Shown here piece after piece: positions 1 through 47,421 of a stretch of DNA of 47,421 bases. The notes under the pieces are model-generated. The model did not search any database, had not been told where the DNA came from, and saw nothing but the letters and a program-made list of their open reading frames with translations. Source of the stretch: Terriglobia bacterium (GTDB lineage: Bacteria; Acidobacteriota; Terriglobia; JAIQFV01). The stretch spans positions 1-47,421 of the forward strand of contig JAIQFY010000041.1 in the NCBI GenBank assembly GCA_020072965.1, written 5' to 3'. Each line of letters begins with the position of its first letter. The first letter of the stretch is position 1. The position numbers were made by a program, and so were the translations under genes.

Positions 1-44
1 AGCTCGGGAAAAAGAACAGTCTGTATGCTATCTTGAGTCGTCAC

Positions 45-109
45 AAAAACCTCCTGAAATGCGTTTTGAGCCTGTCAGCACTCGCTTTAGACGCATTGGG
101 AGGTTTTTT
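45..109. terminator. Bidirectional hairpin with A-tract and T-tract
   Basis: The left arm (45-65) and right arm (91-109) pair as AAAAACCTCC..ATGCGT against ACGCATTGGGAGGTTTTTT, around a loop of about 25 bases. The T-run follows on the plus strand, and the A-run gives the same on the minus strand. This is a plausible factor-independent terminator for a gene that ends just left of the window. The long loop lowers confidence. Confidence 0.55.
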
Positions 110-236
110 GTTTCATACTTTCACGAATAATCCGGGCTAGCAACTAAGAACTGCTTTCTTGACACCTGAAACCTGACACCTGTTCCTCTAGCCTCCGTCC
201 GGTACTCATCATAAATTGCTGCCTCGGCCCCATAGA

Positions 237-324
237 TGACCTAAGTCACGCCTTTCTTTGAAAAGCAAATGGGATGGGCTAAACTTCCGGTCCGATAAGC
301 CAAGACCAAATTGATACCGCTCAA
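237..324 (+). promoter_or_regulatory. Promoter region with two palindromes upstream of the Crp/Fnr regulator
   Basis: Two symmetric sites are visible. TGACCTAAGTCA (237-248) is a perfect inverted repeat, and TTGATACCGCTCAA (311-324) differs at one position from the FNR consensus TTGAT-N4-ATCAA. Between them lies a weak sigma70-like pair, TTTGAA (257-262) and TAAACT (280-285), with a 17-base spacer. The second palindrome would fall just after the start of transcription and touches the ribosome-binding site. That position suits negative autoregulation by the gene product, which is an inference. Confidence 0.4.
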
Positions 325-336
325 GAGGAGTGTCAA

Positions 337-1029
337 GTGGAAAAGACCGTATTATTGAAGAAGGTTCCATTCTTTCGTGAACTGGGTGAGCAAGAAATTG
401 TCTCTCTGGCGGAGCGCGCCACCGAGAAAAGTTATGCCAAAGGGGAGCTGCTCTTCTCAGAGGGGGATGAATGCAAAGGGCTGTTTGTCGTCGGACGGGG
501 AGCCGTGAAGATCCTCAAATGCTCCACGAGCGGACGGGAGCAGTCTCTGGATATTCAATTGCCAGGGACACCCGTGGCGGAGTTGCCGCTGTTTGACGGC
601 GGGCATTATCCTGCCTCGGCCCAGTGCGTGGAGGATTCGGAACTTCTGTTTATTTCCCGGCGCGATTTCGAATCGCTGGTGCGGCAGCATCCCGAGCTGG
701 CCATGGCGGTTATTCGATCCCTGGGACAGCGCCTGCGCAAGATGGTGACCCTCGTTGAGGAACTATCATTGAAGGAAGTCAGTCAGCGCATTGCACGCCG
801 GCTCGTCGCCCTCGCTGAAGCTCGAGGCAAGAGAACGCCAGCCGGCCTGGAGATCGAGTTGCCCTTCTCCCAGCAGGAATTAGCCACTCAAATGGGGACG
901 GTGCGCGAGTTGGTTTCGCGCACGCTGGCCCGGTTCCAGAGCGAAGCACTCATCGACGTGGAAGGCCGACACATCATCGTCCATTCAGTCGACGCATTGA
1001 AGGAAATTGCGGCCGGGTTGAAGAAGTAA
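337..1029 (+). CDS. Crp/Fnr family transcriptional regulator
   Basis: The 230-residue product has the standard two-domain layout. A cyclic-nucleotide-binding-like beta-barrel covers about residues 10-125 (GELLFSEGD..GLFVVGRGAVKI), followed by a dimerisation helix and a winged helix-turn-helix at about 150-215 (FSQQELATQMGTVRELVSRTL). The E..SR recognition-helix pattern is that of the FNR/DNR branch. Only three scattered cysteines are seen, so an FNR-type N-terminal 4Fe-4S cluster is unlikely. The ligand or redox signal cannot be read from sequence. Translation starts at a GTG preceded by an AAGAGGAG ribosome-binding site at 323-330. The gene stands alone and converges on dnaB. Palindromes in its promoter suggest autoregulation. 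Confidence 0.9.
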   Translation: MEKTVLLKKVPFFRELGEQEIVSLAERATEKSYAKGELLFSEGDECKGLFVVGRGAVKILKCSTSGREQSLDIQLPGTPVAELPLFDGGHYPASAQCVEDSELLFISRRDFESLVRQHPELAMAVIRSLGQRLRKMVTLVEELSLKEVSQRIARRLVALAEARGKRTPAGLEIELPFSQQELATQMGTVRELVSRTLARFQSEALIDVEGRHIIVHSVDALKEIAAGLKK

Positions 1030-1120
1030 ATTCCAGAACCCGATGTCCAAACGGCTCGAATTCCGGCAGGGTCACCGGGAATCGCGCGGCCCTTGTTCCA
1101 TTCAATCCTCACCCCGGCCC

Positions 1121-2461
1121 CTAGTCCTCCATTTGAAGTCTTTCGAAGCGGGTATAATCCTTTAAGAAAACCAGTTTCATTTTACCGACGGGCCCATTGC
1201 GCTGTTTGCCGATGATCAATTCGGCGAGGCCGCTGTTTTCTTCGGTGGGTTTGTAGAGTTCTTCTCGAAGGATAAACATCACGACGTCGGCATCCTGTTC
1301 GATCGATCCGGATTCCCGGAGGTCGGAGAGTTGGGGGCGATGGTCGCCGCGTTCCTTTTCGGGAGCGCGGGAGAGTTGGGAGAGGGCGACGATGGGGATC
1401 CGCAGTTCCTTGGCCAGGGCCTTGAGCCCGCGGGAAATCGAAGAGACCTCCTGCACCCGGTTCTCAAATCTTCCTTTGCCACCCATCAGCTGGAGGTAGT
1501 CCACGATAGCGAGGGCGAGGTTGTGCTCCTTCTTCAAGCGGCGGCATTTCGCCCTCATTTCCATGACCGTCAGTGACGGCGTGTCATCGATGAATATGGG
1601 TGCCTCAGCGAGGGCGCCTAGCGCGACCGACAGTTTGCCATAATCTGTTTTCGGCAGGAAACCGCTCCGAAGCTTGTGGGCGTCGACCCGCGCCTGGGAG
1701 CATAACAGGCGCATCAGCAAGGACTCCTTCGACATTTCGAGGCTGAAGATGCCGACAGTCTTGTGATCCTCAATGGCGACGTTCTCCGCAATGTTCAACG
1801 CCAGGGCGGTCTTGCCCATGGAGGGGCGCGCCGCCAGGATGATGAGCTCCGACGGTTGCAAGCCCGAGGTCATCCGGTCGAGATCTTCATAGCCGGTGCG
1901 AACTCCGGTCACGTGCGTCCGCCGGTCATAGAGTTTCTCGATCGTTTCGAAGCTGTCCCGGACGATCTCCTTGATCCCATAAAAACCGCGTTGGATACGG
2001 TCCTCCGCCAGTTGAAAAATTTCATTCTCGGCCCGATCCAGGAGCGTCTCCGCGTCTTCACCCGCCTCAAAACACTGCTGGATGATTCCGTTGGAGACAT
2101 TGATCATTTTTCGAAGTAGCGCCTTCTCCTTGACGATCCTGGCGTAGTACTCCACGTTGGCGGAGCGCGGCATCCCGTCCGTCAGGGAGGACAGGTAAGC
2201 GGCGCCACCGATGCTTTCGAGCTCCCCCCCGCGAGCGAGTTCCTCGGAGAGGGTGACGAGGTCAATGGCCCGGCTCCACTCGGAGAGCTGAAGGATCCGG
2301 TCGAAGATGCGACGATGGCTGTCGAGATAAAAATCCTCACGCTTCAAGATCTGTACGACCGCGTCGCAGGCAGCATTGTCGAGAAGAATGACGCCGAGCA
2401 CTGAACGCTCGGCCTCGACATTATGGGGCAGGCTCTTTTCGATGAGTTGGTCAGTGGACAT
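1121..2461 (-). CDS. dnaB: Replicative DNA helicase DnaB
   Basis: This is the hexameric helicase that unwinds the replication fork. The 446 residues match the family length. The N-terminal domain covers about 10-110 ([12 protein letters not shown] near its start), then a linker, then a RecA-like motor with Walker A ARPSMGKT at about 211-218 and a Walker B region ending IVDYLQLM. The sequence near the C-terminus, [19 protein letters not shown], is the typical DnaB arginine-finger region. No intein is present. It lies downstream of rplI, the usual rpsF-rpsR-rplI-dnaB order, but a terminator and about 340 non-coding bases separate it from rplI. It may therefore have its own promoter. Confidence 0.97.
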
Positions 2462-2724
2462 GCTTGGAAATTCAGTAAAGGTTTTTCTACGACCCGAGTG
2501 AAATGAAAATCAATTCTGGAGAAAGGCCATTCAATCTAGAACGGAGACAAGAACTGTTCAAGAAGATTCGCACGAAATAATTTTCTTCACGAACCAGATT
2601 CGGCTTGACAGAAAAGGGGAGTGAAGCATTAGTCTTCCACATCCGGTGCACAGGATATTCACAGTGGCGGGACCGGGCTCCGCCGGAGAGGGCGCGCTCC
2701 CACCCTGGCGGGGTGCCGGCCAAC
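2462..2724. other. Intergenic region between dnaB and the rplI terminator
   Basis: No gene is supported here. A sigma70-like pair, TTGACA (2605-2610) and ATTAGT (2628-2633) with 17 bases between, sits on the plus strand but faces no gene. The promoter of dnaB, if separate, should lie on the minus strand here, but I could not pick one convincingly. Confidence 0.4.
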
Positions 2725-2766
2725 AAAAAAGCGACTCGCACAACCCCACGGGTTATACGAGTCGCT
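2725..2766 (-). terminator. Rho-independent terminator after rplI
   Basis: The perfect 9-bp stem AGCGACTCG (2730-2738) / CGAGTCGCT (2758-2766) reads on the minus strand into a T-run (AAAAAA at 2725-2730 on the plus strand). It lies about 35 bases past the rplI stop codon, so it should end the long ribosomal-protein transcript before dnaB. Confidence 0.85.
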
Positions 2767-2800
2767 TCAATTCCACGTCGAGGAAACGTCCGGGACAATT

Positions 2801-3253
2801 CTAGGTCGCAGCTTCGGGGATCACAATCACTTTAATCGTCGCGGTAACCTCGCGATGAAGTCTGATCGGCACGGAATATTCCCCCAGGGTTTTGAGGGGT
2901 TCTTCCAGGTGGATCTTCCGCCTGTCAATCTCATAGCCCTGCCGCTTCAGGTCGTCCGCAATATCCATCGTTGTCACGGATCCGTATAACACCTCTTTTT
3001 CGCCCACCTTCCGCGCGATGGTGACCGTAAGCTGATTGACCAGGGTGGCAAGCTCTTCGGACTGTTTCTTCTCGGTCGCCTCCTTCTTCAATGCGGCGAC
3101 CTTAATATGTTCTACCTTCTTCAGATTTCCCGGCGTGGCAGCCAGGGCCAGGTTTTTCGGGAGCAGGTAATTCCGGGCGTAGCCGTTGGCCACCTTCACT
3201 ACTTCCCCCTGGGAGCCCAGCTTCTCGATCGATTCCTTCAGGATGACTTCCAT
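2801..3253 (-). CDS. rplI: 50S ribosomal protein bL9
   Basis: This protein binds 23S rRNA domain V with its N-terminal domain and reaches toward a neighbouring ribosome with its C-terminal domain. The 150 residues match the family. The N-terminal signature is present (GSQGEVVKVANGYARNYLLP, residues about 13-32), then a long connecting helix rich in Lys and Glu (about 40-75), then the C-terminal domain. The start at 3253 has an AGGAG site a few bases upstream. It is the last gene of the rpsF-rpsR-rplI group and is followed by a strong terminator. Confidence 0.97.
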   Translation of the reverse strand: MEVILKESIEKLGSQGEVVKVANGYARNYLLPKNLALAATPGNLKKVEHIKVAALKKEATEKKQSEELATLVNQLTVTIARKVGEKEVLYGSVTTMDIADDLKRQGYEIDRRKIHLEEPLKTLGEYSVPIRLHREVTATIKVIVIPEAAT

Positions 3254-3374
3254 GACTCCTCCAAAAATTACTGAGAATGTTCAATCGGCGGTGATTTTCC
3301 AGGGCGCACGTTCCGCCGCAGCGGACGCCCCTGCGGTTCAGACTTCTTTGGAGACGTTCACCCCTACAATGCCT

Positions 3375-3683
3375 CTATTCCGCAGCGAAGGGAAGGAGCG
3401 CGATGTTGCGTGCCTTCTTGATCGCCTCCATCAGGCGGCGCTGATGAGGAGCACAAACCCCTGAGAGCCGGCGCGGCATGATCTTTCCGCGTTCCGGAAC
3501 GAACTGCAGGAGCGTGCGGTAGTCTTTCCAGTCGATGTAGTCAATCTTCTCGACGCAGAACTTGCATACGCGCCTCCGTCGCACGAAGTCACGGCGGCCG
3601 CCCGTGCGCTCCTGGCCTCCGCGCGAGGAGGGGCCTTGTTGACCAGACCGACTTGCAGGGTAGTGACTGCTTCGATTATCCAT
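3375..3683 (-). CDS. rpsR: 30S ribosomal protein bS18, zinc-binding form
   Basis: This small-subunit protein pairs with bS6 on the platform of the 30S subunit. The predicted 102 residues begin at the ATG at 3683, which has an AAGGAG site upstream; a longer frame to 3734 lacks one. The N-terminal 30 residues are a Gly/Arg/Ser-rich tail, then RRRRVCKFC, then the conserved core with [12 protein letters not shown]. The CxxC plus CxxH set is the zinc-ribbon (C+) version of S18. It lies directly after rpsF. There is no ssb gene between them, unlike the order in many bacteria. Confidence 0.96.
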
Positions 3684-3842
3684 TGTGGACTCCTTAAAAA
3701 ATTTTCCGTGTTTTGTCCCGGATCCAGCTCCCATTGTGCGGCGTCTCCAGTCCGCTCTCCGTATGGGAGACTAAGAGGATCCACCGTGCCTCATGCTACA
3801 AGGCAGGGAGGGTGGGCCGACGCCGCACCCTGCCCGACCATC

Positions 3843-4295
3843 TTAGCTGGACGCGGGCGTTCCCGGTTCCGGCGGGCTGACCTCTGGCGCGGGCTCCGGC
3901 GCCGCTGCCGGCGCGGGTGGCGAGGCGGGTGGCGGTGCATGACGGGCCGGCTTTCGGGCGGCGCGCGCCGCGCGCTTGGTCTTCATCTTTTCGAGGCGTT
4001 TCAGATCCTCATCAACTCGGACGGTAAGGTATTTAAGGACCGCGTCGGTGACCTTCAGTCGGCGCTCAAGTTCCTTGACGGTATCGCCCCCCCCTTTGAC
4101 TGTGAACAACACATAGTTGCCTTCCCAGAATCTTCCCACTCGATAAGCGAGGCGCCGCTTTCCCAGTTTTTCAACCTTTTGCGCCTCTCCGTGGGTCGAG
4201 GTGACCGTGGTTTCGAACTGGGCAATCAGCTTGTCCACTTCTTCATCCGCTAGATTCGGATTGACAATGAACATGATTTCGTAAAGTCGGTCCAC
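3843..4295 (-). CDS. rpsF: 30S ribosomal protein bS6 with a proline/alanine-rich tail
   Basis: This is the bS18 partner in the 30S platform. Residues 1-95 are the ferredoxin-like S6 fold (YEIMFIVNPNLADEEVDKL at the start, KLGKRRLAYRV in the middle). Residues from about 105 to 150 are a basic stretch (KTKRAARAARK) followed by a low-complexity Ala/Pro/Glu tail. S6 is usually 95-135 residues, so 150 is long and the extra length is all in this tail. The start is GTG at 4295 with AAGGAG about 8 bases upstream. It is the first of the ribosomal trio downstream of pth, with only 38 bases between. Confidence 0.95.
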   Translation of the reverse strand: MDRLYEIMFIVNPNLADEEVDKLIAQFETTVTSTHGEAQKVEKLGKRRLAYRVGRFWEGNYVLFTVKGGGDTVKELERRLKVTDAVLKYLTVRVDEDLKRLEKMKTKRAARAARKPARHAPPPASPPAPAAAPEPAPEVSPPEPGTPASS

Positions 4296-4333
4296 AAAAA
4301 TCTCCTTGTCTCTGGTGTTCCTGTTGAATACTG

Positions 4334-4945
4334 CTAACTGCGAGATTCCTCAGATCCCTTCGCGGCGACGGCGGGCTCCAGGGTCGGCGCATTGAACTGG
4401 TTCATGGCAGCGGGCGCTCCCTGGTGGAAGAGCACGAGGACGGCCTGCGCTCCACGAGTCACAAACTCATTCAGCCCCCCGCGCTGCTGCTTCCCCAAGG
4501 GAGAGAGCACAAACCGGGCGGCGTCTTCCACAGCGTAATCCGGCCGAATCCCCATCCGCACCCTCGAGAAGTCGGTGCTTTCAATCATCTCCACAATGGA
4601 GCGCATCCCATTGTGTGTTCCCGCGCTTCCCCGGTCCCGAATTCGAAGTTGACCCCAGGGAAGATCGAGATCATCCACTACCACGGTCAAATCGCGGGGA
4701 GTTGATTCCCATCGTTCCAGAAGATGCCTGACCGCCCGGCCGCTGAGATTCATATAGGTTTGTGGTTTGACCAGGACCAGTTCCTTCTCCCCGGAATGGC
4801 CGACGCCAAGCAGCGATTCCGCCTCATTCCGTCTCACTGAAATTCCCAACATACGGGCCAATTCATCGATGACGAGAAAACCCAGGTTGTGTGGCGTCAT
4901 TTCATAGCGTTCCCCGGGATTTCCCAGGCCGACAATCAATCGCAT
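4334..4945 (-). CDS. pth: Peptidyl-tRNA hydrolase
   Basis: It cleaves the ester bond of peptidyl-tRNAs that drop off stalled ribosomes and so recycles tRNA in the cytoplasm. The 203 residues match the family. The N-terminal VGLGNPGERYEMTPHNLGF contains the active-site Asn and the catalytic His (about residue 20). VDDLDLPWGQLRIR carries the catalytic Asp, and GSAGTHNGMRSI is the substrate-binding loop. It sits between rplY and rpsF in the common prs-rplY-pth arrangement, 57 bases after rplY. It has a short Glu/Ser-rich C-terminal end. Confidence 0.96.
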   Translation of the reverse strand: MRLIVGLGNPGERYEMTPHNLGFLVIDELARMLGISVRRNEAESLLGVGHSGEKELVLVKPQTYMNLSGRAVRHLLERWESTPRDLTVVVDDLDLPWGQLRIRDRGSAGTHNGMRSIVEMIESTDFSRVRMGIRPDYAVEDAARFVLSPLGKQQRGGLNEFVTRGAQAVLVLFHQGAPAAMNQFNAPTLEPAVAAKGSEESRS

Positions 4946-5002
4946 GGTCTATTCCCTTGAGTCAGTCGAACCACTTCGGCAGATTACCTCCAGGGCAAAA
5001 GA

Positions 5003-5698
5003 CTATTTCTTCTCGCCCTTCTCCGCCTCTACAGGAGGCTCCTCGCCTTCCGCCGCGACCTTACCCTTCTTGATGACCTCGGGCTCCGCAGCCGCCTCCG
5101 GTGCCGCTCCTTCCACGACCTCAGCCGCCACCTTCTCTTCCTTCACCGAGGTGAGGTGCGCCACGGTCAGGTTGGGATCGGAAACGATTTTGATTCTGGA
5201 GTCGACCTTCAGATCACCCACCCGGATGTTGGTCCCGAACACCAATTCCGTGACATCCACATCAATGTGATCGGGAATATCCGATGGAAGACACTCGATC
5301 TCCACTTCCCGGAGAACGATCTCCAAGATGCCTCCCTGCAACTTCACCCCCTGAGCTTCGCCCACCGTGCGGATGGGCACGGTCACCTCGATGGGCTTAT
5401 CCATGGCGATGCGGTAAAAATCGGCGTGCAACAGGGCCGATTTCACCGGCTCGAACAGCCAGTCCTTGATGAGGACGTCTTGTTTTCCATGGCCCTCAAT
5501 TTCGAGCGTGAAGATGCTGTTGTGCCCGGTCGCGGAATTCAGAATGGAAAGAATCTCTTTGGGATTGACGAGGAGGGGAAGGGTCTGTTTCTTAGCCCCG
5601 TAAACCACCGCCGGGATCAGGCCCTTGCGACGGACACGCCGTGACGCGCGACTGCCTTTTTCCGTCCGTACTTTTGCCTGAACGTTGATTGATTTCAT
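5003..5698 (-). CDS. rplY: 50S ribosomal protein bL25, CTC type
   Basis: This protein binds 5S rRNA. The product has 231 residues, against about 95 in the short E. coli form. The L25 domain covers about 1-95 (RTEKGSRASRRVRRKGLIPAV at its start) and is followed by the TL5/CTC beta-barrel domain (about 100-185), with a charged Glu/Ala-rich tail (about 190-231). The CTC form is common in bacteria outside the enterics and is linked in the literature to stress. It lies between prs and pth and is probably co-transcribed with them. Confidence 0.95.
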   Translation of the reverse strand: MKSINVQAKVRTEKGSRASRRVRRKGLIPAVVYGAKKQTLPLLVNPKEILSILNSATGHNSIFTLEIEGHGKQDVLIKDWLFEPVKSALLHADFYRIAMDKPIEVTVPIRTVGEAQGVKLQGGILEIVLREVEIECLPSDIPDHIDVDVTELVFGTNIRVGDLKVDSRIKIVSDPNLTVAHLTSVKEEKVAAEVVEGAAPEAAAEPEVIKKGKVAAEGEEPPVEAEKGEKK

Positions 5699-5814
5699 GG
5701 TTCACCTACTTTCATCCCGCCACGCGGGATTATCATGGTTGAATGAGAACATTCGGTTTTCAAATAGCCATGGAGCGCTGGGGCCGCCATGGGCCGCGAG
5801 TCAGATCTCGCAAG

Positions 5815-6762
5815 TCACACCTTTTTGTCGAACAACCGGCTGATAGAGGTCTCCTGGTGGATCGACCTGATTCCCTCTCCCAGGAGAGGGCCGATGGTCA
5901 GGCAGGTAATCTTTTTCGACCTGCAGATCGGCTCAGTCGATATCGAATTGGTGACCACCACCTCTTCGATCTCGGAGTTTTCGATACGCGCCAGGGCATC
6001 CCCGGAAAACACCGGATGGGTACAGCAGGCCAGCATCCGTTTGGCGCCATTCTTCTTGAGAGCGTGAGCGACACGGACCAGGGTGCCGGCAGTGTCGATG
6101 AGGTCATCGACGATCAGGGTGTTCCGGCCGCTGACCTCGCCGATGACATTCATGACCTCAGCCTCCTGCCCTTTTTCGCGCCGCTTGTCGACGATGGCCA
6201 AATCACATTCCAACCGCTTCGCATAAGACCGGGCCCGCTCAACTCCTCCGGTGTCCGGAGAAACCACCATGAGGTTGGGGATCTTCCGTTTCTTAAAATG
6301 CTTGATGATGACCGGTCCGGCATACAAGTGGTCCACGGGGATGTTGAAGAATCCCTGGATCTGAGCCGCATGCAGGTCCATCGTGAGAACGCGATCCGCG
6401 CCCGAGGTCGTCAGCAGGTCGGCCACCAGCTTGGCGGAAATGGGGACGCGCGGCTTGTCTTTACGATCCTGCCGGGCGTATCCGTAATAGGGCAGAACCG
6501 CGGTGATACGTCGCGCCGAGGATCGCTTGAAGGCATCAAGCATCACCAGCAATTCCATGAGATTGGAATCGACCGGCCGACAGGTCGGCTGAATAATGAA
6601 AACATCGGCCCCGCGCACGTTCTCGAAGATCTGAAAATTAATCTCGCCATCCGCAAATCGCTTCATGGAGCACTGGCCCAGAGGCAGCTTCAGGTACTTG
6701 GCGATCTCCTCCGCCAGATGTGGATTCGCATTGCCCGTGAAGATCTTTATTTCGTCGTACAT
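5815..6762 (-). CDS. prs: Ribose-phosphate pyrophosphokinase (PRPP synthetase)
   Basis: It makes PRPP from ribose 5-phosphate and ATP for purine, pyrimidine, histidine and NAD synthesis. The chosen start at 6762 gives 315 residues, the normal family length. A longer open frame to 6915 runs backwards into the tRNA gene and is not credible. Visible motifs are the catalytic flexible loop (YARQDRKDKPRVPISAKLV), the metal-binding DLHAAQIQGFF, and the PRPP loop VDDLIDTAGTL near residue 220. It is followed by rplY and preceded by tRNA-Gln, so the tRNA is probably processed from the same transcript. Confidence 0.97.
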   Translation of the reverse strand: MYDEIKIFTGNANPHLAEEIAKYLKLPLGQCSMKRFADGEINFQIFENVRGADVFIIQPTCRPVDSNLMELLVMLDAFKRSSARRITAVLPYYGYARQDRKDKPRVPISAKLVADLLTTSGADRVLTMDLHAAQIQGFFNIPVDHLYAGPVIIKHFKKRKIPNLMVVSPDTGGVERARSYAKRLECDLAIVDKRREKGQEAEVMNVIGEVSGRNTLIVDDLIDTAGTLVRVAHALKKNGAKRMLACCTHPVFSGDALARIENSEIEEVVVTNSISTEPICRSKKITCLTIGPLLGEGIRSIHQETSISRLFDKKV

Positions 6763-6788
6763 GCGCCGTCGAAACTCCGTTCTGATCC

Positions 6789-6863
6789 TGGCTCGGGGGC
6801 AGGGAATCGAACCCCGATTCACAGCTCCAAAGGCTGGTGTCCTACCAGTTAGACGACCCCCGA
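6789..6863 (-). tRNA. tRNA-Gln(UUG), CCA encoded
   Basis: The 75 bases fold as a cloverleaf on the minus strand. The 7-bp acceptor is TCGGGGG / CCCCCGA with discriminator G and an encoded CCA (6789-6791). The D arm is GTCT..AGGAC, the anticodon loop CTTTGGA has TTG at positions 34-36, and the T arm is CGGGG-TTCGATT-CCCTG. One C-U mismatch sits at the top of the anticodon stem (27-43). UUG reads CAA/CAG glutamine codons. The gene lies between ispE and prs in the same orientation, with no separate promoter that I can see. Confidence 0.95.
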
Positions 6864-6948
6864 AGATGGGATTGGCCCCGGGAAGTGATCGGAGTAAAAC
6901 GAGCCTTCGGAACAAATGAGAAAAACGCTTCGGATCAGACTCGCCCGA

Positions 6949-7962
6949 TCATTCGGAGGCGGCAAAAATCCTTTTCAAGTATTGGGACCGCGGAATGCTG
7001 CGAACCACGAAGGTCAACAGCGAAGATGCGGAAAGGCGCGACCGGAGCTCTTTTTCCGCCCGTCGAGCGTCCGAAATTGAAGGAAACAGACCGAAAACAG
7101 CCGATCCGCTCCCTGTCATCTGTGCGCTTCGAGCCCCAACCGCCAACAGCGCCGCCTTGAGATGCTGGAGTTCAGGATATTCGGGAAAAAGGACACTTTC
7201 GAAATCATTTGCAAACAACTCGAGGGCGCTAACCTTTTCAAAGACCGCTGAACCGAAACGAGCCATGTTATTGGCCTGCCGACTATTTGTCAACCACAAA
7301 CTTGCCCGCTGATAAGCATCTTGCGTCCCGATGCGAAGATCCTTCGGTACGGCCAGCAGGATCGCCGCTGCCTTCACGTCCGGCAGCGGAAACAACTCGT
7401 TTCCCCTCCCAATTCCCAGTACTCGTCCCCCGAGGAGGAAGAAAGGGACATCGGAACCCAGAGAAGAGGCGATCTCCAGGAGCCGGGCGGGGTGGAGCTC
7501 CAGGCGGAAAAGACGACAGAGCGCCAGCAGCGTGATGGCGGCATTGGAACTCCCGCCGCCCAGACCCGCACCCACGGGTATCCGTTTCTCCAGCATAATG
7601 TCCACTCCGCGCCGCGCCCCGGCTGCCGCATAGAGAAGTTCAGCCGCGGCGACTACAAGGTTGTCCGCCATAAGCGGGAGCCGAACATCGGAGCATTTCA
7701 GCACAATACTGGAATCTCGCCGTGGCGTGAAAGTCAACCGGTCGCTCAGATCAACGGAATGAAAAACGGTCCTGAGCTCATGATACCCGTCGGCCCGCTG
7801 TCCGACGAATTTCAATCCCAAATTGACTTTTGCAAATGAATGTACGGTGAGAAACGCGGCAGGGGATCCCGCCCTCCGGGATCGCCCCAAATAATTAACG
7901 GGGTTTTTGATAGTGGAACGCCGGGTACGCGATCCGGAACGGGGGCGTCTACTTGTTGACAT
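6949..7962 (-). CDS. ispE: 4-diphosphocytidyl-2-C-methyl-D-erythritol kinase
   Basis: This GHMP-family kinase phosphorylates CDP-ME, the fourth step of the non-mevalonate isoprenoid pathway. The core begins at SFAKVNLGLKFVGQRADGYHEL (about residue 42, broken here by the usual active-site Lys). The ATP loop is PVGAGLGGGSSNAAIT, and TGSGSAVFGLF closes the C-terminal domain. The full frame has 337 residues, about 40-50 more than typical; the first 40 are Arg/Ser-rich. The ATG at 7962 overlaps the end of the TPR gene by 14 bases, which argues for translational coupling, but a start further in is possible. It is followed by tRNA-Gln and prs. Confidence 0.93.
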   Translation of the reverse strand: MSTSRRPRSGSRTRRSTIKNPVNYLGRSRRAGSPAAFLTVHSFAKVNLGLKFVGQRADGYHELRTVFHSVDLSDRLTFTPRRDSSIVLKCSDVRLPLMADNLVVAAAELLYAAAGARRGVDIMLEKRIPVGAGLGGGSSNAAITLLALCRLFRLELHPARLLEIASSLGSDVPFFLLGGRVLGIGRGNELFPLPDVKAAAILLAVPKDLRIGTQDAYQRASLWLTNSRQANNMARFGSAVFEKVSALELFANDFESVLFPEYPELQHLKAALLAVGARSAQMTGSGSAVFGLFPSISDARRAEKELRSRLSASSLLTFVVRSIPRSQYLKRIFAASE

Positions 7963-10030
7963 TCTGGGCCAGTCGGGCCTTCAGGTCGTCCAGCTTCCTC
8001 TGAACATTGGCCATTTCCTCAGCATCCACGTTGCCGCCCTGCTGAGGGTTCTGGCGATAAGACCTGAGTGACTTCTCATACTCGCTGGTGGCAAGCTTGA
8101 ACTGATCGGTGGCAAAATAGAGGTCGCCCAGGTGATCGTGGATGGTGGGGTCCTTCGGGAGCTTCTCGATCGCCTTCAAAAGGTGGGCCTCTGCAAGATC
8201 GTATCTCTTGAGTTTGAAATAAGCCCACCCCAGGCTGTCGAGGTAGGCGCCATTGGCAGGCTCAAGATCCACCGCCTGCTGGATGTACTTCAAGGCCTCC
8301 TCCAGCCGCACTCCCCGGTCTGCCAGCATGTACCCAAGATAGTTCAAGGCCGCGGCATTCTGGGCATTCAGCTTGAGCGTGCGGTGAAAGGTCGCCTCGG
8401 CGAGATCGTATTTTTTTTCTCGCTCGTAGATTGCGCCCAGGAAGAAGAGGACACCTTCCTTCTGATCTTCACCGGCCAAAACCTCGGCGGCCAGGACGTT
8501 CTTCTCAGCCTCGGGGTACCGCTTCTCCCTTTCCTGGATCTGTGCCATCGTGAGATAGACTTCACGATCGTCCTTGGTTCCGGTCAGCAGTTTCTCAAGC
8601 TGGGCGATGGAGCCCGGGTAATCCCCTTTTTCATCCACCACCTCGGCCCGCTGCAGCTTGAAGCCGCGCTCCTTGGGATATCTTTGGATGGCCTCGTTGG
8701 AGAGCTCGATGGCTTTGTCGTAATCTTTCTTCGTCCGGAAGGTGTCGATAATCAGGCCGTCCACCTTGGCCGCATTTTCCTTGTCCAGCGCTTTCAACTG
8801 ATCAAACGTCTTGATCGCCTCGGAATATTTTTCCATCTTGCGGTAAACCATGCCGAGTCGTTCCAGAAAAATGCCCCGGTTATTCAGTTCGGCAGCTGAG
8901 TAAGTGCCGTTTTTCTTCTCGGTGGTCTTCACCAGGTCGTTGAGCTTGGCGACGGCCTCCTCATATTTCTCCTGCTCTTCGTACAGAATCGCGAGGTTGT
9001 AAGTGACATCGATGGAATCGGGGCGCAGGAGCTGGGCATTGAGCAGGCTCTGGAGGGCGGCGTCAAAATTGTTCAGTCGCCGGTAAATCTGCCCGATCCG
9101 GAGATAGGAATCGGCATCACTCTTATCCGTTTCCACGATCGCTTTGTATTCGTCGAGGGCGGCTTTCAGTTGGCCGTCCTGCAGCAGGCACTCCGCCAGG
9201 CTGCGATTGACGTTGAGATTACTATGGTCCAGCACGATGGCTCTTCGATAAAAATCGATCGCCTTCTTGAAGTTCTTACTACGCTCATAGGCGTATCCCA
9301 TCGCGACATAAAGCTGGGCCGAATCCACTTTCTTGGGCAGGTTCTTCTCCAGCAGGGCGATGGCCTGCTCGCTCTCGGAGAGATCCGTATACAGGAAGGC
9401 CAGGTTGGTGAGACAGCTTTCGGAGTCCGGTTCGATTTCCAGGCAGTGCTTGAAAATACCCATCGCCTGATCGCTCTTACCGGCGCGGCGGTACAACTGG
9501 CCGAGCGTCAGCAAATCGTCGGTGGCATTGGGATCGATCCGGGTAATGTCTTCGTACTGGGCGATCGCCTTTTCCACCATGGAATCAGAGGTCTTTGCAG
9601 GAGAATCCGCATCCCCGATGAGGGAACGATAGATGTTGCCAAGGAGGCGGTGGGCTTCCAGATTGTTCGGATCCTTTTTGATCGCTGATTCCGCTTCGCT
9701 CACCGCGTCCTTGATGGCGCTGTTGCGAGCATAAGCCGAGGCCAATTCTGCATTCAAGAACGACGAGGAGGGATCGTATTTGATGGCCAGTTTGTACTCC
9801 TCGATGGCCTCCCGAAAACGACCCTGCTCTTCCAGGAGGTGTCCCTGGATGTAATGGTAATAACTCTGGGCGCGATCCGAAGGATATGCTGATTCCGCGG
9901 CCGCACCCAGGGCTTTCGGATCCTTCGCCTTGTCTTTATCATCGGCCCGGAGAGAACCCAAGGACAGAAGAAGGACCAATAATGCGAAAAAAACATCCGA
10001 CCGCCGGGGGAAAACCTGATTAAACTTCAT
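7949..10030 (-). CDS. Secreted tetratricopeptide-repeat protein
   Basis: The 693-residue protein starts at the ATG at 10030. It has a signal peptide: basic MKFNQVFPRRSD, a hydrophobic run FFALLVLLLSLGSL, then a cleavable RADD. The rest is almost entirely TPR helices (repeats of the AxxxYxxAL..P type from about residue 45 to 680). A short Lys-rich end follows (LDDLKARLAQNVNK). TPR arrays are protein-interaction scaffolds, here outside the cytoplasm. No catalytic domain is seen. The lack of a lipobox Cys suggests a soluble periplasmic protein. It heads the ispE-tRNA-prs-rplY transcript behind a good promoter. Its job is unknown; the gene context alone does not settle it. Confidence 0.85.
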   Translation of the reverse strand: MKFNQVFPRRSDVFFALLVLLLSLGSLRADDKDKAKDPKALGAAAESAYPSDRAQSYYHYIQGHLLEEQGRFREAIEEYKLAIKYDPSSSFLNAELASAYARNSAIKDAVSEAESAIKKDPNNLEAHRLLGNIYRSLIGDADSPAKTSDSMVEKAIAQYEDITRIDPNATDDLLTLGQLYRRAGKSDQAMGIFKHCLEIEPDSESCLTNLAFLYTDLSESEQAIALLEKNLPKKVDSAQLYVAMGYAYERSKNFKKAIDFYRRAIVLDHSNLNVNRSLAECLLQDGQLKAALDEYKAIVETDKSDADSYLRIGQIYRRLNNFDAALQSLLNAQLLRPDSIDVTYNLAILYEEQEKYEEAVAKLNDLVKTTEKKNGTYSAAELNNRGIFLERLGMVYRKMEKYSEAIKTFDQLKALDKENAAKVDGLIIDTFRTKKDYDKAIELSNEAIQRYPKERGFKLQRAEVVDEKGDYPGSIAQLEKLLTGTKDDREVYLTMAQIQEREKRYPEAEKNVLAAEVLAGEDQKEGVLFFLGAIYEREKKYDLAEATFHRTLKLNAQNAAALNYLGYMLADRGVRLEEALKYIQQAVDLEPANGAYLDSLGWAYFKLKRYDLAEAHLLKAIEKLPKDPTIHDHLGDLYFATDQFKLATSEYEKSLRSYRQNPQQGGNVDAEEMANVQRKLDDLKARLAQNVNK

Positions 10031-10141
10031 AAAAATCTCGATGACCTCACTTCTTGCGGGGTGTGCTACCAAACAAGATTGCCTCCTGTTTGATGCAAAT
10101 TGTTGTGATTGCGTCGCCACTCACCCATTTTGCAACTTGCG

Positions 10142-10170
10142 ATTATCACATAGCGATAAAGTGATGTCAA
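10142..10170 (-). promoter_or_regulatory. Sigma70-type promoter for the TPR-ispE-prs operon
   Basis: On the minus strand TTGACA (10165-10170) and GATAAT (10142-10147) are separated by exactly 17 bases: a perfect -35 and a near-consensus -10. Transcription would start near 10135, giving a leader of about 105 bases before the TPR start at 10030. Confidence 0.75.
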
Positions 10171-10270
10171 TTCAAGCAAGAGCGAGGGGGAAGAGCCTCG
10201 GGAGCACATATTTCACGAATCAAGGGGTGTTCCTCGCGGGCTCTCTTAATGAGGTTGGGTTAACGACGCA

Positions 10271-11530
10271 GTGGCGTCCGAGGTCTGCGGATTTGTGGTT
10301 CCTCCAGATCGTGCTACCATCTGCCCCGTGCAATCACGAAATCAATCCCTCCGGCGACTGCCGGCTGAAGCGAGTCCCGCATGGGCCGAGATTTCACTCT
10401 CCCGGATTCTGAAAAACCTCCGGGCGGTCCAGCGGCGCACAGGAAGAACCTGCGAGCTGATGGCGGTGGTCAAGGCCAACGCATACGGTCATGGCGCCTC
10501 CGTCGTATCACGCCATCTCGCAGCCCACGGAGTTCGTTGGTTTGGAGTGGCGACGCTCGAAGAGGCGCTGGAATTGCGCCGGGGGGGAATCCGGAAGAAC
10601 GTCCTGATCCTTGGTACTTTTTTCCCGTCTCAGGCCTCCACTGCCATCAAACATCACATTCAAGTGACGGCCAGCTCCACCCAACACCTCGATGCCCTGA
10701 ATCGAGCGGCATCGAAAAAGACGCCGGCGTTGGTCCACCTGAAGTTTGATACCGGGATGGGCCGGATGGGATTCTCCTTGGCGGATTCCGAGATTTTGGC
10801 GAAGCGCTGGGCTAAGGGAGACTGGCGACACCTATCTCTGCAGGGCATGTCCTCTCACCTGGCGTCCGCTGAAGATCCGGATTGTCCGCAGAATCGGACA
10901 CAGTCACAGAATTTTAGAAGACTTCTCACAGTCTTCGAGACCCATGGGATTAAGGTTCCAATTCGGCATCTCGCCAACAGCGCGGGGGCGATCTTTTATC
11001 CCGCCATGCGTCTGGACCTGGTCAGGACCGGCATCGCGTTGTTTGGCTACGAACCGCGAAGTCCGAAGATGCCACCGATGGGCACGGCGCCCGTACTCTC
11101 TCTGAAGACGAGGATCCTCCATTTGAAGTCCGTCCCCGCCGGAAGCCTCCTCGGCTATGGGGGGACGTTTGTCACACGGCGGCCCTCTGTCATTGCAACC
11201 CTGCCCGTCGGCTATGCCCACGGGGTGAATCGAAGGCTTTCGTTTGCCAACAGGCTGCCCCATCGCAGTGCCAACGCCCAGACGCAGCCCATGAACACTA
11301 TTGTCCGCGGCCAGCTCGCACCGATGGTGGGGCGAGTGTCGATGGATCTGATCCTGGTGGATGTCACTGATGTCAGGGGCGTCCGCCCGGGCGACGAAGT
11401 TATTCTCCTGGGTCAGTCCGGATCGCACGCCATCAACGCCGCGGATTGGGGCGCGTACGTTGGGACCATTTCCTATGAGGTATTATGCGGGATCAGCACC
11501 AGAAGAGTGTACCGGGTGTACGTGGACTGA
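10271..11530 (+). CDS. alr: Alanine racemase
   Basis: This PLP enzyme converts L- to D-alanine for peptidoglycan. The N-terminal TIM-barrel begins at PAWAEISLSRILKNLRAVQ and carries the PLP lysine in MAVVKANAYGHGA (about residue 68). HLKFDTGMGRMGF and the C-terminal beta domain follow, with GYGGTF (catalytic Tyr) and GRVSMDLILVDVT. Family members are usually 360-390 residues, so the N-terminus is overlong. The GTG at 10271 gives 419 residues, and another GTG at 10328 gives 400. Neither has a strong ribosome-binding site. It is transcribed divergently from the TPR operon. Confidence 0.94.
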   Translation: MASEVCGFVVPPDRATICPVQSRNQSLRRLPAEASPAWAEISLSRILKNLRAVQRRTGRTCELMAVVKANAYGHGASVVSRHLAAHGVRWFGVATLEEALELRRGGIRKNVLILGTFFPSQASTAIKHHIQVTASSTQHLDALNRAASKKTPALVHLKFDTGMGRMGFSLADSEILAKRWAKGDWRHLSLQGMSSHLASAEDPDCPQNRTQSQNFRRLLTVFETHGIKVPIRHLANSAGAIFYPAMRLDLVRTGIALFGYEPRSPKMPPMGTAPVLSLKTRILHLKSVPAGSLLGYGGTFVTRRPSVIATLPVGYAHGVNRRLSFANRLPHRSANAQTQPMNTIVRGQLAPMVGRVSMDLILVDVTDVRGVRPGDEVILLGQSGSHAINAADWGAYVGTISYEVLCGISTRRVYRVYVD

Positions 11531-11544
11531 CGCTCAGGTAGTAA

Positions 11545-11602
11545 CGACTTCAGTCGTTCACCAGTTTTTCCAACCATCGTAATACCGACTTTAGTCGTTC
11601 AC
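11545..11602 (+). repeat. Two copies of a short palindromic repeat
   Basis: CGACTTCAGTCGTTCAC (11545-11561) recurs as CGACTTTAGTCGTTCAC (11586-11602), with one mismatch. Each copy holds a small palindrome, CGACT-N2-AGTCG. They lie between alr and radC, where no gene is seen, and look like a dispersed intergenic repeat family. Confidence 0.6.
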
Positions 11603-11702
11603 TATCCTCCGGGACCCGGATAATCGGGCCCCGACCATCACTTGAAATTCCTTCCGATTTAGAATAGCCTTAGTTCAAACCTTCCCCCTGAGAACCTTAG
11701 CC

Positions 11703-12401
11703 ATGAGACCCAAGAAAATCTCTGAGAAGTGGGTACGGTACTGGCCTGAAAGCGAACAACCCCGCGAACGCCTCCTGCGGCACGGGACGGCAGCCTTGAG
11801 CGACGCGGAACTGCTGGCCATCTTTCTCCGCGTCGGTGTGCGCGGGATGAGCGTGGTGGATCTCTCTCGTCAACTCCTCGTCGGTTTCGGCGGACTGCGC
11901 GGACTCTTCAAGGCGAGTGATGAGGCGCTTGGAAAGGTCAAGGGTCTTGGCCCAGCCAAAATCGCCACGTTGCGGGCCATCGGCGAGCTCAGCCAACGGC
12001 AGCTCCGTGAGAAGGTTGAGCACGAATCGTTCATTGAGTGTTCGCGTGATGTCGTTGACCTCCTGGCGCACAAATTTCGTGACCTCGACCAGGAGGTTTT
12101 TTCCATTGTCTTCCTCAATACCAAACACCGTGTGTTGAAAATCGAGGAGATGTTTCGCGGAACGATTGATTCCGCCTCCGTGTACCCGCGCGAAATTGTG
12201 AAGCGGGCGCTGGCGGTCTCCTCCTCGGCGCTGGTGGCCGCGCATAATCACCCGTCCGGCAATCCCGAGCCCAGTCGCGAAGACCAGCGATTAACGCAGG
12301 AGCTGCGCGATGCGTGCAAGCTGGTCGATATCGTTCTGCTCGACCACATCGTCATCGGGGGGAATGACTATTTCAGTTTTGCGGAAAAGGGAATGATGTG
12401 A
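11703..12401 (+). CDS. radC: RadC-like JAMM/MPN-domain protein
   Basis: The 232 residues match the RadC (DUF2466) family. The N-terminal part is a UPF0758-type helix-hairpin-helix region (LSDAELLAIFLRVG..LGPAKIATLRAI, about 30-100). The JAB/MPN metalloprotease-like domain follows, with SSALVAAHNHPSGNPEPSRED giving the HxH...D zinc set (about 180-197). The old link to DNA repair in E. coli is doubtful, and the biochemical role is not established. It stands alone on the plus strand between alr and the convergent ABC operon. Confidence 0.92.
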   Translation: MRPKKISEKWVRYWPESEQPRERLLRHGTAALSDAELLAIFLRVGVRGMSVVDLSRQLLVGFGGLRGLFKASDEALGKVKGLGPAKIATLRAIGELSQRQLREKVEHESFIECSRDVVDLLAHKFRDLDQEVFSIVFLNTKHRVLKIEEMFRGTIDSASVYPREIVKRALAVSSSALVAAHNHPSGNPEPSREDQRLTQELRDACKLVDIVLLDHIVIGGNDYFSFAEKGMM

Positions 12402-12410
12402 CGGGAGGAG

Positions 12411-12624
12411 TTAGGTGATAGGTAATAGGTGGTAGGTGATAGGGGATTGACGTTAGGGCCGAGAGGTCAGAGGTCTGGTCTCGGTGATCCGAAACCAACT
12501 CCCATCCTCATATATTTGCTCTTGGAAGCGCCGTTTGTTTGAGAGAAAACTGGAGCACGACGTCCTAATCTTCTATTCGAGCCAAAATCTCAGTTGCCCG
12601 CCCTATCACCTAACACCTAATACC
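12411..12624. repeat. Inverted pair of TAGGTGATAGG-type repeats
   Basis: A run of short near-repeats, TTAGGTGATAGG..TAGGTGGTAGGTGATAGGG (12411-12444), is matched in inverted orientation by CCCTATCACCTAACACCTAA (12601-12620 and on to 12624). The 155 bases between hold no supported gene. It marks the convergent end of radC and the ABC operon, and may be a long-loop transcription barrier or simply a repeat family. Confidence 0.5.
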
Positions 12625-12629
12625 TTTTT

Positions 12630-13349
12630 TCACGCCGGCAGGAGTTGGCCCTTTTCCAGATGCCGGGTGGTGTGGGCATAGGCGGCGGCGTGCGGGTCAT
12701 GGGTCACCATGACGATGGTCTTGTGAAAGTCCTCGTTGAGGCGTTTCAGGATCTCCAGAACCTCGGTGGCGGAATGGCTGTCGAGGTCGCCAGTCGGTTC
12801 ATCAGCCAGGATGAGAGTCGGATCCGTCACAATGGCCCGGGCAATCGCGACGCGTTGTTCCTGGCCGCCAGAAAGCTGTTTGGGCAGATGGTTCACGCGA
12901 TCCTCCAGCCCCACCAGCTTCAGTGAGGTCGTGACGTGCTCCTTCCTCTGGGACTTGGAAAGACCTGTGAGCAGTAAGGGCAGTTCCACGTTTTCCGCCG
13001 CCGTGAGGACCGGGATCAGGTTGAAGGTCTGAAAAACATAGCCGATATGCTCGTTGCGCCAGCGTGAAATCTCCTTGTCGTTGAGCCGGAAGATGTTCTC
13101 ACCCATGACTAATAGTTCGCCGGAGGTGGGGTGATCGATGGCCGCAATCAGATTCAGCAGGGTGGTCTTACCTGAACCCGAGGGGCCCATCAAAGCAAGG
13201 AAGTCCCCCTCGGTGATTTCCAGTGAGGCCTCATCCAGCGCCTTGACCTCGAAGCTGTCTCGACGGAACACGCGGGTCACAGCGCGCGCCTGAACGATGC
13301 TTTTCGGCGCGAAGGCGGTTTCCTTGGGATCCTGGGTGATGGTCGGCAT
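12630..13349 (-). CDS. ABC transporter ATP-binding protein (MacB/LolD type)
   Basis: This is the motor of an ABC export complex on the inner face of the cytoplasmic membrane. It has 239 residues from the ATG at 13349 (AAGGTG upstream); an upstream GTG at 13358 lies inside that ribosome-binding site. The full set is visible: Walker [14 protein letters not shown]-loop [11 protein letters not shown], signature [14 protein letters not shown], Walker [14 protein letters not shown] and switch HDPHA. The sequence places it in the MacB/LolD/FtsE group, which works with FtsX-type permeases. It is the last gene of a four-gene operon and starts 14 bases after the fusion protein. Confidence 0.95.
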
Positions 13350-13362
13350 TTGATTCACCTTT

Positions 13363-14724
13363 TCACTGCGTCTCTTTTAACCTGACCCGGTCGCCTTCCT
13401 TCAAGCTGGCGGGGGCGTTCACAATGACATTTTCACCGCCGGTCAATCCCTCCACGACTACCCCATTGCTCCGCCGTCCGGTCACCCGCACCTCGCGGGC
13501 CAGCGCCTTCCCTTCAAAGGCAATCCAGACAATTTTCTTCCCGTCGCGATCCCGGACAGCAGCTGAGGGAACGACGACTCCCGTCAAGGCCTGATTTGAC
13601 GGGGTGGACATGGTGTCCGGAAGAAACGCCACCTTGGCATTCATCTCCGGACGCAGGTAATCATCCGGTTTTAGAATTTTGACCTTGACCTGTACAGTCG
13701 CTTTCTGACGATTGGCCTCCGGAGAGATTTCGTCAATCACACCCTCATACTTGCGGTCGGGATAGGCATCCGTTGTGACAACGCCCCGCTGTTTGGGACC
13801 GATTCTTGCAAAGTCGTCCTGACTGATATCGAGTTCAACCTGCAAGTCATTCAAATCCGCGAGCGTCACGACGGAGCCGCGTGGCCCGCCTTCGGCACCG
13901 CTCGCAAATTGGGCTGTGACCAACTCTCCCTTCTCGGCTGTGCGCTCAAGAATAGTTCCATTGACGGGAGCCCGGATGAGAGTGGCATCACGCAAGGTTT
14001 GTGCGTAATCCAGTTCCCCGCGGGCCTGGACGAGTTGCCCCCTGGCTTGATCGATGTCCTCCTGGCGCGGCCCGATACGAACAAGTTCGTAAACTTTTTG
14101 CAGTGAGTTGACCTGCTCTTGAGTGGAGTCGTAGCGGCCGACGGCATCGTCGAGTTGCTGGCGCGTGAATACCCCTTGAGCGACCAGGTCGCGAGTTCGA
14201 TCCAGGGTTGCCTTAGCGTTGATAAGATTTGCCCGGGCCTGTTCCAGATTGTGGAGTGCCTCGGCGATTTCCTGGGGACGCGATCCGGTCTCGAGGGCCT
14301 TCAACCGTGCGCCGGCAGCCACGACGGCTCCCCGAGCCTGCTCCACTTGGGCTTTGAATTCCTGGTCCTCCAGCCGTACCAGGACCTGACCCTGCTTTAC
14401 CTTGTCGCCCTTCTCGACTCCTATCCAGGCGATGCGGCCGGTGACCTTAGAATTCACATTGATCTTGTGATGCGCAACGATGTAGCCACTGGCGTTCAGG
14501 ACGACCGGGATTGAGGAGGTGTTTTCGGGGATGGCTCGAACGGCCGCGACTTCCATCGCTGCAGGGCTTAGCACGCGATACACCATCGTGATGACAGCGA
14601 CTACTGCGAGCAACGAAATGCCGATCAGAATGAACCGTTTCGACCATTTCGGGGGCCTGTCCCCTCGGTCCGGGCGTTCGATCTTCAGGCTTTTCAACTC
14701 GTCGTACTTGGTGTCAGCCGGCAT
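13363..14724 (-). CDS. Membrane-fusion (periplasmic adaptor) protein, MacA/HlyD type
   Basis: The 453-residue adaptor has one N-terminal membrane anchor (about residues 30-50, [18 protein letters not shown]). After it come a beta-barrel/lipoyl half ([19 protein letters not shown]), a long coiled-coil hairpin (about 120-230, rich in Ala/Gln/Glu: [19 protein letters not shown]), the second lipoyl half ([10 protein letters not shown]), and a C-terminal beta-barrel (about 290-450). It would link the FtsX-like permeases to an outer-membrane channel, but no TolC-like gene is in the window. It lies 134 bases after the second permease in the same orientation. Confidence 0.93.
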
Positions 14725-14858
14725 GGATTTTCTGAAAGACCTCGGATAAATGCTTGCTTCATCAGCGGCGATGTGGCCGCTTCAACCCTCAGGTTCATCG
14801 CCCATACGGGCGAAATGTCATCGCTCCAGCGTTCGCTTAAACACTATCACACGTCATA

Positions 14859-16019
14859 CTATTCTCGGAGTGCCGACAGGATATCCTGTTTAGCGGCGTG
14901 CCATGCCGGAGCCAGCCCCCCAAAGACTCCCATGATGGCAGCGAAGGCCAGTGCCACCGTCAACACGCCGACCGACATGCGAATCCGGAACACAACCTCG
15001 GTAAATGTCACCAGATTCGAAGTGCCGGTGGTCAGGTTGTTAAGGGGTGACATCAACACAATGGCGACCAATCCGCCCAGCAGGGCGATCAGCAGCGATT
15101 CCAGGACGAATGAAGCCAGGATGCTTGGACGTGAAAAGCCCAGCACGCGCAGCGTGGCTATTTCACGCGCACGGTACGTGACCGCCGCATACATGGTGTT
15201 CATCGCCGCAAAACATGATCCAATCGCCATGATGATGGCGACAAGTATTCCGACAAATTTGATCGGATCCCCGGAGCGGGTTTGGCGGGCATAATAATCG
15301 GTCTCCAACATCCCTTCAAGTTTGAGCCGCTGGTCGTCGCTCACGCGGTGGGTCAAGGCCTCAGCCGATGCCTTGTCTGTGGCATGCAGCAGGACAGACG
15401 AGTAAATTGGCCGGTCGAAATCCGAGGCCATCTGGTTTACATCGGCCCAAATCTCGGAATCGTGGGCCGTCCCGCCAGCATCAAAGACACCTACCACTGT
15501 CCACGATCCTTTTCCAAACTGCATTGTGGTACCCAGGTCAGCACGGCTGAAGCGACTCTGAATCGACTGGCTGACAGCAACCTCTCGCAGCCCGGGCGTA
15601 AACCAGCGGCCTCGGGCCAGCTTCACTCTGGGACGTAGCTTGAATCCCGTCGGCGTCATCCCCCGCACGCTGACATTGACCTCTCCCGTTCCATCCGCAC
15701 GGGGAAGAACAATGGCCACGACCATCTCCCCCGAGGCAAGGGGTTCACCCTGCTCATCATGGGCGACACCAGGCAGAAATTTCATGATCTGCAGGGAATC
15801 CCGGCTGATAACGCTGGAGAGTTCAGCATCGGCTCCTTTACGCAGCACCAGCACGTTCTGGGGATCGCCGCTTGTGACAAAGGCCTGCTGCAAGCCTCTG
15901 AGCAACCCCATGATGAAGATGGCAATGCTAACGGTCAGTGCGATGCCGAGCACAGTCATGACCGTGGCGCCGAGGCGCAAGCGCAGGTTACGGACGTTGT
16001 AGACGAGCGGTATAGCCAT
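14859..16019 (-). CDS. ABC transporter permease, FtsX/MacB type (second)
   Basis: The 386 residues start at the ATG at 16019; the frame stays open to 16070 without a better start. One TM segment near the N-terminus (about 20-40) is followed by a large periplasmic MacB_PCD domain (about 45-245) and then three TM segments. Between the TM segments is ARLRVLGF-like sequence (REIATLRVLGFSRPSILASF), the coupling-helix motif of FtsX permeases. It is probably the partner of the permease immediately upstream (51 bases), giving a heterodimeric LolCE-like complex served by the ATPase at 12630. Confidence 0.92.
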   Translation of the reverse strand: MAIPLVYNVRNLRLRLGATVMTVLGIALTVSIAIFIMGLLRGLQQAFVTSGDPQNVLVLRKGADAELSSVISRDSLQIMKFLPGVAHDEQGEPLASGEMVVAIVLPRADGTGEVNVSVRGMTPTGFKLRPRVKLARGRWFTPGLREVAVSQSIQSRFSRADLGTTMQFGKGSWTVVGVFDAGGTAHDSEIWADVNQMASDFDRPIYSSVLLHATDKASAEALTHRVSDDQRLKLEGMLETDYYARQTRSGDPIKFVGILVAIIMAIGSCFAAMNTMYAAVTYRAREIATLRVLGFSRPSILASFVLESLLIALLGGLVAIVLMSPLNNLTTGTSNLVTFTEVVFRIRMSVGVLTVALAFAAIMGVFGGLAPAWHAAKQDILSALRE

Positions 16020-16070
16020 GACTTCAGAGAAATTCCAAAGACCTGCAACCCACAATCTAAGGTTCCGCAA

Positions 16071-17219
16071 TCACCCAATGTGCCGTAGTCCATCCACGAT
16101 ATTTAGACGGGAGGCGCGATACGCGGGAACGATCGCACTGAGCACTCCCACGAGGACTGCCACGATCACAGCGACAACCAGCGTCGGGAACGTGACGGTC
16201 AGCCCGGACAGCATCTGACCAGCGGGTGAGTTGGCCACTACTTTGACCAGGCTATTGGCGGACAGTACGCCGAGCAGGCCTCCAATCAGTGAAAGTGTGA
16301 CTGCTTCTCCAATGAACAGTGCCAGGATAGACAACTTTGTGAAGCCGAGAGTCTTGAGAAGGGCCACCTCGCGAATGCGTTCACGGATCGACATGGCCAT
16401 GGTATTAGCGGACACCAGCAAGATCGCGAAGACCACGGCCAGCGAGATGCTGAGAATGAAGGCCTTCACATTGCCCAGCATCGACACGAACCCCAACTCA
16501 AAGGCTTTTTCGGTCTCCGTTTTCGTGGGTTCGGGAGCGTTCCGGAACATGTCGTCGACGCTGGAGGACACCCGGGCAACAGATTCCGGCGAATCGACGA
16601 GAATTGCGAATAATCCCATCTGCCCTTTCGCCCACCTTACGGATTCCTCAACATAGGTCCAATTGAAATAGAGCGCCTGGTCTGATGAAGTGGAATCATA
16701 AATGCCGCGGATGGTCAGCTCAAGATTGACCGGAAAGATCGTTCCCATGAGTGTCAATCGATCTCCCAGCTTCCAGCCGTGTTTCTCCGCCAGTTTTCGC
16801 TCCACCACGGCGCCCGCCCGATCACGGACCCAGGCTTGCAGTTGATCGGGGGGAATCTGCCAATCCTTGTAGACCTTGAAGAGTTCTTCGGGATTCGTGC
16901 CAAACTGGGCGAAAAAGTTCTCCGGCCGGTCATCCTTGTAACGACCGCCAAACCACTCTATGGGCACCACTTCCACGACACCTGGAATGGTGCGAATCTT
17001 CTGTTGGTATGACGCCGGCAGGAAGAAGGTCAGCGAGACACGATGCCGCGTAACCAGCCGCAACGCGGAATCCGCACTGCCCTTGTCAATATAAAAGCCC
17101 CGGTAGACCGAAATCATCAACGTCAGCAAGAGAAGCGAGAAGGCGATACTCAGGATGGTGAGTAAACTCCGGCGCTTATTGCGAGACGTGTTTTTGTAAA
17201 CAAATCGGGACAGCGTCAT
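16071..17219 (-). CDS. ABC transporter permease, FtsX/MacB type (first)
   Basis: The 382 residues run from the ATG at 17219. The N-terminal TM segment (LLTILSIAFSLLLLTLMISV, about 19-38) precedes a periplasmic domain of about 200 residues, then three TM segments in the C-terminal 130 residues. The FtsX-type coupling motif is IREVALLKTLGFTKLSIL. It is the first gene of the operon permease-permease-adaptor-ATPase. Such systems export peptides, lipoproteins or small amphipathic compounds; the substrate is not indicated here. Confidence 0.92.
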   Translation of the reverse strand: MTLSRFVYKNTSRNKRRSLLTILSIAFSLLLLTLMISVYRGFYIDKGSADSALRLVTRHRVSLTFFLPASYQQKIRTIPGVVEVVPIEWFGGRYKDDRPENFFAQFGTNPEELFKVYKDWQIPPDQLQAWVRDRAGAVVERKLAEKHGWKLGDRLTLMGTIFPVNLELTIRGIYDSTSSDQALYFNWTYVEESVRWAKGQMGLFAILVDSPESVARVSSSVDDMFRNAPEPTKTETEKAFELGFVSMLGNVKAFILSISLAVVFAILLVSANTMAMSIRERIREVALLKTLGFTKLSILALFIGEAVTLSLIGGLLGVLSANSLVKVVANSPAGQMLSGLTVTFPTLVVAVIVAVLVGVLSAIVPAYRASRLNIVDGLRHIG

Positions 17220-17234
17220 GGTGCATTCCCACAA

Positions 17235-17670
17235 AATAGATGGCGGCCGGGCCCGCCACCGATGCCTGAATCCGGATCCTTACGAATCAACGCCCCTCAC
17301 CCGGCTCTTTCACTTCCGACTTATGTGTCCCCGGTCAGGCGGGATTCGGTTTTTTCGCCAATTGAGCTTCAGTGGAACAATTCGATTCGGCGGTTGATGC
17401 TGATGGGCGTTGGGCTGCGTCAATCAGCCAAATTGATTGTACCATTCACTCTGTAGTGAGTGAATCAAAAACGCGGGATGCCTTTCGATATTAACCGCAT
17501 GAAGCGCTCAAAAACTTGCAGTCGAGCCTGATATGACGATTCCTTGGACGGCACCCGCTGGTGCGCGGTTCTTCTGCCGCCGACGGGGAATATGTTAGAC
17601 TGTGGCGATTCTCGATTTGATGCGCGGCAACCGTTCCATCCTTTCCTTATCTCTATCATGGAGGCAGTCA
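17235..17670. other. Divergent intergenic region between the ABC operon and the M16 genes
   Basis: About 435 bases without a gene. Its one clear structure is the palindrome described separately at 17436-17465. No plus-strand promoter for the M16 pair could be chosen with confidence. Confidence 0.5.
17436..17465 (-). promoter_or_regulatory. Candidate promoter with overlapping palindrome for the ABC operon
   Basis: On the minus strand TTCACT (17459-17464) and TACAAT (17436-17441) are 17 bases apart. The spacer and -35 are covered by the 8-bp inverted repeat ATTCACTC (17444-17451) / GAGTGAAT (17458-17465). An operator overlapping a promoter would fit repressor control of the transporter, but no regulator gene is adjacent. 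The leader would be about 210 bases. Confidence 0.4.
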
Positions 17671-19047
17671 ATGACATTTCCAGGGGCATTCTTTCGGCGT
17701 GGAGGGCCGATCAAGCGGTTCATGGCAGCCCTCTCCTTGCTGTTCATTCTGGCGATGCCGCTCTCTTTGTCGGCGGCAGATATCTTCCCCTATGCGATTC
17801 ACAAAACCGTCCTCGACAATGGGCTTACGGTCATTATTGTGCCGTACGACAGTCCCGGCGTCGTGGCTTATTACACCGTCGTACGGACCGGATCCCGGAA
17901 CGAAGTGGAGCCCGGCCATTCGGGATTTGCGCACTTCTTTGAACATATGATGTTTCGCGGGACTGAGAAGTACTCCGAGCAGAAATACAACGACATCCTC
18001 AAGTCGATTGGCGCCGATACCAACGCTTCGACCTCCGACGACGTGACCACCTATTACATCAACGCCAGTTCCTCAGCGCTGGAGACGATCATGGATCTGG
18101 AATCCGACCGGTTCCAGAATCTGAAATACAAGGAGGCGGCCTTTCGAACGGAGGCGGGTTCGATCATGGGCGAGTACAACAAGAACTACTCCGTTCCTTT
18201 CCAGTCCATTTTCGAAAAGCTTCGTGACACGGCGTTCACCGAACATACTTACCGGCACACGACTATGGGATTTCTGGCGGACATCAAAGACATGCCCAAT
18301 CAGTACGAGTACAGCCTGAAATTCTTTGACCGGTGGTACCGTCCTGAGAATTGCGCCTTGATTATCGTGGGCGATGTGAAGCCGGAGTCAACCCTCGCGA
18401 TGGCGCAGAAATATTATGCCAGCTGGAAGCGGGGCACTTTTAAGTTAGAGGCGCCCAATGAGCCGGGGCAGACAGCTTCACGCAGCGCCCATATCGAATG
18501 GAAGAACCGGACGCTGCCGTACGTCGTACTGGCCTATCACGTGCCGGCCTTCAGCGACACGAACCTGGATGGTCCCGCCCTGGATATGCTTTCACAATTG
18601 ATGGTCTCAGAAACCTCCGCCCTGTACCAGAAACTAGTTATTGAGAAGCAGGAGGTCGACCAACTGGGAGGGGGCTGGGCAAAACGTCGTGATCCCTACC
18701 TCTTCACCATTTCGACCCGGGTTAAGAATCCGGAAAACGTGGCGGGTGTCCGAAAGGAGATCGAATCCGCCCTCGAAGCGGCGCAATCCCATCCTTTCAC
18801 GGAAGGCCAGTTGGCGCGCGTCCGATCCTTCTTGAAGTATTCCTACGTCATGGGGCTGAACACCCCGTCTCGCATCGCCAGCCAGTTGGCCCTGTATGTC
18901 CAACTTGCCGGCGACCCGCAGGCCGTGAACCGGTATTACACTCTGTATGACCGCGTGACGCCCGCGAAGTTGGAGGAGGTGGCGAAAAAGTACTTCCGGC
19001 CTGAAAACCAGACGGTTGTGACACTTTCTTATGGAGGTGCGAAGTGA
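17671..19047 (+). CDS. Secreted M16 family zinc peptidase, catalytic
   Basis: The 458 residues start at the ATG at 17671, which has a GGAGG site six bases upstream. A signal peptide (hydrophobic FMAALSLLFILAMPLSLSAA, about 17-36) exports it. The inverted zinc motif HFFEH is at about 88-92, with the third ligand Glu in EAGSIMGEY some 75 residues on, so this half is catalytic. A second, non-catalytic M16 domain fills the C-terminal half (about 230-458). Related bacterial proteins degrade peptides in the periplasm as a pair of subunits. The next gene, overlapping by GTGA, encodes that kind of partner. Confidence 0.93.
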   Translation: MTFPGAFFRRGGPIKRFMAALSLLFILAMPLSLSAADIFPYAIHKTVLDNGLTVIIVPYDSPGVVAYYTVVRTGSRNEVEPGHSGFAHFFEHMMFRGTEKYSEQKYNDILKSIGADTNASTSDDVTTYYINASSSALETIMDLESDRFQNLKYKEAAFRTEAGSIMGEYNKNYSVPFQSIFEKLRDTAFTEHTYRHTTMGFLADIKDMPNQYEYSLKFFDRWYRPENCALIIVGDVKPESTLAMAQKYYASWKRGTFKLEAPNEPGQTASRSAHIEWKNRTLPYVVLAYHVPAFSDTNLDGPALDMLSQLMVSETSALYQKLVIEKQEVDQLGGGWAKRRDPYLFTISTRVKNPENVAGVRKEIESALEAAQSHPFTEGQLARVRSFLKYSYVMGLNTPSRIASQLALYVQLAGDPQAVNRYYTLYDRVTPAKLEEVAKKYFRPENQTVVTLSYGGAK

Positions 19048-20594
19048 AACATCCCAAACTTCTCCTCATGGTCTTGTTCATCTTTTGCATGTCAGTGGTC
19101 ACTTCCCTGATGGCACAGCCCAAGGCAAAAGGGAAGACGCCTCCTCTGACCAAGGTGGCAATAGCTCCCCCCGGGGTGGTGGAACTTCACAGCGCCGGGT
19201 CCCCGATTATTTCGTTTCGCATTCTTCTCCATGCGGGATCGATCAACGATCCCAAAGGGAAGGAAGGGCTGAATGCGCTCACCGCGCTCATGATCGGCCA
19301 GGGTGGCACGAAGGACATGACTTACAAGCAGATCGTTGATACGCTTTATCCGTGGGCGGCATCCATTTCACCGGAGTCGGATAAAGAAGTCACTGTCTTC
19401 ATCGCCAACATCCATAACGACAATCTCCATAAGTTTTACAGGATATTCGCCGATCTACTTCTCCAGCCCCGCTTCGACGAAAGCGACTTCAAACGCAATA
19501 AAGATGAGTTGTTGAATTATCTGCAGAACACCTTGCGGTTCAATGATGACGAGAATCTCGGCAAACAATCGCTCGAGGCCATGCTCTATGCAGATCATCC
19601 GTACGGCCACGCCCCGGAAGGGACCGTGGAGGGATTAAAATCGATCACGCTGGATGATGTGAAGGCCTACTACAAGCAGTTTTATACTCGCGACAACATC
19701 ACCCTGGGAATCGCGGGCGGCTACACGCCGGATTTCGTCGGCGGCATGAAGACCGATTTCGCAAAACTCCCGGCCGGGAAGAGTGTTCCGGTCGCCCTGC
19801 CCAAGCCCGCTCCGATCAAGGATCTTCAGATCGATGTGGTGAACAAGGAGAATCGCGCCACCGCCATCTCCTTCGGCTGTCCCGTCGACGTCACTCGGGC
19901 CGACAAGGATTTTTACGCTTTGATGGTGGCGAGTTCGTATCTCGGAGAACACCGGACGCAAAACGGGGTGCTCTTCAATTATATCCGGGGCTTGAGAGGG
20001 TTGAATTATGGCGATTACGCCTACATCGAGAACTTTATCCAGGACGGGGGCTCCACTTTTCCAGTCCCAAACATTCCCCGCCGCCAGCAGTTCTTCAGTG
20101 TTTGGATTCGTCCGGTCGAGCCGCAGAATGCCCACTTCGCATTGCGCGCCGCCCTGTACCAGGTTCAGCAACTTGTCGAGAAGGGACTGACACAGGAACA
20201 ATTTGAACAGCAGCGGAAGTTTCTGCTGAATTATTCCAAGCTGTGGAATCAGACCCTTTCGCGAAGGCTGGGGACCCTGCTGGATTCAAAATTCTATGGG
20301 ATCGATTATTTTCCGGATCGGGTGGAGCGGGAATTGAAGGCGCTCAAGGTGGAAGATGTGAATGCCGCCATCAAGAGGCACCTCCAGGACAAGAACTTCG
20401 ATGTTGCCATCATTGCCAGGGACGCCGAGCCCTTGAAAACGGCGATTGCGGGGAACCAGTCGTCTCCGATCAAATATGCCGGACCTGTCTCCGAGGAGGT
20501 ACTGCGAGATGATAAAGTTCTTGTTGACCTTAAACTCAACGTGAACCTCGAGAAGCTCCGGATTGTTCCGGCCGGCGAGCTGTTCGAGAAGTGA
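19044..20594 (+). CDS. Secreted M16 family protein, non-catalytic partner
   Basis: The 516 residues start at a GTG overlapping the previous stop codon (GTGA), a sign of translational coupling. The N-terminus is a signal peptide (LLLMVLFIFCMSVVTSLMA). Two M16 domains follow, but where the zinc motif HxxEH should be the sequence reads GLNALTALMIGQGG, so the protein cannot bind zinc there. The C-terminal domain has the HFALRAALYQVQ helix with the Arg/Tyr seen in M16 beta-type subunits. It probably forms a heterodimer with the catalytic M16 protein. Its last 60 codons and about 100 bases beyond are duplicated at 24556-24835. Confidence 0.9.
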   Translation: MKHPKLLLMVLFIFCMSVVTSLMAQPKAKGKTPPLTKVAIAPPGVVELHSAGSPIISFRILLHAGSINDPKGKEGLNALTALMIGQGGTKDMTYKQIVDTLYPWAASISPESDKEVTVFIANIHNDNLHKFYRIFADLLLQPRFDESDFKRNKDELLNYLQNTLRFNDDENLGKQSLEAMLYADHPYGHAPEGTVEGLKSITLDDVKAYYKQFYTRDNITLGIAGGYTPDFVGGMKTDFAKLPAGKSVPVALPKPAPIKDLQIDVVNKENRATAISFGCPVDVTRADKDFYALMVASSYLGEHRTQNGVLFNYIRGLRGLNYGDYAYIENFIQDGGSTFPVPNIPRRQQFFSVWIRPVEPQNAHFALRAALYQVQQLVEKGLTQEQFEQQRKFLLNYSKLWNQTLSRRLGTLLDSKFYGIDYFPDRVERELKALKVEDVNAAIKRHLQDKNFDVAIIARDAEPLKTAIAGNQSSPIKYAGPVSEEVLRDDKVLVDLKLNVNLEKLRIVPAGELFEK

Positions 20595-20695
20595 GAATGC
20601 TTTGTAGGGGCGCACAGCCGTGCGCCCTTGTCCCCAGTTGATTGAAGCTGAGGAAATGCCGAACCTGTTGTTGTCCATGCCGCCGTGTTTTTTCC
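20416..20695 (+). repeat. 280-bp repeat, copy 1 (M16 3' end plus downstream)
   Basis: These bases, covering the last 60 codons of the M16 partner gene and the following non-coding stretch, recur at 24556-24835 with a constant offset of 4140 and about 14 mismatches by eye (about 95% identity). After 20695 copy 1 runs into a RAYT element, while copy 2 runs into a fragment of guaA. Confidence 0.9.
20608..20627 (+). repeat. GGGCGCAC hairpin repeat
   Basis: GGGCGCAC (20608-20615) and GTGCGCCC (20620-20627) form an 8-bp stem with a 4-base loop, 14 bases after the M16 stop codon. The same unit, TGTAGGGGCGCAC..., recurs at 24748-24767 and, with one stem mismatch, at 42282-42301. It may act as a weak terminator or be a dispersed palindromic repeat. 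Confidence 0.6.
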
Positions 20696-20705
20696 ACGAG
20701 TGAAA

Positions 20706-21861
20706 GGGGTCGTATCTTTGCAATCTACAATTGGGATTGGGCGTGGCGGAAGATGTCGGCTAACTGTTTGTCTTTCTCCATCTTCTTTTCGAATCGACGG
20801 ATGGCGGCAGAGACGGTCACATAGTCCAACCCGCCCGCGAGAACGCCCAACTCCTTGAGCTTCAGCCCGACACACCGGAATGCCAGGGTCAACACCAGGT
20901 CGCGGCCCCAGTCCCCGTAACGGCGGGAAAAATCTGTCCACCGTTCCCCCTTCGTTCTCTCCACGACGCCGATCACGGCGGCGAAATCCGGCCGCCTTCG
21001 CAGCGCTGCGAGCGACGGTTGTTCCTTTTCGTTTCCGTGGAGATGTTGTTCGAGGTGCAGCCGGAACTGCTCGCTCCCGAGAAGCACGCGGGCCTGTAAC
21101 TGATCCCACGGGGTTTGTTGCAGTCCTTCCCGGGCCGCTTCTTCCACATAGCGTTGATAAGCCTGAGGGCGCTCTTCCTTTTCGCCTCCCATCCAGCTCA
21201 ATACCGTCTCGCAGTGCAGCCATTCTGGCGCCTTCTCCAGCCCGATATAGGCCCGATACGAACTCCAGGGATAGTCCCTTAAGCCAGCGATGCGCGCGTC
21301 CCACAGATTCAACCCCTCTTCTTGACCGACCCCGGCCCGGTTCCGTCGGCGGGTTAGCTTGTCCAAGGCAAAGGGTCGGATTCGGATGGGGTTGAGGTGG
21401 ACATAACGGCTCAGCTCCAGCCCCCACCGCTCCGGCTCCACGATAATCCCCTTGAACCGGCCTTCGAACAGATGGCCCGTGCGCCGATGACGGCGGTTGA
21501 ACCATCCACCATAGCCGCTGTTGAGCCATTGCATACCGGCGCTCAAGTTCGCCTCCGGCGTCTCCAGCACCAGATGGTAATGGTTATCCATCAGGGTATA
21601 GACATGCAGCAGGATACGGTAACGCTCACTCATTCGACCCAACATCCCAAGCAGATGTCGGCGGTCCTCGTCATCGAGGAAGATGATGCCTCGTTCATTG
21701 CCTCGCGCCGTGATGTGATACCATGCTCCTTCCCAGGCAATCCGCAGGGCTCTGGCCATAACCACTCCGTTACGGGGGAAAGGTGGATGGTGATCAATCG
21801 GGGGGGAATCGACGCTAATTATATCATGCCGCTGAAATGCAGAATGCAAAGATACGACCCC
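20706..21861 (-). mobile_element. RAYT element 1 bounded by 17-bp inverted repeats
   Basis: GGGGTCGTATCTTTGCA at 20706-20722 is repeated exactly in inverted orientation at 21845-21861; over 25 bases the arms differ at only two positions. The single gene inside is a REP-associated transposase on the minus strand. Further copies of the 17-mer lie at 24937-24953 and 26497-26513, so this is the repeat family the transposase probably mobilises. Confidence 0.75.
20725..21759 (-). CDS. REP-associated tyrosine transposase (RAYT 1)
   Basis: The 344-residue single-strand transposase belongs to the Y1/HUH group (TnpA_REP). From the ATG at 21759 the N-terminus is MARALRIAWEGAWYHITARG. The HUH pair lies in MDNHYHLVLE (His 60 and 62), and the nucleophile Tyr is probably in NSGYGGWFNRRH, followed by GHLFEGRFKG. 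The C-terminal 100 residues contain a Chromosomal_DnaA_C-like region ending VSAAIRRFEKKMEKDKQL. Such enzymes nick REP hairpins; this one lies inside inverted copies of GGGGTCGTATCTTTGCA. A longer frame to 21867 would translate the repeat itself. It looks intact. Confidence 0.92.
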   Translation of the reverse strand: MARALRIAWEGAWYHITARGNERGIIFLDDEDRRHLLGMLGRMSERYRILLHVYTLMDNHYHLVLETPEANLSAGMQWLNSGYGGWFNRRHRRTGHLFEGRFKGIIVEPERWGLELSRYVHLNPIRIRPFALDKLTRRRNRAGVGQEEGLNLWDARIAGLRDYPWSSYRAYIGLEKAPEWLHCETVLSWMGGEKEERPQAYQRYVEEAAREGLQQTPWDQLQARVLLGSEQFRLHLEQHLHGNEKEQPSLAALRRRPDFAAVIGVVERTKGERWTDFSRRYGDWGRDLVLTLAFRCVGLKLKELGVLAGGLDYVTVSAAIRRFEKKMEKDKQLADIFRHAQSQL

Positions 21862-21868
21862 ATTCATT

Positions 21869-22177
21869 ATGGTGACAGAAGCGGGCTCCGTCGATGGCTC
21901 GGATGTTCCGGGGCATCAGACTCATCGAGGCGGGATGCAAATCGACCTGAGATATGTTGATGATAATGGCAACCCAATTCAAGGTCGGGAGGCGTACAAC
22001 TCTGCCAGCGCTGACCGAATGTGGGACTTGATGCGTATGTCCCATAAAGCCGGTCTGACTCAAATTTACGCGGGGGACGAGAGCGAGTGGGGCGACTATA
22101 GCCACCGACCTGCCAAGAGTCCGCATGAAGACCATTGGCACATTTCTATCCCGAACCCAAAACCACCAAAACAATGA
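21869..22177 (+). pseudogene. 5'-truncated MepA-like (M74/LAS) peptidase fragment
   Basis: A 102-residue open frame begins eight bases after the inverted repeat of RAYT element 1. It carries PGHQTHRGGMQIDLRY, which matches the PGHxSHxxGxxxD zinc signature of MepA-type murein endopeptidases, and ends HEDHWHISIP, matching their DHxHV/I motif. MepA is about 270 residues, and here the first ligand is only 16 residues in, so the N-terminal part is missing. The reading frame stays open back into the repeat, which suggests the element cut off the start. It could be the C-terminal toxin-like end of a larger effector. It is followed after 7 bases by a secreted protein gene. Confidence 0.65.
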
Positions 22178-22184
22178 GGTCTAA

Positions 22185-22682
22185 ATGCAACTTCAAAGCC
22201 TCTTTTCATTGACGGTTCTATTGGTCGCAGCATCGCTCGCCCCGTTGCCCACACATGCGCAGGGGGGTGGAAGCTCTGTTGATGAGTACAACATTCCCAA
22301 GGAAGTGGAGACGTGCGTCAAAGAATCTCTGGGCTTGACGATCAATGGAGACATGAACCCGTTTTACCTCAGCGCCGACTTCGATGGGGACGGCAAGCTC
22401 GACTTCGCAGTACAGGTCACCCGTTCGGATACAAAGGGCATCTTGATTTGTTTGTCGAGCCAGAAGGCTCCCCTAACAGTGGGTGCTGGGTCGTCGCTGG
22501 TATGGCCATCGAACCAGAAGTGGAGATTCAACGCATGGTCTATAGTGCCGAAGGAAAGCACTGCAGTCTCTCGGCCCACAAAGGCCAAACACGATGCCAT
22601 CCTGCTGGACATCAAAGAGACGGCCAATGGTCTCTTGTATTGGGATGGTACTAAGCTTCGCTGGGAACAGCTCAGCGATTAG
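22185..22682 (+). CDS. Secreted protein with one calcium-loop-like FG-GAP motif
   Basis: The 165 residues have a clear signal peptide (LFSLTVLLVAASLAPLPTHA) from the ATG at 22185, which is preceded by GAGGT. The mature part holds a single ADFDGDGKLDFAVQV motif, as in FG-GAP/VCBS repeats, and otherwise no recognised domain. Downstream placement and export to the same compartment as the truncated peptidase suggest an immunity-type partner, but this is inference from position alone. After it the sequence degenerates into insertion remnants. Confidence 0.7.
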   Translation: MQLQSLFSLTVLLVAASLAPLPTHAQGGGSSVDEYNIPKEVETCVKESLGLTINGDMNPFYLSADFDGDGKLDFAVQVTRSDTKGILICLSSQKAPLTVGAGSSLVWPSNQKWRFNAWSIVPKESTAVSRPTKAKHDAILLDIKETANGLLYWDGTKLRWEQLSD

Positions 22683-23428
22683 AAAGAACGGGGGTCAGAT
22701 CCTATGAAGGATCGGGATGACCGGAAAGAGCGGGTCGTTTCTTGGTAAGCTCCTGGGCAGCAGAGACAACTTTTTCATAGGAGCCTACGATGAGTAAATC
22801 AACGACCCGCAGCACGAAGTGAAAAAAACGGGAGAATGCGGAGGGTCAGGTCTCCGCAATCTGCATTTGAAGAGGCAACTCCGCATTTTTTCCATTCGCG
22901 ATCTTCAGCTAACCACTGTGCTGGCGCTCGCCCGCTAGCAATTGAAGAATGCGGAGGGTCACACATCTCAAAGTTGTGTCAAGAGGCAACACTACACCCC
23001 ATGCCCAGCCGAGTATTTCCTGTGTTTCCGCTCGGTCGCGAGTGAGTCGATTGTCTTCCAACGCCACTCCGTTGTTTCTCCATCGAGACTGGTTTGCAGA
23101 TCCATTCGCCGCACCGGTTCTTTCTTCACAGCGACTCGAGTCCCACGGACTCGTTCAGTCACACATCCGGATCAAGGCTTCTCTGAGAGAACAGCCAGCT
23201 CTCTGTTCCCCTCGGCCCCTGGCTCTTCTTCGAGCCCCAGAAATGATTCCGTACCCGCCCTGGTCCACTCGGTGGCCACCCGAAGTGGCCGATCAGATTC
23301 TGTGGTTCGTCTCCTGGGGTCGTTACTGCTGAGACCATCCAACCCTTCAGCGGCTCCCGGGAGGGGCGACTCCGTGACCGGCTTCCCGACTCGATGGTTT
23401 GTTGCTCTCGATCCAGACCCGGGGCCAA
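22683..23428. other. Non-coding or decayed stretch with short repeats
   Basis: No gene is supported; open frames here have unlikely composition. Visible structures are the hairpin GATCCT-ATGA-AGGATC (22700-22715) next to a GGGGTC motif, and an inverted pair GCGGGTCGTT / AACGACCCGC (near 22730 and 22801). GAATGCGGAGGGTCA also occurs twice in direct orientation (22834-22848 and 22947-22961). Together with the IS110 tail at its right end, this looks like debris of insertion elements. Confidence 0.5.
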
Positions 23429-23583
23429 TCAGGCCTGACGGCTGACAGCTCCAACCCCAACCACAGGGCTCCCGGATCCGGATCGAGCGCTCGATCCGAA
23501 CAACCGCTTCGGATCAAACTCCACACCCTCCCGCATCACCAAATAACTGGCCCGGCACAGCTTGCTGGCCAGCGCTTTCAGTC
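23429..23583 (-). pseudogene. C-terminal remnant of an IS110-family transposase
   Basis: On the minus strand the frame reads LKALASKLCRASYLVMREG, then EFDPKRLFG, a short Gly/Ser stretch and a stop at 23429-23431. This is the typical end of IS110/IS1111 transposases (LA.KL.RA.Y.VM......FD...LF). Upstream the frame meets a stop, and the RAYT 2 inverted repeat begins at 23594, so all but the last 50 or so codons are gone. Confidence 0.7.
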
Positions 23584-23593
23584 ACTGAATGTC

Positions 23594-24548
23594 TGGGGTC
23601 GGACCAAGGCAACTGATTGAAATGGTTGTCGATGATCGAAAAAAAGGGTAATATTTAGGCCTTAGAGCCTGTTTTTTGCCCCCGAAATCACCCCCTTGGG
23701 AACATGGATCCGCGGAGAAACCTGCCATGGCGAGAGCCCATCGGCATTATCTGCCGGGACAGATCTGGCATCTGACCCAGCGCTGTCACGAGCGTCAGTT
23801 TCTGTTCCAGTTCCCCCGCGACCGGCAAGCTTGGAGGGGATGGCTGTATGAGGCCCGCAAGCGCTTGGGGTTGTGCGTTCTGGATTACATGGTCACTTCC
23901 AACCATGTCCATTTGTTAGTGGATGACCGGGAAGGTGGGGAGGTCATTCCGGCCTCGATGCAACTGGTGGCCGGACGGGTTGGGCAGGAGTACAATCGGC
24001 GGAAGAAAAGGCGTGGCGCCTTTTGGGAAGACCGCTACCATGCCACGGCGGTCGAAAGCGGGAAGCATTTTCGGGAGTGCCTGGCCTATATTGATCTCAA
24101 TATGGTGCGGGCTGGGGTGGTGGCCCATCCGGAACAATGGCCCGAGTGTGGGTACGTGGAAATCCAACATCCCAAGGCGCGGTACGGGATCATCGATTAC
24201 GAACGATTGATGGAACTGATGGGCGTCCGCCGCCTGGACCAGTTGCAGCAAGCCTGTCGGGAGCAGATCGAAGAAGCCATTCAGCGGAAACAGTTGGAAC
24301 GGCAGAGTCAATGGAGCGAGAGCTTGGTGGTGGGCAGCGCGGCCTATGTGGAAGCCGTTCGGAGGCAGTTGGGAGCGCGAGCCAGAGGACGGGACGTGAT
24401 GCCGGCCGAGGCGGGTTGCCAGTTGCGCGAGGAGGAGGCGGCTTACGGGACCAATTTGGAGGGCGAAAAAGCCCGTTTAAGCCTCAAAAACACCCGGTTA
24501 TGGAACTTATTCTCTTATGTTAAAGCACGTTAGCTTGGTCCGACCCCA
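23594..24548 (+). mobile_element. RAYT element 2 bounded by 15-bp inverted repeats
   Basis: TGGGGTCGGACCAAG (23594-23608) is repeated exactly in inverted orientation as CTTGGTCCGACCCCA (24534-24548). Between them is one transposase gene on the plus strand, whose stop codon lies just before the right arm. The repeat shares the GGGGTCG core with that of element 1 but differs afterwards, so the two are distinct families. Confidence 0.75.
23727..24533 (+). CDS. REP-associated tyrosine transposase (RAYT 2)
   Basis: The 268 residues start at the ATG at 23727, where MARAHRHYLPGQIWHLTQRC is the usual family start. The HUH motif is SNHVHLLVDD (His 60 and 62), the likely catalytic Tyr is in VGQEYNRRKKRRG, and FWEDRYHAT and YIDLNMVRAGVV follow, as in Y1 transposases. 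It lacks the long DnaA-like C-terminal domain of RAYT 1 and is clearly a different subfamily. It appears intact. Its stop codon abuts the right inverted repeat at 24534. Confidence 0.92.
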   Translation: MARAHRHYLPGQIWHLTQRCHERQFLFQFPRDRQAWRGWLYEARKRLGLCVLDYMVTSNHVHLLVDDREGGEVIPASMQLVAGRVGQEYNRRKKRRGAFWEDRYHATAVESGKHFRECLAYIDLNMVRAGVVAHPEQWPECGYVEIQHPKARYGIIDYERLMELMGVRRLDQLQQACREQIEEAIQRKQLERQSQWSESLVVGSAAYVEAVRRQLGARARGRDVMPAEAGCQLREEEAAYGTNLEGEKARLSLKNTRLWNLFSYVKAR

Positions 24549-24555
24549 ATGCTCA

Positions 24556-24835
24556 CCAGGGACGCCGAGCCCTTGAAAACGGCGATTGCCGGGAACCAGT
24601 CGTCTCCGATCAAATATGCCGGCCCGGTTTCGGAGGATGTATTGCGAGATGACAAAGTTCTTGTTGACCTCAAGCTCAACGTGAACCTCGAGAAGCTCCG
24701 GATTGTTCCGGCCGGCGAGCTGTTCGAGAAGTGAAAATGCTTTGTAGGGGCGCACATCCGTGCGCCCTTGTCCCCAGTTGATTGAAGCTGAGGAAATGCC
24801 GAACCTGTTGTTGTCCATGCCGCCGTGTTCTTTCC
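24556..24835 (+). repeat. 280-bp repeat, copy 2 (orphan M16 3' end)
   Basis: This is a diverged copy of 20416-20695. It includes an open stretch encoding the last 60 residues of the M16 partner (RDAEPLKTAIAG to GELFEK, stop at 24732-24734) and the downstream hairpin repeat. It begins right at the right edge of RAYT element 2. At 24836 it continues without a break into the guaA 3'-end copy. It is a gene fragment with no start of its own. Confidence 0.9.
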
Positions 24836-24926
24836 CCTATTCCCATTCAATTGTGGACGGCGGTTTTGAGGAGATGTCGTACACCACGCGGTTGACACCC
24901 TTGACTTCGTTGACGATGCGCGAGGA
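24834..24926 (-). pseudogene. Orphan copy of the guaA 3' end
   Basis: On the minus strand these bases encode the last 30 or so residues of GMP synthetase ([20 protein letters not shown], then the PPSTIEWE-like end). They match guaA at 26813-26905. The part nearest the guaA stop has about seven differences in 40 bases, while the following 52 bases are identical. At 24927 the match stops and a RAYT 1 repeat follows. It is a fragment, not a gene. Confidence 0.88.
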
Positions 24927-24936
24927 ATTAATGAAA

Positions 24937-24953
24937 GGGGTCGTATCTTTGCA
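24937..24953 (+). repeat. RAYT 1 repeat, third copy
   Basis: GGGGTCGTATCTTTGCA is found here exactly, in the longer context ATGAAAGGGGTCGTATC shared with 26491. It stands between the orphan guaA fragment and the MITE-like element. Confidence 0.85.
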
Positions 24954-24955
24954 AT

Positions 24956-25106
24956 CGATTCTGCTGCAAAACCCCCTGTTTTTTGAAATAGTGAATTTTT
25001 CAGGGGATCAAAAATGTATCCTGATACGATAGATTTGCATTGTAGGCCTTCTAAACGCGATTTGTTTTTCCACAGATCGAGTCAAGAGGCTTTTGCAGCA
25101 GAATCG
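24956..25106. mobile_element. 151-bp MITE-like element with perfect 16-bp inverted ends
   Basis: CGATTCTGCTGCAAAA (24956-24971) is matched exactly in inverted orientation by TTTTGCAGCAGAATCG (25091-25106). The AT-rich interior has no credible gene; a 61-codon open frame starting at 25014 lacks family features. The structure fits a non-autonomous insertion sequence derivative. I see no clear target-site duplication. The left end abuts the RAYT 1 repeat. Confidence 0.65.
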
Positions 25107-25225
25107 GCCGGAATAGACTTGACCCTCAAATACGAAGAGCTACCAGTCCCTAGAGCGTGTTTCATAAACACCGAGGCGTCAGCGATACATTTCAAGTGAA
25201 TCGGACCCGAAAAAGGAGATTCCTA

Positions 25226-26494
25226 ATGAAAAGGCTGTTGAATAGAGCTCCTCTTATTGTGTTTCTGTTAACGATGCTTTTCAGCGCGGCAGGCTCGGCG
25301 CAAGAGCCTGGTAAAATTCCGCTGCCCCTTCAGGGGCCAACCGATATGCCAGCCCCGAATCCCAAGGGAAGCAATCCGAAACCCGGGGATGCCGAAAGGA
25401 CTCTTCTCGCTGCGTTCGACAACTACGAAGTCGTTGGCATGAGCGCCGCGCACGGCAATAAGGATCTAGACGATTTTATTCTCCACCTCATCCGCAATCC
25501 CGCCTTTCCGAGCAAGGTCAACGTGGTCGCCGTGGAATGCGGCAATTCGCTATACCAGCCCGCCCTTGACCGATATATTGCGGGCGCCGATGTGCCATCG
25601 TCCGAAATACGGCAGGTTTGGCGCAACACCACCCAGCCAATGTGTGGCTTGTCCGGCTTTTACGAGGCGTTTTTCCCTTTGGTTCGCAGGATCAATCAAA
25701 CGCTGCCATCGGAAAAGAAGCTCCGCGTGCTGGCGTGCGACCCTCCCATTGACTGGAGCAAAATAAAGAGCCCTGGGGACTACGGACGAGGACAATACCT
25801 GATGCGCGACGTCAGCATTGCCTCTGTGATGGAAAAGGAAGTGCTCTCGAAACGCCGCAAGGCGCTCATGCTCTTTGGCACAGCACATCTTTTTCATGTG
25901 GGAAACACAGCAGTCGGACTCTATGAGAAAGATTATCCGGGCGTGACCCTGGTGATTGCCGATCACACGGGATTTGGTAACTGGACACCTCTGGCGCAGT
26001 ACAACGGGGAGTTTGAGGCGCGAATGGCGACCTGGCCCGTTCCATCGCTCGTACAGATGAAAGGCACCTGGCTGGCAGACTTACTGGACCTGACTCACAC
26101 TACGGGGAACGTCTTCTTCGGGGTAGCAGATAGCGGCAAGCTTCCGGCAGGCCCAGTTCCACCGAAAGGTACCTTCTCAGAAATACCGGTCGAAGCGGAA
26201 GCCAAATTCTCGAAAATGGTGGATGCTTATCTCTATCTTGGCCCCAGGGATTTGTTGCTGAATGAACCAACGCCAGCGGAAATTGTCATGGACAAAGATT
26301 ACATGACCGAACTCCGGCGAAGAGCAGCGATCATGGGAGGTGGACCGATGGCAGACCAGGCGAATCCAGAAAAACTCTCCGAGCGTCATTCCAATCCGTT
26401 CTTCTACGACCCGGACGAACTCCAGAAACTAATGCAACCTCTCCGCAGCATTTCACCGCCGTCAGGCAAGGAGAAAATGAAAGGGGTCGAATGA
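25226..26494 (+). CDS. Secreted EreA/ChaN-like (haem-binding/esterase fold) protein
   Basis: The 422 residues start at the ATG at 25226, with AAGGAG nine bases upstream. The N-terminus is a signal peptide (APLIVFLLTMLFSAAGSAQ). The mature part distantly resembles the erythromycin esterase/ChaN/TraB superfamily: GMSAAHGNKD near residue 75, VVAVECGNSLYQPALDRYIAG, and LMLFGTAHLFHVGN. The exact GExxHG of true macrolide esterases is not conserved, so esterase activity is doubtful. The last five codons (MKGVE) and the stop come from a RAYT 1 repeat, so the natural C-terminus was probably altered. It lies as cargo between two direct repeat copies. Confidence 0.7.
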   Translation: MKRLLNRAPLIVFLLTMLFSAAGSAQEPGKIPLPLQGPTDMPAPNPKGSNPKPGDAERTLLAAFDNYEVVGMSAAHGNKDLDDFILHLIRNPAFPSKVNVVAVECGNSLYQPALDRYIAGADVPSSEIRQVWRNTTQPMCGLSGFYEAFFPLVRRINQTLPSEKKLRVLACDPPIDWSKIKSPGDYGRGQYLMRDVSIASVMEKEVLSKRRKALMLFGTAHLFHVGNTAVGLYEKDYPGVTLVIADHTGFGNWTPLAQYNGEFEARMATWPVPSLVQMKGTWLADLLDLTHTTGNVFFGVADSGKLPAGPVPPKGTFSEIPVEAEAKFSKMVDAYLYLGPRDLLLNEPTPAEIVMDKDYMTELRRRAAIMGGGPMADQANPEKLSERHSNPFFYDPDELQKLMQPLRSISPPSGKEKMKGVE

Positions 26495-26513
26495 AAGGGG
26501 TCGTATCTTTGCA
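26476..26513 (+). repeat. RAYT 1 repeat, fourth copy, with a 14-bp tandem duplication
   Basis: AATGAAAGGGGTCG occurs twice in tandem (26476-26489 and 26490-26503). The second unit continues as the full GGGGTCGTATCTTTGCA (26497-26513). The end of the EreA/ChaN-like gene is read through the first unit and stops in the second. Confidence 0.85.
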
Positions 26514-26515
26514 AT

Positions 26516-26712
26516 CTACAATTGGGATTGGGCCTGGCGGAAGATCTCGGCTAAGTGCTGGTCTGTCTCCATTTTTTCTTCGAACCGACGGATGGCCCCG
26601 GAGATGGTGACATAGTCCAGCCCGCCCGCGAAAGCGCCCAACTGTTTGAGTCTCAGTCCCCCATAACGGAACGCCAGAGTCAAGACCAGGTTGCGTCCCC
26701 AGTCATCATCTC
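26516..26712 (-). pseudogene. C-terminal remnant of a RAYT 1-type transposase
   Basis: On the minus strand the frame reads DDWGRNLVLTLAFRYGG, LKQLGAFAGGLDYVTIS and so on to the stop at 26516, clearly related to the C-terminal 63 residues of RAYT 1. The rest of the gene is missing; upstream bases (26713-26812) have no match. It is preceded by a repeat copy in the same relation as in element 1, so it is the 3' end of a lost element. A start codon at 26770 exists but belongs to unrelated sequence. Confidence 0.8.
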
Positions 26713-26812
26713 CGGGAGGGGGAGTGAACGAGTTATTAGTGCTTGCACCGCCGAGACGCAAAGTATTCAAGGCGTGGGCAGCTGTCTTCGCGCCTTAGCG
26801 GTGTCCTTCCCG

Positions 26813-28447
26813 CTATTCCCACTCGATCGTCGACGGCGGCTTGGAAGAGATGTCGTACACCACGCGGTTGACACCCTTGACTTCGTTGACGATGCGCGAG
26901 GAGGTTTTCTCGAGGACTTCATAGGGCAGGCGGACCCAGTCGGCGGTCATGCCATCGAGGGAATGGACGGCGCGGATCGCAACAACGTTCTCATAGGTGC
27001 GCGCGTCTCCCATCACCCCCACCGACTGGACGGGAAGCAACACGGCAAAGGATTGCCAGATTTTTGTGTACAGCCCGGCCCGTTTGATTTCATCCACGAC
27101 GATTTCGTCCGCGTCACGCAGAATCCGGAGGCGCTCCTCGGTGACCTCTCCGAGAATTCTGACGGCCAGGCCAGGGCCGGGAAAGGGCTGGCGTTGAAGA
27201 ATTTCTTCCGGCAGCCCGAGGGTCCGTCCCACTTCGCGCACCTCATCCTTGAACAGTTCGCGGAGCGGTTCGATCAGTTTCAAGTTCATCTTCTCGGGAA
27301 GTCCGCCCACGTTGTGGTGCGACTTGATGGTCACCGACGGCCCCTTCACTGAGACCGACTCAATGACGTCCGGGTAGAGAGTTCCTTGTACCAGGAACAG
27401 GGGCAGGTTTCCGGCGGGATGTTGCAGCGCCAGATCCCGCGCGGCCTGTTCAAAAACGGCGATGAACTCGGCGCCAATGATTTTGCGCTTCTGTTCCGGA
27501 TCGGTGATACCGCGAAGCTTTTGGAGGAAGTGGCCGCTCGCGTCGATGCCCACGATATTCAGTTTCCGTTTGTCCTCCCGGATTGAGCCCAGGTTCGACA
27601 ATCGCTCAAGGACCTTGGAGTACTCATCTTTCCGGAGTACCCCGTTGTTGACGAAGATACAGGTGAGCTGATCCCCGATCGCCCGGTGGACGATGGTGGC
27701 TGCGACCGCCGAATCGACGCCGCCGCTCAGCGCGCAGACCACTCGCGCTTCTCCCACCTGCTCCCGGATCCGTCGAACCGCTTCTTCCACAAACCGCGCC
27801 GGCGTCCAGGTGCCGTGGCAACCGCAAATCTTCAAGACGAAGTTTTCCAGGATCTTGCGGCCCTGCTCCGTGTGGGCCACCTCGGGATGGAACTGGAGGC
27901 CATAAAGCTTTCGTTGCGGGTCCTCGGCGGCCGCAATGATGTCCCCCGAGGTTGCCACGGTTTTAAACCCCGGCGGTGGCCGGGCAATATGATCGCCATG
28001 GCTCATCCAGGCGGTCGAGGTTTTTTTAGTGCCTTCAAGCAGCGCGCTCTCCCCGCAGACCGCAAGTTCCGCCCGGCCGTACTCTCGACGCTCGGACTTT
28101 CCCACCTGCCCGCCCAGTTCATGCGTCATCAGTTGGAGGCCATAACAAATCCCGAGGACAGGAGCCGATTTTTTACCGGATCCCTGAGTCAAGGAGAGGT
28201 ATTGCGGATCGCACCGCAGCGAGCCTTCTGCCAGCACGGAATCCGGTCCTCCCGAAAGGATAATGCCTTGCGGCTGCTGTCCCATGGCTTGGTCGAACGG
28301 GAAGGTGCAGGGAACAATTTCGCAGTAAACGTGCAGTTCGCGGATACGCCGCGCAATCAACTGGGTGTATTGCGACCCAAAATCCAGGATGAGAATTTTT
28401 TCCTGCTCGGTGTGGGGCGTAGGATGTTCCTCTTTGTTACCGTGCAA
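26813..28447 (-). CDS. guaA: GMP synthase (glutamine-hydrolysing)
   Basis: It converts XMP to GMP with glutamine and ATP. The glutaminase domain (about 10-205) begins [20 protein letters not shown] and has the nucleophile in GICYGLQLM and the His/Glu of [10 protein letters not shown]. The ATP-pyrophosphatase domain has the P-loop [14 protein letters not shown], and the dimerisation domain ends [13 protein letters not shown]. The best start is TTG at 28447 (544 residues, AAGAGG just upstream), overlapping the aminotransferase end by 11 bases. The longer open frame to 28627 runs inside that gene. Its last bases are duplicated in the island. The gene converges on the M16 pair across the island. 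Confidence 0.95.
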
Positions 28448-29696
28448 TGACCTCTTGGGGTGACGGGTCGATCGCCGGGAGATGTTTCCGAATGGCCTCT
28501 CCGAGGCGGCGAATGCCTTCTTCAATATTGGATTCCGTTTCCTTGGAAAACGCCAGCCGCATGGTGTTGGTACCCGACCCGTCCACGAAAAAGGGCTGTC
28601 CGATAACGAAGGACACATTGTACTCATCCATCGCGGTGGTGAGCAGGGCCAGGGTGTCGAACCCCTCCGGGAAGGTGACTAGGACAAACAGCCCGCCGTG
28701 CGGTCGGTTCCACTTGACCTCCCTGGGGAAATACTTTTCGAGCGCAGCCAGCATGGCTTGGCATCGCGATTCGTAGAACGACCGGATGACCGGAACATGC
28801 CGATCGATCAGGTTGTCTCGCAGGCACCGGTAAATAATTCGCTGGTCGAGGGAACTTCCGCAGATGTCTCCTACCTGTTTGGCGAACTCCATTTTGTGGA
28901 TAATCTCGGGGTGAGCGATCGTCCAGGCTCCACGCAGTCCCGCCGCCAGCAACTTCGAAAAGGTCCCAAGATAAATGACGTTCTGTTCGGTGTCGAACGA
29001 CTTGATCGGAACCAGCGAGGCGGGATCCACTCCAGTGAAGTAAATTTCCCCATACGGGTCATCCTCGACCAACAGGATGTTCTCACGCTGGAGGATCTCC
29101 AGCAGTCGAGGGCGGCGCTCCCACCGCAAGGTCACCCCGGAGGGATTCTGGAAATTCGGGATGGAGTACATGAGCTTGATGCGCTGGCCGGCCTGTCGGA
29201 CCTGAAGAATTTTTTCTTCCAGATCTTCCAGCACGATTCCGCCCTCATCATGCTTCACTCCGACCAGGTTGGCGCGGTAGTTGGTGTACGAGACGATGGC
29301 GCCCACATAGCTGGGCAATTCGAACAGAACGACGTCACCGGGATCCAGGAAGATGCGGCCCATGAGATCAATCCCCTGCGCGGAACCGTTGGTGATGATG
29401 ATATTTTCGGGGCGCACCCCCTTGACCTGCCGCCGTTCCATGAATGGACACAGCGCCTCGATCAGCTTGGTATGACCCACGGTCAGACCATATTGCAGCG
29501 CGTTGGCGCCCTCGTCGCGCAGGATCTCCTGGGCAAACTGCGAAATCTCGGTGATCGGAAAGGTCTCCGGATTGGGCATGCCCCCGGAAAACGCGATGAT
29601 ACCTTGTTTCAGTGCGAACTTTGACATGGCGCGGATTGCATTCTCACGCATGACCCGGGCATCTTTTGAAAAGTAGTATTGCAGATCAGTGCTCAT
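28437..29696 (-). CDS. PLP-dependent aminotransferase, class I/II (LysN/2-aminoadipate type)
   Basis: The 419 residues start at [10 protein letters not shown] (29696), overlapping the membrane-protein gene by 11 bases. The fold-type I features are visible: [14 protein letters not shown] near the N-terminus, [30 protein letters not shown], the [11 protein letters not shown] Asp for the PLP ring nitrogen, and the Schiff-base lysine in [15 protein letters not shown]. The pattern is that of the 2-aminoadipate/aromatic aminotransferase subfamily related to MocR regulators but without a DNA-binding domain. The substrate cannot be fixed. It sits just upstream of guaA. Confidence 0.92.
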
Positions 29697-30669
29697 AGAT
29701 AATTTTCTCGGAAAGGGGGAGTGGATGGGATGCCACAATAGTTTGAGGTTCGAAAAGGCAGGCAAAGCTGGCCAGGTTCACCACAAAAAGGTAATACAAC
29801 AAAACACTCTGAATAAACCAGAAAACGACGCCGGTCGCTATGGCCAGGGGCATCGACACCGCGCCCAGAACAAAATTAGCTGCCATGTTCAGTAAACCAA
29901 AGATGAGGGCGGACAGGCATCTCAAGACAAAAATGACAAGGCCGATTCCAATGACGGCGCCAAATCTCCTCTGGATGACCTTAGCCGTGCGCCGGATCGA
30001 CGCGCTGAAAGAAAGCTCTTCAAACACCACGGCGATTTGTGCCATGTCGGTGACAAGGTCAATGACGGCCCAAATGAAGAACATCAGGGTTAGGCCCACG
30101 GTCACACACACAATCGTCACCCAAGGAGCGATGACGGCGGGAAGATGAACTCCCAAAAAGACTGATCCCCAGAATACCCCTACACTGAGGATCACGACGA
30201 GCGCTGAGAAAAACACATAAGTGAAATTCACCATTCCAATGCGGCCGAAAAAAGACCGGATGTCCTTTGAAAAACCGCGCCCGGTGGAATTCGAACTTCC
30301 ATTTTGCCGCTCCCGCTCGAAGGCATCCGCCAGCATCCCGACGATGCCAGGGCGGAAAACAGAGGCAAACAGCAGCCACATCACGCCGGAAAAAATACTG
30401 ACAAACAGGAACAAGTGCCAGAGGTCCGGTCCATAGCGGATCAGCAGCCGCTGAACCTCCGCCGAGACAAAGACCGGGACCTTGGAACGGAGCATTTTCA
30501 GCTCGGGATCGGAGAGGATCACATTCTTGAGAAAAAAGCTGGATCCGGTGAGGATGACAAGCACGACAAGGATGGTGAATGCTGTGCGCCAGATCGTTTC
30601 GATGGCACCGATACCGGGGTATCGACGGGCGATGCGAAAGCCGGCTCGAACGGCGTCAAATGTCGTCAT
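29686..30669 (-). CDS. Multi-pass membrane protein, unknown function
   Basis: The 327 residues contain about six hydrophobic segments: near residues 28-50 (AFTILVVLVILTGSSFFL), 85-105, 150-170, 180-205, 245-265 and 275-310. The soluble N-terminus includes FDAVRAGFRIARRYPGIG. No enzyme or transporter motif is recognised. It lies between pssA and the aminotransferase, and its end overlaps the latter by 11 bases, so they are likely one transcript. Confidence 0.75.
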   Translation of the reverse strand: MTTFDAVRAGFRIARRYPGIGAIETIWRTAFTILVVLVILTGSSFFLKNVILSDPELKMLRSKVPVFVSAEVQRLLIRYGPDLWHLFLFVSIFSGVMWLLFASVFRPGIVGMLADAFERERQNGSSNSTGRGFSKDIRSFFGRIGMVNFTYVFFSALVVILSVGVFWGSVFLGVHLPAVIAPWVTIVCVTVGLTLMFFIWAVIDLVTDMAQIAVVFEELSFSASIRRTAKVIQRRFGAVIGIGLVIFVLRCLSALIFGLLNMAANFVLGAVSMPLAIATGVVFWFIQSVLLYYLFVVNLASFACLFEPQTIVASHPLPLSEKIIYEH

Positions 30670-30789
30670 AAGGTTTAGAATTCAACAAGGCAGCGCCGCT
30701 TCTGCCAGCGGCGAACGGAGCTGAGGAGTCAGTCCCCACAGTGGGGTAGTTCCTCATCCCGATCCGTCTTGAGCCCGGCTCGTCGGTCC

Positions 30790-31671
30790 TTACGAGACAC
30801 GATGAGTCTGCTCCTGCGGACTGCGGTCCGCGATCGTTCGCCGGGGATGCAACATGCCAATGATCTTGGAAAACGGTCCTGAGAATGCGTAGATCGACGC
30901 AAGAATGAGCAGGACGTATTCCGAATAATAGTAGATGGCCCCAATCAACAAGGCGATCCCAATAACCAGCACGAAGGGTTTGCGGCTGCGCAGATCCAGG
31001 TCCTTGAAGCTCGGATACCGGATCGTGGAAACCATGAGGAAGGCCAGCACGGCCAGGATGGCGATCCACGCGGCGCTGAGCTGCCATTCGGTCAGGCTAT
31101 TGAACTTGAAAACTCCCGAAATGAAATGGACGACTGCGGCAATAAAAGCCGCTGCGGCAGGAATGGGCATCCCCACAAAATGCTTCTTCCTGGGCAACTG
31201 GGCGGTGTGCTCGGGATTTCCGCTCTGGATGTTGAATCGGGCCAGCCTCGCCGCTCCACAAATGAGATAGGCAAACGTAATCACCCAGCCGATTTGGTTT
31301 ATGTTTTTTGCGGCGTGAGAACCTTCGACCGGCACGACGGAACGGATGCCCCACATGAAGGCCAGTACCGCGGGGGCGATGCCAAAGGTGATGACGTCGG
31401 CAAGGGAATCAAATTCCAGGCCAAACGCACTGGTGGAGTTCGTCATCCGGGCGATCCGTCCATCCAGGCCGTCGAACAGGATCGCGAATCCGATCGCCAC
31501 CGCCGCCGCATTGAAATCCCCTTTCATGGAGCTGATGATGGCGTAATAGCCGCAGAAGATATTGGCCGTTGTAAAGAGACTGGGGAGGACGTAGATACCC
31601 CGCCGGAAACGCTTGCTCCGGACGGGCCGGCGTTCTCTCAGTGGATCGTTATTGGGGTCGTCCATGTCCAT
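30790..31671 (-). CDS. pssA: CDP-diacylglycerol-serine O-phosphatidyltransferase
   Basis: It makes phosphatidylserine from CDP-diacylglycerol and serine in the membrane, the step before psd. From the ATG at 31671 the protein has 293 residues. The CDP-alcohol phosphatidyltransferase signature DG-x2-AR-x8-G-x3-D-x3-D appears as DGLDGRIARMTN followed by FGLEFDSLADVITFG. About eight TM segments follow. A nearby ATG at 31665 is an equally possible start; neither has a strong ribosome-binding site. It follows psd by 85 bases in the same orientation. Confidence 0.94.
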   Translation of the reverse strand: MDMDDPNNDPLRERRPVRSKRFRRGIYVLPSLFTTANIFCGYYAIISSMKGDFNAAAVAIGFAILFDGLDGRIARMTNSTSAFGLEFDSLADVITFGIAPAVLAFMWGIRSVVPVEGSHAAKNINQIGWVITFAYLICGAARLARFNIQSGNPEHTAQLPRKKHFVGMPIPAAAAFIAAVVHFISGVFKFNSLTEWQLSAAWIAILAVLAFLMVSTIRYPSFKDLDLRSRKPFVLVIGIALLIGAIYYYSEYVLLILASIYAFSGPFSKIIGMLHPRRTIADRSPQEQTHRVS

Positions 31672-31756
31672 GGCAGAATGAATTTGCTCTCTGGGGAGCC
31701 GGTCGCGAGCCCGGCCGGCGCGATGCACCCGAGTGCTCCGCGTGAGGAACGGCTAA

Positions 31757-32380
31757 TTATTCTCCCTTCAAACGGGCAATCGTGCTCGCCCCTCCACGCA
31801 CGTGCTCGCCCACCCTCACCCTCACCTCGGCGTCGGGCGGCAGGAGACAATCCGTCTTCGATCCGAACTTGATCAATCCGATACGTTCGCCTCGGAGGAC
31901 CGTGTCTCCCTCTCCTTTGTAACACACAATGCGACGTGCAATCAAACCGGCGATCTGAGCGACCTCCACGACCGCGGTCCTGCCGGCGATGGTCAATCGA
32001 TTCTGTTCGTTTTCCATCGATACGGATTTCTTGAAGGCCGCTTCAAACTTTCCCTTCTGATACCGCACCGAGGTGACACGCCCGGCAATGGGCGAGCGGT
32101 TGATGTGGACGTCAAAGACGGAAAGGAAGATCCCGATCCGGACCCGTGACGCCCCGCCGACATTCACGGGTTCAACTTCCATGACCCGACCATCGGCGGG
32201 AGAGACGACCGCGAGCGGGTCGGCGGGTATCTCCCGCTCGGGATCCCGGAAAAAATAGAGGATGAACAAAGTGAGCGCGAGAGACACCCCGGAGGCGGTC
32301 AACCAGTGCAGGAAATAAAGAAGAAGGGTTGCGACAAGGAGGGGGAGCACAAAGATCCACGCGTCCTTAGCGATTCTCAT
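31757..32380 (-). CDS. psd: Phosphatidylserine decarboxylase, short (archaeal-type) form
   Basis: It decarboxylates phosphatidylserine to phosphatidylethanolamine. The 207-residue form has two N-terminal TM segments (about 8-45), VVSPADGRVMEVE, and FLSVFDVHINRSP. The self-cleavage site is in IKFGSKTD, where the Ser becomes the pyruvoyl group. This is the short PSD-A type, usually paired with a nearby pssA as here, unlike the 320-residue E. coli enzyme. Confidence 0.95.
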   Translation of the reverse strand: MRIAKDAWIFVLPLLVATLLLYFLHWLTASGVSLALTLFILYFFRDPEREIPADPLAVVSPADGRVMEVEPVNVGGASRVRIGIFLSVFDVHINRSPIAGRVTSVRYQKGKFEAAFKKSVSMENEQNRLTIAGRTAVVEVAQIAGLIARRIVCYKGEGDTVLRGERIGLIKFGSKTDCLLPPDAEVRVRVGEHVRGGASTIARLKGE

Positions 32381-32475
32381 GCGGATCCCCCATCATCCTT
32401 TCCTTACGGTGACACAAGCTTCAGTCGGGCTTTTTTAAGGCTGGATACGAGGTCGGGCACAGTCGCCTGACGGGA

Positions 32476-32507
32476 GAAACAAAAAGTGGGGGCTGTTCAC
32501 CCCCACT
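32476..32507 (-). terminator. Rho-independent terminator after the YdcH-like gene
   Basis: AGTGGGGG (32485-32492) and CCCCCACT (32500-32507) form an 8-bp GC-rich stem with a 7-base loop. On the minus strand it is followed by TTTTTG. It lies about 95 bases after the YdcH-like stop and before psd. Confidence 0.85.
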
Positions 32508-32599
32508 CTGTTTCCGAAATAATTGAATTGTGAAAACCACTTGATCCAACAATCGTATGGGTCCGCAAATGCAATTCGTGATGGAATCCGCGGGATCCT

Positions 32600-32842
32600 T
32601 CAGTTGGCGACAGGCTGCTGGCGGTGTTTTTGGATCAGGAATTCCATTTGATCCTTCATCTGGAGCTTCAGTTTCTTGAGATTCACTTCCTCCAGCTTTT
32701 CTTCTTCGGTGAGGTAAGACTTGTGAGTCAGTTTTTCCAGTGCCTCGGAATAGCGAGAGTGTTTTTGAGCCAGTCGGCGAAAATCCTCGCTATCCCGCAT
32801 CAATCGTTCTTTGATGACATCCGTGGCATTGGCCTCAGCCAT
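32600..32842 (-). CDS. YdcH/DUF465-like small helical protein
   Basis: The 80 residues start at the ATG at 32842 behind a strong AGGAGG site; the frame to 32899 has none. It is all helical and charged: MRDSEDFRRLAQKHSRYSEALEKL, broken by THKSYLTEEEKLEEVNLKKLK, then KDQMEFLIQKH. This is the DUF465 pattern of short coiled-coil proteins with no established function. It is followed by a terminator and so is its own transcript. Confidence 0.85.
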   Translation of the reverse strand: MAEANATDVIKERLMRDSEDFRRLAQKHSRYSEALEKLTHKSYLTEEEKLEEVNLKKLKLQMKDQMEFLIQKHRQQPVAN

Positions 32843-32899
32843 AACGGTCCTCCTAAGGTGGGAATTCAATGACTTCCTGCGCACCTCAAAGGCTAGCAC

Positions 32900-33118
32900 A
32901 GATTTTTGACCGGAGGCAACCGAATTTGGAGGGGTGGGGGGGATAGGGATGAGTCAGAAATCTCATCCATCGAGTATGGCAGGCGCGAGGTGAACGCCGC
33001 TTCAAAGAAGATCTATCGACAGTGGGGTCAAGCCAAAGTCGGAGCACGATCATTATGGCTATATCCTCGGGAGTAAAAACGAAACATATTCGACACCTTC
33101 TACTACTGAGGATGAGAG
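32900..33118. other. Gene-free stretch left of the palindromic element
   Basis: No gene is supported. The only structure seen is GGGGTCAA (33024-33031), inverted as TTGACCCC at 33223-33230 inside the neighbouring element. At 8 bp this could be chance. Confidence 0.4.
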
Positions 33119-33388
33119 AATATAGTGACGGGAAAGATTCCGAATCGCGGAATTACTGGGCCTCGCGGCTCTGCCGCTCATTATTGTGGAAAGGCTCGGC
33201 CTTTCCAGCTGACCCAAAGCTATTGACCCCTCTTGAGCCGCTAAAGCCCGCCGCCATTGGCGGCGGGCTTTAGCGATGCAAGGAAAAAAGAAAAAGAAGG
33301 CTCGCCACGGTAAGCCACAGGCTTACCGCAATAATGAGCGGCAGAGCCGCACAGCGTGCCCGAACTCCTCCAAGAGTGTCACTATATT
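33119..33388. repeat. 270-bp non-coding element made of nested inverted repeats
   Basis: Outer arms AATATAGTGAC (33119-33129) and GTCACTATATT (33378-33388) match exactly. Inside are a perfect 21-bp pair (33165-33185 with 33330-33350), an 8-bp hairpin GGAAAGGC-TCG-GCCTTTCC (33188-33206), and a 17-bp hairpin CGCTAAAGCCCGCCGCC with its complement (33239-33275). A further 8-bp hairpin, GGTAAGCC-ACA-GGCTTACC, lies at 33309-33327. No gene is present. It could be a MITE, a composite of REP-like units or a structured RNA. Confidence 0.85.
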
Positions 33389-33441
33389 TGATCATCATCA
33401 ATAGTGTTTGGGACCCGTAACGCTGCCCGGTCAGCCCCCGG

Positions 33442-34557
33442 TCACTTCTTCATTTTTATCTCTTGAAGCAGATGGGACAGATCGCCAGACATCACAGGAG
33501 AGTCCTCCCCTCCTGAGATCCAATACCGGCGGATCCAAACGGATCGGGGCTGCGAGCCACCCGTGATCGGTGTTACTGAGAGCACCTTATAATCCGCCCC
33601 GTCTAAATTGAACTGCACCTGGCCCCAGTAGCTCCGTCCTTCGATTGCTCCCTCAAAGGGGTGGAGTGCAAGAACAAACAATCCTTCCTTGGGAGCATAA
33701 AAGGCGACTGCGGGATCGTTTCCGGAAGCACTCATTGCTGATCCAGCCGCCAGCGTGGGAATGAGCTCTTCTTCTTTGACAAGGACAAATCCCCGAAGTG
33801 CGACTTCATTCTCTTTTAAAAACAGGGGGTTCTCCGTGAAACTCACAATGGGCCTCTCTTCCGAGATTCTGCCAGTTAGTTTCAGGTCGCCAAAGCCATT
33901 GACGGGGATTCGGAGGGTTTCTGGTGGTTTGTACCAAAACTCACGTTCCGGTGCCTTTTGGATGGCTGACTTCCTACCTATATCGTCAAGCCACCCATTA
34001 ACAGAGTATGCCCGGAGCCCCATGAAAACAGCATCTTTGCGAATCTCATGTGTGTACAAGACGCAGCCATTCTCAGTCTTGTTCTTGCCATCTGGATCTG
34101 ATGTGCGATCGGTAGCCAAGCTTGCACCGCCGAGTCTTCCTGAGCCCGGTCCTTCCAACGCATGAACCGACCAATGGGCATCCCCGGAATCTTCATCGCC
34201 GACCTCATACTCGAACCATGGCCCTCTGCTCTGTGCCCTTACCAGTTGCAAGCCCACAGCCAGCCCGATTATCACCATAACGCTCAGCACAACCGCAAAG
34301 CGCGGAACTGAAACGCCCCTCGTCAGTGCATAAAGCCACTGTCCACGGATTCGCGGCGGCGATGGCAGTGGGATGCGGTCTTCTACTTCGCGGCCTTCCG
34401 CGCTGGCGAGCAGACGCAACTCCGCGGCGATCTCAGCATAATCCCGCAGCCGATGGGTGCACGCCGGACACCCCATAATGTGTTGTGCCGCTTCGGGGGG
34501 AACACTTTCCCCGTCATGTAACATGGAAACAAAAAGTCCAGCTTGTTCGCAGTCCAT
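33442..34557 (-). CDS. Membrane-anchored anti-sigma factor-like protein
   Basis: The 371 residues start at MDCEQAG (34557) behind GGGAGG. The N-terminus is a zinc-binding anti-sigma domain with HIMGCPACTHRL (H-x3-C-x2-C, about residues 27-38). A TM segment follows (VVLSVMVIIGLAVGLQLV, about 89-106) and then a periplasmic part of about 250 residues with no known fold. It lies 14 bases after the ECF sigma gene. The pattern is that of a transmembrane regulator holding the sigma factor until an envelope signal arrives. Confidence 0.85.
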   Translation of the reverse strand: MDCEQAGLFVSMLHDGESVPPEAAQHIMGCPACTHRLRDYAEIAAELRLLASAEGREVEDRIPLPSPPRIRGQWLYALTRGVSVPRFAVVLSVMVIIGLAVGLQLVRAQSRGPWFEYEVGDEDSGDAHWSVHALEGPGSGRLGGASLATDRTSDPDGKNKTENGCVLYTHEIRKDAVFMGLRAYSVNGWLDDIGRKSAIQKAPEREFWYKPPETLRIPVNGFGDLKLTGRISEERPIVSFTENPLFLKENEVALRGFVLVKEEELIPTLAAGSAMSASGNDPAVAFYAPKEGLFVLALHPFEGAIEGRSYWGQVQFNLDGADYKVLSVTPITGGSQPRSVWIRRYWISGGEDSPVMSGDLSHLLQEIKMKK

Positions 34558-34571
34558 ACATCCTCCCGTGA

Positions 34572-35093
34572 TCATGGGCGGCGCCCATGCCACTTACACC
34601 GCAGATCCTCGCGCGCCACAAACAGGCGTGACTTCACGGTGCCCATGGGAATATCCAAGATATGAGAGAGTTCTAAGTACGAATATCCCTCGACTTCACG
34701 GAGCCAGAGCAAACCACGCAGATCAGGATCCATCTTTCCCAATGCTTGTTCAAGAATCAAGCCGGTCTCAACTCTGTCTTCTACGGGTTCGCCACCACGC
34801 GGGAGCTCCCGCGAAGCGTGCTGTCGCAACCACTCAACTCCGCGATGGCGAGCGATCCCAAACAGATAGCCTCTCAAGGTCCCGCGCCCCGGATTAAAGC
34901 CGTTCGGTTTTTTCCACAGGTAGAGGAAGACTTCCTGGGCGACATCCTCGGCGGCACTCGCATCCCCTAGGTAATGGCGCAGAAAGCCGAACAGCCGTGT
35001 CTTGTGGGTCCGATAGAGGTTCTGGAACACCTCCACATCACTTTTCCGCAATCCCTCCGAGATCTTCAGGTCATTGGGATCGGACTCCATCAA
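34572..35093 (-). CDS. ECF-type RNA polymerase sigma factor
   Basis: The 173 residues have region 2 (FQNLYRTHKTRLFGFLRHYLG, then AAEDVAQEVFLYLWKKP, about 23-65) and region 4 (MDPDLRGLLWLREVEGYSYLELS with the helix-turn-helix GTVKSRLFVARE, about 120-165). There is no region 3 or 1. It should bind core polymerase and direct transcription of an envelope-stress regulon. The next gene is its probable anti-sigma partner. Confidence 0.93.
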   Translation of the reverse strand: MMESDPNDLKISEGLRKSDVEVFQNLYRTHKTRLFGFLRHYLGDASAAEDVAQEVFLYLWKKPNGFNPGRGTLRGYLFGIARHRGVEWLRQHASRELPRGGEPVEDRVETGLILEQALGKMDPDLRGLLWLREVEGYSYLELSHILDIPMGTVKSRLFVAREDLRCKWHGRRP

Positions 35094-35599
35094 TTAGCCT
35101 CCTACCCTATATTCGCTCAGATAAGGGAAAATGTTCGCACTTGATCAGAAAAATTCGATCTTATTTGATAAGGAGACACCCGGGGGCGGCTTTTATGACC
35201 TTCAAGTCTCAACCCCATTCATGCGAATGGGGAGGATATGAAATATTCAGAACATCTTTCGAAATTCGGGTTTAAGCGCCATTAGCGCATGGAAGGAGCA
35301 AGGTCCGCAAGAAAGCCGCTTTCTACGACGTCACAACTTCTGTCTGAGGTCTTTGCGCCTACTTGGCGGACTTTGCGGTTCGCTCCTCCCCACAGTAGAT
35401 CTGCTCGCCGCGAGCTCTAAAGTTTGCGACAGAAAGGCGAAAAAATGGAAACAGATGCGCTTTATGGTCAAGACAACAACAAGGTGAGAAAACTACAGGC
35501 GTCAAGAGAGGAGGCGACAGGAGGAGGGACTGGCCCGACATTCTTGACTTGAGCTCCGGGTCAAACGCTCCGCTCCCCCTGTTCCCGTGTGAGGAAACT
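35094..35599. other. Intergenic region upstream of the ECF sigma gene
   Basis: About 500 bases without a supported gene. A short palindrome CTTAT-TTG-ATAAG lies at 35160-35172, about 65 bases upstream of the sigma start. A typical ECF -35 (GAAC) is hinted at but not clear. Confidence 0.45.
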
Positions 35600-36568
35600 T
35601 TATCGGCTGGGAAAATTCACTTTAATCTCCTTCGCTTCCTGGACATCCTTCAGCTTGACTCGAATGTTGTGAGGCTGTTTGAAGGGAAGGTCAGGAGTAA
35701 ATCGAAGAATGTACTGCTGGTTGAAGGCTTCCTGGATCGTGTTGAGCCGGGCAGTCAAGTCCTGGACGACACTGCGGTCGATATTCCAGAAGGACAAGCC
35801 TCCGGTCGCCGCGGCTAAGTCGGCCATGTTTGAAGATCCCGACAAATCAAATCTCCGTGAGAAACGGACGGCTGCAGGAATCCAAATCGTGTGGACCACG
35901 ACGTTCTCATCTCGCGCCTTTTTTTCAGCTTGCAGAAGATCGGTGTTGAACGAAGGACTGATTTCATCCTGCAAGGTGTCGTAGCCAGGTCCCACCATCA
36001 CGATCTCTTTGCGCCCTTCGAGCCCTTTGAATCGACCGATGACCTCGGAAAGGGAAACAAAAGCGTTCAACGGAACCTCCGAGGGGAAATCCTTGAGAAT
36101 TGAAATGGAATTTGCCGCGCGGTTCAGATCGGAGGTAAAGGGGACCACCACGTTGGCGTGATTGCGGTCAAGGGTCGCGACCATGATGTTTGTGCCCTCG
36201 GGCAATTGGTCGATGAATCGACGCAGGTTGGCCAGTTGATTGTTCATGGTCGGCGCAATCCCCTCTTCAAGCACCAGGGCCACGTGGAGCGGCGACTCGA
36301 GGGGTGGCGCGGCCAGGACTTGAACGTTTTGCAATTGTCCGTGGTCTGTCACCACAAAGTTCGAAGCATTGAGCGTCGGAAGTGACTTTGCACCGCCTAG
36401 CGTGACGGTGAGGGTGACTTCGGGGGACGTTTTCGCCCGAAGGGGAGTCGGAACAAAGGCGGCTGCGAAGATGGCAAGAATTGCCACCGCAGTGAGCCAG
36501 GTCGTCGAAATGCGCACTTGCATCCCGGATTGTTGCTTCATGCGTTGCGTTGGAATCGTGGAATTCAT
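35600..36568 (-). CDS. Secreted VWFA-related protein (Acidobacteriota-type family)
   Basis: The 322 residues carry a signal/anchor (TAVAILAIFAAAFVPTPLRA, about 25-44) and the family's N-terminal beta domain (VTLTVTLGG..LNASNFVVTDHGQLQNV). A von Willebrand A-like domain follows (HVALVLEEGIAPTMNNQLANL.. to about 270). The metal-site motif DxSxS is replaced by LEEGIAP, so metal binding is unlikely. The C-terminal part ends in a short Ig-like strand set. Proteins of this family occur in large numbers in Acidobacteriota, and their function is not established. The start is at 36568 behind AAGGAAGG. Confidence 0.82.
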   Translation of the reverse strand: MNSTIPTQRMKQQSGMQVRISTTWLTAVAILAIFAAAFVPTPLRAKTSPEVTLTVTLGGAKSLPTLNASNFVVTDHGQLQNVQVLAAPPLESPLHVALVLEEGIAPTMNNQLANLRRFIDQLPEGTNIMVATLDRNHANVVVPFTSDLNRAANSISILKDFPSEVPLNAFVSLSEVIGRFKGLEGRKEIVMVGPGYDTLQDEISPSFNTDLLQAEKKARDENVVVHTIWIPAAVRFSRRFDLSGSSNMADLAAATGGLSFWNIDRSVVQDLTARLNTIQEAFNQQYILRFTPDLPFKQPHNIRVKLKDVQEAKEIKVNFPSR

Positions 36569-36977
36569 TTTAATGGACCTTCCTTTGGGGGTTCGACCTC
36601 AAGGTTCTACTTCTTGTCTCGCTGAAACCGTTTACAGCCCTTTAGATTCAATGGAAATGAAAAAGGATATCTGGTATTGGCGAAAAGGCTATTGGGAAGG
36701 TGCATTGTCCCGAAGTGGTGGGCTTTCGCTGATGACAAATCCGATGAATCGGTTTGATGACACGAGGAAGCAGAACGAGTGACACCCCGATTTATCGGGG
36801 TGCTGTGAGGAACTGAGCACAAGGAACACCACGCGAGTCCCATTCTTAAGGAGGAGGGAGGGCGATGCCACTCCCGCAGGAACAGCGCTACTCTCGAATT
36901 CTTGAGGCGGCAGGATGTGTCATGACCCGGCATGACCTTTGACCGGAGGATACCGGAGATGCCTGGCCCGCGCGAAT
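36569..36977. other. Intergenic region with one hairpin
   Basis: About 410 bases without a supported gene. A 9-bp palindrome CACCCCGAT-TT-ATCGGGGTG lies at 36783-36802; no T-run follows it. A short open frame at 36651-36782 has no ribosome-binding site. Confidence 0.45.
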
Positions 36978-37181
36978 CTACCCTCCCCCGATGAAATGCA
37001 CGATTTCAATGGTGTCGCCCTCCTTGACTTCTCTGGAGCCCCAGTCTTTTCGCTTGATGATCTCGAGGTTGTATTCGATAGCAATGCTCTCCGCGGGCAG
37101 TCCCAAGTGGGCGACGCAATCGCGCAGGGAAAGATTTTCCGGCATCTGGATTTTTTCACCATTGAGGATGACATTGATCAT
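36978..37181 (-). CDS. thiS: Sulfur carrier protein ThiS
   Basis: This 67-residue ubiquitin-like protein carries sulfur as a C-terminal thiocarboxylate for the thiazole of thiamine. It has the beta-grasp pattern (MINVILNGEKIQMPENLSL, ..GDTIEIVHFIGGG) and the essential Gly-Gly end. No thiG, thiF or other thiamine gene is in the window. It could also be a related sulfur carrier (for example CysO- or MoaD-like), though the length and the end fit ThiS best. Confidence 0.88.
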   Translation of the reverse strand: MINVILNGEKIQMPENLSLRDCVAHLGLPAESIAIEYNLEIIKRKDWGSREVKEGDTIEIVHFIGGG

Positions 37182-37237
37182 GACAGTTGAGCTTTTCCTC
37201 CATTGAGGTCATGCTGCCTCAAACAACCTCGGACGTC

Positions 37238-37858
37238 CTACTTTTTTTCCGATCTCACAAAGAGGACCTTGAGTTCCTGGCTCGGGTCAGGCTTGTCGAC
37301 GCGGAAGAGCATAGCCGCCGCAACCCGGTGAGAGCCCGGGACATCGATCTTCAGGGTCAGAAAGCCTTCGTCGTCAGTGACGCCCCTTAGCCGCTGGGTC
37401 GTGATGCCCTTGCCGAACACCTCCACGGAAACCTCAGCATTCGAGATCGGTCTTGCATTAAAGGTTTCGATAATGCGAATACGCATTTCCCGCAAATCTT
37501 CATCGGCGCCCTCGCCCAACTCCCGGCTGACCAGCTCCACATGCGGGGTAATCAAGGTGTCAGGGGGGAGAGGCCGGGCTTTGGGCCGTGCCCGCTTTTG
37601 CTGCCTGGCCGTGACCCGTCCTGTTCGAATGGCGTGGACGATGGCGTAGTGCTGCCTCTCGAGCGCCTCGCGCAATTTATCTTCGCTGAATGATCCGGAT
37701 TTCAGGAGCTCTTTGTAGGATGTCTTCTTCGAGCCGAGAATGGCTCCCCCTTGGTAAATCATCGATTCAATCACGGGATTGTCGTGCCCGCGGTCTTCCG
37801 TCTGCACATGATATTCGTGCTCTTTGAAGGTCACTGCGGTATTGAGTCCAGTAATCAT
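37238..37858 (-). CDS. Conserved hypothetical protein of the FHVQTEDRG type
   Basis: The 206 residues start at the ATG at 37858. The N-terminal part, MITGLNTAVTFKEHEYHVQTEDRG, then NPVIESMIYQGGAILGSKKTSY, is a conserved pattern I recall from uncharacterised proteins of Acidobacteriota and myxobacteria. The C-terminal 80 residues resemble a small Ig/transthyretin-like domain (ARPISNAEVSVEVFGKG..VTDDEGFLTLKIDVPG). No signal peptide is seen. It is divergent from nuoA, with the nuo promoter between. Confidence 0.7.
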   Translation of the reverse strand: MITGLNTAVTFKEHEYHVQTEDRGHDNPVIESMIYQGGAILGSKKTSYKELLKSGSFSEDKLREALERQHYAIVHAIRTGRVTARQQKRARPKARPLPPDTLITPHVELVSRELGEGADEDLREMRIRIIETFNARPISNAEVSVEVFGKGITTQRLRGVTDDEGFLTLKIDVPGSHRVAAAMLFRVDKPDPSQELKVLFVRSEKK

Positions 37859-37946
37859 TGTGAGTGAAGAGAGACAACGGCGATGGCAATTTGCCGCGCC
37901 TTCATTATTATATGGATGATCGGTGCGACTTTTGGCAACAAAAATC

Positions 37947-37976
37947 TTGACACTCCACAAAAGCAAAACGTATAGT
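37947..37976 (+). promoter_or_regulatory. Sigma70-type promoter of the nuo operon
   Basis: TTGACA (37947-37952) and TATAGT (37971-37976) are 18 bases apart, a perfect -35 with a good -10. Transcription should start near 37983, about 44 bases before the nuoA start at 38027. Confidence 0.75.
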
Positions 37977-38026
37977 CCTCGTTTTGGCCTACCAAAACCT
38001 GGCCTCCTTCGTTTCAGTGATCCGCT

Positions 38027-38389
38027 ATGCTGCGAAGTTATCTGCCCATTCTGATCCAAATCATCCTAGCTTCCCTGATTGGTTTTGGCATCCTAGGGCT
38101 GTCGTATCTGGTGGGAAAGCACAAACCCACGCCCGAGAAATTGATGCCTTACGAGAGTGGGGTGCGTCCGACCGGATCCGCCCACGAACGCTTCGCCGTT
38201 AAATTCTACCTTACGGCGATGCTGTTTATTCTTTTTGACGTGGAAGTGATCTTTCTTTATCCCTGGGCGGTGATATACAGAGAATTGCGCTTTTTCGGTT
38301 TCTTTGAGATGTTGACCTTTATTCTGGTCGTTCTGGCCGGGTATGTGTACATCTGGAAAAAAGGCGCACTCGATTGGAATAAGAATTGA
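38027..38389 (+). CDS. nuoA: NADH-quinone oxidoreductase subunit A
   Basis: This membrane subunit of complex I sits near the quinone site. The 120 residues have three TM segments (about 7-27, 63-83, 90-112) and the conserved loop PYESGVRPTGSAHERFAVKFYLTAMLFILFDVEVIF. It is the first gene of the operon. It is followed not by nuoB but by a 107-base gap and nuoC. Confidence 0.96.
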   Translation: MLRSYLPILIQIILASLIGFGILGLSYLVGKHKPTPEKLMPYESGVRPTGSAHERFAVKFYLTAMLFILFDVEVIFLYPWAVIYRELRFFGFFEMLTFILVVLAGYVYIWKKGALDWNKN

Positions 38390-38496
38390 AGGTGAATTCA
38401 TTTCAGGGTCGCGGCCTTGAAACGAATTTCCGATGAAAGCAGGAAGGGGTTCTTGCCGAAAATTGTGAATTCTTACACTTACCTCCTGGATCCACC

Positions 38497-39039
38497 ATGG
38501 TGACTATTCCTCCGCCCTTGGAAAATAATTCCACCGTCAAGCGTTTCGTGGAGAAATTCGGCGACGCGCTCCAGGAGGTGGTTTATTTTCAGGGGGAGAC
38601 GACACTGGTTGTGGAGAAGGGACGGATCCTTGAATTCTGCCAATTCGCGCGCGGGGACGACGCCCTCCAGTTTGACTCTCTCGCCGACCTGACCGGGGTG
38701 GATCGGATGCCCGGGGAACCGCGATTTGAGGTGAATTATCACCTCCTCTGCCTGTCCCGCGCGGAACGACTGCGCCTCAAAGTCCGCATTTCCGAGAAGG
38801 ACGGCAAAGTGACCAGCGTCACCTCTGTATGGCCGACCGCGAATTGGCATGAGCGTGAAGTGTTCGACTTGTTCGGGATTGTTTTTGAGAATCATCCTAA
38901 CCTCCGCCGGATTCTGTGCCCCGACGAATGGAACGGACATCCGTTAAGGAAGGATTATCCGATGCTCGGCTACGAAGAGGCGGCGCCCTCTCCCGAGCCG
39001 CCGACGAAGCGGGGCTGGTACAGTACCCTGAGCGATTGA
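38497..39039 (+). CDS. nuoC: NADH-quinone oxidoreductase subunit C
   Basis: This peripheral-arm subunit of complex I has 180 residues. The family signature WHEREVFDLFGIVFENHPNL..ILCPDEWNGHPLRKDYPM lies at about 115-152. It is a separate gene here and not fused to nuoD as in E. coli. It lies 107 bases after nuoA, in the place normally taken by nuoB, and 30-odd bases before nuoD. Confidence 0.96.
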   Translation: MVTIPPPLENNSTVKRFVEKFGDALQEVVYFQGETTLVVEKGRILEFCQFARGDDALQFDSLADLTGVDRMPGEPRFEVNYHLLCLSRAERLRLKVRISEKDGKVTSVTSVWPTANWHEREVFDLFGIVFENHPNLRRILCPDEWNGHPLRKDYPMLGYEEAAPSPEPPTKRGWYSTLSD

Positions 39040-39075
39040 GGGCCCGGGTGGCCCTGTCCTCGTACAAGATTGCTT

Positions 39076-40302
39076 ATGGAAACGATGCGCTTTAATCTGG
39101 AATCCGGGCAGGTCGAGTCGACGGCCGGCAAGGCTGAGACCATGATCCTCAGCATGGGGCCGCAGCATCCCTCGACGCATGGCGTGTTGCGCGTGGTGCT
39201 GGAGCTCGACGGCGAAACCGTGATCAAGGCGAGCCCCGACATCGGCTATCTCCACACCGGCATGGAAAAGCTGTCGGAAACGAAGACCTATGCGCAGGTA
39301 TTGCCCATCACCGACCGCACCGATTACCTGGCGCCCATGTCGAACAATCTCGGCTACATCATGGCGGTCGAGAAGCTATGCGGCTTACAGAACGAGATTC
39401 CACTGCGGGCCCAGTACGTCCGCGTGATCATGGTGGAGTTGAACCGCATCGCCAGCCACCTGGTGTGGCTGGGAACCCATGCTATGGATATTGGCGCCAT
39501 GACGGTGTTTCTGTACTGCTTCCGTGAGCGCGAACAGATCCTGAATTTCTTCGAAGCGGCCTGCGGCGGGCGCTTGACGACCAGCTATTTCCGGGTAGGG
39601 GGGTTGCCCAGCGAGATCCCTCCAGACCTCGTTCCACGAATCCAGAAATTCATCAAGGAATTTCCCGGCCGAGTGGACGAATACGAGACCTTGCTGACGA
39701 AGAATCCCATCTGGCTTCGCCGGACCCAGGGAGTGGGGACGATTAGCGCCCAGAATGCGGTCGCGATCGGGCTTTCCGGTCCGTCCTTGCGTGCGACCGG
39801 CGTCGACTACGATATAAGGAAGAAAGAACCCTATTGCGGTTACGAAAAGTTCGAATTCCGAGTTCCCACTCGGACTGAGGGCGATGTGTATGCACGATAT
39901 CTCTGCCGGGTCGAGGAACTGCGCCAATCCCAGAAAATTGTCCAGCAGGCCCTGGATGGACTCCCGGGCGGCCCGATTCGAGCGGATTGCCCGAAATACG
40001 TGCTTCCCGACCGGAACAAAATGAAAACCGAAATGGAGACGTTAATCCATCACTACAAAATTATCACAGAAGGGATTCATCCCCCGGTGGGCGAGGTCTA
40101 CCACGCGATCGAGGCGCCCAAGGGAGAGCTCGGCTACTACCTGGTGAGCGACGGCGGCCCCAAACCCCTCCGGATGCACATCCGGGGACCCTCGTTCGTC
40201 AACCTGCAGGCCCTGGCGACCATGTGTGAAGGACGCCTGGTGGCCGATGTGGTGGCGGTGATTGGTTCTCTTGACATTGTCCTGGGGGAGATTGACCGGT
40301 GA
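39076..40302 (+). CDS. nuoD: NADH-quinone oxidoreductase subunit D
   Basis: This 49-kDa-type subunit lines the quinone chamber. The 408 residues from the ATG at 39076 (a TTG at 39070 is possible) show the family pattern: MGPQHPSTHGVLRVVLELDGE near the start, DIGYLHTGMEKL, the DRTDYLAPMSNN loop, and VNLQALATMCEGRLVADVVAVIGSLDIVLGEIDR at the end. It works with NuoB, which is not in this operon. Confidence 0.96.
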   Translation: METMRFNLESGQVESTAGKAETMILSMGPQHPSTHGVLRVVLELDGETVIKASPDIGYLHTGMEKLSETKTYAQVLPITDRTDYLAPMSNNLGYIMAVEKLCGLQNEIPLRAQYVRVIMVELNRIASHLVWLGTHAMDIGAMTVFLYCFREREQILNFFEAACGGRLTTSYFRVGGLPSEIPPDLVPRIQKFIKEFPGRVDEYETLLTKNPIWLRRTQGVGTISAQNAVAIGLSGPSLRATGVDYDIRKKEPYCGYEKFEFRVPTRTEGDVYARYLCRVEELRQSQKIVQQALDGLPGGPIRADCPKYVLPDRNKMKTEMETLIHHYKIITEGIHPPVGEVYHAIEAPKGELGYYLVSDGGPKPLRMHIRGPSFVNLQALATMCEGRLVADVVAVIGSLDIVLGEIDR

Positions 40303-40438
40303 GCAGCTGTTTTCGGAGTTTAATGCAGGGTGCACCAGGAACGTTATTCATCCCGGGTGCGATGTAGGGCGCGCCCATTTTTCGCCTCAGCCGAGCCGGA
40401 GCAGGCGCCACCCGGTTTATGTGGATGTCCAAAACGCC

Positions 40439-42265
40439 ATGTTTTCGCCTGAAATGCTAAACAAATTTGAAGCCCTTGTGAAACGCTACCCGTCCAAGCG
40501 CAGCGCGGTGATCCCGATGCTGATGTTTGCGCAGGACGAGAAGGGGCACTTGACGCCGGAGATTATCGACGACGTGGCTCGATTTCTGCACCTGACGCCG
40601 CTCGAGGTGGAAGAGGTGATTTCCTTCTACTCGATGCTGACCAAGAAGCCGCGCGGGAAATACCACTTGCAAGTGTGCACCAACATTTCCTGTATGCTGA
40701 GAGGCGCCGACAGGATTTGGGAGCGCGTCAAGGAAAAGACGGGGTTGAAGCCCGGCGAGGTCGCTGCCGACGGATTGTTTTCGATCGAGGAGGTCGAGTG
40801 CATGGGGGCTTGCACCACGGCCCCCGCGATGCAAGTGAATTATGACTTTTACGAAAACCTCACACCGGAGCGTATCGACCGGTTGATCGTGGATTTGAAG
40901 GCTTCCAAAGCTCCGGACCGGAGCCCCGGGTCGGTCGCGGTGGAATCGACACCCCTCCGGCGCCAGGACGCAACCCATCCCCGGGCGACCCGTGTCCTGA
41001 CTTCCGGAATGAGCGATGCCGACTCCAGCTCGATGGAGAACTATCTGAAGCGGAGCGGGTATGCGACGGCCGAGAAGGCGCTCAAGACGATGAGTTCCGA
41101 CGAGTTGATCGGCGAGGTCAAGAAGTCAGGCCTGCGGGGCCGCGGAGGCGCTGGATTCCCCACTGGTATGAAATGGAGCTTTGTGCCGCGCCAATCCCCG
41201 AAGCCGAAATACATCGTGTGCAACGCCGACGAGAGCGAGCCGGGCACCTGCAAGGACCGGCCCTTGTTGGAGTTTGACCCTCACCAGTTGATCGAGGGCA
41301 TCCTCATTGCCGGACGGGCCATTGAATCTCACCAGGGATACATTTATGTCCGCGGGGAGTATCGCTATCTGTACAATATTGTGACCCGCGCCATCGAGGA
41401 AGCCTATTCCCGGGGTTTTCTTGGAAAGAATGTGTTTGGCAGCGGCTGGGAGTTCGATCTGGCTGCCCATACCGGAGCTGGCGCCTACATTTGCGGCGAA
41501 GAAACCGCGCTGCTCGAATCGCTGGAAGGGAAGCGGGGCTACCCGCGCATCAAGCCGCCCTTTCCGGCGGTGGTCGGACTCTACGGATGTCCGACGGTGG
41601 TCAACAATGTAGAGACCCTCTCCGCGATCCCCCACATCATCAAGAATGGCGGCGAGTGGTACGCCAAGTTCGGGCCGGAGAAGAATGGCGGAACGCGGAT
41701 TTTTTCGGTGAGCGGTCATGTAAAAAATCCGGGAAATTACGAAGTGCCGATGGGAATCACGCTCAGGACACTGATCGAGGACTTTGCAGGAGGCCTCCGC
41801 GAGGGGCACCGCTTGAAGGCCATCATCCCGGGCGGCTCCTCGACCCCGATCCTGCCCGCGGACAAGTTGGATACGCCGCTTACCTTTGAAGAAATCGCGA
41901 AGGCCGGTTCCATGCTGGGCTCCGGCGCCGTCATTGTCATGGATGAAACCACGTGCATCGTGCGGGTGGCCCAAGTGCTGGCGAAATTCTATTCCCATGA
42001 GTCTTGCGGGTGGTGTGTTCCCTGTCGCGAAGGGACGAGCTGGTTGAAAAAGATCTTCAACCGGTACCACAGCGGATTTGGCCGAATGGAGGACATCGAG
42101 CTGCTTGACAGCGTGGCTCGAAAGATCCTGGGTCACACTCATTGCCCCCTGGGAGATGCGGCCGCCATGCCGGTGATGAGCGCCATTCAACATTTCCGGC
42201 CGGAGTTTGAAGAGCATCTGAAACTGGGCGCATGCCCGCTGGAGAAGGAACTGGCCACCGCGTAG
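40439..42265 (+). CDS. nuoEF: Fused NADH-quinone oxidoreductase subunits E and F
   Basis: One open frame of 608 residues encodes both subunits of the NADH-dehydrogenase tip. Residues 1-155 are NuoE with the 2Fe-2S cysteines 80, 85, 121 and 125 (CTNISC, CMGAC). A polar linker follows (about 155-200, rich in Ser/Asp/Pro). Residues 200-608 are NuoF: GRGGAGFPTG for NADH/FMN at 234-243, AYICGEETALLESLEG, and ESCGWCVPCREGTSW with the later Cys for the 4Fe-4S cluster N3. No stop codon or frame break separates the halves. The start is the ATG at 40439; an open frame upstream lacks a good start. The gap to nuoD is 136 bases. Confidence 0.93.
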   Translation: MFSPEMLNKFEALVKRYPSKRSAVIPMLMFAQDEKGHLTPEIIDDVARFLHLTPLEVEEVISFYSMLTKKPRGKYHLQVCTNISCMLRGADRIWERVKEKTGLKPGEVAADGLFSIEEVECMGACTTAPAMQVNYDFYENLTPERIDRLIVDLKASKAPDRSPGSVAVESTPLRRQDATHPRATRVLTSGMSDADSSSMENYLKRSGYATAEKALKTMSSDELIGEVKKSGLRGRGGAGFPTGMKWSFVPRQSPKPKYIVCNADESEPGTCKDRPLLEFDPHQLIEGILIAGRAIESHQGYIYVRGEYRYLYNIVTRAIEEAYSRGFLGKNVFGSGWEFDLAAHTGAGAYICGEETALLESLEGKRGYPRIKPPFPAVVGLYGCPTVVNNVETLSAIPHIIKNGGEWYAKFGPEKNGGTRIFSVSGHVKNPGNYEVPMGITLRTLIEDFAGGLREGHRLKAIIPGGSSTPILPADKLDTPLTFEEIAKAGSMLGSGAVIVMDETTCIVRVAQVLAKFYSHESCGWCVPCREGTSWLKKIFNRYHSGFGRMEDIELLDSVARKILGHTHCPLGDAAAMPVMSAIQHFRPEFEEHLKLGACPLEKELATA

Positions 42266-42281
42266 GGACCGGGTGTTGTAG

Positions 42282-42301
42282 GGGCGCACCGATGTGTGCC
42301 C
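42282..42301 (+). repeat. GGGCGCAC hairpin repeat between nuoEF and nuoG
   Basis: GGGCGCAC (42282-42289) and GTGTGCCC (42294-42301) form a stem with one G-T pair, in the same TGTAGGGGCGCAC context as at 20608 and 24748. It lies inside an operon, so it is a dispersed repeat rather than a full terminator here. Confidence 0.6.
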
Positions 42302-42331
42302 ACGTTTTCATATCGTGCGCGAACCGAGCTT

Positions 42332-44647
42332 ATGTCCGAACCAGTTACACTCACCATCAATGAGAAACAGATAACCGTTCCTGCGGGCACGCTCCTCATC
42401 GAGGCTGCCCGCCAGAATGACATCCGCATTCCATCCTTCTGTTATGTCAAAGACCTGACATTGCAGGCGGCCTGCCGCATGTGCCTGGTGGAAGTCGAAA
42501 AAGCGCCGAAGTTGCAGGTGGCCTGCACCACCGTGTGCATGAACGGCATGGTGGTACGGACGGAGTCCAAACCGGTGATTGAGGCCCGCCGGGCGGTCCT
42601 TGAATTCATCCTGACCAATCATCCGCTCGATTGTCCCGTCTGCGACAAGGGAGGCGAGTGTGAACTGCAGGACATGACCTTCAAGTATGGTCCCGGAACC
42701 AGCCGCTTCATCGAGGAGAAAGAGCATCAGCCGGAACAGCAGGTCTCTCCCATCATTTTTTTTGATGCCCCCCGGTGCATCCTGTGTTACCGCTGCGTGC
42801 GGATCTGTGATGAGGGGATGGATGTGAAGGCCCTGGAGCCGATTGGCCGGGGTGTCAAGACGATCATCGGCACAGGTCACGACACCCTCGATTGTGAAGA
42901 CTGCGGGAACTGCATCGACATCTGTCCGGTGGGAGCGATCACGTCAAACCAGTATCGCTATAAGACCCGCCCCTGGGAACTCAAGTATTTTGGGACCGTA
43001 TGCACTCATTGCTCCAACGGGTGTAAGACCACCCTGTCGGTGCGCAACAATGAAATCATCCGGGCCAACAACCGCGATCGAACCGGCATCAACGAAGAGT
43101 TTCTATGCGTGAAAGGACGTTTCGGATTTGATTATGTGGGCAGCGGGGACCGGTTGAAGACCCCATTGATTCGTCGAGGCGGGACCTTGCAGCCGGCCTC
43201 CTGGGAGGAAGCCCTCGGATATGTGGCCGACCGGCTGGGTGAGATCCGGGAGCACACCGGCCCGGACTCCATCGGCGCCCTGGGTTCTCCTCGCCTGACC
43301 AATGAAGAGAATTACCTGCTTCAGAAGTTCATGCGGCAGATTGTGGGGACCAACAACCTCGATCATCGCCGCACGGCCGACTACGCTTCGCTGGAAGTCG
43401 CGCTGGCAAGAAATCAAAAACCGGAGGCGCTCTTGAACGTCGATCAAATCAAGACCGCCCCGACCCTTCTCGTCATCGGGGATGATCCGACCACCCAGCA
43501 GCCCCTGGTGGCGTTCAATATTCGATTCGCCGTGCGGCGGCATGAGGCACGGGTCTTCATCATCAACTCGAAGCCGGTCAAACTGCTCCGCCAGGCAGTG
43601 GCCTCTTTGATATTGAAGGAGGGGTCCGAGGCGGCCCTGGTGGCGTATCTGGCCCGGCGTGAGGGTTCCACGTTGGACAAGGTGGCGGCGGAAACCGGAC
43701 TTCCCGGCGAGTTGATTGAGACGTTTGAAAAGGAGCTTCGGGCGTCCAGTGATGTTGCGATTATCTTTGGAGCTGAGGTCCGGGGCCCGGCAATTCACGA
43801 TCTCGTTGATTTCGGCGCCTCTCTGGCTGGGATCACGCGCTACCTGGCCCTATCCGATTTCCCCAATTCTCGCGGGGCCCTGGATATGGGCGTCGTCCCC
43901 AACCTGCTCCCGGGGTACGCTCCCTTAGGCGGAGAATCGGCGAGTGCTCGCCTTGAAGAGGTGTGGCGGGGCAGTATCGCCCGGCAGCACGGTCTTTCGG
44001 AGCCTGAAATGATGGAGGCCATCTCGACCGGTCGAATGAAGGCGATGTTGCTGTTTGCCGCCAATCCGCTGGAAAATCCATCGAACCCACTGGATCGATC
44101 AAGCGGTCCTGCGCTGGGTGCAACACTCGGGAAGCTGGATTTGTTGGTCGTTTCAGATTTGTTCTTGACCGAAACGGCCCGGCAGGCCCATGTGGTTTTA
44201 CCTGCCGCCTCCTTTGCCGAGAAAGAGGGGACGATGACAAACTGCGGCGGGCAGGTCCAGCGTCTCCAGCGTGCCGTGCTTCCGCCGGGTGAGGCGAAGT
44301 CCGATCTGGATATGATCGTCGACCTCGCCCGAGCCTGCGGAGCACTCAACTGGATGCATGGGCCCTGGAGCAGCGTCTTGAAAGAGATTGCGTTGGTCAA
44401 CCCGGGATATGGAGAGGTGACCCCGCGAGCCTTACTTCAGGGAGGCATTCCCCAAACCACACTGGCGGCATCCAGGGAGGCTTTGCCGGACATAGCGGAT
44501 TTGAACGCCCTGGCCGAGTCCATCCGCTCCAACCGAAGCCGTTCACTGTACGCCTCCGGCTCGCTGGCATTGCACAGTCACACCCTGGTCCAACTGGAGC
44601 CTCGTGCCGCGGTGCAGCAGGACTTTGTCGAGAGATACCAGATGTAA
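42332..44647 (+). CDS. nuoG: NADH-quinone oxidoreductase subunit G
   Basis: The 771 residues start at MSEPVTL (42332). The N-terminal 2Fe-2S domain has Cys 37, 48, 51 and 65. The HPLDCPVCDKGGEC segment binds cluster N5, and CILCYRCVRIC with CEDCGNCIDICPVG binds further 4Fe-4S centres. CTHCSNGCKTTLSV begins the molybdopterin-oxidoreductase-like domain, which in this family carries no molybdenum. The rest (about 230-771) is the long, weakly conserved C-terminal part. It passes electrons from NuoF toward NuoI, which is not in the operon. Confidence 0.95.
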   Translation: MSEPVTLTINEKQITVPAGTLLIEAARQNDIRIPSFCYVKDLTLQAACRMCLVEVEKAPKLQVACTTVCMNGMVVRTESKPVIEARRAVLEFILTNHPLDCPVCDKGGECELQDMTFKYGPGTSRFIEEKEHQPEQQVSPIIFFDAPRCILCYRCVRICDEGMDVKALEPIGRGVKTIIGTGHDTLDCEDCGNCIDICPVGAITSNQYRYKTRPWELKYFGTVCTHCSNGCKTTLSVRNNEIIRANNRDRTGINEEFLCVKGRFGFDYVGSGDRLKTPLIRRGGTLQPASWEEALGYVADRLGEIREHTGPDSIGALGSPRLTNEENYLLQKFMRQIVGTNNLDHRRTADYASLEVALARNQKPEALLNVDQIKTAPTLLVIGDDPTTQQPLVAFNIRFAVRRHEARVFIINSKPVKLLRQAVASLILKEGSEAALVAYLARREGSTLDKVAAETGLPGELIETFEKELRASSDVAIIFGAEVRGPAIHDLVDFGASLAGITRYLALSDFPNSRGALDMGVVPNLLPGYAPLGGESASARLEEVWRGSIARQHGLSEPEMMEAISTGRMKAMLLFAANPLENPSNPLDRSSGPALGATLGKLDLLVVSDLFLTETARQAHVVLPAASFAEKEGTMTNCGGQVQRLQRAVLPPGEAKSDLDMIVDLARACGALNWMHGPWSSVLKEIALVNPGYGEVTPRALLQGGIPQTTLAASREALPDIADLNALAESIRSNRSRSLYASGSLALHSHTLVQLEPRAAVQQDFVERYQM

Positions 44648-44697
44648 CACCATCGAACGATCCCATCTCAGTTTCTAAGCAGCGTGACCCGACGTTC

Positions 44698-45741
44698 ATG
44701 AGTGAATTTTCATCGTTTCTTCTGGGCACCACCATTAAATGCATTGTGGTTATTGCTGTGCTCATCGGGGCGGTGGCCTACACCACCTGGCTGGAGCGAA
44801 AGGTGGTCGCCCATCTTCAGATCCGTTGGGGTCCCTCCCGCGTGGGCTGGCATGGGCTCCTTCAGCCCATCGCGGACGTGTTGAAACTTCTGTTGAAAGA
44901 AGACATGACCCCGGGGCAGGCTTCAAAATTCTTATACGTGCTGGCTCCGTTGATCGCCTTCGTTCCCGCCGCGCTTTCGATCACAGTGATCCCGTTCGGC
45001 AACGTCGCGCATTTTGGCTCCCAAACCGTTCGCTTCCAGATCACGGATCTGAACGTCGGCATCCTCTTTATCTTTGCCGTCACGTCGGTGGGAGTCTACG
45101 GGGTCGCCCTCGGGGGCTGGGCCTCGAATAACAAGTATTCCCTGATGGGCGGCCTGCGTTCGTCGGCCCAGATGATCAGCTACGAGCTGTCGCTGGGCCT
45201 TTCAGTCGTCAGCGTCCTTCTGGTGACCGGGACATTGAGCCTGGGACAAATCGTGGATCTTCAGGGGGGCCGGTGGTTTGGAATTATTCCCAAATGGAAC
45301 ATTTTCGTGTTTCCCCTGTTTATCAGCTTCTTCACGTATTTTGTGAGCGCCATCGCAGAAACGAATCGTTTACCCTTCGATCTGCCGGAAGCCGAGAATG
45401 AGCTGGTGGCGGGATTTCACACCGAATACAGCTCGATGAAGTTCGGGATGTTTTTCCTGACTGAATACATCAACATGATCACCGTCTCCGCCATCGCAAC
45501 CACGCTTTTTTTTGGCGGCTGGCATGGTCCCACGTTTGGGCCGCTTTGGCTGCGCGGGATATTGCCACTGTTCTGGTTTGTCTCGAAGATCGTGGCGTTC
45601 CTGCTCTTTTATATCTGGACGCGGGGAACTTTGCCGCGTTTTCGATATGATCAACTCATGGCATTCGGCTGGAAATTCCTGGTGCCGCTATCGCTCGCCA
45701 ATGTCGTTCTGACCAGCCTGGTGGTGGCCTGGCGGGCCTGA
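44698..45741 (+). CDS. nuoH: NADH-quinone oxidoreductase subunit H
   Basis: This membrane subunit forms the quinone entrance. The 347 residues have about eight TM segments. Conserved parts are TTWLERKVVAHLQIRWGPSRVGWHGLLQPIADVLKLLLKED near the start and ETNRLPFDLPEAENELVAGFHTEYSSMKFGMFFLTEY. It follows nuoG by 50 bases. The next gene is nuoJ, with no nuoI in the 106 bases between. Confidence 0.97.
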   Translation: MSEFSSFLLGTTIKCIVVIAVLIGAVAYTTWLERKVVAHLQIRWGPSRVGWHGLLQPIADVLKLLLKEDMTPGQASKFLYVLAPLIAFVPAALSITVIPFGNVAHFGSQTVRFQITDLNVGILFIFAVTSVGVYGVALGGWASNNKYSLMGGLRSSAQMISYELSLGLSVVSVLLVTGTLSLGQIVDLQGGRWFGIIPKWNIFVFPLFISFFTYFVSAIAETNRLPFDLPEAENELVAGFHTEYSSMKFGMFFLTEYINMITVSAIATTLFFGGWHGPTFGPLWLRGILPLFWFVSKIVAFLLFYIWTRGTLPRFRYDQLMAFGWKFLVPLSLANVVLTSLVVAWRA

Positions 45742-45847
45742 GGTCTCTCGACTCCCGGGAAGGGAAAGGCATGGCAGAAATTCTCCTGCAGCGATGCCGC
45801 CTGTTCGGGTTCCACTTTTGAATCCGCAGTAACACTTTGAGTTCCTG

Positions 45848-46342
45848 ATGCAGACGATAGTTTTTTTTATCTTCGCGTTTATCGCGGTCGCGGCGGCGAT
45901 CAATATGCTTGTCCAGAAGCATCCCATCCACAGCGCCTTGTCGCTGATTGTGGTCATGGCGATGCTTTCGATATTCTATGTCATGCTCTATGCTGAATTC
46001 CTCGCCGTGGTGCAGGTGATTGTGTATGCAGGGGCCATCATGGTGCTCTTTGTGTTTGTCATCATGTTGTTGAACCCGAGGGAAGAGAGCCACAGGACGC
46101 GCCAGAACCGTTTCCTGCTTGTGGCAGGCGTTCCTCTGGGCCTCTGCCTGATGGCGGAGATTGTCATCCTCTTGAGGCGGGCCCCCCTGGGGGAGAACGA
46201 GACCGGCCGGCAGCTGGTGGGTACTACGGAGGCCGTGGGGCGGGTTTTGTTTACGGACTATCTGTTGCCCTTTGAGTTCATTTCCGTATTGATCCTGATT
46301 GCGATTCTGGGCGCAGTGGTCCTGACGAAACGGGAATTGTAG
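45848..46342 (+). CDS. nuoJ: NADH-quinone oxidoreductase subunit J
   Basis: The 164-residue membrane subunit has five TM segments (about 3-23, 28-50, 53-75, 90-112, 138-160). The conserved AEFLAVVQVIVYAGAIMVLFVFVIMLLNPREE lies in the middle. It directly precedes nuoK, as usual. Confidence 0.95.
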   Translation: MQTIVFFIFAFIAVAAAINMLVQKHPIHSALSLIVVMAMLSIFYVMLYAEFLAVVQVIVYAGAIMVLFVFVIMLLNPREESHRTRQNRFLLVAGVPLGLCLMAEIVILLRRAPLGENETGRQLVGTTEAVGRVLFTDYLLPFEFISVLILIAILGAVVLTKREL

Positions 46343-46397
46343 GTGAAATCGTTTGTAGACGTCCCGGTGGGGCGTCTCGGAGAATGAGAACACGACG

Positions 46398-46700
46398 ATG
46401 GTTCCACTGAATTACTTTCTGATTCTCGCAGCCATTCTGTTTTGCCTGGGGGTGATTGGCTTCGTCATGAAGCGCAATCTCATCACCATGTTCATGTCGA
46501 TCGAATTAATGTTGAACTCGGTCAATCTGACCTTTGTGGCCTTTTCCCGCCACATCAACGTACTGAGTGGACAGATCTTCGTTTTCTTCGTGATGGTGAT
46601 TGCGGCCGCGGAAGCCGCCGTGGGGTTGGCGATCATCGTGGCCTTCTATCGCAACCGCGAATCGTTGAATGTAGATGAAGTGGACCGGATGAAGTTGTAA
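46398..46700 (+). CDS. nuoK: NADH-quinone oxidoreductase subunit K
   Basis: The 100 residues with three TM segments match the small antiporter-like subunit. Key acidic positions are seen in LITMFMSIELMLNSVNLTF (Glu) and MVIAAAEAAVGLAIIV (Glu), which carry protons in this family. It lies between nuoJ and nuoL. Confidence 0.96.
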   Translation: MVPLNYFLILAAILFCLGVIGFVMKRNLITMFMSIELMLNSVNLTFVAFSRHINVLSGQIFVFFVMVIAAAEAAVGLAIIVAFYRNRESLNVDEVDRMKL

Positions 46701-46780
46701 ACGGGCGTGGGGATGGCCTGGACGCCACCGCTGCAACGATGGGTGCCCGCGTGGAATCAAAGTTGAACCTCTAAGAGAAT

Positions 46781-47421
46781 ATGAACTCGACTACCCACCT
46801 TTGGCTGATCCCGATCCTTCCGTTGATCGGAGCGGCCTTGAACGGCCTGTGGGGCCGCAAGCTCCCGAAGGCCTGGGTGTCGATTGTCGCTATCGGCTGC
46901 ACCGGGCTCTCCTGTGCGCTCGCCATTTTTGAAATTGTGGCGTTCAATGATTCCTTCCCGCTGATTGAGCGGCACTTCACCTGGATCCAGGCGGGGACTC
47001 TTCGCGTGGGGTACGACCTCCTCCTGGACCCCTTGTCTTCGGTAATGGTGCTGGTGGTGACCGTCGTCGGATTGTTGATCCATATTTACAGCATCGGATA
47101 CATGGCCCATGAGGAGGGCCCCCACCACGGCGGGTACTATCGCTTCTTCTCTTACATCAATCTCTTCATGTTTGCCATGTTGACCCTGGTCCTGGCAAAC
47201 AACTATGTCCTGATGTTTGTCGGTTGGGAAGGGGTGGGCCTCTGCTCCTATCTGCTCATCGGGTTTTATTTTCGCAAGAAGAGCGCTGCCGACGCCGGGA
47301 AAAAGGCTTTTATCACCACGCGGATTGGGGATTTTGGCTTCTCGTTAGGCGTGTTTTTTATTTTTTGGCTCTTCGGGACGTTCGATTTTCAGCCCATCTT
47401 TCATAAGGCCGCCACCATGCC
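46781..47421 (+). CDS. nuoL: NADH-quinone oxidoreductase subunit L, 3'-truncated by the window
   Basis: The frame opens at the ATG at 46781 and stays open to the window end: 213 codons of a protein normally over 600. TM segments alternate from the start (LWLIPILPLIGAALNG). The antiporter signatures YYRFFSYINLFMFAMLTLVLANNYVLMFVGWEGVGLCSYLLIGFY and DAGKKAFITTRIGDFGF are present (Glu in WEG, Lys in KKAF). It is the distal proton-pumping subunit. Confidence 0.95.
   Translation, partial: MNSTTHLWLIPILPLIGAALNGLWGRKLPKAWVSIVAIGCTGLSCALAIFEIVAFNDSFPLIERHFTWIQAGTLRVGYDLLLDPLSSVMVLVVTVVGLLIHIYSIGYMAHEEGPHHGGYYRFFSYINLFMFAMLTLVLANNYVLMFVGWEGVGLCSYLLIGFYFRKKSAADAGKKAFITTRIGDFGFSLGVFFIFWLFGTFDFQPIFHKAATM

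Follow-up and report, generated by a model that had tools for sequence, protein, structure and literature searches.

What kind of element packs several palindromes inside one another within some 300 bp of non-coding DNA, and which enzyme or enzymes would move it? The locus lies in a Terriglobia bacterium (GCA_020072965.1, here also G000), on contig JAIQFY010000041.1, of which positions 1-47,421 were analysed as one stretch, hereafter the window. A preliminary description had listed five inverted repeats at 33119-33388 and suggested a composite mobile element, a target for a RAYT-type enzyme, or a structured RNA. All five repeats were present at that place. The outer pair is a perfect 11-bp match as described (33119-33129 / 33378-33388) and forms the core of a longer imperfect pair (33102-33129 / 33378-33405, 82%). 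The inner pair is also perfect, but it is 22 bp long (33165-33186 / 33329-33350) and not 21; likewise, the 17-bp stem and the 3-base loops of all three hairpins were recovered, but the two small stems measure 9 bp and not 8. Each inner arm additionally opens with a 5-bp hairpin of its own, GCGGC-TCT-GCCGC, which was absent from that account, so that the unit at each inner end comprises the 21-nt hairpin B and, separated from it by a spacer of 9 nt, hairpin A (GCGGC-n3-GCCGC). Both flanking frames are on the minus strand: a DUF465 gene at 32603-32842 (Pfam PF04325, 26 bits against a cutoff of 25) and a frame at 33442-34593 that had no Pfam match up to E 0.01. Taken as a whole, 33104-33403 looks like two nested mobile layers, a REPIN-like inner element inside a TA-bounded outer MITE (Table 1).

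Table 1. Layout of the nested element and the evidence for its parts; positions are those of the window.
Feature	Position	Strand	Evidence
Left terminal inverted repeat of outer TA-bounded MITE, TACTGAGGATGAGAGAATATAGTGAC	33104..33129	+	42 such ends in genome
Left subterminal part of outer MITE	33130..33164	+	common to other composite copies
Inner REPIN-like element, inverted doublet of two-hairpin units round a central hairpin	33165..33350	.	out-of-sample model R1 finds both ends
Hairpin A, left (GCGGC-TCT-GCCGC)	33165..33177	+	inverted-repeat search, covariation, model R1
Spacer/tag TCATTATTG, 5' of hairpin B	33178..33186	+	
Hairpin B, left (TGGAAAGGC-TCG-GCCTTTCCA)	33187..33207	+	covariation, model R1
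Central hairpin, 17-bp stem, 3-nt loop	33239..33275	.	larger inserts here in other copies
Hairpin B', right (CGGTAAGCC-ACA-GGCTTACCG), compensated variant of hairpin B	33308..33328	-	covariation, model R1
Right spacer/tag (CAATAATGA)	33329..33337	-	
Hairpin A', right	33338..33350	-	covariation, model R1
Right subterminal part of outer MITE	33351..33377	-	common to other composite copies
Right terminal inverted repeat of outer MITE, TATTGATGATGATCAAATATAGTGAC on the minus strand	33378..33403	-	same end pattern

The preliminary description had taken a single occurrence in the genome, and a lack of compensatory changes in relatives, as grounds for doubt. When the genome was searched, the family proved to be dispersed: 48 matches to a 301-bp query fell at 26 places of the 5.92-Mb assembly (a count that includes the window itself and reverse matches of the arms, joined per copy), and 11 matches came from the only same-genus genome searched. 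The 22-mer of the inner arm, with up to 3 mismatches, occurred at 28 sites in the genome, compared with 1 for a reversed control pattern. These matches split into two modules, an outer one defined by the terminal repeats and an inner one corresponding to 33165-33350, and each was found by itself. Inner-type copies with no recognised outer end in their flanks were seen on contigs C7, C89 and C100, with two more beside a RAYT gene on C20; outer-type elements lacking the inner module also exist (for example, L033 and L123). In a tree of 14 inner elements, with element ends cut by eye, the four standalone own-genome copies included grouped apart with a support of 0.992, the outer ends being uncertain in three of the others, and a G001 copy with no recognised outer end sat among the composites. 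The tree is consistent with, and does not prove, one capture followed by spread as a composite.

Some copies were more elaborate than the one in the window. In the own genome, L014, L015, L016, L017 and L021 are nested three deep: their central hairpin contains a block some 275-280 bp long that has inverted ends like GCGCATACGCGTCAACCTAA and palindromes of its own; a related block sits upstream of a Y1_Tnp gene whose open frame has 354 aa (L063). At L029 772-1086, the inner element that lies upstream of the RAYT gene has its hairpin B split near the loop by a small inverted-repeat element, GAGACTGTGTCAAAAC ... GTTTTGACACAGTCTC. In the copies L009, L018, L024 and L021, small palindromes (TCCCGC-AAA-GCGGGA or TTCCGCCGTGGCGGA, for instance) take the place of the A-B spacer, as though short palindromes were exchanged at this position.

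MITEs derived from IS630 are short, non-coding elements with TA-bounded inverted ends. The outer layer of our element ends in 26-bp imperfect repeats with TA at both outer edges, and a degenerate pattern of this end, with up to 3 mismatches, matched 42 sites in the own genome (20 forward, 22 reverse) and none when reversed as a control. Of these ends, 37 begin with TA, which the pattern itself asks for, and 22 form 11 inverted pairs. Composite copies stop at such TA-type ends, with unrelated flanks beyond, and the idea of a composite mobile element was borne out in this form, an inner element within a TA-bounded MITE. A joined-flank search at eight of 11 sites found one without the element: at the C40 composite, both flanks are retained in the sister species (G001:C11), where the aligned blocks lie 84 bp apart, compared with 391 bp in G000, a difference of 307 bp that agrees within 3 bp with the 310-bp element. 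At the junction in G001 the adjacent 12 bases align, the next 70-80 or so on the left have diverged, and the TA itself is lost. At the other sites, C1 was a shared insertion, C68 a shared, half-deleted element, C36 held 822 bp of other sequence, C70 gave a single-flank match, C33 gave repeats only, and no match was found for C38 and C85. The window's own site lacks the element in the sister genome, with an unclean junction and 40 bp versus 488 bp between the matched flanks.

Outer-only copies (L028, L031) were considered as pre-insertion sites, and this was dropped after L031, the only one of the two compared, was set against the sister genome. L031 is probably an internal deletion because the sister genome keeps the left half of the composite at that site. 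Between L250 (G001:C18) and L031 (G000:C1), the composite insertion appears to be common to both species, with different internal deletions.

Genes for DDE_3 transposases, which we take to stand for IS630, are carried by seven of the eight other genomes with outer ends of this type. At one of the 20 DDE_3 loci examined (L218, G044:C82, in another family of the same class), TA-bounded ends of the outer type lie on both sides, 1098 bp apart, and the DDE_3 reading frame is split over overlapping ORFs. Of the 26 bases in each of these ends, 22 and 20 are identical to those of a G008 MITE end but only 15-18 to those of the two ends in the window, so the link between the window and this transposase is one of family resemblance. 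A search of the own genome for DDE_3 gave no match. The TA-type ends, the unrelated flanks and the relative's DDE_3 element with similar ends, as well as the separate grouping of the own-genome standalone inner copies, would also suit a plain IS630-type MITE that a DDE transposase alone moves, with internal palindromes that are incidental and no role for a RAYT.

One own-genome gene, G000:C20:63061-63615 (185 aa), is a RAYT by NCBIfam NF047646 (REP_Tyr_transpos, 80.5 bits, cutoff 80) and lies between two inner-type elements (L029 772-1086 and 1858-2043). It is not listed among the 36 matches of Pfam Y1_Tnp in the own genome (20.4 against a cutoff of 23), and its profile had no match among solved structures at E <= 0.01; we regard it as the putative cognate RAYT on the strength of the NCBIfam match and its context. 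Close relatives occurred in three of 60 other genomes, G027 (56%), G003 (51%) and G011 (58%, a partial match that spans 66 residues and has no visible A-B unit next to it), and at 17 close loci from named MAGs, each carrying an acidobacterial label, at 50-59% identity. Two of these 17 are the same contigs as G027 and G003, and L190 and L191 come from one isolate. In the locus set, L186 duplicates L148 and L176 duplicates L147; the distant L193 was left out, and L149, a partial match, was left out of the flank-unit count and the covariation alignment. Ten of the 17 distinct relatives were scanned with NF047646 and all matched, eight of them above the cutoff. The HUH His pair and the Tyr were each present in 17 of 18 sequences, that is, in all those covering that position, and stops occurred in the matched stretch of three relatives (L185, L190, L192). 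Mobility of the RAYT gene itself was considered and found to be unsupported: loci from related genomes share flanks on at least one side (L183/L190/L192, L188/L189, L178/L180, L179/L181 and L181/L184).

The palindromes beside these genes are those of the window's inner ends. In G003 an inner-type match starts 46 bp after the RAYT match. Read from the outside towards the gene, a RAYT flank presents hairpin A, then a spacer of about 8-10 nt with GTG or GAG as its last bases; hairpin B (CGGAAAGGC-n3-GCCTTTCCG, or a compensated variant) follows and, after some 20 nt more, hairpin C (GAGGC-n3-GCCTC or a variant of it). Of these, A and B are present in the window's ends; hairpin C was not found there in that form, and a different central hairpin is present instead. 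A sequence-blind detector placed the A-B unit within 400 nt on both sides of the gene in 13 of 18 RAYT loci and on at least one side in 17, the one-sided loci being L147, L177, L178 and L191 (contig end). At the own RAYT (L029) the detector found no A-B unit within 400 nt; this gene is bracketed by whole doublets, not single units. Outward-facing units numbered 31 at the 18 loci, compared with 0.05 per mononucleotide-shuffled set, and in either orientation there were 41 units in 13,563 bp near RAYT genes versus 7 in 57,332 bp far from them. The RAYT-type tag GTAG or GGAG was not found at the hairpin foot, where TGTG, TGAG or CGTG stood beside RAYT genes and ATTG in the window. A scan of 30 of the 36 own-genome Y1_Tnp loci showed inner units beside none of them. 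The window itself includes two Y1_Tnp matches, at 21400-21726 (minus) and 23766-24095 (plus), with open frames of 396 and 293 aa; neither was among the matches of the cognate RAYT search.

To compare the stems across genomes we aligned 29 ends, comprising the two from the window, one short own-genome end and 26 RAYT-flank ends of other genomes, all picked by a left-arm pattern that fixes the left arms and leaves their partners free. Among 534 cells, 97.2% were paired; 10 of the 19 stem pairs had changed on both sides (35 cells), and hairpin B was paired in every row covering it. Relatedness alone can inflate covariation scores, and the shuffles used here keep sequence kinship. For four of five covariation measures, the covariation score included, none of 500 shuffles reached the observed value. 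On the fifth measure, further pair types, 11 of 500 shuffles attained that value and one slid structure equalled it; all six slid structures were lower on cells paired, changed pairs and covariation score. Compensatory changes in relatives, which the preliminary description had asked after, were found in the stems themselves, and the idea of a RAYT target is supported: the same units bracket acidobacterial RAYT genes and whole copies flank the own RAYT, the action of the enzyme being presumed.

A covariance model, R1, was trained exclusively on the 26 RAYT-flank ends from other genomes; its best two hits in the 47-kb window fell on the inner element, one at each end, with E values of 1.9e-7 and 1e-5. 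Scanning 61 genomes with strict filters and at most 102 candidates scored in each, which makes all counts lower bounds, R1 found A-B units in at least nine. The four genomes whose RAYT match exceeded 60 bits (a threshold set with the list already in view) had at least 26 (own genome), at least 44 (G003, which gave two of the R1 training ends), at least 7 (G027) and at least 3 units (G011). Among the other 57 genomes none were found in 52, and there were at least 32 units in G020, 4 in G052, 3 in G001, 2 in G013 and 1 in G002. G020, an assembly of about 310 contigs in which no close RAYT was found, is the clear exception to the co-occurrence of RAYT and unit. Units frequently formed inverted doublets (plus then minus, less than 700 bp between them, judged by eye), with 6 pairs in G000 (12 of 26 units), 15 in G003 (30 of 44, one pair being the RAYT flanks themselves) and at least 10 in G020 (20 of 32).

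Folding of both strands, also proposed at the outset, gave very stable and nearly equal structures for 33100-33407: -165.9 kcal/mol on the plus strand and -167.7 on the minus strand (z = -12.90 and -12.86), with none of 100 shuffles as stable on either strand. The palindromes are not a product of chance. Such stability, together with stems kept through compensatory change, is what a structured non-coding RNA or a transcript-level element such as an attenuator or mRNA stabiliser would display. Yet the fold hardly differs between strands, Rfam returned six matches up to E 1 and none at the gathering score, the element is found in unrelated contexts, and the sister genome does without it at the window's site. 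The structured-RNA suggestion is left without support, and we consider an RNA-level function exceedingly improbable.

The RAYT loci also bear on the plain IS630-type MITE. Against it, the inner unit occurs by itself, with no recognisable outer ends, in several copies and on both sides of the RAYT gene, and it brackets RAYT genes in other genomes with compensatory changes; we regard this explanation as unlikely. A second alternative discards the DDE transposase and makes the whole a single RAYT-type element whose outer ends are RAYT ends as well, a TIRtron as Di Nocera et al. (2013) use the term. The text of PMC3733652 does describe RAYT-like genes flanked by terminal inverted repeats, an acidobacterial group among them, and outer-type ends enclose GTAG-tagged palindromes in other genomes. 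However, the gene found between such ends is a DDE_3 gene and not a RAYT, the TA at each edge is in keeping with IS630, some outer-type elements lack strong hairpins, and no outer end was found in the DNA surrounding the same 30 of 36 own-genome Y1_Tnp loci (up to 5 mismatches) or 20 RAYT-subfamily loci (up to 4 mismatches). We hold a single RAYT-type element to be very improbable.

Instead, we think it quite probable that an IS630-type MITE took up a REPIN-like element belonging to an acidobacterial RAYT system and that the composite then spread as one. The composite and RAYT suggestions of the preliminary description belong together. By analogy with TnpA_REP (as described in the text of PMC8266576) and REPINs (likewise in PMC3116915), we infer that each unit, folded as a single strand, is what the RAYT works on, and that the inner doublet serves the RAYT as a non-autonomous element. 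The RAYT, as an HUH/Y1 single-strand nuclease, would recognise the folded hairpin A, a spacer ending in TTG, GTG or GAG, and hairpin B at each end, and would mobilise the inner doublet as single-stranded DNA, as has been proposed for REPINs. The outer IS630-type MITE would have captured this inner element, in what we presume to be the direction of capture, and an IS630-type DDE transposase provided in trans would act on the 26-bp ends and insert the whole composite at TA. Both enzymatic steps are putative, as is any current activity or mobility.

In this reading the element would work like a REPIN inside an IS630 MITE and is not a canonical GTAG REP. With the REPINs and REP-BIMEs of RAYT systems (TnpA_REP; Pseudomonas fluorescens, E. 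coli) it shares dispersed, non-coding, inverted palindrome doublets, a RAYT gene bracketed by the same palindromes, and compensatory stem changes. Unlike them, it joins two hairpins into one compound unit at each end of the element (three beside RAYT genes), and it has a length of about 186 nt, a tag that is ATTG here and TGTG, TGAG or CGTG elsewhere but not GTAG, and a TA-bounded MITE as its carrier. With IS630-derived MITEs such as Correia and RUP (named in the text of PMC2817692) it has in common that it is short and non-coding with TA-bounded inverted ends, and the relative's DDE_3 element with similar ends would be a candidate autonomous partner. It differs from them in its cargo, a REPIN-like element that belongs to another class of transposase.

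Among the classes in print, TnpA_Y1 subclass 2.6 and class 3 and the TIRtrons come nearest, and part of the unit may already be drawn there. The text of PMC6006769 describes, for subclass 2.6 and class 3, RAYT-like genes flanked by "atypical secondary structures" with copies elsewhere in the genome, and includes Acidobacteria in class 3. The key motifs printed there are NH[LIV]H, WQ and YIH[QN]NP for subclass 2.6, and NHVH, YV..EQ and a CnGA foot for class 3; those of our RAYTs are mostly DHxH, W[ED]HH and YIHxNP, and it is by these printed motifs that we set them apart. TIRtrons or TIRYTs, in the text of PMC3733652, likewise comprise RAYT-like genes in inverted repeats, some self-complementary, with an acidobacterial group named. 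According to the text of PMC6006769, 20 of 26 TIRYTs fall in subclass 2.1, with a median of 238 aa, whereas the RAYT here has 185 aa, a distinction drawn from subclass and protein length. In the running text of the papers surveyed there was no description of the A-B unit or of REP elements inside IS630 MITEs.

This arrangement may extend beyond the window's family. In three other genomes, G013 (L197-L204), G055 (L205-L212) and G002 (L045), GTAG-tagged palindromes lie between outer ends that belong to this family. A detector for such hairpins found them between the ends in five of eight loci (L197, L199, L203, L205, L208) and none in L206, L213 and L215. Read by eye, the GTAG hairpins of G013 and G055 form inverted doublets, and the one in G002 carries its GTAG tag on a 9-bp palindrome whose 7-nt loop exceeds the limit of this detector. 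The one G055 RAYT locus examined (L153) had no GTAG hairpin. We suggest, tentatively and with more doubt than confidence, that TA-bounded IS630-type MITEs in this class repeatedly carry REP elements of unrelated RAYT systems, the cases being the compound-hairpin type described here, the GTAG doublets of G013 and G055, and the GTAG palindrome of G002.

If this is true, there would be a stable partnership between a DDE enzyme working on double-stranded DNA and an HUH enzyme working on single strands, with one small DNA movable by either. How RAYTs spread REP repeats is described as still unresolved in the text of PMC8266576, which studied RAYT groups 2 and 3. The RAYT subfamily and the hairpins paired with it at 13 of 18 acidobacterial loci make up a defined set of enzyme and putative substrate outside those groups, and the REP-in-MITE arrangement suggests a route by which REP elements may reach new sites without their own enzyme.
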